Assembly: GCF_001953175.1 (NCBI RefSeq)
Contig: NZ_CP018258.1
Location: 1,330,210-1,394,209, forward strand
Direction: 5' to 3'
Length of the DNA stretch: 64,000 bases
DNA from: Dehalogenimonas formicexedens
GTDB lineage: Bacteria; Chloroflexota; Dehalococcoidia; Dehalococcoidales; Dehalococcoidaceae
Shown here: one piece after another, positions 1 to 64,000 of the stretch
How the letters are laid out: the number at the start of each line of letters is the position of its first letter
Position numbering within the stretch: the stretch's first letter is position 1
The notes under the pieces: model-generated
The model's database searches: none
Told to the model about the DNA's origin: nothing
The model's input: only the letters and a program-made list of their open reading frames with translations
Translations under genes and position numbers: made by a program

Positions 1-288
1 GGCGAAAATAAAACCGGAAATTCTCACCCAGTGATTGATCCTGGCAGATCTGGAGGACAGGATGAATCCCGCGAACAGAGCCTGGGTGAGGCCGGCAGCG
101 GCCATGCCGATCTGTTCCAGCCACCCGAAGGGATAGAATACCAGGTCGCTGATGGATTCTTTCAGCGGATTATACCCCGGATTCAGGCTGACCCCGATAG
201 CGTCGCAAATGACTACGGTGGCGGCTGCCAAACCGCAGATAACCGGAAGAGATGACGAAATGGTGTCGTGCAACCACTGTCGAGTCAC
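1..288 (-). CDS. DUF998-like integral membrane protein, C-terminus beyond the window
   Basis: Reading the minus strand from a GTG at 288 gives an uninterrupted frame of 96 codons that runs off the left edge. The N-terminal part is hydrophobic (two likely membrane segments, residues about 10-30 and 60-85) and contains NPLKESISDL followed by YPFGWLEQIG, which resembles the first loop of DUF998 membrane proteins. No Shine-Dalgarno sequence is visible. A TATAAT at 301-296 lies 7 nt upstream of the GTG, so the transcript may be leaderless. Function is unknown. The family assignment rests on a partial sequence. Confidence 0.6.
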   Translation of the reverse strand, partial: MTRQWLHDTISSSLPVICGLAAATVVICDAIGVSLNPGYNPLKESISDLVFYPFGWLEQIGMAAAGLTQALFAGFILSSRSARINHWVRISGFIFA

Positions 289-352
289 AATACTAATTAT
301 ACGTGACTCTTGAGGCAATATTGAAAATTGCGGTGTGACCCGAAGTTAATCC

Positions 353-1093
353 CTAGTGAATGTGGAGGACCTTGGAGAGGAAGGCACGGGACCGCTCTTC
401 CTTGGGATTGGTGAAAAAATCATGCGGTGACGCCATCTCAACTATGCGGCCTTCGTCCATAAATATCATGCGGTCGGCGGCTGCCCGGGCGAAGCCCATC
501 TCATGAGAAACAACCACCATGGTCATGCCCTCAGCGGCAAGCCCGGTCATGACGTCCAGAACTTCCTTGATCATCTCGGGATCGAGCGCCGATGTCGGTT
601 CATCGAACAGCATGATCTTGGGATTCATGGCCAGGGCCCGGGCAATGGCGACCCGCTGCTGCTGGCCGCCGGAAAGCTGACCGGGGAACGCCTTCTCTTT
701 TTCCGGGATACCCACTTTTTGAAGTAATTCCCGGGCGATTTTAACAGCCTCTTCTTTGCAGCGTTTGCGGACCTGGCACTGGGCCAGAACCAGATTGTCC
801 AGCACCGAAAGATGCGAAAAAAGGTTGAATTGCTGGAAAACCATGCCGACTTCCTGGCGTACCGCGTTTATATTTTCGGTACTATCGAGAGGAATTCCGT
901 CCACGGAGATACTGCCCGAGTTGTATTCCTCAAGCCGGTTTATACAACGCAAAAGAGTCGATTTGCCGGATCCTGAAGGCCCGATGATCACAACCACTTC
1001 ACCTTTTTCGACGGTCAGGCTCACCCCGCGCAGGGCGTGAACGCGGCCAAAGCGCTTATGAACATTTTCTATTTCGATAATCGGTTCGGGCAT
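353..1093 (-). CDS. glnQ: Polar amino acid ABC importer, ATP-binding subunit (GlnQ/HisP type)
   Basis: A 246-residue ATPase, the normal length for the GlnQ/HisP/ArtP family that powers uptake of polar amino acids. Walker A is GPSGSGKST (about residues 38-46), the signature is [15 protein letters not shown] (about 140-154) and Walker B is [14 protein letters not shown]. It is the last gene of a three-gene minus-strand operon after a periplasmic-type binding protein (1977-2747) and a permease (1096-1926). Its start lies 2 nt after the permease stop, so the two are probably translationally coupled. The substrate (glutamine, glutamate, arginine or other) cannot be read from the sequence, so the symbol denotes the family only. 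Confidence 0.95.
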
Positions 1094-1095
1094 TC

Positions 1096-1926
1096 TTATC
1101 TTTCGTAGCGAGTCTTACGTTCGATAAACGAAACGATTCGCGCGGCAAACAGCGTCATGATCAGATAAAGAAGCGCTACCATTGTCCAGGTCTCAATGGG
1201 ACTGAAGTTGGTGGCCATGATCTCTCTTCCGCGGCGGGTCAGATCGGCAACGGCAACTACTGATACCAGCGAAGAATCTTTGAGCAAAGCGATGAACTCA
1301 TTGCCCATCGGCGGAAGAATAACCCTGAACGCCTGCGGCAAGACGACAAAACGCATCGCCTGGAAATGGCTCATGCCCAGACTCCTGGCAGCTTCCATTT
1401 GCCCTTTGGGAATACTCTGGATGCCTGCCCGGACAATCTCGCTCATATAGGCGCCGTAACAAACGGTGATGCCGATGATGGCGGTGACGATCGGATTGGC
1501 CTGGTAGTTGGCCAAAGCAGCAATGTGAACCCAGCCGCCGATTTTCTGCACGACAACCGGGGATACAAAATACCAGCCGATAAGCTGAACCAGAAGAGGG
1601 ATGCCTCGGATGATCTCGACGTAGAGTGTGGCGATGCCGAAAATTATTTTATTCTTAGCCAGCCTGCTTAAGCCACCCAACAAACCGAGCGCCACCATCA
1701 AAATGTAAGAAACGATGGTCACCAAAGCGGTGATAGCGATTCCGTCGGAGACGAAAGTAACGATATTTTTGAAGGGGTCAGGTTTGACTACGACAAGCAG
1801 GATGATCAATCCAGCCACGCCGGCGACAAGCCACCACCACGGATCCTGCCGGATATTGACCTCGCCGCCGGTGACGAATTTGAGCTCTTCTTTTGGAGCT
1901 ACAACTGGTTCTGTTTCTTGCTTCAT
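1096..1926 (-). CDS. Polar amino acid ABC importer, permease subunit (HisM/GlnP type)
   Basis: A 276-residue inner-membrane permease. It has a hydrophilic N-terminal extension of about 30 residues, a first membrane segment at about 31-47, and the HisM/GlnP-type core with [10 protein letters not shown] and the EAA loop [22 protein letters not shown] (given in parts: [10 protein letters not shown], then [14 protein letters not shown]), which docks to the ATPase. It sits between the substrate-binding protein gene and the ATPase gene. A strong intrinsic terminator (1933-1965) separates it from the upstream binding-protein gene, so its expression should be lower than that of the binding protein. 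The substrate is unknown. Confidence 0.93.
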
Positions 1927-1932
1927 GATGGT

Positions 1933-1965
1933 AAAAAAGAGAGGGTGCTTTTCAGCACCCTCTCT
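1933..1965 (-). terminator. Intercistronic terminator between binding-protein and permease genes
   Basis: A perfect 12-bp inverted repeat AGAGAGGGTGCT / AGCACCCTCTCT (1938-1949 and 1954-1965) with a 4-nt loop. On the minus strand it is followed by six T residues. It lies between the binding-protein gene stop and the permease start inside one operon, the usual arrangement for making more binding protein than membrane complex by partial termination. Confidence 0.85.
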
Positions 1966-1976
1966 GATTCAGTTCC

Positions 1977-2747
1977 TTATCCTGCAAGCCATTTGGTGAC
2001 GAGTTGGTCGATGGTGCCGTCTGACTTGATCTGAGACAGGCCCTGGTTGATCTTATTCAGCAGGTCTGTTTTACCCTTGGCGACGGCAATGCCGTAATCC
2101 TCAGTGGAAAGGGCTGATCCGACCGTCTTGAGCGCCGTGGAATTCTTTTTAACGTAGTTATTGGCAATGGGGGTATCGCAGATGACGGCATCGATCTGGC
2201 CGTTCAACAGATCCTGGAAAGCCAACCCGATCTCATCATATGACCTGACCGTGGCGTTGGGGATGTCTTGTGCCAGTACCTCGCCGGTGGTTCCCAGTTG
2301 GGCGCCGATCTTTTTCCCAGACAGAGATGCCTGACCGGTGATGGTCGTGTTATTCAGTTTGACAGTAATCATTTGACCGGCGGTGAAGTAAGGATCGGAG
2401 AACATCATCTGGGCTGCCCGTTCAGGAGTGATGGTTATCGAAGAAATGGCCGCATCATACGTACCTTGCGCCATTCCGGCGAGTAGCGGATCGAAGCCGA
2501 CGTTGACATACTCTATCTCCAAATTGACTTTGGCGGCGATGGCATTGAGCAAGTCGATGTCAAAGCCCTCGATCTTCTTGGTGGTCTCGTTCACATACTC
2601 GAACGGCGCCCAGGTGGCGTCAGTGGCTACGCGAATCTTAAGAGGACCGGCGGAGGTGGTGTTGCTAGTCCCGCCATTAGAACAACCCGGCAATGCCAAA
2701 GCCAACATGGCGACAACGGCGATTGCCAACCAGGTAAACTTTTTCAC
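1977..2747 (-). CDS. Polar amino acid ABC importer, substrate-binding lipoprotein (SBP_bac_3)
   Basis: A 256-residue extracytoplasmic solute-binding protein. The lipoprotein signal peptide ends in LALPGC (Cys about residue 22). The mature part carries family-3 features: RVATDATWAPFEYVNE, then GFDIDLLNAIAAK, and ATPERAAQMMFSDPYF-like text (ITPERAAQMMFSDPYF). The start is a GTG at 2747, preceded by an excellent Shine-Dalgarno AAGGAGGAG. It is the first gene of the importer operon and is followed by an intrinsic terminator. It captures an amino acid for the permease/ATPase pair downstream. The ligand is not predictable from the sequence alone. Confidence 0.93.
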   Translation of the reverse strand: MKKFTWLAIAVVAMLALALPGCSNGGTSNTTSAGPLKIRVATDATWAPFEYVNETTKKIEGFDIDLLNAIAAKVNLEIEYVNVGFDPLLAGMAQGTYDAAISSITITPERAAQMMFSDPYFTAGQMITVKLNNTTITGQASLSGKKIGAQLGTTGEVLAQDIPNATVRSYDEIGLAFQDLLNGQIDAVICDTPIANNYVKKNSTALKTVGSALSTEDYGIAVAKGKTDLLNKINQGLSQIKSDGTIDQLVTKWLAG

Positions 2748-3634
2748 GATTCTCCTCCTTAGAGAATAGATTCAGAATGCCCAAGTTTACATTATCAGGG
2801 GATATTATGTCTAACGTTTTTGAGCTAATTTTGATATGTAGAAAGAACTGTTATAGCATTAACGCGCCGGTACCCAATTACTTCCCGTGTGATCAGCCCG
2901 AGACGGCCGGTTCTGGCCGTGGCGTGAGGCTAAGTTCGAGTGTTGAGATAATACCACTGGCAAGGATCGCCAGGAAAGCAGCAGGCAACGTTCCTTCAAG
3001 AATAAAAGCAGGATTGAACCGGACCAATCCGGCTATAACAGGGGAGCCGAGCCCGCCGGCGCCGATGACCGCCCCGATCATGGCGGTACCGATGTTGATC
3101 ATCACCGAGATGCGGATACCCCCCAGAATCACTGGCGCGCCCAGGGGCAACTCCACCAGCCACAATCTCTGCAACGGAGTCATGCCGACTCCCGAGGCCG
3201 AATCTATAACCGTCGCCGGGATGCCGTTCAAAGCCACCGCCGTGCTGGCAACTATCGGGAAAAGCCCGTAAAGGAAGAGGGCAAAAACGGTAGGTTTGAA
3301 ACCAAATCCAAAAGCCGGGACTGCCAGCGCCAAAACAGCGACAGGCGGGAACGTTTGGGCCAGGGAAGTAAGGTGTGTAGCCATAGGCTGAAGGCTCCGC
3401 CCGATCTTCCGGGTAATGAGAATGCCCAGGGGCAATCCAAGGGCTATCGACAGTGCAGAGGAAACGGAGACGATCCGGAGGTGCTCGACAACAAACACCC
3501 AGAGGGGCGCCCTGGGATGCAGCACCTGGTCCTGGGCTGGGAAAAGGAATCCCAGGACCGCTTGCCACCAACTATCATTGGCGACGATCACCATAAATAG
3601 AACGGTAAAAACCGCCAGTACGAGCCAGCGGAGT

Positions 3635-4725
<1,091 letters not shown>

Positions 4726-4729
<4 letters not shown>

Positions 4730-5883
4730 GCCGTTACCATCCCCGGGAGAGAGGCTTTCAATCTTTCCTCGAGAAACTGGAAAATACCGTTGATGACGAG
4801 CGCCAGGACGACTACGGAAATGGCGCCCATCAGGATCAGATCGGAGGCCGCCTGTTCAAGCCCCTGAAAAATGAAAAAGCCGAGGCCTCCGGCCCCGATC
4901 AGGGCAGCTACCGCGGTTCCTCCGACCGCCTGGACGGCGGCAATTCGCAGTCCGGATAAAATGGTCGGGGCGGCAAGGGGCATTTCAACTTTCAATAACA
5001 GTTGCCGGGAGCTCATACCGATACCGGCGCCGGCATCCCTGATGTCTTTGGCTACACCTTTTATGCCGGAAAATGTGTTCTGGGCGATGGGCAACAGAGA
5101 ATAAAGGGTTATTGCGATGATAGCCGGTAACAACCCGATCCCGGAAATACCCAGACCGGGGATAGCCTGGCGCAGCGCCGAGAGAGCTACCAGCAGTAAG
5201 CCGAATAACGCCAGGCTGGGAATAGTCTGAATGACGCCGAAGAGGTACAGAACTGGGGCGGCAAATCTGGACTTGGCCGCAATAATTCCCGTCGGCAGAC
5301 CGATGACTATCGCGGCGCCGATGCTGACCCCGAATATTAACAGGTGCCTCAGCAGTTCCTGAAAAAAGCGGGAGCTCTGATTTTGATACTCCACCACAAA
5401 TGAGAAACCATTGAGTAACCCTGAGGCCGCCGCGGCTACCACAATCAGGGGGCCCGAGGCGGTGATTAGAGTCCTGGCAGGCTGGCCTGGCCTGGAGGCG
5501 GCAAAATACAACAGGTAAACCGCCAGCGCGGAAAGCCAGAAGCCGCCGGAAGGGCTGACGCGGGTTAATTCAGGTGCCCCCGAAAGAAGATTCCTGGCCC
5601 CGATTCCGGCCCCCGGTACCAATAAAACCAGGGTCACAAATGAGAGACCTGCGACGCCGTACATCGATAGCCGGGAATTCCGGTACACGGCGGCGGCGGC
5701 ACAAGCCAACCACGAGATCAAAAGGAGGACGGCTACCGGCAGGTCGAGACTTTGAAAAAAGCCTATCCCGTCACCGGTGACCAGGCGATTGGCTTTAAGT
5801 TTAAAAAAATCCGGGATGGCTGCCGATAACCCCAGTACCGCGGCCACCACCAGCACCGGGTTTATCTCCGGCTTGCGCGTCAT
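4726..5883 (-). CDS. Osmoprotectant ABC importer, long permease (YehY/OpuB type)
   Basis: A 385-residue membrane protein. The first 170 residues hold about four extra membrane segments. The C-terminal 200 residues are the ProW/OpuB permease core (GVSIGAAIVIGLPTGIIAAK, GIGMSSRQLLLKVEMPLAAP, ALIGAGGLGFFIF). The N-terminal extension and the pairing with a shorter permease resemble the YehZYXW (OsmF) arrangement rather than classic OpuA. It starts directly after the binding-protein stop and overlaps the ATPase start by 4 nt. Confidence 0.92.
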
Positions 5884-6822
5884 TTAAGGAACAAATCCCT
5901 TGGATTTCAGGTAATCTTGCACGACCGAAGCAACGTTCTTGCCTTCGACCTGGACACTGGCGTTCAACGTCTGCAGGGTAACGAGGTCGAGAGAGGCGAA
6001 AACGGGATTGAGAATACCGGCCAACTGAGGATATTTATCGAAGACGACTCCCCGCACGATCGGCGCCGGCGCGTAATAGGGCTGGGCGTGACGGTTGTCC
6101 TGAAGAACAACCAGGTTGAGCGCCGCCAGTCCCCCGTCAGTGCCGAAAGCCATGGCCGCATTGACCCCGCTGGTGCCTTCCGCCGCCGCCTTTTCAGTGG
6201 CCGCCGTACCGCCGAGAGAGACCACCACCTGTTGATTGGCGCCGAGGTTGAAACCATAGACCGATTCAAAGGCGGGTAAAGCCACGGCGCTGGTCAGGAA
6301 CTCCTCCGAAGCGGCGATCTTGAAATTTCCGCCTTTGTTGATATAGGCGGCGAGGTCATCCAGGGTAACAAGGTTATTGCTGCTGGCAAAGGACTTGGGG
6401 ACGGCTATCGCCCAGGTATTGTTAGCGGGTGCGGGCTGCAGCCAAACAATGTTATTTTGCTGTTTATCTAGCGTCTTCACCTCTTGATAGCCGGCTTGGA
6501 AGTCCTGCCAGACCGGGGAATTCTCTTCATTGAAGAAGAAGGCGCCGTTGCCGGTGTACTCAGGGTAGATGTCGATATCCCCGTTGATCAGGGCCGACCT
6601 CACAATGTCGGTCTGGCCGGTGGACGAATGGTCGATTACAGTGAATCCGTTTGCCCGGAGCATCTGTATGATAACCTGAGCGAGCACTGTGGCTTCAGTA
6701 TCCAGCTTGGACCCTACAGTCACCGGGCCTTTCGAGGTGGTTGAACCGGGATTGTTACCGCAGGCGCCAAGGAATGAACTCAAAATTACGGCCAGCCCGA
6801 GGATTGACAATTTCAGTCTCAT
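5884..6822 (-). CDS. Osmoprotectant ABC importer, substrate-binding lipoprotein (OpuAC/OsmF type)
   Basis: A 312-residue lipoprotein with a signal peptide ending in FLGAC (Cys about residue 21). The mature part has the OpuAC/OsmF pattern: TVGSKLDTEATVLAQVI near the start, DIYPEYTGNGAFFFNEE, then a C-terminal lobe. It is the first gene of the four-gene minus-strand operon and shares no spacer with the next gene (stop and start abut). Known relatives bind quaternary amines such as betaine, choline or carnitine. I cannot assign the exact ligand. Confidence 0.92.
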   Translation of the reverse strand: MRLKLSILGLAVILSSFLGACGNNPGSTTSKGPVTVGSKLDTEATVLAQVIIQMLRANGFTVIDHSSTGQTDIVRSALINGDIDIYPEYTGNGAFFFNEENSPVWQDFQAGYQEVKTLDKQQNNIVWLQPAPANNTWAIAVPKSFASSNNLVTLDDLAAYINKGGNFKIAASEEFLTSAVALPAFESVYGFNLGANQQVVVSLGGTAATEKAAAEGTSGVNAAMAFGTDGGLAALNLVVLQDNRHAQPYYAPAPIVRGVVFDKYPQLAGILNPVFASLDLVTLQTLNASVQVEGKNVASVVQDYLKSKGFVP

Positions 6823-6896
6823 GATCCCGCTCCCGAAGTAAACTTAACCATTTCATTATAGGTGATTAGCAAACGGGGGCAAAACAATTCCGGTGT

Positions 6897-6926
6897 TTGC
6901 GCCGACTCTGATCAATAAGGCATAAT
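6897..6926 (+). promoter_or_regulatory. Putative sigma-70-type promoter
   Basis: TTGCGC (6897-6902) and CATAAT (6921-6926) are separated by 18 bp and lie 8 nt upstream of the ATG of the 27-codon ORF at 6935. They could drive that peptide and the radical SAM operon downstream. Seen by eye only. Confidence 0.4.
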
Positions 6927-6934
6927 TTCCGGCA

Positions 6935-7018
6935 ATGGTGATCATTCTTATCAGCGCGGTTGTTGTCATCTACCTGGCGGTGTGGGTTATCGCCGGCGTG
7001 TACAGGCATCTGCAATGA
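6935..7018 (+). CDS. Possible 27-residue single-membrane-span peptide
   Basis: An ATG at 6935 opens a 27-codon frame ending in TGA. The translation is almost entirely hydrophobic (VIILISAVVVIYLAVWVIAG) and ends in a short basic tail (YRHLQ), as in small single-pass membrane proteins. A promoter-like pair lies immediately upstream, with the start codon 8 nt after the -10, so it would be leaderless. It precedes the radical SAM/cbiZ genes by about 50 nt. It may be a real micropeptide or chance; conservation is needed to decide. Confidence 0.35.
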   Translation: MVIILISAVVVIYLAVWVIAGVYRHLQ

Positions 7019-7071
7019 CCGGGCGCCGATATCCATTCAGTGATCAGCCTTAGGATTTGAGATTTCAACGC

Positions 7072-8487
7072 ATGCGTATCCTTTTAGTGAATCCGGCGAG
7101 AAAACACCTGGCCACCTTCGGCCATCACAGCGTGTTTCCCAACAGTTTACTGTACATCGCCGCCGTGCTGGAGCAGGCGGGCCATGACGTCAAGATCTAT
7201 GACAACCAGGTGGACCTGCGCGAGCCCAGGGACTTTGTGGACTGGAATCCGCGGTTAGTCGGTTTCTCCGTACTCTCCGGGCCGAACATCGCCGAAGCTA
7301 TCGAGCAAACAAAGCAATTTAAAACCCTGTTGCCGGGAGTGAAAACAGTCTGGGGGAACGTCCATCCCAGCGTCCTGCCAGAGCAGACGATCGATGAGGA
7401 TTACATCGATTACCTGTGCGTGGGAGCCGGCGAATACATGATGGCAGACCTGGCCAGCTTCCTCGAGACGGGCACACCTCCGGTCGACCGGATAAAAGGC
7501 CTGGTGTGGAAAGACGATGGCAAGGTCGTTTTCAACGAACCCTCCAAGTTCATCGAAAACCTGGACGAACTTCCCGATCCGGCGTGGCACCTCATCGACG
7601 TTCCCAGGTACTGGGAAAAATCGCTCAACACGTCCCGGGGTTGCCCTTCAAAGTGCACCTTTTGCTATTCGCCTCTGTTCTACAAGGGGTATTCGGGCGA
7701 CCTGTCGGCCGGCCGCATTGTGTCCCAAATCGAACACCTTCACAAAACTTATGGCGTGAAGTTTGTACGATTCTTTGAAGACACTTTCACCTGCAACCGC
7801 GACCGTTTGCGCGAATTTTGCCGTCTGATGATCGAGAAGAGAATGCCGGTTCAGTGGGACTGCGACTCGCGCATCGGCTTGTCGGATGAAGACATCGGGC
7901 TGATGTCCAAAGCCGGCTGCGTCAGCGTCGGCCTGGGTATCGAGAGCGGATCGCCCCGCATCATCAAGTTCATCAAAAAAGGCATCACGGTCAAGGCGGT
8001 GGAAGAGACGATAGCCCGGCTTGCACGCCACAAGATCATGCCTCGGCTGTATTTCATCGCTGAACTGCCGACGGAGACGATTGAAGAATTCCGGGAGACC
8101 CAGGACCTGATCAAACGCCTGGACAGACCGCCTTACCAGTACATGCCTTATAATCCTTTCCCCGGCACCGTCCTGTATGATTATTGCATCAAGGAGGGCT
8201 TGATCAAGGCACCGTCAAGCCTTGCGGAATGGGCCAAAGTTGTGACGCTCCGGGCGGCGAACCCTGATTACTTGAAAGTGCCCCCTGAAATGCTGGATAA
8301 AGCCCTAGACGATTTAAGGAACATGTATTTTCTGCGGCCGCTGCGCTTCGCCTTGCGCCATATGCCATTCTATTTCATCCGTTTGAGGCCATGGCCGCAC
8401 GAGTTATGGAAAGGCATAAAACGGTTCATCCTTTACTTCAACACCCGGCCGGTACCGGAGGGCAAGGTCAGGGGGCAGTTACGATAA
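7072..8487 (+). CDS. B12-binding-domain radical SAM protein, copy 1
   Basis: About 471 residues. The N-terminal third has the Rossmann-like B12-binding-type fold of this superfamily (starts MRILLVNPARK; GFSVLSGPNIAEAIEQ; PGVKTVWGNVHPS). The radical SAM core contains the [4Fe-4S] motif CxxxCxxC in RGCPSKCTFCY (about residues 193-203 of the chosen frame) and GLGIESGSPRIIKFIKKG. The C-terminal 100 residues are specific to this subgroup. The start is set at the ATG 7072 because the paralogue at 8535 begins at the same point; an upstream TTG at 7057 would add five residues. The substrate is unknown. Proteins of this type commonly catalyse methylation or C-C bond chemistry. Confidence 0.9.
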   Translation: MRILLVNPARKHLATFGHHSVFPNSLLYIAAVLEQAGHDVKIYDNQVDLREPRDFVDWNPRLVGFSVLSGPNIAEAIEQTKQFKTLLPGVKTVWGNVHPSVLPEQTIDEDYIDYLCVGAGEYMMADLASFLETGTPPVDRIKGLVWKDDGKVVFNEPSKFIENLDELPDPAWHLIDVPRYWEKSLNTSRGCPSKCTFCYSPLFYKGYSGDLSAGRIVSQIEHLHKTYGVKFVRFFEDTFTCNRDRLREFCRLMIEKRMPVQWDCDSRIGLSDEDIGLMSKAGCVSVGLGIESGSPRIIKFIKKGITVKAVEETIARLARHKIMPRLYFIAELPTETIEEFRETQDLIKRLDRPPYQYMPYNPFPGTVLYDYCIKEGLIKAPSSLAEWAKVVTLRAANPDYLKVPPEMLDKALDDLRNMYFLRPLRFALRHMPFYFIRLRPWPHELWKGIKRFILYFNTRPVPEGKVRGQLR

Positions 8488-8495
8488 CCAGCATC

Positions 8496-8523
8496 GAGAT
8501 TATTCGCTGCGCTCAGAATGACA
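8496..8523. repeat. Possible interspersed repeat unit (TTCGCTGCGCTCAGAATGAC type)
   Basis: The 28 bases between the two radical SAM genes contain TTCGCTGCGCTCAGAATGAC, which I recognise as a short element that recurs in intergenic DNA of several bacterial genomes, including Chloroflexota. Only one copy is in the window, so repetition is recalled rather than seen. Confidence 0.4.
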
Positions 8524-8534
8524 AATCGTAGTAG

Positions 8535-9947
8535 ATGCGTGTTTTACTAGTCAACCCGGCTAAACGTTTCAAGGGGTTCCTCGGCAAGACGAGATCCCTG
8601 CAGCCGACCGTGCTGCCGAATTCCCTGCTCTACATCGGGGCTGTACTGGAGCGGGGCGGTCACCAGGTGATGATTTGGGACCAGCAGGTAGACAGCCGGC
8701 AACCAAACGACTTCTTCACCACGTTCAAACCTCAGATTGTCGGTTTTTCCGTTTCGGTCGGAGGCATCATTTACGAGGCCATCGAACAATCCAAGGATTT
8801 CAAACGCCTCGATCCCTCGATCAAAATAGCCTGGGGAAATGTTCACCCGAGCATGCTCCCCGAGCAAACTTTAACCGAGGATTATGTCGACTACGTCGCC
8901 ATCGGACCCGGCGAGTACACCATGTTGGAACTGGCCGATCACCTTGACAAAGGCACCCCCGACTCTCTCTCCGGCATCAACGGACTTGCCTACAAGCAGA
9001 ACGGTAAAATCATCGTCAACCCGGACCGCCCATTCATCAAGGACCTCGATGAACTGCCGGACCCCGCCTGGCACCTGGTGCCCATGGAGGACTACTGGGA
9101 AAAATCCCTGAACACCTCCCGCGGCTGCCCCAGCAAATGCATCTTCTGCTACAACCCGCCGTTCCACAAAGGCCAGCTCGGCGAGTTCTCCGCCGAACGC
9201 ATCGTATCCCAGATGGAGATCCTCAAGAAACGCTACGGAGTGACCCTTTTCCGTTTCTTCGAGGACGATTTCTGCCACAACCGGCCACGGCTGCATCGTT
9301 TCTGTAAACTTGTGATCGAAAAGAAAATGCATATCCGCTGGGATTGCGACGCTCGAGCCGGCTTGACCGAGGAGGACGTCCGCTTGATGAAGAAAAGCGG
9401 CTGCGCCTCAGTCGGCTTTGGTGTGGAGAGCGGTTCGACGCGAATGCTCAAATTTATCAGGAAGACGGCTAACCTGGAGGACATCAAGCAGACCTTCAGG
9501 CTGCTGGTGAAATTTAAAATCCTGCCGAAGTTGTATCTGATATCGGAGTTACCAACCGAAACCGTCGAGGACTTCGAGGCCACCAAACACCTCATCAAGG
9601 AACTCGGCAACCCGCCGCACCAATACGTGTCTTACCTGCCCTATCCGGGCACGGGGCTTTATGACTATTGCGTCGCCCGCGGGTTACAGCCTCCCAAAAC
9701 CACGGAAGAATGGGCTGATTTCATTTCTCAACCAGATTGCGGCATTAGGTGGTCGGAAGTGCCCAAAGAAATGACCGCCGCTTTCAAGGAAAAACTGGTA
9801 AAATACTACTTCTGGCGGCGGACGTTCTTTGCGCTGAGGCACGGCATGTTCTCGTTCTACATCCCGGTCAACCCCAGCCCGAAGGAATTCCTCAGGGTCA
9901 TCCGCTTCTGGTGGAGGTATTATGTCACTCGACCCTTGCACGGCTGA
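8535..9947 (+). CDS. B12-binding-domain radical SAM protein, copy 2
   Basis: A 470-residue paralogue of the gene at 7072, colinear over its full length and with long identical stretches. It has the same MR-LLVNPAK start, GNVHPSMLPEQTL in the B12-type domain, and the [4Fe-4S] motif in RGCPSKCIFCYNPPF, followed by GFGVESGSTRMLKFI. The pair is clearly a tandem duplication that has diverged. No Shine-Dalgarno is evident at its ATG, and the 47-nt spacer consists largely of a repeat-like sequence. It overlaps cbiZ by 26 nt, so the two are probably co-translated. Substrate unknown. Confidence 0.9.
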   Translation: MRVLLVNPAKRFKGFLGKTRSLQPTVLPNSLLYIGAVLERGGHQVMIWDQQVDSRQPNDFFTTFKPQIVGFSVSVGGIIYEAIEQSKDFKRLDPSIKIAWGNVHPSMLPEQTLTEDYVDYVAIGPGEYTMLELADHLDKGTPDSLSGINGLAYKQNGKIIVNPDRPFIKDLDELPDPAWHLVPMEDYWEKSLNTSRGCPSKCIFCYNPPFHKGQLGEFSAERIVSQMEILKKRYGVTLFRFFEDDFCHNRPRLHRFCKLVIEKKMHIRWDCDARAGLTEEDVRLMKKSGCASVGFGVESGSTRMLKFIRKTANLEDIKQTFRLLVKFKILPKLYLISELPTETVEDFEATKHLIKELGNPPHQYVSYLPYPGTGLYDYCVARGLQPPKTTEEWADFISQPDCGIRWSEVPKEMTAAFKEKLVKYYFWRRTFFALRHGMFSFYIPVNPSPKEFLRVIRFWWRYYVTRPLHG

Positions 9948-10740
9948 TCCCAAACATCCTGAATCCAAAGTGACGTACCGAGAACCGCTTGGCGAATTCC
10001 ACGGCGTCAAGGCTGAGATTATCGGCCACTGTGTCTGGGACTACCCTGCCAACACCCTCGCGCTCCGTTTGCCGCAGCCGAAGTGGGTATTGTGCGCTTA
10101 CCAGGGTTACCGCAAGGTGACCTCAGTCCTCAACTGCTTCCACCCGCCGGAGTCATGGCATGCCGTGGATAACACCAACCGCACCTATTGGGAATACACC
10201 CGCTGGATCCACCGCGAAATGCTGAAACAAGTGGCTCCGGGCGAGAAGACGGCGCTTCTATTTACCGGAGTGGACATGCACAACCATGTTATGGTGGAAG
10301 AGACTTACGAGGAACTGTGGGTGCAGGCGTGGGTCACCGCCGGCGTCAAGACCAACGCCCTGCGGATTGGCCGGGACGCCGCCTACGGCATAGAACGCAA
10401 AGGCCTGTGGCAGCCGTTCGACCACAAAGAGCCACCGCAACCGGGTACGATCAACATCATAGTCCTGACATCTTCCGATCTCGGACAGGCAGCGATGGCT
10501 TCCAGTTTCATCACCATCACCGAGGCTAAAACGGCCGCCCTGCAGGACCTTGATATCCATAGTTCCTATAATCCCAAACTGTTGGCGACCGGCACCAGTA
10601 CCGACCAGATCTGTATCGTTCCCGGCCACGGCGACCGCTGTTTCTATGTCTCCGGGCAGGTCAAGTTGGGCGAATTGATCGCCCGGGCTGTAACCCGCGG
10701 CGTCACCGCGGCAATCAATAAGGTGAGAAGCCAAACCTGA
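9922..10740 (+). CDS. cbiZ: Adenosylcobinamide amidohydrolase (CbiZ)
   Basis: A 272-residue CbiZ-family protein. CbiZ removes the aminopropanol-linked tail portion from adenosylcobinamide (or from cobamides in some bacteria) to give adenosylcobyric acid, the entry point for rebuilding a cobamide with a different lower ligand. Family text includes TINIIVLTSSDLGQAAMASS, EAKTAALQDLDI and ATGTSTDQICIVPG. The ATG at 9922 has GGAGG at 9913-9917 and lies inside the end of the radical SAM gene. Reductive dehalogenases need specific cobamides, so a salvage enzyme fits this organism. The translational link to two B12-type radical SAM genes is notable. Confidence 0.88.
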   Translation: MSLDPCTADPKHPESKVTYREPLGEFHGVKAEIIGHCVWDYPANTLALRLPQPKWVLCAYQGYRKVTSVLNCFHPPESWHAVDNTNRTYWEYTRWIHREMLKQVAPGEKTALLFTGVDMHNHVMVEETYEELWVQAWVTAGVKTNALRIGRDAAYGIERKGLWQPFDHKEPPQPGTINIIVLTSSDLGQAAMASSFITITEAKTAALQDLDIHSSYNPKLLATGTSTDQICIVPGHGDRCFYVSGQVKLGELIARAVTRGVTAAINKVRSQT

Positions 10741-10746
10741 CTGTAA

Positions 10747-10782
10747 GTTCCGTCCATCCTTCGACAAGCTCAGGACGAACGG
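10747..10782. repeat. Palindromic REP-like element
   Basis: This intergenic stretch includes TTCGACAAGCTCAGGACGAA, a sequence I recognise as a short palindromic element found many times in varied bacterial genomes. Here GTTCCGTCC (10747-10755) can pair with GGACGAAC (10773-10780), with one bulge, to form a hairpin after cbiZ. A second copy is not in the window. Confidence 0.45.
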
Positions 10783-10796
10783 ATTACAATTAATAG

Positions 10797-12278
10797 ATGA
10801 AACGTCGGAGCAGCGGGAAACTACTGACCAAATCCAAGTTCATGGCAGGGCTTCAATGCCCACGCTACCTTTGGATTTACGTCAACGATCCTTCCCTCAT
10901 TCCGCAGCCTGACCTGGTGACTCAGCATACCTTTGACCAGGGTCACGAGGTCGGCGAGGTCGCCAAGAGGCTTTTCACGGGCGGCATCGACATGTCCGGC
11001 CTTGGTTTCCGCGAGATGCTTTCGGAAACTTCGGCGAGGCTCGCCGATGGCAAGCCCATCTTCGAGGCGGCTTTCCAATGCAATCAGCTATACGCCCGCG
11101 TCGATATCCTGAATCCATCGGGTGCTGTCGGCTGGGACATTGTTGAGGTCAAGAGCGCTACCGAGGTCAAGGACGAAAACATCGCCGACGTCGCTTTCCA
11201 GAAGTACGTCGTTGAGAGATGCGGAATAACCGTCAACCGATGCCACCTCGTTCACATCAACCGGGAATACATTAAGCAAGGCCCCATCGACCCGGCAGGT
11301 CTGTTGATTTCGGAAGACATTACGGAGCGGGTTTCCGAGGTTTCCGGAGGCATGGCAGACATGGTGGAGGACATGCTCGAAACCATTGCCGGAGACTGCC
11401 CGGATTCGATCATCGGGAGGCTTTGCGACTCGCCTTATGACTGTCCTCTCAAGGACGAGTGCTGGTCATCCGTACCTGAGCATCCGGTGAGCGATCTGTA
11501 CCGCATCGGATCGAAAATGGACGAACTATTCAAGCGGGGAATCACCTCTATCAGAGATATCCCTGAAGGCTTCAAGTTAAACGAGAAACAGCTTGTCCAG
11601 AAAACGTGCGTCGAATGCGGTCAGCCTCACATTGAACGCGGTAAGATCGCCAGTTTTTTAGGAGACTTGAAATACCCTCATCACTTCCTCGACTTCGAGA
11701 CCTTTGGCACAGCGATACCCATATTCAACGGCATCAAACCATTCCAGGCCATCCCATTTCAATTTTCTCTGCATACCGTCGAGTCGCAAACGTCAGGAGC
11801 CGTACATCGGTATTTTCTTGCTAGAGGGCCTGGAGATCCCCGTATCGAGTTCATCGAGGCGCTGAAAACTTCCCTCGGTGAAGGCGGCACCATAATTGTT
11901 TACAACCAGGGTTTCGAGCAGGGGATTTTGGAAAAACTCGCGGAGACGTATGCTGAATACCGGGAATGGATTGAAACGGTAATTGCCCGAATGGCCGACC
12001 TGATAATTCCGTTCCGGAATTTTCATTATTATCATCCTGAGCAACGCGGCAGCGCCTCGCTCAAACACGTGCTGCCATCGGTCACCGGTATCAGATACGA
12101 GGGCATGAACATAGCCGAAGGTCAGACGGCAAGCCTGAAATTCATGAGTGCCGCTTTCGGCGGTCTTTCAGACGATGAAAGGACGAAGATATTTGAAGAT
12201 CTCCTCGAATACTGCGGCCAAGATACCTACGGCATGGTCCGTATTGTCGAAGAACTTTGGAAATTGACCGAGTCCTGA
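10797..12278 (+). CDS. DUF2779 protein with PD-(D/E)XK nuclease-like domain
   Basis: A 493-residue protein. Residues about 110-145 read WDIVEVKSAT with an upstream acidic context, the D..ExK pattern of PD-(D/E)XK nucleases. Cys residues around 210-230 (CDSPYDCPLKDEC) could bind an iron-sulfur cluster, as in Cas4/AddB-like nucleases. The C-terminal half (HHFLDFETFG at about 300, NQGFEQGILEKLAETY) is the DUF2779 RNase H-like region. It stands alone between cbiZ and a convergent terminator. Function is not established; a role in nucleic acid processing is inferred. Confidence 0.8.
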   Translation: MKRRSSGKLLTKSKFMAGLQCPRYLWIYVNDPSLIPQPDLVTQHTFDQGHEVGEVAKRLFTGGIDMSGLGFREMLSETSARLADGKPIFEAAFQCNQLYARVDILNPSGAVGWDIVEVKSATEVKDENIADVAFQKYVVERCGITVNRCHLVHINREYIKQGPIDPAGLLISEDITERVSEVSGGMADMVEDMLETIAGDCPDSIIGRLCDSPYDCPLKDECWSSVPEHPVSDLYRIGSKMDELFKRGITSIRDIPEGFKLNEKQLVQKTCVECGQPHIERGKIASFLGDLKYPHHFLDFETFGTAIPIFNGIKPFQAIPFQFSLHTVESQTSGAVHRYFLARGPGDPRIEFIEALKTSLGEGGTIIVYNQGFEQGILEKLAETYAEYREWIETVIARMADLIIPFRNFHYYHPEQRGSASLKHVLPSVTGIRYEGMNIAEGQTASLKFMSAAFGGLSDDERTKIFEDLLEYCGQDTYGMVRIVEELWKLTES

Positions 12279-12295
12279 TAAAAACCATCGGTAAC

Positions 12296-12328
12296 GAAAC
12301 ACGGCCTTCTAAACGAAGGCCGTGTTTC
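12296..12328. terminator. Bidirectional intrinsic terminator
   Basis: A 14-bp perfect stem GAAACACGGCCTTC / GAAGGCCGTGTTTC with a 5-nt loop, between the convergent genes 10797-12278 (+) and 12351-13103 (-). A T-rich stretch follows on the plus strand. Confidence 0.85.
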
Positions 12329-12350
12329 TATTTTGGGAAGGGAGGAGGAG

Positions 12351-13103
12351 CTATTTGATGTTGTAGATGACCTGAACGGAAACGGTCAGGTCGGTATCAC
12401 CGGGAAGAATCGGAGTCGTCGAACCGGCGGCTCCAGCCTTGGAGTCGAATGACGGTGGGACGATCCGGGCAACATTGCTGGAGGAATCACTAACGTAGCT
12501 GACCGAACCCAGCGAAACACCGGTAACTCTGGCGATCTGTTCAGCCTTGGCCTTGGCGTCCAGCAGGGCAAGCTCGCGGGCCTGGTCGATCGATTTGGTG
12601 GGATCATCCACCGAGAAGGAAATGTTGTTAACCCTGATAGCGTCACCCGCGGCGGCAACGGAGGCATCGATAATTTTGCCGGTGTTGGCGATCACGCGAA
12701 CCTTAACGGTAACGGTGTTAGTCACCTGGTAGCCGCGGATCACCGGCGTGCCGATGTCCTTGGTGTAATCATAAACGGGGTAGATGTTGAAGTTCTGAGT
12801 CTTGATGTCTTTATCAGCGACACCTTGAGTCTTGAGGACGTTTACCAGAGCATCCATTGCGGCGGAGGCTTTTTGATTGGCATCAGCCAGTGTAGCGGAT
12901 TCGACCTGGACGCCCAGAGTCAGGTTAGCCACATCCGGGACAACCGTGACTTTGCCTTCACCGGAAACCCAAATCCCAACCTGCTGGGTGGTGTTGATGA
13001 GTTCACCAGACTGCGCTGAGGTGAAGCCCATGACTCCGAGCCCGACAGCGAAAATGGTAATCGCGATCAAAGCTCCCATGATTCCTTTTTTCATCTTCTT
13101 CAA
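12351..13103 (-). CDS. SIMPL-domain (DUF541) exported protein
   Basis: A 250-residue protein with an N-terminal hydrophobic signal/anchor (residues about 8-30). The SIMPL/DUF541 domain follows: SGEGKVTVVPDVANLTLGV at about 50, DIKTQNFNIYPVYDY at about 105, and DAKAKAEQIARVTGVSLG at about 190. Members are periplasmic or outer-surface proteins of uncertain function, sometimes linked to oxidative stress. The gene is a single unit with GGAGATTG-like sequence before its ATG. Confidence 0.88.
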   Translation of the reverse strand: MKKMKKGIMGALIAITIFAVGLGVMGFTSAQSGELINTTQQVGIWVSGEGKVTVVPDVANLTLGVQVESATLADANQKASAAMDALVNVLKTQGVADKDIKTQNFNIYPVYDYTKDIGTPVIRGYQVTNTVTVKVRVIANTGKIIDASVAAAGDAIRVNNISFSVDDPTKSIDQARELALLDAKAKAEQIARVTGVSLGSVSYVSDSSSNVARIVPPSFDSKAGAAGSTTPILPGDTDLTVSVQVIYNIK

Positions 13104-13318
13104 TCTCCTTTTCGATTGGTCTCAACAGATATAACGGCCCGTCCCTGCATTAGTTAGTTCCAAACTTCAAAAACCTAAATTCTCTATAGGCTTCATAAAA
13201 ACCGATGGTATAATTATCAAAAATATCGCTTTTGCAACGGAGGAACCGGCCTTCCGGCATCGGCGCCGCCTCTCCACCGACCTAATTCGACGCCAACCTG
13301 CGGCTGAAAAGTTGTGCG

Positions 13319-14434
13319 ATGGGCAACGAAAAGGAAATCCTCAAACAGCTGTTATCGGGAGCGGAAATAACCTTAAACGGGGATAAAGACTTCGACCCCC
13401 AGGTACACGATCCCCGTTTTTACAAGCGGGTCCTGCAAGAAAAGTCCCTCGGGTTGGGGGAGGCTTATATGGACGGCTGGTGGGACTGCAAAAGCCTAGA
13501 CCAGTTTTTCTACCGGCTGCTCGGCGCAGATTTGGATAAACAAGTCAGAAATAACCCCCGGCTGATCTTATCGTTCGCCTGGAACGCCATTGCCAACCCG
13601 GGTAGAAAATCTAAAGCCTTCGAGGTCGGCCAGAGGCATTACGACATCGGTAACGACCTCTACCGGGCGATGCTGGATAAACGCCTTACCTACACCTGCG
13701 GCTACTGGAAGAACTCAAGCACTCTTGAGGAAGCGCAAGAGGCCAAACTTGAGTTAGTATGCAAAAAGATCCACCTTGCACCCGGCCAGAAGATCCTCGA
13801 TATCGGCTCAGGCTGGGGATGTTTTATCAAATACGCTTCCGAGCATTACAACGCGGAGTGCGACGGCATCACGGTATCCAAGGAACAGAAACAACTCGCC
13901 GATGAAATGTGTTGCGGGATCCCAGCCAACACTCAGCTGAAAGATTATCGCGACATCGATGGCAAGTACGATAATGTGGTTTCCCTGGGGATGTTCGAAC
14001 ACGTGGGGCAGAAAAACTACGGGGTATTCATGAAAACGGTTCATCGTCTCCTTAAAGACGGAGGACTATTCCTGCTCCATACAATCGGAGGAAACAAATC
14101 AACGACCGGTTCAGACCCGTGGATCACTAAGTACATTTTTCCAAATTCGATGATTCCGTCCATGGCCCAGATTACGAAGTCGATCGAAGGACTTTTCGTT
14201 CTGGAAGATTGCCACAGCTTTGGTGCCGATTACGACAGGACGCTCATGGCCTGGCATAGGAACTTCACCGGTAACTGGCCAAATCTTTCGGACAAATACG
14301 ATGAAAGATTTTACCGGATGTGGAGCTACTTCCTACTTTCCTGCGCCGGATCTTTCCGTGCCCGTAAGAATCAGTTGTGGCAGTTGGTTCTTTCAAAACG
14401 GGGGGTGGCAGGGGGATACCAGGCGGTACGGTAA
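13319..14434 (+). CDS. cfa: Cyclopropane-fatty-acyl-phospholipid synthase
   Basis: A 371-residue SAM-dependent methyltransferase of the CFA/mycolic acid synthase family, which adds a methylene bridge to unsaturated phospholipid acyl chains at the membrane. It has the E. coli-like N-terminal domain (RFYKRVLQEKSLGLGEAYMD, WWDCKSLDQFF), then RHYDIGNDLYRAMLD, the SAM site LDIGSGWGCFIKYA, and GMFEHVGQKNY. A TATAAT at about 13207 in the 215-nt upstream gap is a possible promoter. Length and domain order are normal. Confidence 0.93.
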   Translation: MGNEKEILKQLLSGAEITLNGDKDFDPQVHDPRFYKRVLQEKSLGLGEAYMDGWWDCKSLDQFFYRLLGADLDKQVRNNPRLILSFAWNAIANPGRKSKAFEVGQRHYDIGNDLYRAMLDKRLTYTCGYWKNSSTLEEAQEAKLELVCKKIHLAPGQKILDIGSGWGCFIKYASEHYNAECDGITVSKEQKQLADEMCCGIPANTQLKDYRDIDGKYDNVVSLGMFEHVGQKNYGVFMKTVHRLLKDGGLFLLHTIGGNKSTTGSDPWITKYIFPNSMIPSMAQITKSIEGLFVLEDCHSFGADYDRTLMAWHRNFTGNWPNLSDKYDERFYRMWSYFLLSCAGSFRARKNQLWQLVLSKRGVAGGYQAVR

Positions 14435-14554
14435 TTACCCGATTTACCCTTGATTTATCAGTCTAACCGGCACCTATTCTCGTTTCAGGTACATTCATGT
14501 TGTGTTATTCTAGGTTAAAGGGTTAGGTCGAACGACCTTCAGAAAAGGTAGAAT

Positions 14555-15502
14555 ATGAGTCTGGACAACAGTTCACGTTCAAATGGAGATGTGATTCTCA
14601 GAACTTCCGGGTTGACCAAATATTTCGGAACACTGGCAGCAGTCAAGAACCTGAACCTGGAGCTCAGAAAAGGTGAAGTCTTCGGCTTCCTGGGACCCAA
14701 TGGAGCCGGCAAAAGCACGACCGTAGGCATGCTGCTGGGGCTTATCGCCCCGACCGCCGGTGACATAGAAATTTTCGGCCTCAAGCTGGAAGAAAACAGA
14801 TGGCCGATACTCAGGCGGATCGGCGCGATCATCGAAGAACCAGCTTTTTATCCTTACCTTTCGGGTTGGGACAACCTGGAGGCTTTGGGAAAAGCCATCG
14901 GCGGAGTGACCGACTCCAAGATCAAGGACGTGCTGGAAAGGGTCAACCTTCTAGACAGGTCAAAGGACCGTTACCAAACATACTCGATGGGCATGAAACA
15001 GAGGCTGGGCATCGCAGCCGCATTGGTGCGCGACCCGGAACTCATAATTCTCGACGAACCAACCAACGGCCTCGATCCCGCCGGCACCAAGGAGATCAGG
15101 GATTTGATACCAGAATTAGCCCACGAAAACCGGGCGGTATTCCTGTGCAGCCATCTTCTTCATGAAGTCGAGCTTGTCTGCGACAGGGTGGCGATCATCA
15201 AGAAAGGCACAATGATAGCAAACGCCCCGGTCCGCGAACTGGTCACCACCGGACAGGTGCTGCAGGTGAGGGTCACGGATGCGGATTCACTTGCTGCTTC
15301 AGAGGTTCTAAAAGGTCTCCCTTGGATAAGGTCGGTCAAATCAGAAAATGGTTACCTTATCGTAGATGCCCCCAAGGAAAGCGGTGCCCCGGTCAATAAG
15401 GCATTGGCGGAGAAAAATATCTTCGCTTCAGAAATAGTGCCTCACATGGCCAGCCTCGAGGATATATTCCTGGAGCTTACCGGAGGTGAAAGCCATGTTT
15501 AG
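14555..15502 (+). CDS. ABC-2 type transporter, ATP-binding subunit (BcrA/CcmA-like)
   Basis: A 315-residue ATPase with Walker A GPNGAGKST, signature YSMGMKQRLGIAAAL and Walker B LIILDEPTNGLDP, plus the roughly 90-residue C-terminal extension typical of drug- or bacteriocin-export ATPases (BcrA type). It overlaps the permease gene 15486-16358 by 17 nt, so the pair forms one exporter. The exported substrate is unknown. Confidence 0.93.
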   Translation: MSLDNSSRSNGDVILRTSGLTKYFGTLAAVKNLNLELRKGEVFGFLGPNGAGKSTTVGMLLGLIAPTAGDIEIFGLKLEENRWPILRRIGAIIEEPAFYPYLSGWDNLEALGKAIGGVTDSKIKDVLERVNLLDRSKDRYQTYSMGMKQRLGIAAALVRDPELIILDEPTNGLDPAGTKEIRDLIPELAHENRAVFLCSHLLHEVELVCDRVAIIKKGTMIANAPVRELVTTGQVLQVRVTDADSLAASEVLKGLPWIRSVKSENGYLIVDAPKESGAPVNKALAEKNIFASEIVPHMASLEDIFLELTGGESHV

Positions 15503-16358
15503 GCTTATCGGCGCCGAACTCTTCAAACTTCGTAAACGGGGAATGAGCCGGATACTCCTTTTCGTTCTGATGGGGATATTGGCAATCTTGTATCTCATCT
15601 TGTACGCAGTGTCCCGAGCTAACGTGCCTTCCGTCCCGGGCGGTCCAGGGCAAGGCGACCTGCAGACAGTTTTAGGCCTCCCTGTTGCCATTCCGTTCGC
15701 CCTCAACATGATCGCCTCTCTTGGCACGGTCCTGGCAGTCATCCTGGTGGCCAGTTCGATGGGCAACGAATACAATTGGAAAACCATCCGCAATACCGTC
15801 ACCGCCAGCGAGAGCCGGTTCAAACTGCTGGGTGCAAAATTGATCTCGGCATTCATATTCATCCTTATCGGCATGGTCATAGGTGTGATCACAGGCTTCG
15901 TAATGAGCATGATCACCACTGCCATAGGCGGCAACAGTTTCAATTTCAGCTTCTTTACCGGCAGTTATGCCTGGGACCAGTTCCTCCAATTCTGGCGGAC
16001 GTTTTTCGTCATGCTGCCGTTCATTTTCCTCGGTTTTATGCTTTCGATAGCCGGACGTTCCGCAATGCCGGGCATCGCATTGGGGATCGGTGTTCTGTTT
16101 TTCGAGCCCGTCATCACCGGGCTGATGACGTTGGCCGGGGGCTGGGTGGCTGAGATACCCAAGTACCTGCTAGGGGCTAACGTAAACGCCATCACGGCAC
16201 TGGCCAACCTGCCAGAAGGATTCAGAGGTGGTTTCGGCGGCGCCGGCGACGCCGCGGCGCCTAGTGTGCTTCACGCAACGATCGTGTTAAGCATCTATGC
16301 CATCGCTTTCGTCACTTATGCCTTTTACCTGTTCAAGAAGAGAGACGTTACGGGTTAA
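15486..16358 (+). CDS. ABC-2 type transporter, permease subunit
   Basis: A 290-residue membrane protein with about six hydrophobic segments in the ABC-2 pattern: a first segment at about 21-40, a hydrophilic loop with GNEYNWKTIRNTVTASESRF (a typical ABC-2 feature, about 95-115), then GMVIGVITGFVMSM and three further segments. It partners the ATPase encoded just upstream. Start ATG at 15486, with GGAGGTG nearby. Function probably export or resistance; no substrate signal is seen. Confidence 0.88.
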   Translation: MKAMFRLIGAELFKLRKRGMSRILLFVLMGILAILYLILYAVSRANVPSVPGGPGQGDLQTVLGLPVAIPFALNMIASLGTVLAVILVASSMGNEYNWKTIRNTVTASESRFKLLGAKLISAFIFILIGMVIGVITGFVMSMITTAIGGNSFNFSFFTGSYAWDQFLQFWRTFFVMLPFIFLGFMLSIAGRSAMPGIALGIGVLFFEPVITGLMTLAGGWVAEIPKYLLGANVNAITALANLPEGFRGGFGGAGDAAAPSVLHATIVLSIYAIAFVTYAFYLFKKRDVTG

Positions 16359-16366
16359 ACGTCCGG

Positions 16367-16786
16367 ATGGCGGTCAAAGGCGTCTATATTTTGCTTGTCG
16401 AGCTGCCGAAAGACAGCGAGATCAACACCCTGCGGCGAAAATTCAATTTGCCCAAGGGTTTCTATCTCTATGTCGGTTCGGCGATGAACAACCTGGAAAC
16501 CAGGATAGCGCGGCACCTTTCTCCGAACAAAAAGCGGCACTGGCACATTGACTATCTGCTTGACGTTTCTCGGATAATGGCGGTGTTCCGGGCGCAGACC
16601 GGCTCGAGGATGGAATGTGAACTGGCGGGGCGGCTCGATGACCTGAAATCGATCAGAGGGTTCGGCTGCAGCGATTGCCGCTGCCGTTCTCACCTTTTTT
16701 ACGGGACCGACACCGATTCTTTACGACGATATGCTGAAGACGCCTTCAACGCCATCGGGCTGGAACCAAACGTGAAACTAATTTAA
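16367..16786 (+). CDS. DUF123 / GIY-YIG-like nuclease-domain protein
   Basis: A 139-residue protein of the DUF123 group, related to GIY-YIG endonucleases. It has GVYILLV (the GIY-equivalent strand), GFYLYVGSAMNN (the YIG-equivalent), a basic ARHLSPNKKRHWHIDYLL segment, and CELA then GFGCSDCRCRSHLFY, a Cys/His cluster conserved in this group. It starts 8 nt after the ABC permease stop, possibly in the same transcript. Role unknown; DNA binding or cleavage is inferred from family. Confidence 0.85.
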   Translation: MAVKGVYILLVELPKDSEINTLRRKFNLPKGFYLYVGSAMNNLETRIARHLSPNKKRHWHIDYLLDVSRIMAVFRAQTGSRMECELAGRLDDLKSIRGFGCSDCRCRSHLFYGTDTDSLRRYAEDAFNAIGLEPNVKLI

Positions 16787-16832
16787 CTAATAAGAACTGC
16801 GCTGTTATAATAGGAAAAACTCTGGAGACTTC

Positions 16833-17423
16833 TTGAAAGTTTTTAAATCCGCCCTCATGGAATTAGCCTACATCCTGGCCGGGGCGCTGATAATATTTCT
16901 GCTGTTCCAGGTCACGCTGCAAAACTCCATCGTCGACGGTTCCAGCATGGAACCCAATCTGATGAACGGCGACCGGTTGCTGGTCAGCAAGGTCAGCTAC
17001 CTGTTCAGCGAACCTAAGCGCGGCGATATAGTGATCTTCCCCTCACCGTACGGCGACGGCCGGGAATTCATCAAGCGCATCATTGGCTTACCGGGTGAAA
17101 CGGTTCAGATCGTCTCCGGACAGGTTAGCATCGACAGAACTCCGATTGACGAGCCGTACCTGGTGAACAAGGACACCAGGAGCTATCCCGCTACGGTCAT
17201 TCCCGACGGCGAATATTTCGTGCTGGGCGACAACCGGCCCGTAAGCCTCGATTCGCGCCAGGGGTGGACGATAAAGCGCGACGATATCAACGGTAAAGCC
17301 TGGCTGGTATTCTGGCCGTTCAAGAGTTTTGGGCTCGCACCGAACCATAAATTTGCCGATATTGCCGCCGGCGCTTTGCTGTTGCCGATTTTCATACTTC
17401 GCCGCCAGGAGAACTCCAATTAA
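16833..17423 (+). CDS. lepB: Signal peptidase I
   Basis: A 196-residue type I signal peptidase, which removes signal peptides from exported proteins at the membrane. An N-terminal membrane segment spans about 9-27. The catalytic Ser is in VDGSSMEPNLMNGDR (Ser about residue 40) and the catalytic Lys in GREFIKRIIGLPGE (Lys about 82). GDNRPVSLDSRQGW is the conserved box E. The start is TTG with GGAG 7 nt upstream. The C-terminus has a second hydrophobic segment. The stop overlaps the probable ATT start of pyrE. Confidence 0.95.
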   Translation: MKVFKSALMELAYILAGALIIFLLFQVTLQNSIVDGSSMEPNLMNGDRLLVSKVSYLFSEPKRGDIVIFPSPYGDGREFIKRIIGLPGETVQIVSGQVSIDRTPIDEPYLVNKDTRSYPATVIPDGEYFVLGDNRPVSLDSRQGWTIKRDDINGKAWLVFWPFKSFGLAPNHKFADIAAGALLLPIFILRRQENSN

Positions 17424-17985
17424 AAACGTCGAAGCATTATTCGTCGAATCCGGAGCCGTCTTAAAAGGTCACTTCCTCTTGACTTCCGGTCTTCACTCCC
17501 CGGTTTACTGGGAGAAATTCCGCATCATCGAAAATCCAGCGGCAGCGGTGCCCCTGTGCCAGATGATCGCCGATCATTTCAAAGGCAAAGGGATCGAACT
17601 TGTCGTCGGTCCCACCACCGGCGGCATCATCCTGGCTTTCGAAGTAGCCCGTCTCATGGGCTTGCCTGCCGCCTTTGCCGAGAAACTGCCATCCGGTGAA
17701 CGAGAGTTCCGCCGAGGTTTCAAGATCAAGCCCGGAGAAAAAATCCTGGTTGTCGATGATGTGTTGACCACCGGCAAGAGTATCCGAGAGGTAATCGACG
17801 CAGTCAGCAAGCATGGTGGCGACATCGTCGGTTTCGGAGTATTGATCGATCGTTCCGAGACCCCTCTCGGCTTCGGAGCCGAACTTTACTCCTGCCTGAG
17901 GCCTGCTCCGCCGCCCACCTACCGTCCGGAAGATTGCCCCCTATGTAAGTCCGGCCAACCTTTAAAAAAGCCAGGAAGCAGCTAG
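17419..17985 (+). CDS. pyrE: Orotate phosphoribosyltransferase, probably with an ATT start codon
   Basis: About 188 residues. It transfers phosphoribose from PRPP to orotate to make OMP. Seen are GALLKGHF-like text (GAVLKGHFLLTSGLHS at about 12-27), VGPTTGGIILAFEVA, and the PRPP loop ILVVDDVLTTGKS. Homologues begin close to KNVEALF, but no ATG, GTG or TTG lies there. An ATT at 17419 has GGAGAA 6 nt upstream and overlaps the lepB stop as ATTAA. An upstream TTG (17329) would add a Cys-rich tail translated from lepB in another frame, which is unlikely. It is separated by about 5.6 kb from the other pyr genes. Confidence 0.93.
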   Translation: MKNVEALFVESGAVLKGHFLLTSGLHSPVYWEKFRIIENPAAAVPLCQMIADHFKGKGIELVVGPTTGGIILAFEVARLMGLPAAFAEKLPSGEREFRRGFKIKPGEKILVVDDVLTTGKSIREVIDAVSKHGGDIVGFGVLIDRSETPLGFGAELYSCLRPAPPPTYRPEDCPLCKSGQPLKKPGSS

Positions 17986-17986
17986 G

Positions 17987-18454
17987 GTGGGTACGGCGCT
18001 GGCCATCGCCGCAATCGTTTTGCTGGCTTTTATCGTCATCACGATCAATTATTATCTGATCCGCAGGCGCTTCGAGTCCCGGTTCAAACAGTGGCAGGCG
18101 CAGGAGCAGGTCTACTGGCAAAACGAGGTCGGGCGGGCCTCGAAACAAGCCGTTATCCAGAGCCGGGCGGTTCTCGGCGGCAAGTTCACCGAGCAGATGA
18201 CCCCTTACCTGCCTGAATTCAAGTACGACCCGACCGAAGCCAGATTTATCGGCTCACCTATCGATTTCGTCGTGTTTCCAGGGCTTGCCGCCGGCGATCC
18301 CAAAGAAGTGGTCATCGTCGAGGTCAAGAGCGGCAAGAATTGCGCGCTGACGCCTTCCGAAAAGAAAATCCAGGAACTCATCGAAGACGGCATGGTGCGC
18401 TGGGAAATCATCGAGCGACGATGTGAGCCGGAAATCGATTCTCAAGAATTATAG
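17987..18454 (+). CDS. Membrane-anchored Holliday-junction-resolvase-like endonuclease (Endonuc_Holl)
   Basis: A 155-residue protein starting with GTG one base after the pyrE stop. An N-terminal membrane segment (about 4-25) is followed by a basic helical stretch (RRRFESRFKQWQ). The nuclease-like region has GSPIDFVVFPG (about 85-95) and VVIVEVKSGKN (about 104-114), the D...ExK pattern shared with archaeal Holliday-junction resolvases. The family (PF10107-like) is predicted only. Its membrane anchor makes a cytosolic recombination role uncertain. Confidence 0.82.
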   Translation: MGTALAIAAIVLLAFIVITINYYLIRRRFESRFKQWQAQEQVYWQNEVGRASKQAVIQSRAVLGGKFTEQMTPYLPEFKYDPTEARFIGSPIDFVVFPGLAAGDPKEVVIVEVKSGKNCALTPSEKKIQELIEDGMVRWEIIERRCEPEIDSQEL

Positions 18455-18457
18455 GAA

Positions 18458-18934
18458 ATGTCTACCGATACCCAATACCTAATCAAACCATTCATTGAAG
18501 ACGATTTACCACTCCTTACGCGTCTAATCAATGAGACGATAGAGCGATCTTATGTGCGCGCCTATCCTCCAAAGGCGGTACGCTTTTTCCTCGATTACCA
18601 CGCTAGGGTCAATATTCTCCGGGACGCTGCCGCGGGCATAATTCTGATCGGTTGGGAAGGAAAGGCGGCGGTCGCCACCGGTACCCTGGTGGGAAATTAC
18701 ATATCTCGGGTATTTGTCGGCAACCAGTATCGATCACGAGGCGTCGGGAAAATGATCGCCAGGGAGTTGGAGAATCGAGCTCGAGCGGGAGGCCTAAGAG
18801 TACTGGAACTCGATGCCTCTGTGACATCCAGAAGTTTCTGGGAACGGCTGGGCTGGATCGTTATCTCTCACGAAGTTGAAATGGTTGAGGACGAACCTCT
18901 GGAATATTTCAAGATGAAGAAAGAATTAGTTTAA
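18458..18934 (+). CDS. GNAT-family N-acetyltransferase
   Basis: A 158-residue acyl-CoA-dependent acetyltransferase. The acetyl-CoA loop is NQYRSRGVGKMIARELENRA (about 88-107), and RVFVGNQYR and FWERLGWIV match GNAT motifs A and B. It starts 3 nt after the upstream gene, and its stop abuts the convergent mutL stop at 18936. The substrate is unknown. Confidence 0.88.
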   Translation: MSTDTQYLIKPFIEDDLPLLTRLINETIERSYVRAYPPKAVRFFLDYHARVNILRDAAAGIILIGWEGKAAVATGTLVGNYISRVFVGNQYRSRGVGKMIARELENRARAGGLRVLELDASVTSRSFWERLGWIVISHEVEMVEDEPLEYFKMKKELV

Positions 18935-18935
18935 T

Positions 18936-20624
18936 CTAGGTTCGCTTAAAATAATGCTCCAAAGCTGAGATTTCCAGCTTCATCAGGGTGGGGCGGCCGT
19001 GGGGGCAGGAGTTAGGCACCTGGGCTTTTTCCAGATCAAGCAGCAAAGCCCTGATTTCGTCCATCGCTAGTGCCTTGCCAGCCCTCACTGCTGCGTGACA
19101 GGCAATAAGTTCTGCCAATCTTGCCTCCTCGCGGGCAAGCGACTCAGGCGAGTTCAGAAATTCATGCAGGGCGGATTGCCAATCTTTGCCCGATAATGCT
19201 TGGGGAATGGCGCGGACCAGCAAAGTGCGCTCACCGAAGGATTCGATGATGAATCCATAGCTGGCAAGTGTTTTTGCCAAAACAGTCACTCTGCTAATCT
19301 CAGCCGGGGTTAAATCCAGATTTTGCGGCTCAAGGAAAGCCTGGGACATCGGCGAGCGCTTTTCACGTTCGTCCAGAACTTTCTCAAACATGATGCGCTC
19401 GTGAGCCGCGTGTTGATCGATGATGTACAGCCCTTCCGGCCCCTCGGCAAGAATGTAACATCCGCCAACTTGCCCCAAAGGCCTCAAGGCCGGCAGGGTT
19501 TGGGATGGGGTGGCTTGGACATTCTGTCTCTCTCCGTACAAATCCGCCGGTTGACGCATTGTCTGAAAACCTGGCGCCCGATAGGCCGCAACCGTGTCCC
19601 CAATCATCGGAGGTGAAATAGGAACTACAGGAACCGGCGCTTCTCCAAGAAGAACCGAACGGACTGCGCGGCGCACAAACTCAAATACCTTGCCGTCTTC
19701 CCTGAATTTTATCTCGGTCTTAGCCGGATGGATGTTGATATCGATGTCGTAAGGCGGAAGCGAGAGGTTGATAATCGCGATCGGATACCTGCCCACGGTC
19801 AATAAGCCGCGGTAGCCCTCTTCAACGGCGCGGGACAAAATCTGGCTCCTGACCCACCGCCTATTAACGAAAAAGTACATCCCGGTACGATTCGCCCTGG
19901 AGTTTTCCGGAGCTGAAACCAGCCCATTGATCGAAAAAGCGCCATCGTTACCGGAAAGATCGATCATCCGGGCTGAGGTTTCCCGGCCGAGAATCGCAGC
20001 TACCGCATCTCTCAATTTGCTGTTGCCGCTGGTGGCCAATGATTCACGCCCATCAACAGTCAGTCGAAACCGAATTTCTGGATAAGCCAGAGCGTAATTG
20101 CTGACGGTGGTCACTATATGCCCTGTTTCAGTGCCATCCGACTTAAGAAACTTCAATCTGGCCGGAATTTCACGAAAGAGTTGGGACACTGAAATGGTGG
20201 TGCCGCAGGACCGGGCGACCGGTCGAATAGTGTCTTCCCGCCCGCTTCGAAGTGCCAACACACTGCCGGAGATGCCGCCGGCGGTAGCAGTAGTCACTTC
20301 AATGTCAGCGACAGAGGCGATCGAACCGAGCGCCTCACCCCTGAACCCCAGGGTCCCGATGGTATTCAAGTCGTCAAAGGACGAGAGCTTGGAAGTGGCA
20401 TGGCGGGTAAAGGCCAACGGAAGGTCCTCTAACGGTATGCCGCAGCCGTCATCCGTAACCCTGATCAGGCTGGCGCCGCCGCCCCTGATTTCAACGTCGA
20501 TCCGCCTTGAACCGGCGTCGATCGCGTTTTCGACCAGTTCTTTCACCACCGAAGCGGGCCGCTCGACTACCTCGCCGGCGGCGATCCTAGCCACGGTCTT
20601 GGGGTCAAGGAGACGGATGGGCAT
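18936..20624 (-). CDS. mutL: DNA mismatch repair protein MutL (endonuclease type)
   Basis: A 562-residue MutL. The N-terminal GHKL ATPase has VVKELVENAIDAGS (motif I), DDGCGIPLEDL (motif II), FTRHATSKL and GTLGFRGEALGSIASV (motif III). The C-terminal domain keeps the metal-dependent nicking motif DQHAAHERIMFE and CPHGRP, so this is the endonuclease kind found in organisms without MutH. It follows uvrD directly (uvrD stop at 20625) in a minus-strand operon. No mutS is in the window. Confidence 0.96.
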   Translation of the reverse strand: MPIRLLDPKTVARIAAGEVVERPASVVKELVENAIDAGSRRIDVEIRGGGASLIRVTDDGCGIPLEDLPLAFTRHATSKLSSFDDLNTIGTLGFRGEALGSIASVADIEVTTATAGGISGSVLALRSGREDTIRPVARSCGTTISVSQLFREIPARLKFLKSDGTETGHIVTTVSNYALAYPEIRFRLTVDGRESLATSGNSKLRDAVAAILGRETSARMIDLSGNDGAFSINGLVSAPENSRANRTGMYFFVNRRWVRSQILSRAVEEGYRGLLTVGRYPIAIINLSLPPYDIDINIHPAKTEIKFREDGKVFEFVRRAVRSVLLGEAPVPVVPISPPMIGDTVAAYRAPGFQTMRQPADLYGERQNVQATPSQTLPALRPLGQVGGCYILAEGPEGLYIIDQHAAHERIMFEKVLDEREKRSPMSQAFLEPQNLDLTPAEISRVTVLAKTLASYGFIIESFGERTLLVRAIPQALSGKDWQSALHEFLNSPESLAREEARLAELIACHAAVRAGKALAMDEIRALLLDLEKAQVPNSCPHGRPTLMKLEISALEHYFKRT

Positions 20625-22856
20625 TTACATCTTCTCTAAACGGGCGAAGGAAAGGAGCAATTTTTTAAGTCCGGCTGTTTTGAACGCCACGACAACCTCG
20701 GTATCTTCTTTTACTGGCAGCGTGCTGATAACTACACCGTCACCGAACATCGAATGTTTTACCTGGTCCCCGGTCTTGAAAGCCTGGGGTGTTGCCTTAA
20801 CGTGAGTTCGGGCTAGTCCGCCGGTCGCGGGATTCACCGGAACGGACGGTTGCGGCGGCCGCTCGGCGTAGTCATAGAGCTTTTTCTGGAGCGGGATCAG
20901 CGGCTTGACCGGCTCTTCACGGAAAGGCGCTGCCGTGGTGAGGTGGGCGGGAATAGATGAGAGGAAACGGGACGGTTCGTTGACCGTGCTTCCGCCCATC
21001 AGGCTCCGACGGAACGCCCTCAACAAATACAGCCGCCGCTTGGCGCGAGTTACACCGACGTAGCATAACCGGCGTTCTTCTTCCATCTGGGCGGTATCAT
21101 CGAAGGACCGGAAATGAGGCAGAATTCCCTCTTCCAGGCCGACCATGAACACCACCGGAAATTCGAGTCCTTTTGCCTGATGCAATGTGATCAGGGTGAC
21201 CCCCCCTTCTGTCTCGTCGAGATTGTCGACATCGGAAACCAGGCTGACGCTCTCCAGGAACGGAGAAAGCGCCTCTCCCGGGGGCAGGGAATTGAACGGC
21301 TCGGCCACGGTTCTCAACTCCGCGATATTTTCCAGGCGTTCCTCGCCGTCGGGTTGAGCCTTGAGATAAGTGGAATAGCCGGATTTTTCGAGGACGTGGT
21401 CAAACAAATCCAGAATCGGCAGGGTCTTACTTTCGTCGATAAAACCATGGATCAGCTTGTAAAAAATATCGAAAGAAGCGAGAGCCCTCGCGGTTAACGG
21501 CGGTTTATCGGCACCGGCCGATGCCTGTTCCAGGGCTTCGAAAAAAGAGACGTCTTGTTGTTTCACCCAAGCCTGCATTTCGACGATCGACTTATCACCC
21601 AACCCGCGAGGGGGCACGTTAATCACGCGCATCAGGGATACCGAATCGGCGGGATTATGGATCAGCCTGAAGTAGGCGATCAGGTCTTTGACTTCGCGCC
21701 GTTCGTAGAAACGGGTACCGGCCACGAGTTTATAGGGAACGCCGTACCGGATGAAAGCTTCTTCCAGCGCCCGGGACTGGGCATTGGTGCGGTACATCAC
21801 CGCGATGTCATTGAGGCGAAACTTTTTCGAAGCCGTCAGCCGCTCGGTTTCCCTGACGACCATCTGCGCTTCTTCCTGCTCGTTGTAGGCTTCAATAAGG
21901 CAGACCGGTTCGCCCGGTTCGTTTTCCGTCCACAGCTTGATACCTTTTCTGGCCCGATTGTCGGCGATAATGTTGGAGGCGGTCTCCAGAATTTTGGCGG
22001 TCGAACGGTAATTCTGCTCCAGGTAATGTATCTGGGCGTCCGGAAAATCTTTCTCGAAATTGAACACGTTGCGCAGGTCGGCAGCCCGCCATGAGTAAAT
22101 GGACTGGTCAGGGTCTCCGACAACAGCGATGTTGCGGTGTCCGCCTGCCAGCAGTTTCACCAGTTCGTACTGTACCAGGTTGGTATCCTGGAATTCGTCA
22201 ACCATTATGTGGACATAGCGGTCCTGGTAACGTTTCAGTATCTCAGGTTTCCGCTTGAAAAGGAAAACCGTTTTGAGCAGCAGATCGTCAAAATCGACGG
22301 CGTTGTTCTGCGAGAGCATCTTTTCATAGCGTTCATAAACCCGCGCCACTATCTCGTCAAAGTAGCTCTTGTTGGTCTCCCGGTATTTTTCAGGCGTCAC
22401 CATCTGGCTTTTGGCCTGGCTGATGGCCGCGGCGATCTTGGGCACCGGGAATTGCTTGGGATCCACGTTGGTGTCGATTGCCGCTTGCTTAAGCAGCTTT
22501 TCCTGGTCATCAGCATCGAAGATGACAAATTCGGGATGGATGCCGATGCTCTCGCCGTCTTTGCGCAGAATCCCGGCGCAGATACCATGAAAAGTCCCCA
22601 GGGTCATGTCCTTGACCGACCCGGAAAGCAGCTTCTCAAGCCGTTCACGCATTTCACGTGCGGCTTTGTTAGTGAAGGTCACGGCCAGGATCCGGTGCGG
22701 GTTAATACCCACCGTCCTCACCAGGTAGGCGATCCGATAGGTGATAACCCTGGTCTTGCCCGAACCGGGACCTGCCAGTATCAACACGGGACCGTGGATA
22801 GCCTCTGCCGCCTTACGTTGGGCGGGATTCAATTCTTTTAGAAGGTCGGTCGTCAA
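20625..22856 (-). CDS. pcrA: UvrD/PcrA-type superfamily 1 DNA helicase
   Basis: A 743-residue 3'-5' helicase used in excision repair and replication-fork maintenance. Motif I is LAGPGSGKTRVITYR (about 27-41), motif II VDEFQDTN (about 224-231), motif III VVGDPDQSIYSWR, and motif VI VGVTRAKRRLYLL. The last 55 residues form the Tudor-like domain seen in PcrA (DQVKHSMFGDGVV). The start is a TTG without a Shine-Dalgarno. A TATAAT at 22870-22865 lies 8 nt upstream, which suggests a leaderless mRNA. It is the first gene of a two-gene unit with mutL. Confidence 0.95.
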   Translation of the reverse strand: MTTDLLKELNPAQRKAAEAIHGPVLILAGPGSGKTRVITYRIAYLVRTVGINPHRILAVTFTNKAAREMRERLEKLLSGSVKDMTLGTFHGICAGILRKDGESIGIHPEFVIFDADDQEKLLKQAAIDTNVDPKQFPVPKIAAAISQAKSQMVTPEKYRETNKSYFDEIVARVYERYEKMLSQNNAVDFDDLLLKTVFLFKRKPEILKRYQDRYVHIMVDEFQDTNLVQYELVKLLAGGHRNIAVVGDPDQSIYSWRAADLRNVFNFEKDFPDAQIHYLEQNYRSTAKILETASNIIADNRARKGIKLWTENEPGEPVCLIEAYNEQEEAQMVVRETERLTASKKFRLNDIAVMYRTNAQSRALEEAFIRYGVPYKLVAGTRFYERREVKDLIAYFRLIHNPADSVSLMRVINVPPRGLGDKSIVEMQAWVKQQDVSFFEALEQASAGADKPPLTARALASFDIFYKLIHGFIDESKTLPILDLFDHVLEKSGYSTYLKAQPDGEERLENIAELRTVAEPFNSLPPGEALSPFLESVSLVSDVDNLDETEGGVTLITLHQAKGLEFPVVFMVGLEEGILPHFRSFDDTAQMEEERRLCYVGVTRAKRRLYLLRAFRRSLMGGSTVNEPSRFLSSIPAHLTTAAPFREEPVKPLIPLQKKLYDYAERPPQPSVPVNPATGGLARTHVKATPQAFKTGDQVKHSMFGDGVVISTLPVKEDTEVVVAFKTAGLKKLLLSFARLEKM

Positions 22857-22926
22857 AGCCGCTTATTATAGCATTTTTGGGTTCCGGCGGCAGTTTTAAG
22901 CTTGTGCCCGCATTACGAATGACCTA

Positions 22927-22955
22927 TTGTCTAATCCGCCCATCCCTGCTATAAT
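22927..22955 (+). promoter_or_regulatory. Promoter of the pyrimidine operon
   Basis: TTGTCT (22927-22932) and a perfect TATAAT (22950-22955) are separated by 17 bp. The predicted start near 22962 leaves a leader of about 115 nt that holds the PyrR attenuator. Confidence 0.8.
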
Positions 22956-22990
22956 GACCATCAATTAAATATCGGACCCCACTCCTTTAA

Positions 22991-23076
22991 ACCCGGTCCT
23001 GTGAGGCCGGCAAGGGTTAGCGGGACTAAGCACGCAAAGACACCTCTTGCCGGCACTGAGTCGCAAGAGGTTTTTT
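22991..23076 (+). promoter_or_regulatory. PyrR-dependent transcription attenuator in the pyr leader
   Basis: Bases 22991-23017 match the PyrR-binding anti-antiterminator (GTCCTGTGAGGCCGGCAAGG within a hairpin of ACCC...GGGT). Its 3' side GCCGGCAAG can instead pair with CTTGCCGGC (about 23047-23054) to form an antiterminator. The competing terminator is CCTCTTGC (23043-23050) with GCAAGAGG (23063-23070), followed by TTTTTT. With UMP, PyrR should hold the first hairpin and allow termination before pyrR. The terminator arm also contains the AGAGG ribosome-binding site of pyrR, so translation may be masked too. Confidence 0.92.
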
Positions 23077-23077
23077 C

Positions 23078-23614
23078 ATGCCAAATAAAACGGTTATGAC
23101 TGCCGAGGATATGCGGAGAACGCTGTCCCGGATCGCCCACGAGATTGTCGAACGCACCAGGGATATCAGGTCGGTGGTGCTTGTGGGAATGCAGACTCGG
23201 GGAGTACCTCTGGCAAACCGCCTGGCGAGTCTGATCACCGAGTATGAAAAGATAGAGGCGCCGGTCGGCGCGCTTGACTTCTCCCTCTACCGTGATGACC
23301 TCGGACGGCGCAATTTCAATCCGCAGGTGAAATCGACGGACATCCCGGTCGGCATAGAAGGTAAGGTTGTCATCCTGGTGGACGACGTACTTTTCACCGG
23401 CCGCTCGACCCGCGCTGCCATGGATGCCTTGATCGAATACGGCCGACCGAAAATCATTCAATTGGCGGTCCTGATTGACCGCGGTCACAGGGAGTTGCCC
23501 ATCCGCGCCGATTACGTCGGCAAAAACATACCTTCCGCGGCCAATGAAGACATCAAGGTAAAGCTGGCTGAGACTGATGGGGCGGATGAAGTACTCATCT
23601 CCTCAGGTGAATAA
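23078..23614 (+). CDS. pyrR: Pyrimidine operon attenuation protein / uracil phosphoribosyltransferase
   Basis: A 178-residue PyrR. It binds the pyr leader RNA in response to UMP and usually has weak uracil phosphoribosyltransferase activity. Family text: [17 protein letters not shown] (about 29-45), the PRPP loop [17 protein letters not shown] (about 94-110) and [20 protein letters not shown]. Its ATG directly follows the terminator T-run; the Shine-Dalgarno AGAGG is inside the hairpin. It is first in the operon and thus under its own control. Confidence 0.96.
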
Positions 23615-23615
23615 C

Positions 23616-24593
23616 ATGTTGAACGAAACTACCGCCGCGCCCAAGACGAACGCCTGGAATCACCGTCACCTCCTTGACGTCGATGATTTCACGCCTGAAG
23701 AGTTCGAAATAGTCTTCTCAACGGCAGACGCCATGTCGGAAATTCTATCCCGGCCAATCAAAAAGGTGCCGGCGCTTCGCGGCCAAACGGTAGTCAACCT
23801 CTTTTACGAGAACTCGACCCGGACCCGCGCTTCCTTCGAAATCGCCGCCAAGAACCTCTCCGCGGATGTCCTGAATGTCACCTCAACGGCTTCCTCGATA
23901 ACTAAAGGTGAAAGTCTCATCGACACGCTGAAAACGCTGGAAGCCCTTGGCGCGAATATCATCGTGATGCGCCATAATTTCTCCGGCGCCCCATACCTGG
24001 CAGCGAAACACAGTAAAGCCAGCATCATCAACGCCGGCGACGGTTGGCACGCCCACCCAACCCAGGCGTTGCTCGACCTGTATACAATCCGGAAGCATAA
24101 AGGTAGCCTGGCCGGGCTCAAAGCGACTATCGTCGGGGATGTGCGGCACAGCCGGGTAGCCCATTCCAATATCTGGGGCATGACCAAGCTGGGGATGGAG
24201 GTCACTTTATGCGGGCCGCCAACGCTCCTTCCGTACGGGCTTGATAATCCCGGCGCCAATTTTCCGAAGGTCAGGGTCGAAAATCAGGTAGAAAAAGCCG
24301 TTGCCAACGCCGATGTCGTCATGGCCTTGAGGTTACAGCGTGAACGGCAGCAGAGCGGGCTGCTGCCATCAGTGCGGGAATATGTGGAGCGCTACCAGAT
24401 CACGTCTGAACGTCTGAAAAAGGCTGCCAAAGATGTCCTGGTAATGCATCCGGGCCCGGTAAACGAGGATATCGAACTGGCGACAGAATCAGCTTACGGT
24501 GAAAAATCGGTCATTAATGAACAGGTGAGTAATGGCGTTGCCATCCGCATGGCGATTCTCTACCTGCTCTCCGGCAGACAGGGTGAACTATGA
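23616..24593 (+). CDS. pyrB: Aspartate carbamoyltransferase catalytic chain
   Basis: About 325 residues. It joins carbamoyl phosphate and aspartate to give carbamoyl aspartate. It has the carbamoyl-phosphate motif [13 protein letters not shown] (about 64-76), [18 protein letters not shown], and [18 protein letters not shown]. The ATG at 23616 is preferred because it has AGGTG 6 nt upstream and follows the pyrR stop by one base; an upstream ATG at 23577 would overlap pyrR. No pyrI regulatory chain is present. Confidence 0.96.
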
Positions 24594-25885
24594 AAAACTT
24601 TTTGATAAAAGGCGGAAGGCTGGTAGATCCGGCGCAGGGTATCGACGGTAAATTCGATATCGCGATGGCAGACGGTAAAGTCTCATGGATCGGTGCCGGG
24701 GAACCGCCGAAAAACGACTATACCGTTATCGATGCCACCAACCTGACCGTAACGCCGGGTTTTATCGACCTGCACACCCACCTGCGGCAACCTGGATTCG
24801 AAGAAAAGGAAACGATCTCGACGGGAACAGCCGCGGCGGCCCGAGGCGGCTTCACCACGATTTGCTCAATGCCCAACACCAACCCGGCGGTTGATAACCG
24901 CGCCACCGTCGATTATGTCAAGTGCGTCGCCTCCCGTGAAGCTGTAGTCAGAGTACTCCCTATCGGATGTATCAGCAAAGGACGAAGGGGTGAAACTCTG
25001 GCCGAACTTGGTGAAATGGCAGGCGCGGGTGTCATCGGCTTCTCAGATGACGGTTCGCCGGTTCCCGGCGCGCGCTTGATGAAACAGGCAATGGAATATG
25101 CCGCTGGCCTCAACCTGCCGATTATCGATCATTGCGAGGAGCCCAGCCTGGCCGAGGGCGGCCAGATCAACGAAGGAATTGTCGCCACGCGGTTGGGGCT
25201 TGCCGGCATACCCAACGCCGCAGAAGAGACTATGATCGCACGCGACATAGCCCTGGCTAAACTTACCGGCGCCAGGCTGCACCTGTGCCACATCAGCAGC
25301 AAAGGCTCGATTGATCTCATACGGGCTGCCAAAACCGGGGGCCTGAAACTGACCGCCGAGGTCACCCCACACCACCTCACCCTGACTGAGGAACGGTGCC
25401 TGGGCTACGACACCAACGCCAAGGTCAATCCGCCGCTGCGGACTTACGCTGACATCGAGGCGCTTATAGGGGCACTGCTTGACGGCACGATCGATGCCAT
25501 CGCGACCGACCACGCGCCGCACACTGAAAACGACAAGTGCTGCGAATTTGCCCTTGCCCCATTCGGTATTTCCGGCCTGGAAACAGCTTTTGGCAGCCTG
25601 ATGAAACTGGTGCACAGCGGCAAAATGCCGCTGCCGCTGATCGTCGAGAAATTGACCGCCGGGCCGGCCCGGGTTCTCGGTAATGGCTTTGAAACGGCCG
25701 GTTCCCTCAAGGTTGGAAACCCCGCCGATTTAGTAATTTCCGACCCGGCTGCGGAATGGATCGTTGAAACCGCCAAATTCGCGTCCAAAGGCAAGAATTC
25801 CCCGCTCGCCGGCGAAAAACTCAAGGGCAAGGTGATCGTCACCATCTATAATGGCAACATCGTACACGAAGAGGACATCAGATGA
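24590..25885 (+). CDS. pyrC: Dihydroorotase
   Basis: A 431-residue class I dihydroorotase, a zinc amidohydrolase that closes carbamoyl aspartate to dihydroorotate. Metal ligands and motifs: [17 protein letters not shown] (about 59-75), [18 protein letters not shown], and [12 protein letters not shown] (about 305-316). It overlaps pyrB by 4 nt (ATGA) and carA by 4 nt, so translation is coupled through the operon. Confidence 0.96.
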
Positions 25886-26985
25886 CCAAACGCGCCATCC
25901 TGGTCCTGGCCGACGGGTCGGTTTATGAGGGCAACAGCTTCGGAGCCGAAACCGATGCTTTCGGCGAAGTGGTATTCTCCACCAGCATGACCGGCTACCA
26001 GGAAATGTTGACCGACCCGTCCTTTGCCGGGCAGATACTCATCCCCACATTCCCGCTGATCGGTAATTATGGGGTAAATCCCGCCGACTGGGAATCAGAT
26101 AGGCTTCAGGTAAAGGGTTTTGTGGTTCGGGAAGAGTGTACTGATCCGTCCAACTACCAATCCGAAGCAAAGATTGATTCCTATTTGAAACAGGGCGGCA
26201 TTCCGGGGATATGGGGACTCGACACTCGCGCCATTACCCGGAAACTGCGAAGCCATGGCGTGATGATGGGCATGATAACCTCGGACAAGACGCCGGGGCA
26301 AGCACTCGAAATCCTGCGGATGTCTCCAATATACGGTACGACAGACTTGGTTAAAGAAGTGTCCACCAAAGCAACTTATGACTGGGACTTGGAAGATATA
26401 CCCGAGACAGCCCCACGTGTCGCCCTGCTGGACTGCGGCTGCAAGTTCCACATCATGAGGATACTTCGGCATCATGGTTGCCGGGTCACGGCTTTTCCAT
26501 GCACAGCCACTGCCAAAGAAATGCTGGCCGTAAACCCCGATGGGATATTACTCTCACCCGGACCCGGAGACCCGGAATTACTGGATTACGCCACCGAGAC
26601 GGTCACGGGACTAGTCGACAGCGGTAAGCCGATCATGGGCATCTGCCTTGGCAACCAACTCATCGCAAAAGCTTTCGGCGGGCATAACTTCAAGTTGAAA
26701 TTCGGCCACCGTGGCGGCAATCACCCGGTCAAAGACCTTGCCACTGGGCGCGTTCACATCACTGCCCAGAACCACGGTTACGCAGTCAACCCGGAATCCA
26801 TCGAAGGCAGCGGTTTGGAAGTGACCCACATCAACCTGAACGATGGCACAGTGGAAGGTATGAAACACAAATCTCTGCCGATCTTCACCATCCAGTATCA
26901 CAGCGAAGCGTCGCCCGGGCCGCTGGATAACACATATTTATTTGAACAGTTTATGACAATGATGGGGAGGACCGATGCCCGTTAA
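25882..26985 (+). CDS. carA: Carbamoyl phosphate synthase, small (glutaminase) subunit
   Basis: A 367-residue subunit that hydrolyses glutamine and channels ammonia to CarB. The N-terminal CPSase_sm domain has FSTSMTGYQEMLTDPSFAGQ. The class I amidotransferase domain has the nucleophile Cys in GICLGNQLIAKAFGG (the usual His after LG is Asn here) and the catalytic His/Glu in YHSEASPGP. It overlaps carB by 11 nt. Confidence 0.96.
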   Translation: MTKRAILVLADGSVYEGNSFGAETDAFGEVVFSTSMTGYQEMLTDPSFAGQILIPTFPLIGNYGVNPADWESDRLQVKGFVVREECTDPSNYQSEAKIDSYLKQGGIPGIWGLDTRAITRKLRSHGVMMGMITSDKTPGQALEILRMSPIYGTTDLVKEVSTKATYDWDLEDIPETAPRVALLDCGCKFHIMRILRHHGCRVTAFPCTATAKEMLAVNPDGILLSPGPGDPELLDYATETVTGLVDSGKPIMGICLGNQLIAKAFGGHNFKLKFGHRGGNHPVKDLATGRVHITAQNHGYAVNPESIEGSGLEVTHINLNDGTVEGMKHKSLPIFTIQYHSEASPGPLDNTYLFEQFMTMMGRTDAR

Positions 26986-29900
26986 ACCTTCTAAAGTCTT
27001 GATCATCGGGTCCGGTCCGATCGTCATCGGTCAGGCGGCGGAATTCGACTACGCCGGTACGCAAGCTTGCAAAGCCATGCGCGAGGAGGGGGTGACCAGC
27101 GTCCTGGTCAATTCCAACCCGGCCACTATCATGACCGACGAAGAGATCGCCGACATTGTCTACATCGAACCCCTGACCGTGGAATCGGTCTCCCGAATCA
27201 TAGAACGAGAGCGCCCGGATGGTCTGCTGCCGACGCTGGGCGGTCAGACAGGCCTCAATCTCGCAGTGGACCTTGCCGATTCCGGAGTGCTGGAAAAATA
27301 CGATGTCCGCGTCCTGGGCACTCCTATCGACACCATCCGTAAGGCCGAAGACCGGGAACTCTTCAAGAGACTTTTGCTGTCAATCGGCGAGCACGTTCCG
27401 CCGTCCGAGACGGTTACTACCCTGGATGAGGCAAAGAAAGTTGCCGAAAAACTGGGGTTGCCCCTCATCATACGTCCCGCCTACACCCTCGGCGGCACCG
27501 GCGGCGGCATCGCCACCGACATGGATGAATTCGAGGAAATCGCCGCGGGCGGTATTGCCGCCTCGCCGATCCACCAGATCCTGGTCGAGAAATCGATCGC
27601 CGGCTGGAAAGAAATTGAATATGAGGTGATGCGGGACGCGGCCAACAACTGCATCACCGTCTGTAACATGGAGAACTTCGACCCGGTCGGCGTCCACACC
27701 GGGGACTCCATCGTCATAGCGCCGTCACAAACCTTGACCAACAAGGAATACCAGATGCTCAGGACGGCATCGATAAATATCATCCGCGCCCTAGGCATCG
27801 AGGGTGGCTGCAATATCCAATACGGCCTGGACCCATACAGCGACACCTACTATGTAATCGAAGTCAATCCCCGCGTCAGCCGGTCTTCCGCTTTGGCGTC
27901 AAAGGCGACCGGATATCCGATCGCCAGGGTGGCGGCCAAGATAGCGACCGGCAAAACGCTCGACCAGATACCCAATGCCGTTACCGGAAAAACCATGGCC
28001 TCATTCGAGCCGGCTCTGGATTACGTGGTGGTCAAGATACCGCGCTGGCCGTTCGATAAGTTTGCCACCGGCGACAGGATCATCAATACCCAGATGAAAG
28101 CCACCGGCGAAGTCATGGCTATCGACAGAACTTTTGAGGCGGCGCTGCAAAAAGCGGTGCGTTCACTGGAATTCGGTAAGAAATCGATCCTATGGGAAGA
28201 CCCATCCTGGGTGCTAAACGGCGATATCTCGAGCTATCCCCTGAAGCCGACCGACCTGCGGCTTTGGGCGATTTTGGCTGCCTTGCGGCGGGGCATCTCC
28301 CCGCGGCAGATCTTTGAAGTCACCAGGATAGACCTGTGGTTCCTGAACAAGCTGCTTAACATTATCGCGATGGAAAAGCGCCTGCTGTCGGAAACATTGA
28401 ACCCGGACCTGTTGTACGAAGCTAAGCGGCTCGGATTCGGCGATGAACAAATCGGCACCCTGGGCGACAGGTTGCCCGAACAGGTCCGTGAACTGCGCAA
28501 ACAATGGCGAATCCTGCCGACCTACAAGATGGTTGACACCTGCGCCGCCGAGTTCGACGCTGAGACGCCATATTTCTATTCGACCTATGAGTCGGAAAAT
28601 GAGGCAGTCCCTGTAAACTGCGATAAAGCCCTGGTTATCGGTTCCGGCCCGATCCGCATAGGACAGGGCATTGAGTTCGATTATTGCTCCGTCCACGCCG
28701 CCATGTCGCTGTCCAAGGCCGGTTACCAGTCCATCATGGCAAACTCCAATCCTGAGACGGTGTCCACCGATTTCGATACGTCCAACCGATTGTACTTCGA
28801 GCCGCTTGATAACGAGAGCGTCCGGGATATCCTGGACAACGAAAACTCAGGTTGCTCCCGTCCTACGCCCTCGATCTGCCAGTTCGGGGGTCAGACGGCG
28901 ATCAACCTTGCTTACCCGCTGACACGCACTGGAAACCCCATCATCGGCTCGTCGGCAGAGACTATCGACCTGGCAGAAGACCGGCGCCGTTTCGAGGCTT
29001 TCCTTTCCGAATTGGATATCCCGCAGGCTCCCGGCGCCGGGGTGACCACGCTCGACGAGGGCCTGAATGTCGCCAACCTGATCGGATATCCTGTGCTGGT
29101 GCGACCCAGCTACGTCCTGGGCGGCCGGGCCATGGAAATTGTCTACGATGCTACGGAGTTGGTCCGCTTCATGAAATTGGCGATGGAGTTGCAGACCGGA
29201 CACCCGGTGCTTATTGATAAATATCTCATGGGGAAAGAATGCGAAGTCGACGCCATCGCCGATGGGGAGCGCGTCCTCATCCCCGGCATCATGGAGCACA
29301 TTGAACGCGCCGGCGTCCATTCCGGGGATTCCATGGCTGTTTATCCCGGACTTGGGCTGACGGCCGAGGAAACCGAGACCATTGTCGATTACACCAGCCG
29401 TATCGGTCTGGCGCTGAACGTCCGCGGCTTGATGAACGTCCAGTTTGTCATCATGCGCTCCGAGGGCCAGAGCAAGGTATATATCCTGGAGGTTAATCCC
29501 AGGGGTTCCCGTACTGTTCCGTTCTTGTCCAAGGTCACCGGCGTCCCGATGGTTGATGTCGCGGTTAACGTTATGCTGGGCAAAAGCCTCAAAGATCAAG
29601 GCTACGAGGGCGGTCTTTGGCCGGCTAAGCCGCTGGTGGCTGTCAAAGCCCCGGTATTCTCCATGTCCAAGCTGATCGGCGTTGATACCTATCTTGGGCC
29701 GGAAATGAAGTCGACCGGCGAGGTCATGGGTATTGATCATGACCTCAAAGGCGCCTTGATCAAAGCACTGATTGCGGCTGGTCTGGCATTGCCTGCCGAA
29801 GGCAGCATCCTGCTCTCGATTGCGGACCGGGATAAAGCCGAGGCGCTGCCGCTTATCCGCAAGTTGCATGGCATCGGCTACGGCCTCTATGCCACCGAAG

Positions 29901-30205
29901 GTACGGCGGCGATGATCGAGGTCGCCGGGATGCCTGTGAAAAAGATCTCGAAAAAACTGTCCGAAGGCCATCCAAATATCGTAGATATGATCCGCCTCGA
30001 GATTGTATCGGGGGTTATCAACACCTCAACCGGCGGCAGGGTACCGCTTCGGGATGGTTTCCATATCAGGCGCGCGGCCGCCGAAAAACGTGTCCCATGC
30101 TTCACATCCCTGGATACCGCGCGGGTAGCCATCGACGCGTTGGCCGATAGGAGCTACAATTACAATATCAAATCCATGCCGGAATACCGCAGTGGCAAAC
30201 AATAG
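26975..30205 (+). CDS. carB: Carbamoyl phosphate synthase, large subunit
   Basis: A 1076-residue enzyme of normal length, with two ATP-grasp halves (starting [20 protein letters not shown] and [20 protein letters not shown]), an oligomerisation part between them, and a C-terminal MGS-like allosteric domain (about 935-1076). It makes carbamoyl phosphate from bicarbonate, two ATP and ammonia delivered by CarA, for both pyrimidines and arginine. It overlaps pyrK by 14 nt. Confidence 0.97.
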   Translation: [1076 protein letters not shown]

Positions 30206-30980
30206 ACCATACCTTGGTATCGCCAGCATCCTGTCAAATGAACCGGTCATGCCCGGAGTTTTCCGGCTGAGACTACAATGCGACGAAATCGCCGCAAAGG
30301 CCCAACCCGGCCAGTTCGTCATGCTGAAGTGCGGCGATCGTCTGCTGCTTCGCCGCCCGATCAGCATCAGCGAGGCTAACCCTCCCAGCGGCCAGATCGG
30401 TCTCTTGATCGCCAATATTGGAAAAGGCACAGACTGGTTGTCGGGACGAAAGCCTGGCGAGGAATTGGATATCATAGGGCCACTGGGCAACGGTTTCGTC
30501 ATCGGCGACAAGGCTGAAAACCTGCTCTTGATCGGCGGCGGCATGGGTATCGCCCCGCTTAATTTCCTGGCAACAAGGGCCGCCACACTCGGAAAAAGGG
30601 TCACTTTAGTATTAGGCGCCCGAACCGGCGAGCTCCTTTGCCCGTCGACGTATCTCCCTGAAGTCAACGAGTGTGTCTTCTGCACCGAAGATGCCTCAGT
30701 GGGCATCAAAGGCCGGGTCACCGACTGCCCGGACGCCCATATCGAAGCCGCCGACCAGATCTTCACCTGCGGTCCGCTGCCCATGTACCGCGCCCTGATG
30801 AAAGACGCCCGATTCAAGTCCAAGCCGATGCAGGTATCGCTGGAAGTCCGAATGGCCTGCGGAATCGGGCTTTGCTACGGCTGCACCATTAAGACGGAGA
30901 GCGGACTCAAACAGGTCTGTGAAGACGGTCCCGTGTTCGAAGCGCACGATATCCTGTGGGAAGAACTGGCGGACTTATAG
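30192..30980 (+). CDS. pyrK: Dihydroorotate dehydrogenase electron-transfer subunit (PyrK/PyrDII type)
   Basis: A 262-residue flavoprotein with a ferredoxin-reductase-like fold: FAD-binding text LLRRPISISEA (about 53-63), an NAD-binding region LLIGGGMGIAPLNFLA (about 113-128), and a C-terminal [2Fe-2S] site in CGIGLCYGCTIKT with a further Cys in KQVCEDGPVF. It links class 1B dihydroorotate dehydrogenase to NAD. The start is a GTG inside the carB end. The catalytic pyrD gene is not adjacent in the window, so the partner must be encoded elsewhere. Confidence 0.92.
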   Translation: MANNRPYLGIASILSNEPVMPGVFRLRLQCDEIAAKAQPGQFVMLKCGDRLLLRRPISISEANPPSGQIGLLIANIGKGTDWLSGRKPGEELDIIGPLGNGFVIGDKAENLLLIGGGMGIAPLNFLATRAATLGKRVTLVLGARTGELLCPSTYLPEVNECVFCTEDASVGIKGRVTDCPDAHIEAADQIFTCGPLPMYRALMKDARFKSKPMQVSLEVRMACGIGLCYGCTIKTESGLKQVCEDGPVFEAHDILWEELADL

Positions 30981-31009
30981 GCTTGACCTCTGGGACTATT
31001 GACAGGCAA

Positions 31010-32365
31010 ATGATTAATCCTTCGAATAAAGCCGGCGTCATCGTTATAGGCGGGGGAGCCGCCGGACTGATAGCCGCGGGCCGGGCGGCTGAACTTGGCG
31101 CCCAAGTTACCCTCCTCGAAAGAATGGAAGCTCCCGGCAAGAAACTCCTCATCACCGGCAAAGGTCGCTGTAATATCACCAACACCGCTCCTCTCAAGGA
31201 ATTCCTGACCGCGTTCGGACCCAACGGCAGGTTCCTCCACGGCGCCTTCCATAGATTTTTCAGGGATGAACTGCTGGAACTTTTCAGGCAGAAAGGCGTC
31301 GAAACCGAGAATGAGCGGGGCGGCCGGGTCTTTCCCGTTTCCGACAACGCTGCCGACGTAGTTAACGCGCTGGTGTCTTACGGCGAGAGCCACGGGGTAG
31401 AAATCAGGCCGAATAGCCGCGTTATTACCATTGAGCGCGATTGCGACGCCGTCACCGGGGTTCGTCTCGAATCTTGTGAGATAATTCCCGCCGGCGCCGT
31501 GATACTGGCCGCTGGGGGTGCCTCTTACCCCGCCACGGGATCCGCCGGCGACGGCTTCAACCTCGCCGAAGCACTCGGCCACAAGATCAATCCACTCTAT
31601 CCAGGCCTGGTGCCGCTGGTTCTAAAAGAGATCAGTTTCGCTATCGCCTGCCAGGGTGTCGCCCTGAAGAACATCCGCCTTACCGCCTTCGGGTGTGATA
31701 AAGGTTCCATCCCGAAGATGACCATCGAGCATGATTACGGCCGCGGCACGGGTTATGAAAAACCCGCGAAACCGATCATCGAGAGCCGCTTTGGCGAGAT
31801 GCTGTTCACCCATTTCGGAATCGGCGGACCGATAACGCTGCTGATGAGCCAGGCGGTAGCGCGGGCTCTGGATTCCGGACCGGTATCAATCAGCATCGAC
31901 CTCAAACCGGCACTTTCAAACAAAGAACTCGATGCGCGCTTGCAGCGGGAGTTTGCCGCTTCTCCGAAGCGCCAACTTCCGGCAATCCTGCGGGAATTGT
32001 TGCCTGAAAAAATGGTGGAGGTTATGGCGGGAATGTCAGGGATCCCGTTAGGCAGGACCGCCTCAAATTTTACCGTCGAAGATCGACGTGCCCTGGTCAG
32101 CCTCCTCAAAAACCTGACTTTCGAAGTAAGGAGTACCCTGCCTCTGGGTGCGGCCATGGTCACGGCCGGCGGCGTCGAACTTAGCGAAGTCGATCCGAAA
32201 ACAATGGCTTCTAAGCTGGTGCCGGGTCTTTACCTGGCTGGCGAGGTATTGGATTTAGACGCCGATACCGGCGGCTATAATCTCCAGGCCGCGTTTTCGA
32301 CCGGCTGGGTAGCGGGTGAATCTGCCGCTAAATTCCTCGGCGCCAGGGAGCCCAAAACATCCTGA
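31010..32365 (+). CDS. HI0933/YhiN (BaiN-like) family flavoprotein
   Basis: About 451 residues, an NAD(P)/FAD-dependent oxidoreductase-type protein. The dinucleotide fold is VIVIGGGAAGLIAAGRAAELG, followed by the family signature GKKLLITGKGRCNITN and, near the C-terminus, AGEVLDLDADTGGYNLQAAFSTG. The ATG at 31010 is preferred because the glycine-rich fold begins ten residues later; a start at 30956 would overlap pyrK. The physiological substrate is unknown for most members. Confidence 0.9.
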   Translation: MINPSNKAGVIVIGGGAAGLIAAGRAAELGAQVTLLERMEAPGKKLLITGKGRCNITNTAPLKEFLTAFGPNGRFLHGAFHRFFRDELLELFRQKGVETENERGGRVFPVSDNAADVVNALVSYGESHGVEIRPNSRVITIERDCDAVTGVRLESCEIIPAGAVILAAGGASYPATGSAGDGFNLAEALGHKINPLYPGLVPLVLKEISFAIACQGVALKNIRLTAFGCDKGSIPKMTIEHDYGRGTGYEKPAKPIIESRFGEMLFTHFGIGGPITLLMSQAVARALDSGPVSISIDLKPALSNKELDARLQREFAASPKRQLPAILRELLPEKMVEVMAGMSGIPLGRTASNFTVEDRRALVSLLKNLTFEVRSTLPLGAAMVTAGGVELSEVDPKTMASKLVPGLYLAGEVLDLDADTGGYNLQAAFSTGWVAGESAAKFLGAREPKTS

Positions 32366-32420
32366 ATTCCAAAAATTTTGCGTTATAATAGTTGAAAAGA
32401 ACTTATCTGGAGAGGCTCAG

Positions 32421-33389
32421 TTGAAGAAGATAGCCGTTCTCACCAGCGGCGGTGACGCACCGGGGATGAACGCGGCGATTAGAGCCGTCGTCAGGCTTGG
32501 CATCGCTTCCGGTTTAGAGGTTATAGGCACCAATAACGGCTATAGCGGACTCATTGCTGGAGAGTTCCGGCCTCTTGGCGCGCGCGATGTCTCCGGAATC
32601 ATCCAATCAGGGGGCACCATCCTGGGCTCCAGCCGCTCTGCCGAATTCGAAACTGAGTCCGGAAGACAAAAAGCCCTCGATAATCTTGTCAAATCAGGGA
32701 TCGAGGCATTGGTCGTCATCGGCGGCAACGGTTCCCAGACCGGCGCTCATCTTCTTAACGAGATGGGCTTCCCGGTTGTTGGAATTGCTTCGACCATCGA
32801 TAATGATCTGTATGGCACGGATCAGAGCATTGGGGTCGACACGGCGCTAAATATCGTGTTGGAAGCTATTGACCGCATCAAAGTCACGGCCACATCTCAC
32901 CATCGAGCCCATATCGTGGAGACGATGGGAAGGAGCCACGGCTACCTGGCTTTGACCGCCGGTATCTGCGGGGGAGCGGAATTCATTGTTATCCCCGAGG
33001 TAGAGGTTGAACCCAAACAGATCGCCCAGGTCATCGAAGAGACTTATGCGCGTGGTAAATCTCATTGCCTGATTGTCGTTGCCGAAGGCGCCTACTGGAA
33101 CGCAACAAGGCTCCAGGAACACTTCAAAGAGAATGCCAGCCTGGGATTTTCAATCCGAACGACCATCCTGGGCCACGTCCAACGCGGCGGGGCGCCCACT
33201 GCCTTTGACCGGATGCTCGGTACCCGCATTGGTGTGGCGGCCGTCAAAGAACTTGTATCTGGCCGCGCGGGCTCGCTGCTCGGTTTGGCTTGCGGGGAAA
33301 TCGCCGCGACCCCGTACGCGGACGTCGTAACCAACCTCAAAAAACTTGATCTCTCCGTCCTCGATACGGCGGAAAAACTCGCGCGATAA
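32421..33389 (+). CDS. pfkA: 6-phosphofructokinase
   Basis: About 322 residues from a TTG at 32421 with GGAGAGG 5 nt upstream, the usual PFK length. Text: VLTSGGDAPGMNAAIRAVV at the start, STIDNDLYGTDQSIGVDTAL (catalytic Asp in TIDND), and ETMGRSHGYLALTAG. The nucleotide-site motif reads GGNGS instead of the GGDGS of classic ATP enzymes or GGDDS of PPi enzymes, so donor use cannot be assumed. A TATAAT lies about 30 nt upstream. It phosphorylates fructose 6-phosphate in glycolysis. Confidence 0.93.
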   Translation: MKKIAVLTSGGDAPGMNAAIRAVVRLGIASGLEVIGTNNGYSGLIAGEFRPLGARDVSGIIQSGGTILGSSRSAEFETESGRQKALDNLVKSGIEALVVIGGNGSQTGAHLLNEMGFPVVGIASTIDNDLYGTDQSIGVDTALNIVLEAIDRIKVTATSHHRAHIVETMGRSHGYLALTAGICGGAEFIVIPEVEVEPKQIAQVIEETYARGKSHCLIVVAEGAYWNATRLQEHFKENASLGFSIRTTILGHVQRGGAPTAFDRMLGTRIGVAAVKELVSGRAGSLLGLACGEIAATPYADVVTNLKKLDLSVLDTAEKLAR

Positions 33390-33506
33390 GGACCGGGAAT
33401 GGGAAACAGGGCTGGATCTCTTCTATTTGATCCGGGATTACAAACGGGGATAAACCGCCACCTGATTGTTAGATAGGAAAATCGCGATAAAGAGGGGAGT
33501 TTCCCG

Positions 33507-34481
33507 ATGTCTACTTTGCTCCTCACCCGGCATGACGTTCTGGCACTGATCACCATCCCGGAAACATTGAGAGCCGTCGAACAGGCGTTTACAGATTATG
33601 CCCTGGGCAAGGCAGTAATGCCCTCAAAGGCTTATCTGACTTTAGCTTCGGGCGATTTCCGGGCGATGCCGGCATCCGTGCCGGGCGCGGCCGGCCTGAA
33701 ATGGGTCAACGTGCATCCCCAGAACAATAAACGCGGATTGCCGACGGTCATGGCGATCGTTGTTTATTCTGATCCGGATACCGGTTACCCGTTGGCGATC
33801 CTGGACGCCACCGAACTCACCGCTTACCGGACCGGGGCGGCTGGCGCCATTGCCAGTAAATACCTGGCCCGGAAGGATGCCAGATCGCTGGGGCTCATCG
33901 GCACTGGCAAGCAAGCACAAACGCAACTGCTGGCCCATGCCGAATTTTTCAATTTTGACGAGATACTGGTCTTCGACCGCTCGCTTGAATCAGCAACACT
34001 ATTCAAATCGCTGTTCCCCCATTTTCCCGTCAAGATCGTGACCCTTAAAGAGGCTTGCGGCGCCGACATCGTCTGTACCCTGACGCCGACGCGAAGCCCT
34101 TTCCTCAAACTCGCATGGCTCAAGCCGGGGGCGCATGTCAATGCCATCGGCGCTGACGCGCCTGGTAAAGAGGAATTGGAACCTGAGGTGCTGGAGATTG
34201 CCAAAGTGGTCGTCGACGACATTGAACAATCAACCCACGCCGGGGAGCTTAATGTTCCGGTTTCAAACGGGTCATTCAGCCCAGCGAAAATTTACGCCAC
34301 CCTGGGCGAGCTGACGTCTGGGAAAAAGGTGGGGCGCGCCGACCCGAAAGATATTACCGTTTTCGACTCAACCGGGCTGGCGATCCAGGACATCGCAACC
34401 GCTCGCGTGATCTACTCCAAGGCCCTGGAAAATCGAAGCGGGCTGAATTTTGACTTCATTCAACGTGAAAACAGTTTTTGA
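33507..34481 (+). CDS. Ornithine cyclodeaminase / mu-crystallin family protein
   Basis: A 324-residue NAD(P)-binding protein of the OCD/mu-crystallin family, whose members include ornithine cyclodeaminase, alanine dehydrogenase and imine reductases. Substrate-site text GLKWVNVHPQNN (about 63-74), ELTAYRTGAAGAIASKYLA (about 106-124) and the nucleotide fold LGLIGTGKQAQTQLLA (about 130-145) are clear. A good GGGGAG site precedes the ATG. The exact reaction cannot be told from the sequence. Confidence 0.9.
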   Translation: MSTLLLTRHDVLALITIPETLRAVEQAFTDYALGKAVMPSKAYLTLASGDFRAMPASVPGAAGLKWVNVHPQNNKRGLPTVMAIVVYSDPDTGYPLAILDATELTAYRTGAAGAIASKYLARKDARSLGLIGTGKQAQTQLLAHAEFFNFDEILVFDRSLESATLFKSLFPHFPVKIVTLKEACGADIVCTLTPTRSPFLKLAWLKPGAHVNAIGADAPGKEELEPEVLEIAKVVVDDIEQSTHAGELNVPVSNGSFSPAKIYATLGELTSGKKVGRADPKDITVFDSTGLAIQDIATARVIYSKALENRSGLNFDFIQRENSF

Positions 34482-34553
34482 CAAAAAACGTTCCACTTTT
34501 GCCCTGGTCCACATGAAAGGTATAATAACCCATTTTATGTTGCCTAAGACGTA

Positions 34554-37500
34554 ATGTTAGCACCTGAGACCAAAACCGCCACAATTTCGGTACGAATGCT
34601 CATTGCCGGGGTTTTGGCTTTTGCCGGGTTTTACATCTTATCAAGGGCGGATTACCTCCTTTTCCACAGCATTGTGGAACTGCTCGGCGTCGCCATTACG
34701 TTCAGCATCTTCGTTATCGCGTGGAACGCCCGCCGGTTTATGTCGAACGATTATCTGCTGTTTATCGGCGTCGGTTTTTTATTTGTCAGCATTTTGAGCG
34801 CCATGCATACCCTGTCCTACCGCGGCATGGGAGTTTTTATTGGCTTTGAACCCACCAACCTCGCCGCCCAATTTTGGATTGCCGCCCGTTACCTGCAAAG
34901 TTTCACATTGATTCTGGCGCCCTTATTCATCCACCGCCGGTTGAATTCCAACCTTGCGTTCACAGTCTTTGGCATTGCCACGGCATTGATCATCATGTCA
35001 ATTCTTGTCTGGCAGGTCTTTCCCGCCGCTTTTGTCACAGGGAGCGGACTTACCGCTTTCAAAATCATCAGCGAGTATGCCATTTCGGGGATCCTGCTGG
35101 GTGCCGCCCTGCTGCTCCGGCGGCATCGAGCCAAGTTCGGACTCAATGTCGTCTCCTACCTCACAGCCGCCATGCTGGTGAACATAGCGGCTGAGATGGC
35201 GTTTACCCTCTACACCGACGCATATGGCTTCCTGAATGCCGTCGGGCACTTCCTGATTCTTATTTCGATCTATTTCATTTACAAGGCGATCATTGAGACC
35301 GGTCTTTCCCGGCCGTTCGACCTCATGTTTCACCAGTTGAAATTGAATGAAGAGCGTTTCGAAGAACGCGCTAACGAATTGCAGCGCTTTGAACTCCTGT
35401 CCAACAACTCGCGCGATATCATTCTGATGATCAGGGCCGACGACGGGCATATCGTCGAAGCCAACACTGCCGCGACCGCAGCTTATGGTTACACCAGAAA
35501 CGAACTCCTTGCCTTGAAAATCGGCGACCTAAGGGCCGAAGGCGATCAAAATATCATTTCCTGGCAAATGGCTGAGGCCAACGACACCGGTATCATGTTC
35601 GAAACCATCCATCGGCGCCGCGATGGCCGCGAATTTCCGGTGGAGGTCAGTTCCCGGGGAGCTACCATAGCCGGGACCAGGCTGTTGCTCTCCGTGGTGC
35701 GTGACATCACAGACCGTAAAAGAACTGAACAAGCCTTAAAACAGAGTGAAGCCAAGCTACGCTCACAACTGGATTACATCCTGTCTCCTGAAGGGGACCT
35801 GGGTGAACAAGAATTGCTGGCCATCCTCGATCTACCCGTAGTTCAAGGCATGATGGACGATTTGTACGAGGTGACGCGGCTGGGATTTGCGATTATCGAC
35901 CTCAAGGGCAAAGTCCTTGTCGGTACGGGTTGGCAAGATATTTGTGTTGAGTTCCACCGGAAAAATCCAATTACCTGCGCAAACTGTATCGAGAGCGATC
36001 TTGCCCTGACTCAAGGCGTCAAAAGGGGAGAATTCAAGACCTACAAGTGTAAGAACAATATGTGGGATATCGTTACGCCCCTCTACGTTGGCGACCGGCA
36101 TGTTGCCAACGTATTCACCGGGCAGTTTTTCTTTGAAGATGAGCAACCGGATGCCGAACTTTTCGCCAAGCAGGCTAACCGATTCGGATTCGATAAATCC
36201 GCGTACCTCGCCGCTTTGAATCGCGCCCCCCGCCACAGCCGGGAAAAAGTAGCCGCCCTGATGGATTTTTTCACCCGTTTCTCTTCGATGGTTTCGGAAT
36301 TGGGTTACTCCAATCTTAAACTGGCTAAAGCCAACGCGGATCAGCAACAAGCCGCCGAGGCGCTCAAAATAAGCGAGGAACGTTTCAATAAAGCTTTTAA
36401 AGCCAGCCCCGCCGCTTCTGCCATCACCAGGGTAGATGACGGAACGTATATCGATGTTAATGAAAACTACGAACGCCTGATGGGATATTCAAGGGATGAG
36501 CTGGTGGGCCGGAAAACCACTGATTTCGACATCTATCTTCATCCGGAACAAAGGTCGGAGATAGTCCGTTTGATGAGCGAAACAGGGAGAGTACGAGACT
36601 TTGAATTGACCCTGCGGAAGAAAAACGGCCAACTGCTGGATACGCTATCTTCACTCGAAATAATCAACCTGGGGGAACAGAAATTATTCCTCTCGACCAT
36701 TATCGATATCACCGACCGAAAAAAGGCTGAATCGGCCGTCAAGGCGGCCGCCGAGGAATGGCAGGCAACTTTCGACTCAATCAACGACATCATCATGCTT
36801 CTGGATCCGAATCACAGGATAATTCGCGCTAACCAAGCCTTCACTGAAACGTTTAAAATTCCAGCCGAGCAGGCGGTGGGGAAATTTTGCTACGAAATCG
36901 TCCATGCCACTGCTCACCCACCAGCGTTTTGTCCGCACCGCCGTACGATAAACTGCGGTACGGAAGCCAAAGAAGAGTTCCTAGAACCGAATTTGGGCAT
37001 TTATATCGAAGCCACGACACTGCCCATAATCGATAATTCCGGCAAGTGCACCGGCAGTGTTCACATCGTCAAAAATATTCACGAACGAAAATTAGCCGAA
37101 GCGGAGCGTGAAAAACTGCACCGGCAGATCGACGAACAGCGTCGCCTTCTACAAAACACGTTGGACCAGTTGCCTGCTGGAGTGGTCATCCGGGATGTCG
37201 GCGGAACCCTGGTGATGGCCAACAGCCAATTTTCCGTGATCTTCGGCGAACCGCCCGGTAACGAAAATACCTTTGATCTGAACCGCAGTTTTCACCGTGA
37301 TGGCAAAAAATACCTGGCGGGTGAATGGCCGATGAACCGGACAATTGCCACCGGTAAAGCCATAGACAATGAAGAGGTGGACATTGTCCGTGGGGATGCA
37401 AGCCGCGCCACGATCAGTGCTTCAACAAGTCCCATCCGAAACGATGCCGGGCAGATCATCGCCTACGTCGGAGTTTTCCGCGACATAACCGACAGCAAGC

Positions 37501-38276
37501 GGGCGGAGGGAGCCATTCAGGAACTGAACGCGACGCTTGAACGCCGGGTCGAGCAACGCACCAGAGAGCTTGAAAGCGCCTATGCCGACCTGTCTGAGCA
37601 ATTGAAGCTCAGGGCCAAGGCGGAAGAATCACTCCGTTCGTTATCCAGCAGGCTGCTTTCCATCCAGGAAGAAGAGCGGCGGACGATCGCACGCGAACTT
37701 CATGATCAAACCGGCCAAAGCCTGACGGTGCTGAAGCTTATGTTCGGAAGAGCCGACCGGATGGCGCCCGAGGAAATGAAACCGATCCTCAAGGACACCG
37801 GGAACCTGATCGCCGACATTATCAAACAGGTGAGAAGCCTTTCCCTGTCTCTTCGACCTGGCATCCTGGACGATTTGGGGTTGGTCCCGGCAATGGAATG
37901 GCTTTTCAAGCAGCTTCAATCTCAGGCGGACCTGCTGGTTCATTTCGAACACGGTGAAATTTCGGGATTGTCCACGGAAATGAATACGGTCATATACCGG
38001 ATTACCCAGGAAGCGCTGACCAATATAATGCGGCATGCCGGTGTCAAGGAAGCCTGGATCCAGATGTCGGTGGCTGATCGTGGGCTGTACCTGAGGATCG
38101 AGGATCACGGTCGCGGATTTGATACAACAGTTTCAAACCCATCGACCGGACTGTCGGCGATGAGAGAGCGAGCGGCGCTCCTGGGAGGGAGTTACAACCT
38201 TGAATCCAGCCCCGGCAGGGGCACGGTCATCAACGTGGTTTTACCTTTAAGGAACCCGGCTAGTGATTCCGGTTGA
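34554..38276 (+). CDS. Multi-PAS sensor histidine kinase with MASE3 and PocR domains
   Basis: A 1240-residue membrane sensor. Order: MASE3-type membrane domain with about eight helices (1-245); PAS (about 275-390); a PocR-type ligand-binding domain (about 425-600) with CANC (FHRKNPITCANCIESD) and a second Cys in TYKCKNNMWDI; three further PAS domains (about 615-730, 745-860, 880-985), one with a HATAHPPAFCPHR motif; a coiled coil; HisKA_3 with the phospho-acceptor in RTIARELHDQTGQ (about 1050); HATPase (about 1140-1235). HisKA_3 kinases pair with NarL-type regulators, and a receiver gene follows. In other bacteria PocR domains bind small hydrocarbon derivatives such as propanediol. Confidence 0.92.
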   Translation: MLAPETKTATISVRMLIAGVLAFAGFYILSRADYLLFHSIVELLGVAITFSIFVIAWNARRFMSNDYLLFIGVGFLFVSILSAMHTLSYRGMGVFIGFEPTNLAAQFWIAARYLQSFTLILAPLFIHRRLNSNLAFTVFGIATALIIMSILVWQVFPAAFVTGSGLTAFKIISEYAISGILLGAALLLRRHRAKFGLNVVSYLTAAMLVNIAAEMAFTLYTDAYGFLNAVGHFLILISIYFIYKAIIETGLSRPFDLMFHQLKLNEERFEERANELQRFELLSNNSRDIILMIRADDGHIVEANTAATAAYGYTRNELLALKIGDLRAEGDQNIISWQMAEANDTGIMFETIHRRRDGREFPVEVSSRGATIAGTRLLLSVVRDITDRKRTEQALKQSEAKLRSQLDYILSPEGDLGEQELLAILDLPVVQGMMDDLYEVTRLGFAIIDLKGKVLVGTGWQDICVEFHRKNPITCANCIESDLALTQGVKRGEFKTYKCKNNMWDIVTPLYVGDRHVANVFTGQFFFEDEQPDAELFAKQANRFGFDKSAYLAALNRAPRHSREKVAALMDFFTRFSSMVSELGYSNLKLAKANADQQQAAEALKISEERFNKAFKASPAASAITRVDDGTYIDVNENYERLMGYSRDELVGRKTTDFDIYLHPEQRSEIVRLMSETGRVRDFELTLRKKNGQLLDTLSSLEIINLGEQKLFLSTIIDITDRKKAESAVKAAAEEWQATFDSINDIIMLLDPNHRIIRANQAFTETFKIPAEQAVGKFCYEIVHATAHPPAFCPHRRTINCGTEAKEEFLEPNLGIYIEATTLPIIDNSGKCTGSVHIVKNIHERKLAEAEREKLHRQIDEQRRLLQNTLDQLPAGVVIRDVGGTLVMANSQFSVIFGEPPGNENTFDLNRSFHRDGKKYLAGEWPMNRTIATGKAIDNEEVDIVRGDASRATISASTSPIRNDAGQIIAYVGVFRDITDSKRAEGAIQELNATLERRVEQRTRELESAYADLSEQLKLRAKAEESLRSLSSRLLSIQEEERRTIARELHDQTGQSLTVLKLMFGRADRMAPEEMKPILKDTGNLIADIIKQVRSLSLSLRPGILDDLGLVPAMEWLFKQLQSQADLLVHFEHGEISGLSTEMNTVIYRITQEALTNIMRHAGVKEAWIQMSVADRGLYLRIEDHGRGFDTTVSNPSTGLSAMRERAALLGGSYNLESSPGRGTVINVVLPLRNPASDSG

Positions 38277-38388
38277 CATTATTAGTGTGGTATAGCCTGC
38301 TAAATACGTATCATTACGTATTCTCAAACAACTCCGACTAACTTAAAATTACACTATGAAATCATATAGCGATGACGGTGCTTGGGAT

Positions 38389-38796
38389 ATGACAACCATT
38401 ATACTGGCTGATGATCACAAGATAGTGCGGCAGGGCGTTCGGGCGTTGCTTGAATATGAACCCGATTTTAATATTGTCGGCGAAGCGGGCAGCGGTACGG
38501 AGGCCTTGTCAATGTTGGAGAGTACCATCCCCGATGTGCTCGTGACCGATCTCTCAATGCCCGGGTTAACGGGAATCGAGCTGGCTAGCGAGATCAGGAA
38601 GCGCAACTGGCCGACCAAGGTAATCATTCTCTCGATGCACGGGGATGAACCTTACGTCGCCCGGGCTCTGGCAAGTGGGGCATCGGGTTACATTCTAAAA
38701 GAATCCGGAGTTGAACATACGGTAAACGCCATCAGGGAAGCCCTGGCGGGCGGACTTTATGTCAGCCCTCCGTTGATCATGCCCTCGGTTAACTGA
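38389..38796 (+). CDS. NarL-type receiver-only response regulator (no output domain)
   Basis: About 135 residues. The receiver is complete: acidic DD near the start (ILADDHKIVRQG), phospho-acceptor Asp in VLVTDLSMPGLTGIEL (about residue 55), Ser/Thr in IILSMHG, and Lys in GYILKES. NarL-family proteins normally continue with a LuxR-type helix-turn-helix after YVSPPL. Here a stop follows ten residues later, and no such domain appears in any frame downstream. It may be a true single-domain regulator or a truncated gene. An ATG at 38356 would add 11 residues. It is likely the partner of the kinase just upstream. Confidence 0.85.
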   Translation: MTTIILADDHKIVRQGVRALLEYEPDFNIVGEAGSGTEALSMLESTIPDVLVTDLSMPGLTGIELASEIRKRNWPTKVIILSMHGDEPYVARALASGASGYILKESGVEHTVNAIREALAGGLYVSPPLIMPSVN

Positions 38797-39024
38797 AAAT
38801 CAATCCGGATGACTTAGAGGTCTGCGTAAAGCGTCATGTGACGTGAACACTGGTAATCTGGCGATCAAAAACAAAAGCCGGTGTCACAATAACGCTTCAC
38901 ATGTGTCTGAACGAATGATCAGAGGGCTCCGCGCCCCACTGGCGGTCAAACTTGATTCGGTAAATTCCCTCCATTAGGTTAGGAATTGGGTTAGGCAACT
39001 GTGTATTTTCAAGTGGGGTGACCG
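38797..39024. other. Intergenic region, no gene seen
   Basis: 228 nt between the receiver gene and the DinB-family gene. It was checked for a displaced helix-turn-helix coding segment of the receiver, without success. It holds a short direct repeat GGTTAGGAATTGGGTTAGG near 38976 and the GGGGTG ribosome-binding site of the next gene. No terminator hairpin with a T-run was found. Confidence 0.5.
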
Positions 39025-39546
39025 ATGGATTGGCGAGATCTGAGCATCGACGGCTACAACCGGATTTTTGAACTCCTCGATCCGGCGTTGCAGGGCATGT
39101 CGCAGACGGAGCTGAATCAACAGCCAAAACCCGACTGCAACAGCCTTGGCTGGACCGTCTGGCATCTGGCCCGGGGTCAGGACGCTCAGATTGCGGACCT
39201 GGCAGGAACCGAACAGCTCTGGATAAAAGACGGCTGGCATGATAAATTCAACCTCCCTCCTGATCCTGAGGATACCGGGTTCGGAGACAGTATAGAGCAA
39301 GTCAGAGCTTTCAAATCACCTTCGGCGTCAGTACTGGAATACTGCCGCGCAGTGGTCGCCGCCTCAAATCGATATCTAAAAACCGTCAATGCGAGTGAAC
39401 TCAACCGTGAACTCGACGAATCCTATCAACCAAGGCCTACCGTTGGAGTCCGCATTGTTTCAATTATGGCTGACGCATTGGTCCATGCCGGTGAAGCCGC
39501 CTATATCCGCGAGCTGATCAAAGGATCCGGGTGGCTGGGTTATTGA
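39025..39546 (+). CDS. DinB-superfamily protein
   Basis: A 173-residue four-helix-bundle-type protein of the DinB/YfiT superfamily. It has the metal-ligand spacing typical of the family: SLGWTVWHLARGQDAQ (His about 48) and a C-terminal DALVHAGEAAYIRELI (His about 154). Members include thiol-dependent S-transferases and proteins of unknown role. It is a single gene between the sensor genes and glgC, with GGGGTG before the ATG. Confidence 0.8.
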   Translation: MDWRDLSIDGYNRIFELLDPALQGMSQTELNQQPKPDCNSLGWTVWHLARGQDAQIADLAGTEQLWIKDGWHDKFNLPPDPEDTGFGDSIEQVRAFKSPSASVLEYCRAVVAASNRYLKTVNASELNRELDESYQPRPTVGVRIVSIMADALVHAGEAAYIRELIKGSGWLGY

Positions 39547-39640
39547 AGGACCTGCGGCCGTGTTGTTTACTTAGGATGAAGCATATACAATATCACAAAC
39601 CGATCCGGTAACAGCGGTCAATGCGCGAAGGTGAGCATCG

Positions 39641-40915
39641 ATGCCCTCCTTAAAGGATATCCTGGCGGTCATTATGGGCGGCGGCCGCGGCACGCGCTTG
39701 CACCCACTTACCGCGTTAAGGGCTAAGCCAGCTATCCCTCTTGCTGGCAAATACCGGCTCATCGACATCCCCATCTCCAACTGCATCAACTCCAGCATTT
39801 TCAGGATCAGCGTACTTACCCAGTTCAATTCGGCTTCTCTCAACCGGCATGTCAGCCAGACCTACCAATTGGACAGGTTCCATGCAGGGTTCATCGAAAT
39901 CCTGGCCGCCGAGCAGACTGCGGTGACCAGCGACTGGTACCAGGGGACGGCTGACGCCCTTCGGAAGCAGCTGATTCAAATCCAGTCCGCCAACCCCACA
40001 GATGTCCTGATACTGGCCGGGGACCACCTGTATCGCATGGATTATTCCAGGATGGTCGAATACCACTGGTCTTCAGGCGCCGATATAACCGTCGGCGTCA
40101 TTCCGATCAACGGAGAGGAAGTCGACCGGTTCGGGGTCTTGAAACGCGGCGCGGATGGCAGGATCATCTCTTTCAAGGAAAAACCCAGGGATGCGGCATC
40201 GCAGGCTGCTATGGTCAGTTATCCTGACCGGACGAACTGTTATCTTGGCTCGATGGGCATCTACGTATTTAAAGCCGGTGTCCTCGCCGACATCCTGACG
40301 AATAAACCGGATTTCGTCGATTTCGGCAAGGATGTCATCCCCTGGGCGGTCGACAATTTGACGGTTTTCAGCTATGAATTCGATGGCTATTGGCGGGATA
40401 TCGGAACCATCCGCTCATTTTACGAGACCAATCTCGAATTGACACGCCAGGACGCCCCGTTCAATTTCTACGACCCTCGCGGACCGATATATACTCACGC
40501 CCGTTTTCTTCCCGGTTCAATTATTGAAGATTCCAGTGTGCATGACGTCCTGCTAGGTGACGGGTGCCTGCTCAAAAGTTCCAGCGTCATCCATTCGGTA
40601 GTCGGCGTCCGCAGCCAGATAAGGCGCGGCAGCGTGATCAGCGACTCCGTGCTGATGGGTGCCGATTGTTACCGGGCTGACAACCACGACCGGCCGATAG
40701 GCATCGGGGAGAAATGCTACATCCAGGGTGCTATTATCGATAAAAACGTCAGTATCGGCGCGGGTAGTGTGATCAAACCCTTCCCGCGCGGCACCAACGA
40801 AGATCACGGTAGTTGGGTCATTCAGGACGGCATTGTCGTCGTGCCGAAAGGTACCGTGTTACCCGAAGGCACCATTATCGAACCCAAGACGATCGCCAGA
40901 CAGCTGACCTTTTAA
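39641..40915 (+). CDS. glgC: Glucose-1-phosphate adenylyltransferase
   Basis: A 424-residue enzyme that makes ADP-glucose from glucose 1-phosphate and ATP for glycogen synthesis. The nucleotide motif is GGGRGTRLHPLTALRAKPAI (about 13-32) followed by GKYRLIDIPISNCINS; the sugar-phosphate region contains SFKEKP; a C-terminal left-handed beta-helix region spans about 300-424. glgA starts 9 nt after its stop, so they form one operon. Confidence 0.96.
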   Translation: MPSLKDILAVIMGGGRGTRLHPLTALRAKPAIPLAGKYRLIDIPISNCINSSIFRISVLTQFNSASLNRHVSQTYQLDRFHAGFIEILAAEQTAVTSDWYQGTADALRKQLIQIQSANPTDVLILAGDHLYRMDYSRMVEYHWSSGADITVGVIPINGEEVDRFGVLKRGADGRIISFKEKPRDAASQAAMVSYPDRTNCYLGSMGIYVFKAGVLADILTNKPDFVDFGKDVIPWAVDNLTVFSYEFDGYWRDIGTIRSFYETNLELTRQDAPFNFYDPRGPIYTHARFLPGSIIEDSSVHDVLLGDGCLLKSSSVIHSVVGVRSQIRRGSVISDSVLMGADCYRADNHDRPIGIGEKCYIQGAIIDKNVSIGAGSVIKPFPRGTNEDHGSWVIQDGIVVVPKGTVLPEGTIIEPKTIARQLTF

Positions 40916-40924
40916 GTCGAATCG

Positions 40925-42400
40925 ATGCCCGACAAAACACTAGGTTCGGACACCTCGAAACCCATCATCACCATGGCTTCCGCCGAGATTGTCCCGTTTG
41001 CCAAAACCGGGGGACTGGCAGACGTCGTCGGCGCCTTGTCTCAAGCACTAGCGTCATCTGGAGCCACGGTTAATCTCATAATGCCGGCGTACCGTAGCGT
41101 CATCAACGGGTCACTCGTCGATCTGAAGCCGGTCAAAAACATCAGCATCCCAATCCGGGGTAAGATCGTCTCCGGCCAGCTTTATAAAAAACGCATCAAT
41201 TCCTCTCTAAGCGCCTATTTTATTCGCGCCGACGAGTATTTCGACCGCGAATGTCTTTACGGCGACGAATCCGGAGACTATCCTGACAACGCTGAGCGTT
41301 TCGCCTTTTTTTCCCGCGCGGTACTTGAAGTCGCCAGGCTCACCAAGACCGAGATCATCCATCTCCACGACTGGCAGGCAGCCCCGGCGGCGGCTTTCCT
41401 CAGGCTCCAACCCGAAAAATACCCGGAATTAGGAAAAACAAAAATCATCCTGACGATCCATAATCTTTCTTACCAGGGCATATTCAGCAGCGACCACTGG
41501 CCGGCCCTCGATCTCGATTGGGGCTACTTTGATCCCGGGCACCTGGAATTCTGGGGTAAGATAAACTACCTGAAATCCGGTATTGCCACCGCCGACCGGA
41601 TTACCACCGTCAGTCCGACTTATGCCAGGGAGATTCAACAGGAAGGCGGAGGTTTCGGTCTGGAAGGGCTGCTGCGGGAACGGTCTAGCCGGCTCACGGG
41701 AATCTTGAATGGAATCGATTATGAGAGCTGGAACCCGGAAAGTGACTCATACATCCAGAAACGTTACTCTGCCTCGGACACCTCGGGGAAAAAGGAATGC
41801 AAACGTTTTCTCCAAGAATGCTATGGCTTGAAGGAGGATCAGGAAGTCCCGGTAGCCTGTATCGTAACCCGCCTCGTGGAAGGCAAGGGGCTGGAATTGA
41901 TAGTGGATGCCGCTCAAGAGATTCTTTCATCGGATATCCAACTCCTCGTGCTCGGCCGGGGCGAAAGCCACTATGAAACCTATTTCAGCGAGCTGGCTAA
42001 GAATCATCCAGGTCAGGTCGGTGTTAAAATCGCTTTCGATGAAGCCAGCGCCCATCAGATGATCGCCGGGGCGGACATTCTACTAATGCCTTCGAAGCGT
42101 GAGCCTTGCGGCCTCACACAAATGTACGCGGTAAGGTATGGCACTATCCCCATCGTCAGGCGAACCGGAGGCCTGGCCGATTCGGTCGAGCCTTATAACG
42201 CTGCTAACGGCAGCGGAACGGGCTTCATTTTCGATAATTTTTCGCCTGAAGACTTCCTTGAGGCGATCAAGCAGGCAACGATTGTTTACAGGCAAAAACC
42301 GGATTGGGAACACCTTGTCCGCCGAGCGATGACAGCCGACCACTCCTGGAACCGCTCTATGCAGCAATACCTCCGGTTGTACCTCGAACTGATAAAATAG
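40925..42400 (+). CDS. glgA: Glycogen synthase (ADP-glucose, GT5)
   Basis: A 491-residue GT5 family glucosyltransferase that elongates alpha-1,4-glucan from ADP-glucose. The N-terminal KTGGLADVVGALSQAL (about 24-39) is the ADP-glucose site. The C-terminal half has VARLVEGKGLE-like text (IVTRLVEGKGLELI), MPSKREPCGLTQMYAVRYG and TGGLADSV. It is coupled to glgC; no branching enzyme or phosphorylase is in the window. Confidence 0.96.
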   Translation: MPDKTLGSDTSKPIITMASAEIVPFAKTGGLADVVGALSQALASSGATVNLIMPAYRSVINGSLVDLKPVKNISIPIRGKIVSGQLYKKRINSSLSAYFIRADEYFDRECLYGDESGDYPDNAERFAFFSRAVLEVARLTKTEIIHLHDWQAAPAAAFLRLQPEKYPELGKTKIILTIHNLSYQGIFSSDHWPALDLDWGYFDPGHLEFWGKINYLKSGIATADRITTVSPTYAREIQQEGGGFGLEGLLRERSSRLTGILNGIDYESWNPESDSYIQKRYSASDTSGKKECKRFLQECYGLKEDQEVPVACIVTRLVEGKGLELIVDAAQEILSSDIQLLVLGRGESHYETYFSELAKNHPGQVGVKIAFDEASAHQMIAGADILLMPSKREPCGLTQMYAVRYGTIPIVRRTGGLADSVEPYNAANGSGTGFIFDNFSPEDFLEAIKQATIVYRQKPDWEHLVRRAMTADHSWNRSMQQYLRLYLELIK

Positions 42401-42425
42401 AAACCTTTCGCCATCGGGTCCCCAA

Positions 42426-43898
42426 TTAAGGCAGCACCCACTTCAGGAATATCGCATTCAGGTCTTTGCCCGAACGCGATTGGAACCATTCTTCGAACGA
42501 GGCCGTATCGACCACTTGCCACCGGAAATTCTCGCAGTAACCCCGCAGACAGTTGTCGAAAATCGGCCCGCCGAGAAAATCGGCGAGCGCTACGAGGAAC
42601 AGCGGGCCCCGCCCGTAAATAATCGAACCGTAAGTGTAGCCCGGATATGACGACACGGGCATCCCGATGGGAATTTCGGCTTTGAGAGTACGGGACCAAA
42701 AACTGTTCCATCCTGATTTGGAGGCATTCCAGCCGTCCTGGCCGTGAATATCGAGGTAGTATAAGCCGGTGACATACTGGGTCAGCGATTCGTCGAGCCA
42801 AGGCTGATCGACCTGATCGTTGCCAATTAAGTTGTAAAACCACTGGTGCCCCGTTTCATGGGCCACCGTTTCCTCCAGAAGACCAAGATTGTCGTACACA
42901 CTCATGCCAATCCCGACGATGCCGGGGTATTCCATTCCGATGCCGCCTCCGGAAAGAGCCAGCGGGACGATATCGAACTCGGTGTAGGGGTAAATACCGA
43001 AGCGGTTATTGAAGACACGTATGGCGTCAACGGCGGTCGATAATGCCCTGTCGGCTCCGTTCTGCTTTCCCTGAAGATAATAGCTGTTAACTGTAGTTTC
43101 ACCGACTGTCGTACTCTTCAGGGCTAACTGGTTACTTGCTACAAGGTAGAAATCCCGCGCGGGACCATCGGCAAAAGTAATTGTCTGATTATTCTCCTGT
43201 TGACTTCGCGCAATTTCCACCCCTGATGCCACAATGGTTGTATTTGATGGCGCCGTAACGTTCACCTGAAAAAAAGCGGCATCGTTGTAGGTTTTGTCTC
43301 CGTCGGGATCCGTCGCTTCGATGTGCCAGCCGTTTTCATCGTAGACCGGGATGATCGGGAAGAAAGAATCCAAAGCCAGGACGCCGTTGAAGTAACCAAG
43401 AAGTCCAAAATTCTGTTCGGTAGTCAAAGGCAGCGTCAGGCTAAAATCCAGGCTGATTGTAATCCCGTCTCCTGGTTTCAACGCCGCTGGAAGAGTTACT
43501 TTAAGAGCCGATGAACTTGAAGTTGTCTCGAAACTTGCCGGTTTTCCATCGACAGAAACGACTGAAACGACTTCCTGCCCGCCTGATTCGTTCGAAAACA
43601 ATCGGAAATACACCGATGGCAACTCAACCGTTTCCCGGTTAATGTAGCGCACCTCTTGGTGGCCGTTGACTGTTCCGAAATTTGGGGAAATGCTCACATC
43701 CAAATGGTAAACTGTTGCTTCTGACATCGTCGCGAGAGTGGCATGTTCGCCCTGGATAAGGTTGGCCTCGTAAACACTCAGGTCATTCCAGTTGACTTCC
43801 GTTGGAGTCGTCTTCGCCGGGGAAATACATCCGCAAGCCGTGATGACAAGCATCACGCCGGCTACAATCGGTTTACTGAAGTTCTTAAATGTGCTCAC
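42426..43898 (-). CDS. M1-family metallopeptidase lipoprotein
   Basis: A 490-residue zinc aminopeptidase-type protein exported as a lipoprotein (signal ending in VITAC, Cys about 22). The catalytic zinc motif is HETGHQW followed by the third ligand in WLDESLTQY (HExxH-18-E pattern), at about residues 345-375. The exopeptidase GAMEN-like loop reads GGGIGMEYPG. It converges with glgA, with 25 nt between stops. It probably degrades peptides outside the cytoplasmic membrane. Confidence 0.9.
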   Translation of the reverse strand: MSTFKNFSKPIVAGVMLVITACGCISPAKTTPTEVNWNDLSVYEANLIQGEHATLATMSEATVYHLDVSISPNFGTVNGHQEVRYINRETVELPSVYFRLFSNESGGQEVVSVVSVDGKPASFETTSSSSALKVTLPAALKPGDGITISLDFSLTLPLTTEQNFGLLGYFNGVLALDSFFPIIPVYDENGWHIEATDPDGDKTYNDAAFFQVNVTAPSNTTIVASGVEIARSQQENNQTITFADGPARDFYLVASNQLALKSTTVGETTVNSYYLQGKQNGADRALSTAVDAIRVFNNRFGIYPYTEFDIVPLALSGGGIGMEYPGIVGIGMSVYDNLGLLEETVAHETGHQWFYNLIGNDQVDQPWLDESLTQYVTGLYYLDIHGQDGWNASKSGWNSFWSRTLKAEIPIGMPVSSYPGYTYGSIIYGRGPLFLVALADFLGGPIFDNCLRGYCENFRWQVVDTASFEEWFQSRSGKDLNAIFLKWVLP

Positions 43899-44003
43899 TA
43901 TTATATTTTAGACTATCGGAGAATCAACCTGAATCACCAGTTTGACACGATTTGTGTTTGCAGAAAACCAGGCTGATATGCTATATTTCGGTTCTGTCCC
44001 CGT

Positions 44004-44079
44004 GGGGCCGTAGTTCACTTGGGAGAACGTTTGACTGGCAGTCAAAAGGTAGAGGGTTCGATCCCCTCCGGCTCCACCA
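44004..44079 (+). tRNA. tRNA-Ala (anticodon GGC)
   Basis: A 76-nt cloverleaf. The acceptor GGGGCCG pairs with CGGCTCC, the discriminator is A and CCA is encoded. The anticodon stem is TTTGA/TCAAA around loop CTGGCAG, giving anticodon GGC, which reads GCC/GCU alanine codons. The T loop is TTCGATC. Confidence 0.93.
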
Positions 44080-44116
44080 CCACTTTTCACTCAAGTCTAG
44101 ATCCCTCTTTACTATC

Positions 44117-44172
44117 CGGAGAACGTCCCGACAGCGTCGGGAAGGTAGAGGGTTCGATTCTCGGCTCCACCA
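44117..44172 (+). pseudogene. Decayed copy of the tRNA-Ala 3' part
   Basis: It begins GGAGAACG (as in the D arm of the adjacent tRNA) and ends with AAGGTAGAGGGTTCGATT and CGGCTCCACCA, matching the real tRNA 37 nt upstream. The acceptor 5' strand is missing, the T stem lacks two bases, and the anticodon loop has been lost: CCCGAC pairs with GTCGGG around only AGC. It cannot form a functional tRNA. Confidence 0.75.
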
Positions 44173-44468
44173 ATTTTCCGTCTCACGATCGACTTTATTT
44201 TTGATTTGTTTTTGCTTCACTAAAAAGCTTTTATTTCGAAACGAATCGGTCTAAATTAGCTTTGCCGCAAACCTGCGATTCGTTTTTGAAACCGAACCCT
44301 CCGAGGTTCAGTCCAGCAAGAAACGATTCATCCGCTGAAATGTGCAGATACATTTGTGCTATTTTTGTTCACTCGGTATTATAGCACACTGGTTCTCTAA
44401 GGTAGTCAAGCGTCTCGTGTCGTTTTTGGCTTGTTATTTTATTATGTTAAGTCTCAAATGAATATAAA
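44173..44468. other. AT-rich noncoding stretch
   Basis: About 300 nt between the decayed tRNA and the oxidase terminator, distinctly richer in A and T than the flanking genes. It contains several T-runs and TATTATAG (about 44387-44394) but no credible open frame, RNA gene or repeat. Confidence 0.6.
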
Positions 44469-44494
44469 GAGGAGGCTAATAACTTAGCCTCCTC
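44469..44494 (-). terminator. Intrinsic terminator after the multicopper oxidase gene
   Basis: An 11-bp perfect stem GAGGAGGCTAA / TTAGCCTCCTC with a 4-nt loop, followed on the minus strand by TTTATATT. It lies 26 nt beyond the stop of the gene at 44521-46938. Confidence 0.8.
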
Positions 44495-44520
44495 GAAGAG
44501 CCGATACTCCTGACTAATTA

Positions 44521-46938
44521 TTAGTAGTCAATGCCCATCTTGAATTTCCTCGCGGCGAGAGGAGTCCTGGGATCCGGGACGACGGCATCCGGTCTCATCA
44601 TCTCGTTGTCTTCATGGTCCACGATATGACAATGCCAAACGTAATCGTAGATCGCCCCGGAACGGCCGGGAATGGCATCGTTCGGGATAAAGTCATAACG
44701 CAACGAAGCTGCGTTGCTATTGTTCTTGATTCCCAGGTCCGTGGCCGCCCACCTTACCACAAACCGGGTGACGTAACCCGGGAGAGCCAGAACCGTGTCC
44801 TTCCACCCGGCTTCATTCGGTTTAGGAGGCAAAACGTCACCGTCCAAGAAAGGTGAAACATCCGGGTTTCCACCGTATTTGTTTCCGGAAGCAGTTGATG
44901 GTCCATAGCTCAATGGCGGCCCGTAGGCGGGAATAAATTCACTTCCGGGGAACGATCCGTTGTATACCGCCTGGTAACCGTCCGGAGCCCCGTCCCCCAG
45001 GTAGAAGCTCTGCCGGTTCATCAACTGGAATTGCGCCAGATGAGTGTGAATGGGATGGGCATCCATAGTCGTATTGACGATTTCCCAGATTTCAGTATCG
45101 CCCTCTTTAGGCAACTCGGTAAGCCAGTTGCCGACGCCGTCCGCAACTCCGCCATTGACTGGAATCAAAGGCGGACGCATCATCTCATTCGGGTCTGAGT
45201 CGCTCGGCCGTAATCCCATCCATTTAGAGTTGTTAACCAGCACTTCGGCAGGGCCACCGGCGAAAAACTTGCCGTCGAGATTAACACCGTCGGGCTCGTA
45301 CTTTGCAATCTCCACCAGCACCAGGGACCTAGTGAGATCAGCAACAACACCTTTGGCAAGGGTCCCGGCCGCAGGATCAACCAATCTTACGATGGCGTCT
45401 TTTTTACTCCTGATCGAAGCGCCAGCGACCGACGGATCGAAGCTCGTGTCCACTAAGGACGCTCCGCTCACAACCACAAACTGCATGACCCTGCCAGTCG
45501 TGGATGGAACAGCCTGATCATTCAGGTCGCCACCGAACGGAGAATCCGGTCCGAGATTGTTAAGGACCAATTTGGTTCCGTCGGAGAGCCCGGCAAAATC
45601 GATAATGAATTCCGCGCGTTCACCTGGCATGACCATGAGTTCGGTCAAACGGACGGGTTTGTCCAGATATCCCTGATCAGTGCCGATCTGCCAGATGACA
45701 GGGTGAGCCGAATTTACGGTAGCCGCGGTATCCTGGAAGGTCAAGCGGTAAGTCCGTGCGTTTGACCCGTTGATCAGGAAAAAGCGATACCGCTGAGCCT
45801 TAACTTCCAGGTAGGGCCAAACCTTCCCGTTGACGGCGATGGTATTGCCGAAAAATTCAGGCGACCAGTACAGGTGATCAGGAGTCGGGCTGGGATTGTC
45901 CGGATCATCCGGCCCGCCGGTGAAGTACAACTGACCATCCGTATCGAATTTCCGGTCCTGGATGACGAGCGGAACGAGGGTATCATCCGACGGGTTTGGA
46001 CCTAATGCGCCGCCTCTTAAACCTGTCGCATTTAGACCCGGGGGAAGGGACAAGTTGGGATCGATGAGCGCATAAGCGCCAGCCAAGCCGCAATAGACGT
46101 TAAGGCGGGTAGCTCCAAGGGTGTGATCATGGAACCACAAAGGCGCGGCCTCTTGAACATTAGGGTATCGATAGATGCAATAGTTTTTAGCAGAATTCCC
46201 ATCCTTGGAATAAAATGCTTTGCCGACCTTACTGCCATCGCTAACAAACCACGACTCGGGACCTCCGTCGATCGCCGCGGGATCCTCAGCACCATGTAGA
46301 TGCACTGCCGCGGGTATGGGACCGGAGTAATGAGCCGGGTTGCCAATGAACTTCGGGTCGGGAGTGTCATACTCGACATACCTCGGGACCCCGTTGGGGT
46401 TGGCCCAGTGAAGACTCTGGTCTATTGAGTAGGTATAGGCCTGAATTTGGGTTGAATCTGTGGTGCCCAGGTTGTTCGTAAATTTGAATTCGGTCGGTTT
46501 TCCACGGGTTGCCACTAAGACCGGCCCCGTGTAAGTTTCACGCGTTGGGCCCTTGTCCGTGCCGGCGGACAAATATCCCCAGACCCAGGTGCCGTCATAG
46601 TTACCGCCTGACGCAGGCGCGAAAGAGTCAGGCAGCATCCTGGCTCTAAATTCCTCCATGCTGATCCCAATCTGGGATGCACCGGCCACGATAGTCTGGA
46701 TCGGTCCGCCTGCCACACTCAGCAGGGGCAATGGTTGAGCGAATTGCTCGATTGTCGTTGAATCTTCGAGAGGCGTTTGAGGCGTAAAAGAAGCATCGGT
46801 CAGATTTGCTGCGTGGACCCGCTTAGAATCGACCAACTGAAGACCAGTAGCTGCTATCGTTCCAAGAGCAGCCCCGGCAAGCCCGGTTGCCTTAATGAAA
46901 CTCCGACGCGTCATCCGTGTAAAATTGAACTTTTCCAT
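44521..46938 (-). CDS. Tat-exported multicopper oxidase (CotA/bilirubin-oxidase-like)
   Basis: An 805-residue oxidase. The N-terminal twin-arginine signal TRRSFIKATGLAGAALG points to folded export. Copper motifs are all present: HLHG (213-216), HDH (270-272) in PLWFHDHTLGATR, HPIHTHLAQFQL, and the T1/T2/T3 site HCHIVDHEDNEMM (769-781; T1 ligands Cys770, His775, Met780). The family couples substrate oxidation to reduction of O2 to water, which is unexpected in a presumed strict anaerobe. It is monocistronic: a GGAG site precedes the ATG and a terminator follows. AT-rich DNA on both sides suggests acquisition. Confidence 0.93.
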   Translation of the reverse strand: MEKFNFTRMTRRSFIKATGLAGAALGTIAATGLQLVDSKRVHAANLTDASFTPQTPLEDSTTIEQFAQPLPLLSVAGGPIQTIVAGASQIGISMEEFRARMLPDSFAPASGGNYDGTWVWGYLSAGTDKGPTRETYTGPVLVATRGKPTEFKFTNNLGTTDSTQIQAYTYSIDQSLHWANPNGVPRYVEYDTPDPKFIGNPAHYSGPIPAAVHLHGAEDPAAIDGGPESWFVSDGSKVGKAFYSKDGNSAKNYCIYRYPNVQEAAPLWFHDHTLGATRLNVYCGLAGAYALIDPNLSLPPGLNATGLRGGALGPNPSDDTLVPLVIQDRKFDTDGQLYFTGGPDDPDNPSPTPDHLYWSPEFFGNTIAVNGKVWPYLEVKAQRYRFFLINGSNARTYRLTFQDTAATVNSAHPVIWQIGTDQGYLDKPVRLTELMVMPGERAEFIIDFAGLSDGTKLVLNNLGPDSPFGGDLNDQAVPSTTGRVMQFVVVSGASLVDTSFDPSVAGASIRSKKDAIVRLVDPAAGTLAKGVVADLTRSLVLVEIAKYEPDGVNLDGKFFAGGPAEVLVNNSKWMGLRPSDSDPNEMMRPPLIPVNGGVADGVGNWLTELPKEGDTEIWEIVNTTMDAHPIHTHLAQFQLMNRQSFYLGDGAPDGYQAVYNGSFPGSEFIPAYGPPLSYGPSTASGNKYGGNPDVSPFLDGDVLPPKPNEAGWKDTVLALPGYVTRFVVRWAATDLGIKNNSNAASLRYDFIPNDAIPGRSGAIYDYVWHCHIVDHEDNEMMRPDAVVPDPRTPLAARKFKMGIDY

Positions 46939-46965
46939 TTCATCTCTCCTTTCAAAACTATATAT

Positions 46966-47075
46966 GGTATCGCCACCATGAAAATAAAAACTTCGACAAC
47001 CTCCTCAAAATCTCCACAATCAGTTCTAGAACTATTATGTGGGGAAACTGGTCATTTTGATATAGGTATCGCCAC
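46966..47075. repeat. Pair of 11-bp direct repeats upstream of the oxidase gene
   Basis: GGTATCGCCAC occurs at 46966-46976 and again at 47065-47075 (99 bp apart), each preceded by an ATAT/TATA run. The first copy lies about 30-40 nt upstream of the oxidase start codon on the minus strand. The whole gap 46939-47239 is AT-rich and otherwise holds no gene I can support. The repeats could be operator sites. Confidence 0.5.
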
Positions 47076-47239
47076 GTATTTTTACGTGATAAAATACTTA
47101 ATTTCTTCACACTTAAACTCAGTTTAGTATGCAAAATTATTGTAACGTTGCCGAATGCCCTAAAAGTACAAATATATCGAATTTCTTGCCCCTCACCCGC
47201 CCCGCCCGTATAATGCTGCTATTCAACCGAGGAGAATCT

Positions 47240-47908
47240 ATGGCCGAAACATCCCAGGAGATCAAAACACCCGCCTACTACAGCGTCGCCTACTGGCGCA
47301 AATGGGCCGGACTTTACGACCGGACGACAAAACTGGCTTTTCTTCCCTTCGGCGGCGAAAAGAGATTCCGCCGCAAGTTCGTCGCCGGAGCCCACCTGAA
47401 GGACACGGACCAGGTGCTGGACATCTGCTGCGGGACCGGCTCTACCACCGCGATCATCGCGGAGGAGGTAAATCAAGGTAAAATCATCGGTGTCGATCTT
47501 TCGCCGGATATGCTGGCTGTCGCCCGGAAGAAAGTGCCGGCTCAGTGGGTCGGTTTCGAACGTGCCAGCGTCGATGCCCTGCCTTTCGGCGATAATTCAT
47601 TCGATGCGGTGCTGTGCACATACGGCCTTCACGAGATCCCCAGAGCCATCCGCGCCGGTGCTTTGAAGGAGGTTTTCCGCGTCCTCAGGCCGGGTGGCAA
47701 GTTCATGACCATGGATTACAACCTGCCCCACCGGTTCCCGGCCCGCCAGGCCGTTTCCGCTTTTGTCCGAATTTTCGAACATGACGTTGCGTACCAGATG
47801 ATGAGGGGCAGCCTGGCAGGAGAGGTCGAAGAATCAGGCCTGCGGGTGCTCCGCAAAAAAGAGGCGCTGGGGGGGATGTTCCAGATCATCGAGAGTGTTA
47901 AGGATTAG
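47240..47908 (+). CDS. Class I SAM-dependent methyltransferase (UbiE/MenG-like)
   Basis: About 222 residues from the ATG at 47240, which has GAGGAG 6 nt upstream and a TATAAT at about 47209. The SAM site is VLDICCGTGSTTAIIAEE (about 60-77), followed by GVDLSPDMLAVARKK, the acidic SVDALPFGDNSFDAVLCTYG and FRVLRPGGKF. The overall pattern resembles the UbiE/MenG group, which methylates quinone precursors, but the evidence does not fix the substrate. nadA follows 18 nt later. Confidence 0.88.
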   Translation: MAETSQEIKTPAYYSVAYWRKWAGLYDRTTKLAFLPFGGEKRFRRKFVAGAHLKDTDQVLDICCGTGSTTAIIAEEVNQGKIIGVDLSPDMLAVARKKVPAQWVGFERASVDALPFGDNSFDAVLCTYGLHEIPRAIRAGALKEVFRVLRPGGKFMTMDYNLPHRFPARQAVSAFVRIFEHDVAYQMMRGSLAGEVEESGLRVLRKKEALGGMFQIIESVKD

Positions 47909-47926
47909 CAGGCAACGAGGTTTCCG

Positions 47927-48841
47927 ATGATGAATACTGATAATGTCGCTGCCAAAATACGGGCGCTGGCCAAGGAAAAGAATGCGGTCATCCTGGCGCA
48001 CAACTACCAGCTGGGTGAGGTCCAGGACATCGCCGACTTTGTGGGCGATTCACTTGAATTATCACAAAAAGCCGCAGCCTCCGGCGCAAAAATCATCGTC
48101 TTCTGCGGCGTCCATTTCATGGCTGAAACGGCCGCCATCATCGCTCCCGGATCCAGGGTCCTGCTGCCGGACGCCCACGCCGGCTGCCCCATGGCCGACA
48201 TGATCACCGTCGCCGGACTTCGAAGGATGAAAGAACAACTGCCGGGCCGGCCGGTTGTGTGTTATGTGAACTCCACTGCCGAGGTTAAGGCCGAAAGCGA
48301 CATCTGCTGCACCTCAGCCAATGCGGTGAAGGTTGTCGAGAGCATACCAAATCCCGAGGTCATCTTTGTGCCCGACCAATATTTGGGCTATTACGTTCAG
48401 CAGCAAACGGACAAGCGCATCCACTTCTGGCCGGGCTACTGCCCCACCCACGCCCGTATCCTGCCGGAGCATATCCTGGAATTAAAGGCAGAGCATCCGA
48501 ATGCCAAGGCTATGGTTCACCCGGAGTGTAGGCCTGAAGTAGCCGCGGTTGCCGATGCAGTCCTTTCCACTGGCGGAATGATCCGGTACGCTAAGAATCC
48601 GGCATACAACGAGTTCATCGTCGGCACGGAAATGGGTATTATCCATCGCCTTCGAAAAGAAAACCCCGGTAAAAAGTTCTATCCGGTGTCGGAGCAGGCG
48701 GTTTGCCCAAATATGAAGCTGATAACCCTCGAAAAGGTTTTATATACCCTCGAAACCGAACAGCCGGAAGTAAAAGTACCCGAATCAGTCGCCGAAAAAG
48801 CGCGATTGGCCATCGAAAGAATGCTTGAGTTAAAAGGATAA
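47927..48841 (+). CDS. nadA: Quinolinate synthase
   Basis: A 304-residue NadA, which condenses iminoaspartate with dihydroxyacetone phosphate to quinolinate using a [4Fe-4S] cluster. Seen: ILAHNYQLGEVQDIADFVGDSL, FCGVHFMAETAAI with Cys about 68, CPTHARI-type Cys region, HPECRPEV, and SEQAVCPNMKLITLEKV. Length matches the shorter NadA class. nadB and nadC are not in the window. cutA follows 6 nt later. Confidence 0.95.
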   Translation: MMNTDNVAAKIRALAKEKNAVILAHNYQLGEVQDIADFVGDSLELSQKAAASGAKIIVFCGVHFMAETAAIIAPGSRVLLPDAHAGCPMADMITVAGLRRMKEQLPGRPVVCYVNSTAEVKAESDICCTSANAVKVVESIPNPEVIFVPDQYLGYYVQQQTDKRIHFWPGYCPTHARILPEHILELKAEHPNAKAMVHPECRPEVAAVADAVLSTGGMIRYAKNPAYNEFIVGTEMGIIHRLRKENPGKKFYPVSEQAVCPNMKLITLEKVLYTLETEQPEVKVPESVAEKARLAIERMLELKG

Positions 48842-48847
48842 TAGTAA

Positions 48848-49198
48848 ATGAACGATTTCAAATACACGATGGTATTCATCACCGCCGCGGATAACGAAGA
48901 GGCCCGGCTTATCGCCAAAATGCTACTCGAGCAGAAGAAAGCTGCCTGCGTCAGCATCATGGACGGCATGAACTCAGCCTACTGGTGGAAGGGCGCCATT
49001 GAGAACGCCACCGAGAGCCTGCTGATGGTCAAGACCAAGGCCGAAATGCTGGATGACATTGTCACCGCCGTTACCGAGATCCACAGCTACGAAAATCCGG
49101 AGATCATCGCCCTGCCGGTCTTCGGGGGCAGCGGCAGCTATTTCGAATGGGTCGATGAATCGCTCGAACCGGAAGCTGAAGAACCGACCGCCACATAG
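48848..49198 (+). CDS. cutA: Divalent cation tolerance protein CutA
   Basis: A 116-residue trimeric PII-like protein. Family signatures are AACVSIMDGMNSAYWWKG (about 33-50), LLMVKTKAEM, HSYENPEIIALPV and GSYFEWVDESL. CutA has been linked to copper tolerance, but its role is unsettled in most bacteria. It is in the nadA transcript, with cysE 46 nt further on. Confidence 0.93.
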   Translation: MNDFKYTMVFITAADNEEARLIAKMLLEQKKAACVSIMDGMNSAYWWKGAIENATESLLMVKTKAEMLDDIVTAVTEIHSYENPEIIALPVFGGSGSYFEWVDESLEPEAEEPTAT

Positions 49199-49244
49199 CT
49201 ATTTGAAGGCCCTCGCCGTATAATACCTGTTCAAGAGCGAACAG

Positions 49245-49958
49245 ATGTTTAATACCATCCGCGAAGATATCAACAATGTTTTCGCCAAAGACCCGGCAGC
49301 GCGGGGCGTTTTCGAGGTCGTTTTCTGCTACCCCGGCTTGCACGCTCTTTGGGGCTACCGTGTCTTCCACTGGTTCTGGAAAATCCGCTGGCACTTCCTG
49401 GCGCGGTGGCTTTCCCACGTCACACGATTTCTCACCGGCATTGAGATTCATCCCGGGGCCACCATCGGCCGGCGCTTTTTCATAGATCACGGCATGGGCG
49501 TGGTCATCGGCGAAACGAGCATCATCGGCGACGACGTGCTGCTCTATAAGGGGGTGGTGCTGGGCGGTACCAGCCTCTCCAAGGGAAAACGCCACCCGAC
49601 CTTAGGCAATAATGTCGTCATAGGTACCAACGCCTGCGTACTGGGCAACATCACCCTGGGCGACGGAACGAGGGTGGGGGCAGGTTCGGTGGTGGTTAGA
49701 AGCGCACCTCCAGGATCTACAGTGGTGGGCATCCCCGGCCGGGTGGTCGAGGAACACAAACCCCAGGTGGTCACTGACCTTGAACACGGCAAGCTGCCCG
49801 ACCCGGTCGCCGAAGCAGTGCGCTACATGCTGGCTGAACATGCCAAGCTGGACAAACGGCTAGCGGAACTGGAGAAACTGGGCAGCATCATCACCCCGAC
49901 GGATGAACTCGAGGACAAGCTAAAGGAATTGGCCAAAGAGTTCAATTCCAACAGCTAG
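49245..49958 (+). CDS. cysE: Serine O-acetyltransferase (EpsC type)
   Basis: A 237-residue enzyme that acetylates serine in the first step of cysteine synthesis. The N-terminal helical part ([20 protein letters not shown]) is followed by the left-handed beta-helix with [20 protein letters not shown] (catalytic His), [20 protein letters not shown] and [28 protein letters not shown] at about 49219 suggests its own promoter. It converges with the next gene, with only 2 nt between. Confidence 0.95.
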
Positions 49959-49960
49959 CC

Positions 49961-50785
49961 TCACGATTTCGGCACCAGCTCGATCTCGAACAAAAGCGGC
50001 CAAAGCTTACCGGTGACGAAGAGCCTCTTTCCCACCGGATCGTAAGCGATCCCGTTCAGGACATCGACAGCGACAGGATTGGCAAACGGCGGCAACAGGC
50101 CGGTCAGATCGACCCAGGATTCCACGTTGCCGGTGCCCGGATCGATTATGGCGATTTCATCGGTCAACCAGATATTGGCATAAATCTTGCCGTTCACATA
50201 CTCAAGCTCATTGATGTTCACCACCGGCGTGCCATGATCCCTGACATCGATCTTGCCCGTTGCCTGAAGGGTAACAGGATCAAGGAAATATATTGTCGAG
50301 GTGCCGTCGCTCATGATGAGCCTCGTCCCATCCTGGGTAAGCCCCCAGCCTTCAGTGGTGTAACTGAAACTTTTCAATACAGTAAAGTTATCTTTGGAAT
50401 AGACGAACCCGATATGCGTCTGCCAGGTCAACTGGATGAGCGAGTTTTGCCAAAGGGTTAGTCCCTCGCCGAAGTACTTAGGGTCGAGGCTCGTGCTTTG
50501 CAGGACCTGGCCCGTCGCCAGATCCACTTTCCGAACCGTCGATTGCCCGTAGAGGCCGGTGCTCTCATAAAGGAAACCATCGGCGTAGACCAGGCCCTCG
50601 GTGAAGGCGGCACGGTCGTAAGGATAGGAATTGACGACCCTGTATGTGTAGTTGGCGACCGGGGGAATTGTGGTTTGGGTGGCGGTTGTCGAAACTGCGG
50701 GCGACTCAGCGCAGCCCGGCTGTAAGCCCAATGCCATGGCGATTATCGCAGCGGCGGCGGTGACCCTGATTTTCGACGCTATCAT
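49961..50785 (-). CDS. Glutaminyl-peptide cyclotransferase (glutamine cyclotransferase family), lipoprotein
   Basis: About 274 residues from the ATG at 50785, which has GGGGGG 4-5 nt upstream. It carries a short signal peptide with a possible lipobox LQPGC. The mature part is a five-bladed beta-propeller of the plant/bacterial QC family: YPYDRAAFTEGLVYADGFLYESTG, TWQTHIGFVYSKD, TEGWGLTQDGTRLIMSDGTS and NELEYVNGKIYANIW. The enzyme forms N-terminal pyroglutamate on exported peptides. A start further upstream (50872) would precede the signal peptide with an unlikely hydrophilic stretch. Confidence 0.88.
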   Translation of the reverse strand: MIASKIRVTAAAAIIAMALGLQPGCAESPAVSTTATQTTIPPVANYTYRVVNSYPYDRAAFTEGLVYADGFLYESTGLYGQSTVRKVDLATGQVLQSTSLDPKYFGEGLTLWQNSLIQLTWQTHIGFVYSKDNFTVLKSFSYTTEGWGLTQDGTRLIMSDGTSTIYFLDPVTLQATGKIDVRDHGTPVVNINELEYVNGKIYANIWLTDEIAIIDPGTGNVESWVDLTGLLPPFANPVAVDVLNGIAYDPVGKRLFVTGKLWPLLFEIELVPKS

Positions 50786-50949
50786 ACATCCCCCCAGGAC
50801 AACACTCATCATATTCCCCCGGCCGTCCCAAGTGAAAATTCCAATTGTGTCAACTTGATCCAAATCATACAAGTTCCTGGCGTGCGGAGGATATACTGGT
50901 TTGGTCGCGCGATGGAAAGCGCGAACAATTTTTATAAGGGAGAAGTGTT

Positions 50950-52512
50950 TTGGGCGAAATGTTTTGTTTCCAGTGCGAACAGGCGGTCGGCGGCAAAGCC
51001 TGCACCAAAGTCGGCGCCTGCGGCAAGCCGCCCGAAGTTTCAGCGGCGCAGGACGAGTTGACGGCCGCCCTTACCAGCCTGGCGAAAACCGCGGAAGGTA
51101 AAACCCCTGATTCGTCCAGGGACGGGCTGGTGATGCGGGGGCTGTTTGCCACCGTAACCAATGTCAACTTCGATAACCAGGACGTTAAAGGACTGGTTGA
51201 AGAGGTAAGACGCGAAACCCGCCGCCTGGGCGGGGATACCGGCTTCAAGGTCGCGTCCCTGTGGCAGGGCGACCCCGACACCGTTTCACTGCGCTCGACG
51301 CTGCTATTCGGACTGCGCGGCATGGCCGCCTACGCCTGGCATGCCCGCGTCCTGGGCTACACCGACGCCGAGGTGACCGGCTGGTTGTACAAAGGCCTCC
51401 GCGAGGTCGGCCGGGAGCATTCCGTGGCCGAATGGCTGGAACTGCTGATGGAATTCGGCCGCATCAACCTGAAATGCATGGAACTGCTCGACGCCGCCAA
51501 CACGGGAACCTTCGGCCATCCGGTTCCCACCCAGATCAGCACCGCGGTCGAACCCGGTCCTTTCATCGTCATGAGCGGCCACGACCTCCTGGACCTGAAG
51601 GAACTCCTGGATCAAACGGCGGGGAAGGGTATCAGCGTCTATACCCACGGCGAAATGCTGCCCGCCCACGGCTATCCCGGCCTGAAGAAGTACCCCCACC
51701 TGAAGGGCAATTTCGGCACGGCGTGGCAAAACCAGCAGCAGGAATTCGCCGGCGCCCCCGGCGCTTTCATCTTCAACACCAACTGTCTCATGCCGCCCAA
51801 GGCTTCATATTCCGACCGGGTCTTCACCTCCGCCGTGGTCGCCTATCCCGGTCTAAGACACCTGCCTGAAACGGATGGGCGGATCGACTATGGTCCGGCC
51901 ATCCAAAAGGCATTGGCACTGGGAGGCTACCCAGCACGCCAGGAATTCACCGGCATCAACGGCGGAAAGACCCTGACCACCGGTTTCGGCCGGGAAGCGG
52001 TCATGGGCGTCGCCGGAGCCGTCATTGAGGCGGTAAAAAGCGGCGCGGTGAAGCATTTCCTGCTCGTCGGCGGCTGCGACGGCGCCAAACCCGGCCGTAA
52101 CTACTATACCGAGCTGGTCCAGAAATCGCCCGCCGATACGGTCATCCTGACCCTTGCCTGCGGTAAATACCGCTTCAACGACCTCGACCTGGGAACTGTC
52201 GGCGGCCTGCCGCGCCTCCTCGATATCGGCCAGTGCAACGACGCCTATTCAGCGATCAGGATCGCCCTGGCCCTGGCGGAAGCCTTCAAATGCGGTGTCA
52301 ACGAGTTGCCGCTGTCCCTGGTGTTGTCCTGGTACGAACAGAAAGCGGTCTGCATCCTGCTGACCCTGCTGGCGCTGGGCATCAAGAATATCAGGCTGGG
52401 CCCGACGCTGCCGGCGTTTATATCACCGAACGTACTTGGGGTTCTGGTCGAACAATTCGGGCTCAAACCCATCGATTCGGCGGAGACTGATCTCAAGGCG
52501 ATACTGGGTTAA
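50950..52512 (+). CDS. hcp: Hybrid cluster protein (hydroxylamine reductase)
   Basis: A 520-residue HCP (prismane protein), which contains a [4Fe-4S] cluster and a hybrid Fe-S-O cluster and acts in nitrosative-stress defence (NO or hydroxylamine reduction). The N-terminal cluster is CFQCEQAVGG with further Cys in CTKVGACGK. Hybrid-cluster ligands lie in NTNCLMPP, GGCDGAKPGR, LACGKYRFNDLDLGT and GQCNDAYSAI. The TTG at 50950 has GGGAG 7 nt upstream; the ATG at 50959 would match the usual MFCFQCE start but lacks good spacing. Confidence 0.95.
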   Translation: MGEMFCFQCEQAVGGKACTKVGACGKPPEVSAAQDELTAALTSLAKTAEGKTPDSSRDGLVMRGLFATVTNVNFDNQDVKGLVEEVRRETRRLGGDTGFKVASLWQGDPDTVSLRSTLLFGLRGMAAYAWHARVLGYTDAEVTGWLYKGLREVGREHSVAEWLELLMEFGRINLKCMELLDAANTGTFGHPVPTQISTAVEPGPFIVMSGHDLLDLKELLDQTAGKGISVYTHGEMLPAHGYPGLKKYPHLKGNFGTAWQNQQQEFAGAPGAFIFNTNCLMPPKASYSDRVFTSAVVAYPGLRHLPETDGRIDYGPAIQKALALGGYPARQEFTGINGGKTLTTGFGREAVMGVAGAVIEAVKSGAVKHFLLVGGCDGAKPGRNYYTELVQKSPADTVILTLACGKYRFNDLDLGTVGGLPRLLDIGQCNDAYSAIRIALALAEAFKCGVNELPLSLVLSWYEQKAVCILLTLLALGIKNIRLGPTLPAFISPNVLGVLVEQFGLKPIDSAETDLKAILG

Positions 52513-52520
52513 TGAAAAGA

Positions 52521-52548
52521 AGAGGCTGGCGTCCCGGCGCCAGCCTCT
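52521..52548 (+). terminator. Hairpin after hcp
   Basis: An 11-bp perfect stem AGAGGCTGGCG / CGCCAGCCTCT with a 6-nt loop, 9 nt after the hcp stop. No T-run follows on the plus strand, so it may act as an mRNA 3' end stabiliser or a weak terminator. Confidence 0.65.
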
Positions 52549-52586
52549 ACCGGGACGAATAAAGAAAATTATCCTATAATAAAAAC

Positions 52587-53192
52587 ATGAGCATCAAAGT
52601 TACCGTTTTCTCTGACTACATCTGACCGTTCTGTTATATCGGCAAGGGACTTGTCGACAGTTTCAGAGACGAATTCGATATCGATGACACCTGGCTCGGG
52701 TTCGAGATTCACCCGGAAACGCCGCCGGAAGGGGCCGACGTCAGGAATCGTTACAACCCCGAGGATATCGCCCAGTTATCGGAGATGCTGCGCCGCCGGG
52801 CGGAGGAACTCGGACTCCCCTATGACCCGGCGCCCATCCTGGCAAATTCCGCCCTGGCTCTGGCCGCGGCTGAATTCGCCCGCGACAACGGCCGTTTCCG
52901 GGAATTTCACCATGAGATGCTTTCGGCGGTCTTCGCCCGGGGCCAGAACATCGGGTCGAGAGACGTCATCCGGGAGACCGCCAGCCGCGCCGGCCTGGAT
53001 GGGGCGGCGATGCTGAAGGCGATCGATCAAGGGGCATATGTCGAACGTCTGCGAGAATCGCAGGCCCAGGGACATGAACTGGGCGTCACCGGAGTCCCGA
53101 CCTTCATCATCAACGACCGCTACGCTATCGTCGGCGCTCAGCCAATCGAGACCTTCCGGCGTGTTCTCCGGCAGGCCCAGGCAGCTTCCTGA
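52587..53192 (+). CDS. DsbA/FrnE-family oxidoreductase, candidate selenoprotein (UPFC active site, in-frame TGA)
   Basis: From the ATG at 52587 the frame runs 12 codons (MSIKVTVFSDYI), meets TGA at 52623-52625, then continues with PFCYIGKGLVDSF to a TAG/TGA-free end at 53190, 201 codons in all. FrnE/DsbA proteins have SDYxCPFC(Y/F)IGK here, so the TGA replaces exactly the nucleophilic Cys of CPFC. The rest is intact: FEIHPETPPEGADV, AEFARDNGRFREFHHEML, the cis-Pro loop GVTGVPTFIIN, and a normal length. A SECIS-like hairpin follows the TGA. A TATAAT (52575-52580) lies 6 nt before the ATG, so the mRNA is probably leaderless. It would be a thiol/selenol oxidoreductase. The alternative is a nonsense mutation. 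Confidence 0.8.
52631..52660 (+). promoter_or_regulatory. SECIS-like hairpin just after the in-frame TGA
   Basis: CGGCAAG (52640-52646) pairs with CTTGTCG (52650-52656) through seven pairs, one a G-U, around a GGA loop. CTGT (52631-52634) can pair with ACAG (52657-52660) below an internal bulge. The apical loop begins 21 nt after the TGA and starts with G, both within the known limits for bacterial SECIS elements. Judged by eye; no folding energy was computed. Confidence 0.65.
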
Positions 53193-53270
53193 ACCCTGGA
53201 CCAACAAAACCGTCAACTGGAAGACGATCTCCAATCGTCCGTACGGGCGTTTTCGTGGTATAATATTCAG

Positions 53271-53726
53271 GTGAGTGATATCAGGGTTGTCGCCACCAAC
53301 CAGAAGGCGTACCACAACTATTTCATCAGCGACCCGGTAGAGGCCGGGCTGGTACTGACCGGCACCGAGATCAAGTCTCTGCGCGGCGGCCGGGTAAGCT
53401 TGGGCGATGCCTACGTCAAACCTGAAAACGGCGAGATGTGGCTTTTGAATGCCCATATCGCCCGGTATGAGCCGGGCTCATACATGAGCCATGAGCCGAC
53501 CCGGCAGCGTAAACTGCTCATTCACAAAAAAGAGATGCGCGCCATGCTCTGCAAAATCAAGGAGCGGGGCTTGACCCTGGTGCCGACCAAGATCTACATC
53601 AAGGGCAATGTCGCCAAGGTGGAGGTGGCGGTGGGCAAGGGCAAGAAGCTCTATGACAAGCGCGAGGTCATCGAGAAGCGCGAATGCGAGCGGGAGCTGG
53701 GCAGGATTCTCAAGAGCCGGCTCTAA
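53271..53726 (+). CDS. smpB: SsrA-binding protein
   Basis: A 151-residue SmpB, which binds the tRNA-like part of tmRNA and brings it to stalled ribosomes. Text: NQKAYHNYFISDPVEAGLVL, GTEIKSLRGGRVSLGDAYV, HIARYEPGSYMSHEPTRQRK and KGKKLYDKREVIEKRECERE. The start is a GTG at 53271, with TATAAT (53259-53264) only 6 nt upstream, so the mRNA is probably leaderless. ssrA begins 6 nt after its stop, so the protein and its RNA partner are adjacent. Confidence 0.97.
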   Translation: MSDIRVVATNQKAYHNYFISDPVEAGLVLTGTEIKSLRGGRVSLGDAYVKPENGEMWLLNAHIARYEPGSYMSHEPTRQRKLLIHKKEMRAMLCKIKERGLTLVPTKIYIKGNVAKVEVAVGKGKKLYDKREVIEKRECERELGRILKSRL

Positions 53727-53732
53727 CATCAT

Positions 53733-54087
53733 GGGGACGCGTGGTTTCGACAGGGGAGGTTAGTTACGGAATTGCGGGTTGAGCTTGCCGCTAAGCTCAT
53801 TAATCCTGGTGGCAAAATACAATTGGCGAACGTGAACTCGTTCTCGCCGGCTAAATAAAGCCAGCGCATCCGCCGCGCTCCACCCCAACGGGCGCGGACC
53901 GGGTGCCGAAAGATTGGGGTGCCGCGTCCTTGACGCCGATACGGGAAGCGAAAGAAAAATTGGCTGGCCCCTAAAGATTCCGCCGGTTGAAGCTTAAAGG
54001 GCGAGAAACAAACATCCGGCTAGACCTGTAGTAGATTCCGGGCAATCTTTTCTGGACGGGGAGTTCGACTCTCCCCCGTCTCCACCA
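53733..54087 (+). ncRNA. ssrA: Transfer-messenger RNA (tmRNA)
   Basis: About 355 nt. The 5' end GGGGACG pairs with the 3' end CGTCTCC, with A and an encoded CCA at 54085-54087. The 5' part GGTTTCGACAGGGG and the T arm GGGGAGTTCGACTCTCCCC are typical. The tag frame at 53825-53854 reads GERELVLAG then TAA, ending in a hydrophobic degron-like tail. It follows smpB. Its 3' end is the insertion site of the island that occupies the rest of the window and is overlapped by the antisense end of the recombinase gene. Confidence 0.98.
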
Positions 54088-55672
54088 GAAACACAGCCGA
54101 GCCTTTGGGAGAAGCTCCCAGAGGCTCGTTTATTATGTGGATCTTAGAATCCTTCTTCGCTGAAGCTACCTGGAAGATAGGTCTGAAAGGTGGTTTAGGC
54201 ATCACTGCGATCACCCTCTTCCCAGCTTTGGCGTCGATGTAGACTGCGTCCAGTATGGTGAGGAGTATCTTCCTTTGCTCAGAAAGCGTTGCCGAAGCCC
54301 ATAACTTGGGAAGATCCAGGATAAGTTTACCGGCAGCTTCTGCGGCGTTGTAGTCAGGCACCACCAATGATTCAAGGCTGAGTTCAAGCAATCTCTTCTG
54401 CCGCTTGTACTCTTCTTCGGGCATGACGTTATCGACATATGCCCTGCCTAGTCGAAGGAGTCTTGCTTTGACCTCGTCGCGTTCCTTTTTGATCCGCTCA
54501 ACATCATCTTTAAGACTGATTATTGACAGCACTTCTTCCAACCATTTCGGTCCGAGTTCGATAGCCGAAACTAACTCTCTCACCTGATTGTCAATAGTAG
54601 AACATGTTATGGCACCACCATGACCCCGACAATCCTCGATACTCCTGGTGGCTTTGTGCTCCCGATAATATGAATTGCCACTGGTGTAAGTCTGAGCCCA
54701 CATCGGCATGCCGCAGTAAGCGCATCTCACCAGACCTTTGAGCAAGTATTCCCTTTCAGGATGAGACGAAAGCGTCTCGGACCTCCCTGAGTTCTTCTTG
54801 AGCAAATCTTGGACGGCAATAAAGACCTCTTTGCTGATCAGGGGCTGGTGAGCGCCGGGTAGAGCCTTACCCTGATACACGACTTGTCCGGTAAAGAAGG
54901 GATTGTGGAGGATTCCTCTGATGGATGCCGTTGTGAAGAGCCTGGGACCTGCTACAAGGTTGCCAATGGCGTCGGGTGAGGCCTTGGTGTTCCGGGTGCG
55001 GAAACCCTCAGCATTAAGCCACCCAGCAAGGCTGCTTAGGGTGCCGGTGCCTGAGGCGTAGCGCCTGAATAGTTCGGTTACTGCTGGTCCTTCGGTTGGG
55101 TGGATGTGAATACCGCCAGAATGCTCAGGATCACACTGTTTGACCTTCTCTCCCTTGGAACTATCCCAGCAGGACTGGTATCCGAAAGGGATTGCCCCGT
55201 GATGCTTGCCCTCGTAAATCCGCTGCTCCTGCCCTTTCTTCACATGCTTGGCTAGCGATGATGAGAAGAACTGATTGAAGGCTCCCAGCATGTGCATCGA
55301 AAGCATGCCTTCAGGCGTTGAATAGTCGATACTCTCGGTAATGGAGACGAGCCCGACGTGATGTTTGGCCAAAATCGATAAGGACTCGATGGTTACCTTC
55401 ATATTCCGGGACCAGCGATCAAGAGTATGGATCACGATGACGTCAAATTGATGTTTTGAGGCATCTTCCAGCAGCTGCCTGAAGACCGGACGTTTGGCGA
55501 TGGCGTCGACATGAGCGCTCTTGCCTTCTTCCCGGTAGACGCCGACCGGTTGCCAGCCCCTGTTCTGACAAAGTTCCCGGAAGAGCCTCTCTTGAGCAGT
55601 GAGTGAATGCCCCTGAACCTGGGACACATCCGATACCCGGATGTAGGTGACTGCTCGTTTAGCTTCAGTCAT
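54020..55672 (-). CDS. Large serine recombinase, overlapping the tmRNA 3' end
   Basis: A 550-residue large serine integrase. The N-terminal resolvase domain has VTYIRVSDVSQVQGHSLTAQ with the nucleophile Ser in VS (about residue 14) and VIHTLDRWSRN. A recombinase domain (about 165-300) follows, then a zinc ribbon with CAYCGMP and later Cys (about 335-365), a coiled-coil part (about 385-440) and a long tail. The final 22 codons (54020-54087) are antisense to the tRNA-like end of ssrA, so the tail depends on the integration site and would change on excision. It is the last gene of the island operon and probably the ssrA-specific integrase. Confidence 0.95.
   Translation of the reverse strand: MTEAKRAVTYIRVSDVSQVQGHSLTAQERLFRELCQNRGWQPVGVYREEGKSAHVDAIAKRPVFRQLLEDASKHQFDVIVIHTLDRWSRNMKVTIESLSILAKHHVGLVSITESIDYSTPEGMLSMHMLGAFNQFFSSSLAKHVKKGQEQRIYEGKHHGAIPFGYQSCWDSSKGEKVKQCDPEHSGGIHIHPTEGPAVTELFRRYASGTGTLSSLAGWLNAEGFRTRNTKASPDAIGNLVAGPRLFTTASIRGILHNPFFTGQVVYQGKALPGAHQPLISKEVFIAVQDLLKKNSGRSETLSSHPEREYLLKGLVRCAYCGMPMWAQTYTSGNSYYREHKATRSIEDCRGHGGAITCSTIDNQVRELVSAIELGPKWLEEVLSIISLKDDVERIKKERDEVKARLLRLGRAYVDNVMPEEEYKRQKRLLELSLESLVVPDYNAAEAAGKLILDLPKLWASATLSEQRKILLTILDAVYIDAKAGKRVIAVMPKPPFRPIFQVASAKKDSKIHIINEPLGASPKGSAVFLVETGESRTPRPEKIARNLLQV
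54099..54133 (+). terminator. Terminator for ssrA supplied by island DNA
   Basis: A 13-bp stem GAGCCTTTGGGAG / CTCCCAGAGGCTC (one G-T pair) with a 3-nt loop, 11 nt after the tmRNA CCA and followed by GTTTATTATG. It lies inside the recombinase coding region, on the island side of the junction. Confidence 0.75.
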
Positions 55673-55850
55673 GGGAAACCTCTCTTATCGAGTTTCCTCT
55701 TGAAGCGACGGACAGAGCGACTTCAGCGATGGTGTTGAAGAAGTGCTGTAACATTATGTCGTCTAACTCTCCACCTTCAAAAGTGGCGGGGATTGTATAG
55801 CGAAGGGGTATACCCGTCAACGACTTATCGGGCATCTCCTTGGGATCCAT
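55665..55850 (-). CDS. Small protein between the two recombinase genes
   Basis: A 61-residue frame that starts right after the stop of the small resolvase gene and overlaps the large recombinase start by 8 nt, so it fits exactly in the coupled operon. The sequence is mixed, with a predicted helix in the middle (LDDIMLQHFFNTIAEVALSV), and has no recognised domain. It could be a recombination directionality factor or accessory subunit. This is only a positional guess. Confidence 0.65.
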   Translation of the reverse strand: MDPKEMPDKSLTGIPLRYTIPATFEGGELDDIMLQHFFNTIAEVALSVASRGNSIREVSHD

Positions 55851-56471
55851 CTAGTTGGTCTCCCTGCCCTTGTCAGCGTCGAGTAACCGCTTGAAAGTGG
55901 CATAACCGATGCGGAGCTCTCTCGCTGCCTGGCGTCTTGATAACTCTCCAGCTTTGAGGCGCTCCAAAACTGCTCCATAAGTCTGATTGAAACCTCGCCT
56001 GTCGGTTACCCTTGGTCGCCCTATCTGCATCCCCTGTTTCCGGGCACGGTCCATGCCGGCCTTAACCCTTTCTCTCAAGATCGACCTCTCCATTTGGGCA
56101 TAAGCGACAGTGATGTAATAAAGGACTTCACCAAAAGGCGAGGTGGTGTCCAGCCAGGGCTCGGTGTAAGAACGAAGACCGACTCCCCAGGTCTTCAGCC
56201 TTTCGAGGGTAGTCGCGGCATCAAGCACTGACCGGAAAGCCCGGTCCATTCTCCAGACAAGGATCAAGTCAAAACGCCGCTTACTGGCGTCACTAAGAAG
56301 TTCGCGCCAGGAGGTCCTATGGACAATATCGGTGGCAGACACTTGATCTGAGTATTCATTGTAAGTCTGCCAACTCTGCGACTTTACGAACTCTCTTAAA
56401 GGCATGAGTTGGGTGGCAAGGTCTTGATCCTTGTCCGAGGTCGATACTCTGGCGTAAATCGCGACTCTCAT
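55851..56471 (-). CDS. Small serine recombinase (resolvase/invertase family)
   Basis: A 206-residue recombinase. The catalytic domain begins VAIYARVSTSDKDQDLATQL with the nucleophile Ser in RVST (Ser about 10), and continues with DLILVWRMDRAFRS and ERSILRERVKAGMDRARKQG. The C-terminal 45 residues form a resolvase-type helix-turn-helix (GELSRRQAARELRIGYATFKRLL, cited in parts: LSRRQAARELRIGYATFKRL). It may resolve circular intermediates or help the large recombinase. It starts 4 nt after the preceding gene's stop. Confidence 0.93.
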   Translation of the reverse strand: MRVAIYARVSTSDKDQDLATQLMPLREFVKSQSWQTYNEYSDQVSATDIVHRTSWRELLSDASKRRFDLILVWRMDRAFRSVLDAATTLERLKTWGVGLRSYTEPWLDTTSPFGEVLYYITVAYAQMERSILRERVKAGMDRARKQGMQIGRPRVTDRRGFNQTYGAVLERLKAGELSRRQAARELRIGYATFKRLLDADKGRETN

Positions 56472-56475
56472 GCTT

Positions 56476-56886
56476 TTATCCTTTGGACTGGATCTCCTGC
56501 TTCAGGGTATCGATAAGGGCATGCACCTTCGTATCGATCTTCCTGTAAGCTGCAATTGAGACTTCCAGCTTGTCGGCTTCTTCCTCACAATAAGCAGCGA
56601 TGTTGTCACTCATGTCCTTTAACTGATCCGCTTCGAGGACAAACCTTGCCTTGCCATGGGTTGTCTTTGAAGATATCTCAAAGGCAGCGAAGACTTGACC
56701 GATATTAGTTGCAGGGATTTCGAGGCCGAACTCTTCAAGTATTCGGTCGGATATCTCTTTGGCGGTAGCCCGAGTTGTGCCTTCAGAGGCTAGAAGGTGG
56801 GCGGTAACCACGACTGCCAGACAGTTTTTAACTGAGATCAGGTGCGATGCCTTATGAACACACTCTTTGAGTTCATCGTAATTCAT
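56476..56886 (-). CDS. Hypothetical island protein
   Basis: About 136 residues from the ATG at 56886, which has GGAGAA upstream and overlaps the previous stop as ATGA. It is mostly helical and acidic (MNYDELKECVHKASHLISV; IAAYCEEEADKLEVSIAAYR), with a mid region ATAKEISDRILEEFGLEIPA that looks like a winged-helix segment. I recognise no family. Operon position suggests a role in island maintenance or control of integration. Confidence 0.7.
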   Translation of the reverse strand: MNYDELKECVHKASHLISVKNCLAVVVTAHLLASEGTTRATAKEISDRILEEFGLEIPATNIGQVFAAFEISSKTTHGKARFVLEADQLKDMSDNIAAYCEEEADKLEVSIAAYRKIDTKVHALIDTLKQEIQSKG

Positions 56887-57134
56887 CTGGTTTCTCCTTC
56901 CCCTGTACTCTGTTTGGTACATATATCGGCGGTGGAGTCGCTACCCGTACCCTTCGTACCCGTACCCTTTTCCTCCAAAACCTTCTTGATGTAGTTCTGG
57001 TCGGAGATGAAAGCCCTGAAATGTCTGCCGTCTTTCGGACAAATCAGCATGATGAACGGTTTGTTCGATTCCCTTCCTTTAGCGGTCCTGATTGATAAAG
57101 GACTGCCACAGATCAGGCAATTCACAGTGTTCAT
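56883..57134 (-). CDS. Small zinc-ribbon-like protein
   Basis: An 83-residue protein. CLICGSPLSI (residues about 6-15) and a later MLICPKDGRHFRAF supply Cys and His residues that could form a short zinc ribbon. The C-terminal third is low-complexity (Gly/Thr/Ser-rich). It overlaps the ParB-like gene by 4 nt and the next gene by 4 nt. Family unknown; DNA or RNA binding is inferred. Confidence 0.7.
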   Translation of the reverse strand: MNTVNCLICGSPLSIRTAKGRESNKPFIMLICPKDGRHFRAFISDQNYIKKVLEEKGTGTKGTGSDSTADICTKQSTGEGETR

Positions 57135-57763
57135 TCTGGTTGATACCTCTCTAGAAAGAATTTACACAGCAGATACATTGCAGTGCCGCGGGTATTGGGA
57201 TTGTCTTTGCTTGAGTCCTTTGCCACAGGAAGAATCCTCGCAAGAGCCTCCTGCACTGTTTCGAGTTGAGGCCGAGTGAATTGCAGCTGCATATGAGAAA
57301 GCCTGGCGGCTTGCGCCTGCTCCCAGGCCTCAAGATGCTCAGCTAGAGTGCCTTCACTGATGGTGGAAAGAGTCGAAAGGCTTTGTGAAGTTTCCGGAAG
57401 AACAGATAACACTTCACTTTCGGGAATGGACGAGAGAATCTCTTTAAGAAGAGCACCCTTCAGAGCAAGGTCGTCTTGGCCCCTAAGACCATTGAGTGCC
57501 TGTGCCAAAAGCATGGCTTCGGCATCTTTCAGGTCAACAACGACGCAAGGAACCAGCTCGATCCCGATGTCCTTGATCACCTTCAGCCGCTGATTTCCAG
57601 ACAGGACTTCGTATAGGCTTTGTATTGGCCTCACCACCAGAGGCTCAACTAGACCGTATCGGGTGAGGCTGTTTTTCAGGCGTTCGAATCCAGCTTCGTC
57701 CATCTGATTCGGGTTCCAAGGTGCTTCCACCAAAACGGTCAGAGGCAGGGTGATGATTTTCAT
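57131..57763 (-). CDS. ParB/Srx-domain protein
   Basis: A 210-residue protein with an N-terminal ParB nuclease-type domain: LVEAPWNPNQMDEAGFERLK (about 11-30), SLTRYGLVEPLVVRPI, and the GxxR-type YEVLSGNQRLKVIKDIG (about 68-84). The usual ParB central helix-turn-helix is weak or absent, so it may act as a stand-alone ParB-N protein rather than a plasmid partitioning factor. No parA is next to it. It overlaps both neighbours by 4 nt. Confidence 0.88.
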   Translation of the reverse strand: MKIITLPLTVLVEAPWNPNQMDEAGFERLKNSLTRYGLVEPLVVRPIQSLYEVLSGNQRLKVIKDIGIELVPCVVVDLKDAEAMLLAQALNGLRGQDDLALKGALLKEILSSIPESEVLSVLPETSQSLSTLSTISEGTLAEHLEAWEQAQAARLSHMQLQFTRPQLETVQEALARILPVAKDSSKDNPNTRGTAMYLLCKFFLERYQPE

Positions 57764-58452
57764 TTCGTCTCCTTTTTGGGGTAGGGTTGAGGGTTTACGG
57801 TCAGTTGGGTTTTCAAACTTGGATCTAGAAAATAGATATAGCGATGCTTTCGGGTTTGTGGCACTACCCTGACTTCGATGCCTTGCTCCTCAAGATACTT
57901 GATCGAGTGCGATCCCAGGGTGTGACTGAGGCTCCGGGAGTGCCTCACTCGTCCGTCACCCAGGTCAAACATCGGCATAGCCTCAGACAATCCGGTGTAG
58001 ATCCACCCAGTCGCCTGGTAGATAGTTCCAAGATGACCCTGGCCTGGATCGGCGTAGCTAACAATGAATTTAGTTTTTGTGTGCTTCTTGAGAGCCCTCA
58101 GAGCAATACTGATCACTCGTGATTCCGAGTTGGAAGGCAGTTCATCCGAAAGCCATAAGCGAGAAAGGGTCATACAGTCTTCGGGATTCGCACCCTGGAC
58201 CAGGCGATAAGCGTGTGCCGGTCCAGAACCAAATGTAATTGCCCCAAGAAGCCTGTTGCCTTGAAGCACGCCGAAAGCTAGCTGCGTGCCACCAGGCATC
58301 GAGTGAAGGTAGTGGTTTCTGACCAAGATCGACTTGGCAGCAACGAAGGGTATGGGCTTAACCAGAATGGATTGGAGCGCCGCCGTCGGGATCGGACCGC
58401 GTCTTTCATCCTGGCTGGATGACGTGCTGACCATTACACTCGCGGCGCTCAT
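57760..58452 (-). CDS. Mom-like DNA adenine hypermodification protein
   Basis: A 230-residue protein resembling phage Mu Mom, a GNAT-fold enzyme that converts adenine in DNA to a carbamoylmethyl-type derivative and so protects DNA from restriction. Seen: ILVRNHYLHSMPGGTQLAFG (about 43-62), GAITFGSGPAHAYRLV, LSRLWLSDELPSNSESRVI, VSYADPGQGHLGTIYQATGW and RHSRSLSHTLG. This pattern matches Mom-like proteins better than ordinary acetyltransferases. It lies between the primase and ParB-like genes with 4-nt overlaps on both sides. Function is inferred from similarity recalled by eye. Confidence 0.75.
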   Translation of the reverse strand: MSAASVMVSTSSSQDERRGPIPTAALQSILVKPIPFVAAKSILVRNHYLHSMPGGTQLAFGVLQGNRLLGAITFGSGPAHAYRLVQGANPEDCMTLSRLWLSDELPSNSESRVISIALRALKKHTKTKFIVSYADPGQGHLGTIYQATGWIYTGLSEAMPMFDLGDGRVRHSRSLSHTLGSHSIKYLEEQGIEVRVVPQTRKHRYIYFLDPSLKTQLTVNPQPYPKKETK

Positions 58453-60614
58453 GAACCTAGCTCCTCATACTCTGGATCGTGGAGGACTTCCCTGAGCATC
58501 CACCGGGCATACCTTTCACGCCCTTTGTCGCCAGACGATATGCTGACCTTGAGAATCCGTCGCCACTCAGGGATGCTCAAATCCCTCCACTGATCCAATA
58601 CTTCGGACTCATTTTGTGGCTCAATTTCACCCGGAACCCCTCTTAGGGGGTTTTGATCCGCAACATCCGCAACATTACGATTGGCGCAGCTTTGGACACA
58701 ATCCGCAACATTTTCGGATTTTTGGGCTTCTGTTGCGGATCGAAAAGGCCCATTTTGGACGTTCGAGTCAAAGCTGGGTGTTGCGGATGTTGCGGATTGA
58801 CGCACTGTATGAGGCAAATAACGCTTCCATGCATCATCAAAATCAGCCCGATAATACCCCTTCGGCGTCTGGTTTCCTTCCCTGATCGACTGGCTGCGGA
58901 TCCCATAACTCTTTAAAAGCGAGGCCATTTTCTTACCATTTATCGGCTTGCCCCGCAGATCGTTCCATGGCGATTCATCCAGACTCAACAGACCTTCTAT
59001 CATGTCAGCCGTGAACATGTAGGTTTGGGTACTGAAAATTTGTTTGAGATCTGTTAGGAGTTGCACGCCCATCGAATCGTTTTGGTAATTGTCTTTGACC
59101 ATAAGAGCGATAGCGGCTTGTCGGGCTTTTTCAAAACAATCCCTGCCTGCCGCATCAGCTATGGCCAGAAGAGGTTCCCAGCAGTCAGCGGCTCGATCAT
59201 TAAGTTCTTCAGGCAAAGCAGGGACTGTTACCTCAAGGCTGCTTGCTGCCGTGGCAATGCGCCCCTTGAGCGCTGTCGCTTCAGGTTCATGGGTACGGCG
59301 GCGGAATCGTTCGACTGTCTCATCGGGCATGCGCCTCTTCAGGATTATTAGAATGCTTCGGTCAGCTACGGTATCAGGCAAGTTACCAATCCCGGCGATG
59401 GCTTTCGGACAGTAGGTCGACAGGTCTTTATAACCGATATTGGCACCCTGTCCTGTGCAGATCGATGCCTTACCACCACGACGGTAACCGGTGTTCAGGA
59501 TTCCGCGAAGCGTCTCTGAATATTCTTCGGGACCGCTGAAGGCAGCGTCCGATTCATCGAGCAGAAGCGTCGGAGATTCGGCATCGATCTTACGGGCTAA
59601 TACCGCCGGTGTTACCCTCCCCGTGAACCAAGGCTTAGCCACCAGCAGTTCCAGGACTTCCAGTAACCTGGTCTTACCCGACCTCTTTTCTGGCGAGGTA
59701 ATCGATAGATACGGGGTCGTGTCGAAATGATCGAAGGCATGACTATGGATTACCCAGAGCGAGATGGCAAGTAAATAATGTTCAGGCAAAACGACAAAAC
59801 GCCTGATAAAACCTGAGACGTCGATGATCAGCTGGTTCAAGTCAACAGGTTTGGGTAGCTCCCATCGTGGCGAACTCTCCACCAGGGCTTCAAGCTCCGC
59901 CCGATTGTGGCCTGAACCGAGCCAGTCATAGACGTCTTCTTTGTGGCCAAGTCCCGGCAGGGCAACAACTTTGACCGATCGGGCAACGGTAATAAGTGAC
60001 TTGGCTACCTGCTCGGCATGGGCTCTGCCAGGATCGTCGTTGTCGGGTAGTATGACGACGGCTCGATTCTTAAAGAAAGGTACAAATTCATCGCGCCATT
60101 TACCTGCCCCCATTGGCGAGCAGGTGGCAACAAACCCCTGACCGACCAGGGAAAGAACGCCCTTCTCTCCTTCGGCCACGTAAACCGTCGTTTCGAGAGG
60201 TGTTGAGATAAGTTCAGGGAGGCGGAAAAGTACCCGCCGGACGCCCTCCAAGTTATAGATCCAACCGCCCCTGCCATCAGGACGGCGCTGTCTGAAACCC
60301 TTCGGCTGATAACGGACGACCTGGAAAAGAACTTTGCCAGATTCATCTAGGTAATCGTAATTGGCAACTTCAACGGATTTCTCGGGATTTGAATCAATTT
60401 CAATCCCTAGCTTAGAAGCAAGCTTCTTTAGATTACCCTTTTCACTACAAGCCAGGCACTTGAAGCCTCGTTCATTGAAGCGAAGATTGGGGTGATTCCG
60501 ATCATCGTGAAAAGGGCAGAGAGCTGTGTACCAACCGTTTTTATCGGGTTTGGATACTTTCTCCAACCGAGAAAGTATTTTAATTAAAATGTCGTTCTGA
60601 TGAGTGACTGCCAC
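58449..60614 (-). CDS. CHC2-TOPRIM primase fused to a DUF3631-type ATPase
   Basis: A 721-residue protein starting with GTG. A CHC2 zinc finger (CPFHDDRNHPNLRF, then FKCLACSEKGN; about 33-60) is followed by a TOPRIM domain (YVAEGEKGVLSLVGQG, VVILPDNDDPGRAHAEQ; about 145-205). An ATPase of DUF3631 type comes next, with Walker A-like SPEKRSGKTRLLE (about 307-319) and Walker B-like PTLLLDESDAAF. This combination is common in phages and integrative elements and probably supports replication of the excised circle. It is the first gene of the coupled island operon. Confidence 0.9.
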   Translation of the reverse strand: MAVTHQNDILIKILSRLEKVSKPDKNGWYTALCPFHDDRNHPNLRFNERGFKCLACSEKGNLKKLASKLGIEIDSNPEKSVEVANYDYLDESGKVLFQVVRYQPKGFRQRRPDGRGGWIYNLEGVRRVLFRLPELISTPLETTVYVAEGEKGVLSLVGQGFVATCSPMGAGKWRDEFVPFFKNRAVVILPDNDDPGRAHAEQVAKSLITVARSVKVVALPGLGHKEDVYDWLGSGHNRAELEALVESSPRWELPKPVDLNQLIIDVSGFIRRFVVLPEHYLLAISLWVIHSHAFDHFDTTPYLSITSPEKRSGKTRLLEVLELLVAKPWFTGRVTPAVLARKIDAESPTLLLDESDAAFSGPEEYSETLRGILNTGYRRGGKASICTGQGANIGYKDLSTYCPKAIAGIGNLPDTVADRSILIILKRRMPDETVERFRRRTHEPEATALKGRIATAASSLEVTVPALPEELNDRAADCWEPLLAIADAAGRDCFEKARQAAIALMVKDNYQNDSMGVQLLTDLKQIFSTQTYMFTADMIEGLLSLDESPWNDLRGKPINGKKMASLLKSYGIRSQSIREGNQTPKGYYRADFDDAWKRYLPHTVRQSATSATPSFDSNVQNGPFRSATEAQKSENVADCVQSCANRNVADVADQNPLRGVPGEIEPQNESEVLDQWRDLSIPEWRRILKVSISSGDKGRERYARWMLREVLHDPEYEELGS

Positions 60615-60682
60615 GCCCTAAACGATAGGCGTATACAAGGAACTCAGCACGGCGATTTTCGATTTTTAGAAAAAGCCACCTA

Positions 60683-61738
60683 TCACCGCATAACCCTGCC
60701 TGATCTGGGTAGAGTGATCGACAGGATTTTCGCAATTCTAGCCGTGTTTTCTTGCGCTGCTGATTCCCCAATTCCTTCTCTCTGGGCTGCTGCGATTACT
60801 GAGTCGCCAAGGAATATTCGATCAAAAAGGCAATCGAAAGTCGCCCGATCCCAGTGCATTGAGCGTCTATAACCCCACTGCGACATCGTTTCACAGAAAT
60901 TCTTGTAATCATCTGCTCCCAATTTTTCACGGGTATCTTGACGTCGCATCGATGCAAGAAAATACTCGCGATAGACTCTTTTCTTTTCTCTAGGTACGCT
61001 CGAATCTGAATACAACCGTTTTATTTGTCCGCTGAACAACGTGCCAAGGACACCATCGATCGTTGCCCTTGGACGCTTAACGTTGGCAAACGGCCTAGAT
61101 GCTTCGACCATATCCAGATTGATTTGAAATAGAGGTGCCCACCAGCATTTCAGACCTGCTCGATAATGCAAATGAATCGATTTCCTGAGGTAACGCAAGA
61201 TCGATTCGACATGCGGTTGCACAATCTCGTAGAACCGATTTCTAACCTCAGGTACCAACGAGTCGTTAACGCTATCGGATAATCGCTTAAGCGGTAAAAT
61301 GCTACCTAGAGCCTTTTGAGAGTACCTTTCGTTATACTTTTCACGGAACTCTTCGAATTTCTCGAAGACATCGATGACATCTTTGTCTTTGCAGAATTCT
61401 TCAGCTTCAGGCATGTAGGGCGCCGATGACACCGCCAGGTCATAAATATCGACAGGCGAGGCTACCGCAACAACATTTGAGAAGATTCGTGTTGATCGGC
61501 CTCTCGATACCCCAAACATATTCATGCGTAACGAGCGTCTCAGCGTTGAGGTTTTTTCGTAAATTTCGGTGAACACGGGTAAATACTCTTGCCTCAGTTC
61601 GATCCTCGAACTCCTGAAAACAAGAGCTTCAGGCCGTTCCTCGAACAATTCCTGTAATAAGGACATGGCAATGACAAAATCGAGTAAATCGTTTGACCAT
61701 TCGAGTTTGTTTGCGTTTTCAAAGGTTAGGTGGTCCAT
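60683..61738 (-). CDS. Unrecognised 351-residue island protein
   Basis: A soluble, charged, largely helical protein. The C-terminal 30 residues (LGDSVIAAAQREGIGESAAQ) look like a helix-turn-helix in which AAAQREGI and SAAQENTARI would be the two helices. A central region has HYRAGLKCWWAPLFQINLDM. No enzyme motif is visible. It lies 68 nt upstream of the primase gene on the same strand and could be expressed with it. The start is an ATG at 61738. Family unknown. Confidence 0.75.
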   Translation of the reverse strand: MDHLTFENANKLEWSNDLLDFVIAMSLLQELFEERPEALVFRSSRIELRQEYLPVFTEIYEKTSTLRRSLRMNMFGVSRGRSTRIFSNVVAVASPVDIYDLAVSSAPYMPEAEEFCKDKDVIDVFEKFEEFREKYNERYSQKALGSILPLKRLSDSVNDSLVPEVRNRFYEIVQPHVESILRYLRKSIHLHYRAGLKCWWAPLFQINLDMVEASRPFANVKRPRATIDGVLGTLFSGQIKRLYSDSSVPREKKRVYREYFLASMRRQDTREKLGADDYKNFCETMSQWGYRRSMHWDRATFDCLFDRIFLGDSVIAAAQREGIGESAAQENTARIAKILSITLPRSGRVMR

Positions 61739-61970
61739 GAAGCGAGATTATACGGAAAAACTCATCCCGCTCCAAAAAGGGGATGCCTTGCGGTGAAGCT
61801 AACCGGCTCTTATAATGAACCGAACCAAAAGGACTTCTTTCAGGTCCATTTTCAGGGAATCCAAGAGCCTTCATATTGATGAAAAATCGATACCTGGTAA
61901 TTCTTTCAGGAGGATCTTAGAGAACGTTCTTTTGGCCAGTGAACGCTCTAACTAGATATAACTCACAATC

Positions 61971-62918
61971 ATGATACTCAAGTCTATTTTAAAAATACTA
62001 GTTCACCAGCATAATTTTATGCTCATTTTTGCCATATTCGCTGGCCTCAATATGGCGCCGTTGGCTCAACTCACCGAAAGTTGGATCATCCCTTCACTCA
62101 TCATTGCCATGTCTTTGTCTTTAAGTCATATCGATATAACTAAAGATCTGCTACTACCTAGAAAGATACTCAAAGCGACCAGTATGGGTTTGTTGCTCAA
62201 TTTTATTCTGTTAGGTGGCCTCAATATCATATTGGGTCACCTATTTACGGATGATAAGTATTTAATTGCTGGTTTAGTCGTTTTAGCTGGTGCTCCCCCA
62301 TCACTTTTAATCACACCTTGCACGTATAACATCAAGGGCGATGTATCCTTCTCATTTTTAAGTGCTATTGCGTGTTATTTCTTATCCATCTTGATCTTAC
62401 CGTTATTAATATATGTTTTTCTTGGTAGCACCTATTGGGGAGTAGATCTATTCAATGTAATATTTCAAATTGTCGTTTTACCGCTCATATTGTCACGTAT
62501 TATCAGAAATATAAAACAATCTAGACTTATACAACCATATAACGGCCATATCATAAATTGGTGTATTGCCATCGTTTGTTTTACCCTAGTAGGATTAAAT
62601 CATGAATTACTTACTACGTACTCAAACAACCTTTTAATTGCGTTTATCGTTGCTGCGGCCACAATATTTCTTCTTGGGGAATTGATTTATCGTACTAGTA
62701 GGTTATTAATAATTCCAACGCCAACTGCCATCAGTTATATGCTTCTTGGTTCAATGAAAAAATGGGCTGGAGCGAGTACCATCGCATACGTAATATTGGG
62801 CCCAAAAGCTTCCGTACCTGCGATTGCTGCTTTAATCGTAGGTTTTCTTTACTATTTATTCCTTTCGATACGTTTTCATAAGAACATTGGGATTGAAACC
62901 AAGATTTTCGAAAAATAG
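61971..62918 (+). CDS. BASS-family (bile acid:sodium symporter-like) transporter
   Basis: A 315-residue protein with nine or ten hydrophobic segments throughout. The stretch VVLAGAPPSLLITPCTYNIK (about 104-123) matches the conserved cross-over region of BASS/ACR3-like carriers, and GSMKKWAGASTIAYVILGP near the C-terminus is similar to their second cross-over. The gene is much richer in A and T than its neighbours and faces the opposite way to the island operon. Substrates in the family range from organic anions to arsenite; none can be assigned here. Confidence 0.8.
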   Translation: MILKSILKILVHQHNFMLIFAIFAGLNMAPLAQLTESWIIPSLIIAMSLSLSHIDITKDLLLPRKILKATSMGLLLNFILLGGLNIILGHLFTDDKYLIAGLVVLAGAPPSLLITPCTYNIKGDVSFSFLSAIACYFLSILILPLLIYVFLGSTYWGVDLFNVIFQIVVLPLILSRIIRNIKQSRLIQPYNGHIINWCIAIVCFTLVGLNHELLTTYSNNLLIAFIVAAATIFLLGELIYRTSRLLIIPTPTAISYMLLGSMKKWAGASTIAYVILGPKASVPAIAALIVGFLYYLFLSIRFHKNIGIETKIFEK

Positions 62919-62958
62919 ATAAAGGTCCTCTGCGCCCTAATCGCAAGAGGACCTTTAT
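62919..62958. terminator. Bidirectional terminator between the transporter and rdhB
   Basis: A 13-bp perfect stem ATAAAGGTCCTCT / AGAGGACCTTTAT (62919-62931 and 62946-62958) with a 14-nt loop, located between two convergent genes. A T-containing tail follows in each direction. Confidence 0.85.
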
Positions 62959-62970
62959 CTTAGATGAAGC

Positions 62971-63240
62971 TTATGCTCTTTTGTTTTGTAGCAATGAACG
63001 CACAGTCGGAACTGCGATTATGGCAGCCCCTGCTCCAAAAATAAGACCTACAATCCATGCCCCTTGGGCTCTTTCAACTGCCAAATCAAACGTAATCACA
63101 ACTCCAATCGCTGTTAATGCTGCTGCTATTGCAACGAGAATGTGATGCCACCAAAATACATGATATTTTCTATTTGCCAAAAGCATTAAACCTACCAGAA
63201 CTGTAAAGACGATTCCCCCTAAAAATACTATCAGGCTCAT
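62971..63240 (-). CDS. rdhB: Reductive dehalogenase membrane anchor RdhB
   Basis: An 89-residue membrane protein with three hydrophobic segments (about 2-20, 29-50, 60-78), ending in a basic tail. Length, the W-W-H pattern (HVFWWHHILV) and its position 26 nt after rdhA fit RdhB, which tethers the exported RdhA to the outer face of the cytoplasmic membrane. The ATG at 63240 has GGAAAG upstream; a longer frame upstream would overlap rdhA. It is part of the island. Confidence 0.9.
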   Translation of the reverse strand: MSLIVFLGGIVFTVLVGLMLLANRKYHVFWWHHILVAIAAALTAIGVVITFDLAVERAQGAWIVGLIFGAGAAIIAVPTVRSLLQNKRA

Positions 63241-63266
63241 ATACTTTCCTTTCAATTTTTGTTTAA

Positions 63267-64000
63267 CTAAGTTCGCCAGGGTGCCCAGTCCGCAGGTGTG
63301 TGCCAAGGTTGCCATTTGTCGGCATTTTCACCCCTAGGATACTTACCATAAGTAATATCTGCCACCTTGACCATCATCGGAGCAAGCATCGGTATACTAG
63401 CTAATACGCGACCAATATCGTGAGTTGGAGTGTTTGGTGAACTCCATGGACAGACACTGACACAGAATTGACAGCCGAATGCCGTTCTTTGTTTCATACA
63501 TTGAAACCCATCATATTCCCACTTATAGGCACCGTTAATCAAAGATGGTTCTGGATCTTTTCCGATAACTTGTGATACGCAATTGGCTGAGCACCGACCG
63601 CATACTTTGCAAAATTCTCGCAAACCAAAATTTATCGGCTTGTCAGGGACGAGTGGTGCGTTCGTTGCAACAACTATAGTCCGTAATCCAGCACCCCAAG
63701 GTGCAATAGCTAGACCGGATCGCCCAGCCTCAGCTAACCCCGCTCTAATTGCAAAAGGAGTCTCACAACAATCCTCATCTGCAATGATCATGCCATAGGC
63801 GTCGTAACCCAAGCCTCGGATAGTAGACTCCATGTATTTGGAATAGACATCTTGATCACTGCAAGTTGTTGCTGTTGATGCATTGGCAAGGGGGCCCACC
63901 CCAGCACGGTGGGTTGGTAAACTTGTGAAAATGCCCATTACAATTGCATATTTGTAGGGATAGGGCCAAGCCACAGGTCTGCCAGGATCTATCCAACCTT
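63267..64000 (-). CDS. rdhA: Reductive dehalogenase catalytic subunit RdhA, C-terminal part
   Basis: The frame is open to the right edge, so only the last 244 or so residues are seen. GWIDPGRPVAWPYPYKYAIV, GLGYDAYGMI, RAGLAEAGRSGLAIAPWGAG and the cobalamin-region text are typical of RdhA. Two Fe-S motifs are present: CKVCGRCSANC and a second one CMKQRTAFGCQFCVSVCP. RdhA is a Tat-exported corrinoid enzyme that removes halogens from organohalides as the terminal respiratory acceptor. The N-terminal half and the Tat signal lie beyond the window. The substrate cannot be predicted. Confidence 0.97.
   Translation of the reverse strand, partial: GWIDPGRPVAWPYPYKYAIVMGIFTSLPTHRAGVGPLANASTATTCSDQDVYSKYMESTIRGLGYDAYGMIIADEDCCETPFAIRAGLAEAGRSGLAIAPWGAGLRTIVVATNAPLVPDKPINFGLREFCKVCGRCSANCVSQVIGKDPEPSLINGAYKWEYDGFQCMKQRTAFGCQFCVSVCPWSSPNTPTHDIGRVLASIPMLAPMMVKVADITYGKYPRGENADKWQPWHTPADWAPWRT

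Follow-up and report, generated by a model that had tools for sequence, protein, structure and literature searches.

Gene organization and reading frame

The window, i.e., the whole stretch of 64 kb of the Dehalogenimonas formicexedens genome that was analyzed here, contains on its forward strand a reading frame that translates as MSIKVTVFSDYI-TGA-PFCYIGKG...QAAS-TGA (Table 1). The internal TGA, codon 13, is the only one within the frame, it sits at the first Cys of a CPFC active site and it is followed by 188 sense codons. The only Cys in the translated protein is residue 16. If the TGA is not recoded, the longest ORF left in this frame begins at ATG 52785, encodes 135 aa and has lost the active site. 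A preliminary description of the locus had placed a single TGA exactly at the codon for the first Cys and had predicted that gene calling without recoding would start downstream and drop the active site; both points were borne out by translation.

Table 1. Features of the selenoprotein candidate locus (window coordinates).
Feature	Position	Strand	Description	Basis
GC-rich inverted repeat	52522..52547	+	possible terminator between two units, after upstream gene	read from sequence
TATAAT -10-like box	52575..52580	+	6 nt before ATG	TATAAT/TATACT at an unchanged distance from the ATG in each of the four Dehalogenimonas orthologues
CDS, Sec-containing FrnE/DsbA-family protein (very probable)	52587..53192	+	201 residues with Sec at position 13; the real stop is the terminal TGA	translation, PF01323, purifying selection, AlphaFold
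In-frame TGA, read as Sec (very probable)	52623..52625	+	first redox residue of UPFC	Sec/Cys pair in homologues, no other stop
TGT codon	52632..52634	+	resolving Cys (residue 16) of UPFC	translation; Cys16 invariant in alignment A1
Putative bacterial SECIS hairpin	52639..52657	+	8-bp stem, TCGGCAAG (52639-52646) / CTTGTCGA (52650-52657); loop GGA (52647-52649)	

The upstream regions of the four Dehalogenimonas orthologues have otherwise diverged around the -10-like box, and the TATAAT/TATACT box is missing before two homologues of family f81. As the box ends 6 nt before the ATG and keeps this spacing in four species of the genus, being absent from the two f81 homologues, the mRNA may be leaderless in Dehalogenimonas. 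Leaderless-type starts are not general in the window, such a -10 box preceding only 5 of its 76 ORFs of ≥150 aa, many of which are chance frames. The neighboring smpB (53271-53726, GTG start) likewise has a TATAAT whose end lies 6 nt from the start codon, and TATAAT is found 6–8 nt before smpB in four other Dehalogenimonas species; smpB transcripts are probably leaderless. Further downstream, the tmRNA gene (ssrA, window 53733-54087) has its last base at genome position 1,384,296, and the dcpA island described for D. formicexedens NSZ-14 at 1,384,297-1,407,259 starts one base after it (PMC13390414). The recombinase genes directly past the tmRNA (54020-56471, reverse strand) form the edge of this island (PMC13390414).

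Fold and family of the encoded protein

With Cys put at the TGA codon, the translated protein matches PF01323 (DSBA) over residues 5-194 with an E-value of 3.8e-37. AlphaFold predicts the structure with a mean pLDDT of 95.2 and a pTM of 0.90; the xPFx redox motif is present at the N-terminus of helix 1, residue 13 immediately preceding helix 14-28. The conserved Pro of the GVP loop, P171, is invariant in 44 sequences. FrnE of D. radiodurans provides the best PDB matches in Foldseek (E 3.7e-16, about 30% identity) and is also found by phmmer (2.6e-27 against PDB FrnE). The open frame of 188 codons with an intact FrnE/DsbA fold, as claimed earlier, is thus upheld by the Pfam match, AlphaFold, and Foldseek. 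A search of the D. formicexedens genome with PF01323 found the Sec form as the only protein. None of the NCBIfam models scored above its cut-off for the window protein; the best of them, Rcas_1661_fam_Se, remained far below.

The window protein resembles drFrnE (DR_0659; PDB 5CNW, 5CO3, 5COH, 5CP1, 5XWH) in its whole-length fold (TM 0.85–0.91 by query), in the position of the CP(W/F)C motif, in the GVP loop and in its predicted cytoplasmic location. It differs from drFrnE in having a predicted Sec in place of the first Cys and in lacking the C-terminal CXXXXC that regenerates drFrnE (PMC8945050), no Cys being found in the translation beyond residue 16. The CXXXXC is missing also in FrnE of D. 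maricopensis and S. roseofulvus, and it is present in many and not in all FrnE proteins, so that it is no defining feature (PMC8945050). Since the window protein has no other Cys, its regeneration must differ from that of drFrnE.

The 135-aa in-frame ORF with its own ATG leaves room for a reading in which the TGA is a real stop, translation re-initiates downstream, e.g., at ATG 52785, and the 12 upstream codons form a leader peptide. Under selenium scarcity, translation usually terminates in part at a Sec UGA, which would fit such a reading as well. However, the sequence between TGA and ATG 52785 is conserved and codes for helix 1, strand 2, and one half of the active site, and a hairpin behind the TGA is required only for recoding of the UGA, so that we regard re-initiation as very improbable.

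Orthologues within Dehalogenimonas

The gene occurs in three further Dehalogenimonas species, in each with a single TGA at the equivalent codon, the proteins being 70–76% identical. Downstream of the TGA, dN/dS between species amounts to 0.09–0.19, with dS >1.1. In all four gene-bearing species smpB follows 3′ of the gene. The other four of the eight species possess smpB and the gene does not adjoin it; the gene is missing in these species and is therefore dispensable. In the closest relative without the gene (G005, smpB 94% identical), smpB comes straight after hcp, and no remnant of the gene was found in the gap of about 95 nt between hcp and smpB.

Distribution of Sec and Cys forms in the class Dehalococcoidia

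Searching 393 genomes of the class Dehalococcoidia, mostly draft assemblies, revealed a match in 195, and the best-scoring 130 sequences, which are related and not independent, were examined. Codon 13 is TGA in 99, TGC in 22, and TGT in nine of these best 130 homologues and no other codon occurs, and their matched frames contain no stop of any kind apart from this TGA. The best 80 homologues of the genome_contigs collection, from outside the class, have Cys in all 80 cases, the seeds of this search including a Cys-containing peptide pattern that may favor Cys forms.

The form of the gene follows the machinery for Sec insertion. A SelA match was obtained for 88 of the 97 TGA-form genomes and for 10 of the 28 Cys-only genomes (Fisher p 1.5e-7 for strong matches). 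Among the nine TGA-form genomes without SelA, SelB scores over the cut-off in seven, and fragments or none were found in two; altogether, SelA or SelB is matched in 95/97 TGA-form genomes. A single origin of Sec was considered and is not established: in a quick tree with several long branches 17 Sec/Cys changes are needed, of which at least 10 are forced by well-supported branches.

These data bear on the reading that a nonsense mutation or a sequencing error has hit a Cys gene and that the locus is a pseudogene or an artefact. This would explain why standard callers would show a truncated gene, and the four members of the genus without the gene could be taken to point the same way. It is refuted by the TGA that 99 homologues share at the same codon, none of them with another stop, which also rules out a sequencing error; the dN/dS of 0.09–0.19 after the TGA and the clean absence of the gene from the closest gene-less relative argue against it as well, and we consider it extremely unlikely. 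The preliminary description had judged a chance nonsense mutation at this very codon to be improbable, and it had named TGA or a Cys codon at this position in orthologues with downstream conservation as support, and disrupted copies in relatives as refutation. The 99 shared TGA codons agree with the first judgment, the orthologues show TGA or TGC/TGT and nothing else followed by a conserved sequence, and no disrupted copy was found among the relatives, those without the gene lacking it cleanly at the locus.

The putative SECIS hairpin

According to the bSECISearch distance rule, a bacterial SECIS element is an in-frame hairpin with its loop about 16–37 nt past the UGA and a G among the first two loop bases. 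In line with this rule the GGA loop of the window hairpin starts at a distance of 21 nt from the UGA. The hairpin is conserved and its stem covaries in TGA homologues. None of the Rfam families matches the hairpin. Among 49 frames of similar size in the 64-kb window that read through a TGA, this one ranked second for its SECIS-like hairpin; the top-ranked hairpin precedes an ABC-transporter gene, in a frame where the TGA comes after only 7 codons. The hairpin with a G-starting 3-nt loop at the right distance from the TGA, to which the preliminary description had drawn attention, is present and is conserved with compensatory change. Its stability alone is not significant (z -1.6; 11/200 shuffles equally stable), and as the hairpin is unremarkable in the window alone, the case rests on comparison.

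Residues encoded by the hairpin keep identical codons in 5/6 cases compared to 22/111 elsewhere (p 0.002), and adding two homologues with 43–46% identity sharpens this to 5/6 versus 2/45 (p 5e-5). Measured against synonymous recoding, the mean z of stability is -1.60 for TGA genes and -0.68 for Cys genes (Mann-Whitney p 1.3e-6). At least seven of the eight pairs are formed in 81/99 TGA genes compared to 7/31 Cys genes of the class and 2/80 Cys genes from outside, and the loop begins with G in 89/99 TGA genes. Shuffling of the 3′ arms among TGA genes yielded a maximum of 6.47 pairs in 2000 shuffles, compared to 7.02 pairs observed. Elsewhere among the TGA genes the stem sequence differs without loss of pairing, as in TCGGCCTC / GAGGTCGA around GTG, and in several of the remaining TGA genes the hairpin is displaced by one base or has a longer loop.

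The window gene shares the 20-nt stretch ATCGGCAAGGGACTTGTCGA without any difference with two homologues of the class, L115 and L116 of family f81, whose proteins are only 43–46% identical to the window protein; this identity with Dehalogenimonas may reflect either a strong constraint on the RNA or gene transfer. In L035, the closest Cys homologue, which derives from a Gaiellales MAG, all eight pairs are kept including a compensatory change from C-G to G-C, and this hairpin seems to be left over from a Sec ancestor. Some Cys genes of Dehalococcoidia, e.g., L135, L227, and L235, also have a well-paired hairpin at the SECIS position, and together with that of L035 these hairpins are possible relics of Sec-to-Cys conversion.

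Selenocysteine machinery in the genome

The complete set of genes for Sec insertion, named in the preliminary description as a check of its proposal, was found as one cluster, selC-selD-selA-selB, at genome position 2056145-2061139. It encodes a tRNA-Sec (70 bits) with the anticodon UCA, SelD (359 bits), SelA (525 bits), and a full-length SelB (358 bits, positions 2-578 of 581). SelA is matched in all eight Dehalogenimonas genomes and in none of three genomes of the sister genus. The genes selD and fdnG of the same genome contain one in-frame TGA each. SelD and FdnG share with the window protein the genome, the selCDAB machinery, and a single in-frame TGA with a downstream hairpin; as proteins they are unrelated to it. 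A formate-dehydrogenase-like frame in one Dehalogenimonas species (L151, G008:C1:1435585-1436295) has a TGA in CARL-TGA-HAPTVAGL that is followed by a hairpin. No stop is present in the corresponding matches of the other Dehalogenimonas species, which are weaker.

That the UGA is decoded here as Cys or another standard residue, as the uniform Cys of the homologues outside the class might suggest, is barely credible: the gene itself terminates at TGA, which means that UGA is not reassigned, a dedicated SelB, a tRNA-Sec (UCA), and a hairpin are present, and the TGA tracks SelA/SelB across genomes.

Proposed mechanism and function

Taken from sequence, structure prediction, and comparison, the gene very probably encodes a cytosolic thiol-disulfide oxidoreductase of the FrnE/DsbA family whose catalytic first residue is Sec (UPFC), inserted via SelB at the UGA. 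The comparison of homologues, the machinery, and the hairpin all support the Sec-containing DsbA/FrnE protein with a UPFC active site that was originally proposed, and the locus is judged to be a real selenoprotein gene that is probably unannotated. As judged from the anatomy of the locus and the comparison, SelB with Sec-tRNA(Sec) would bind the hairpin past the UGA, which would be decoded as Sec; the next 188 codons would be translated normally and the protein would be ended by the second TGA. Positioned at the N-terminus of helix 1, the Sec selenolate would then attack the disulfides of substrates as a nucleophile, and the mixed selenenyl-sulfide would be resolved by Cys16. For drFrnE, a function as cytoplasmic disulfide reductase was proposed, and in vitro it accepts electrons via thioredoxin reductase (PMC8945050). 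By analogy, the window protein would most likely serve under oxidative or thiol stress as a disulfide reductase or isomerase linked to thioredoxin reductase.

Relation to known selenoproteins and implications

A 2006 paper reported bacterial DsbA-like selenoproteins (PMC1794560), the marine GOS survey described "DsbA 1" (UxxC, PF01323) (PMC2398784), and DsbA-like selenoproteins were found in two Lokiarchaeia (PMC11227280). A review from 2026 lists them with NIP15863.1 as example in its table (PMC13188914). Form 1 is known from marine metagenomes, Anaeromyxobacter, Desulfovibrio, and Desulfotomaculum (PMC2398784, PMC13188914, PMC1794560). The window protein combines PF01323 with UxxC as is characteristic of this form. 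It shares with GOS DsbA 1 the PF01323 domain, predicted Sec as the first residue of UxxC, and bacterial recoding, and differs in coming from a cultured organohalide-respiring Dehalogenimonas. It likely belongs to the same subfamily as NIP15863.1 and DsbA 1. The UxxC DsbA-like selenoproteins are thus an already established class, to which the window protein adds a Dehalogenimonas member.

The only selenoproteins named for Dehalogenimonas in two genome papers are SelD and FdnG (PMC4918011, PMC13390414); the window selenoprotein is not named there and is probably a third one. No relevant paper that links FrnE or SAR202 to selenoproteins was found by searching the literature, and in a limited literature search the extent of the Sec form in Dehalococcoidia, TGA in 99 of the best 130 homologues, was not found stated. 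Because no NCBIfam model scores above its cut-off, automatic annotation probably truncates the gene or calls it a pseudogene, and roughly a hundred homologues in the Dehalococcoidia genomes sampled would be affected likewise.

A wider reading, which we put forward tentatively and hold to be possible rather than probable, is that Sec-containing FrnE is old and predominant in Dehalococcoidia with repeated switching between Sec and Cys, that the class may be a main reservoir of DsbA-like selenoproteins, and that the Dehalogenimonas mRNA is leaderless, so that recoding falls into the first 75 nt of an mRNA starting at the AUG. If true, SelB would act inside the very first part of an AUG-first Dehalogenimonas transcript. 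The Sec and Cys homologues with their intact and decaying hairpins provide good material for studying gain and loss of Sec, and the selenoprotein would connect the thiol redox control of dechlorinating anaerobes with their supply of selenium.
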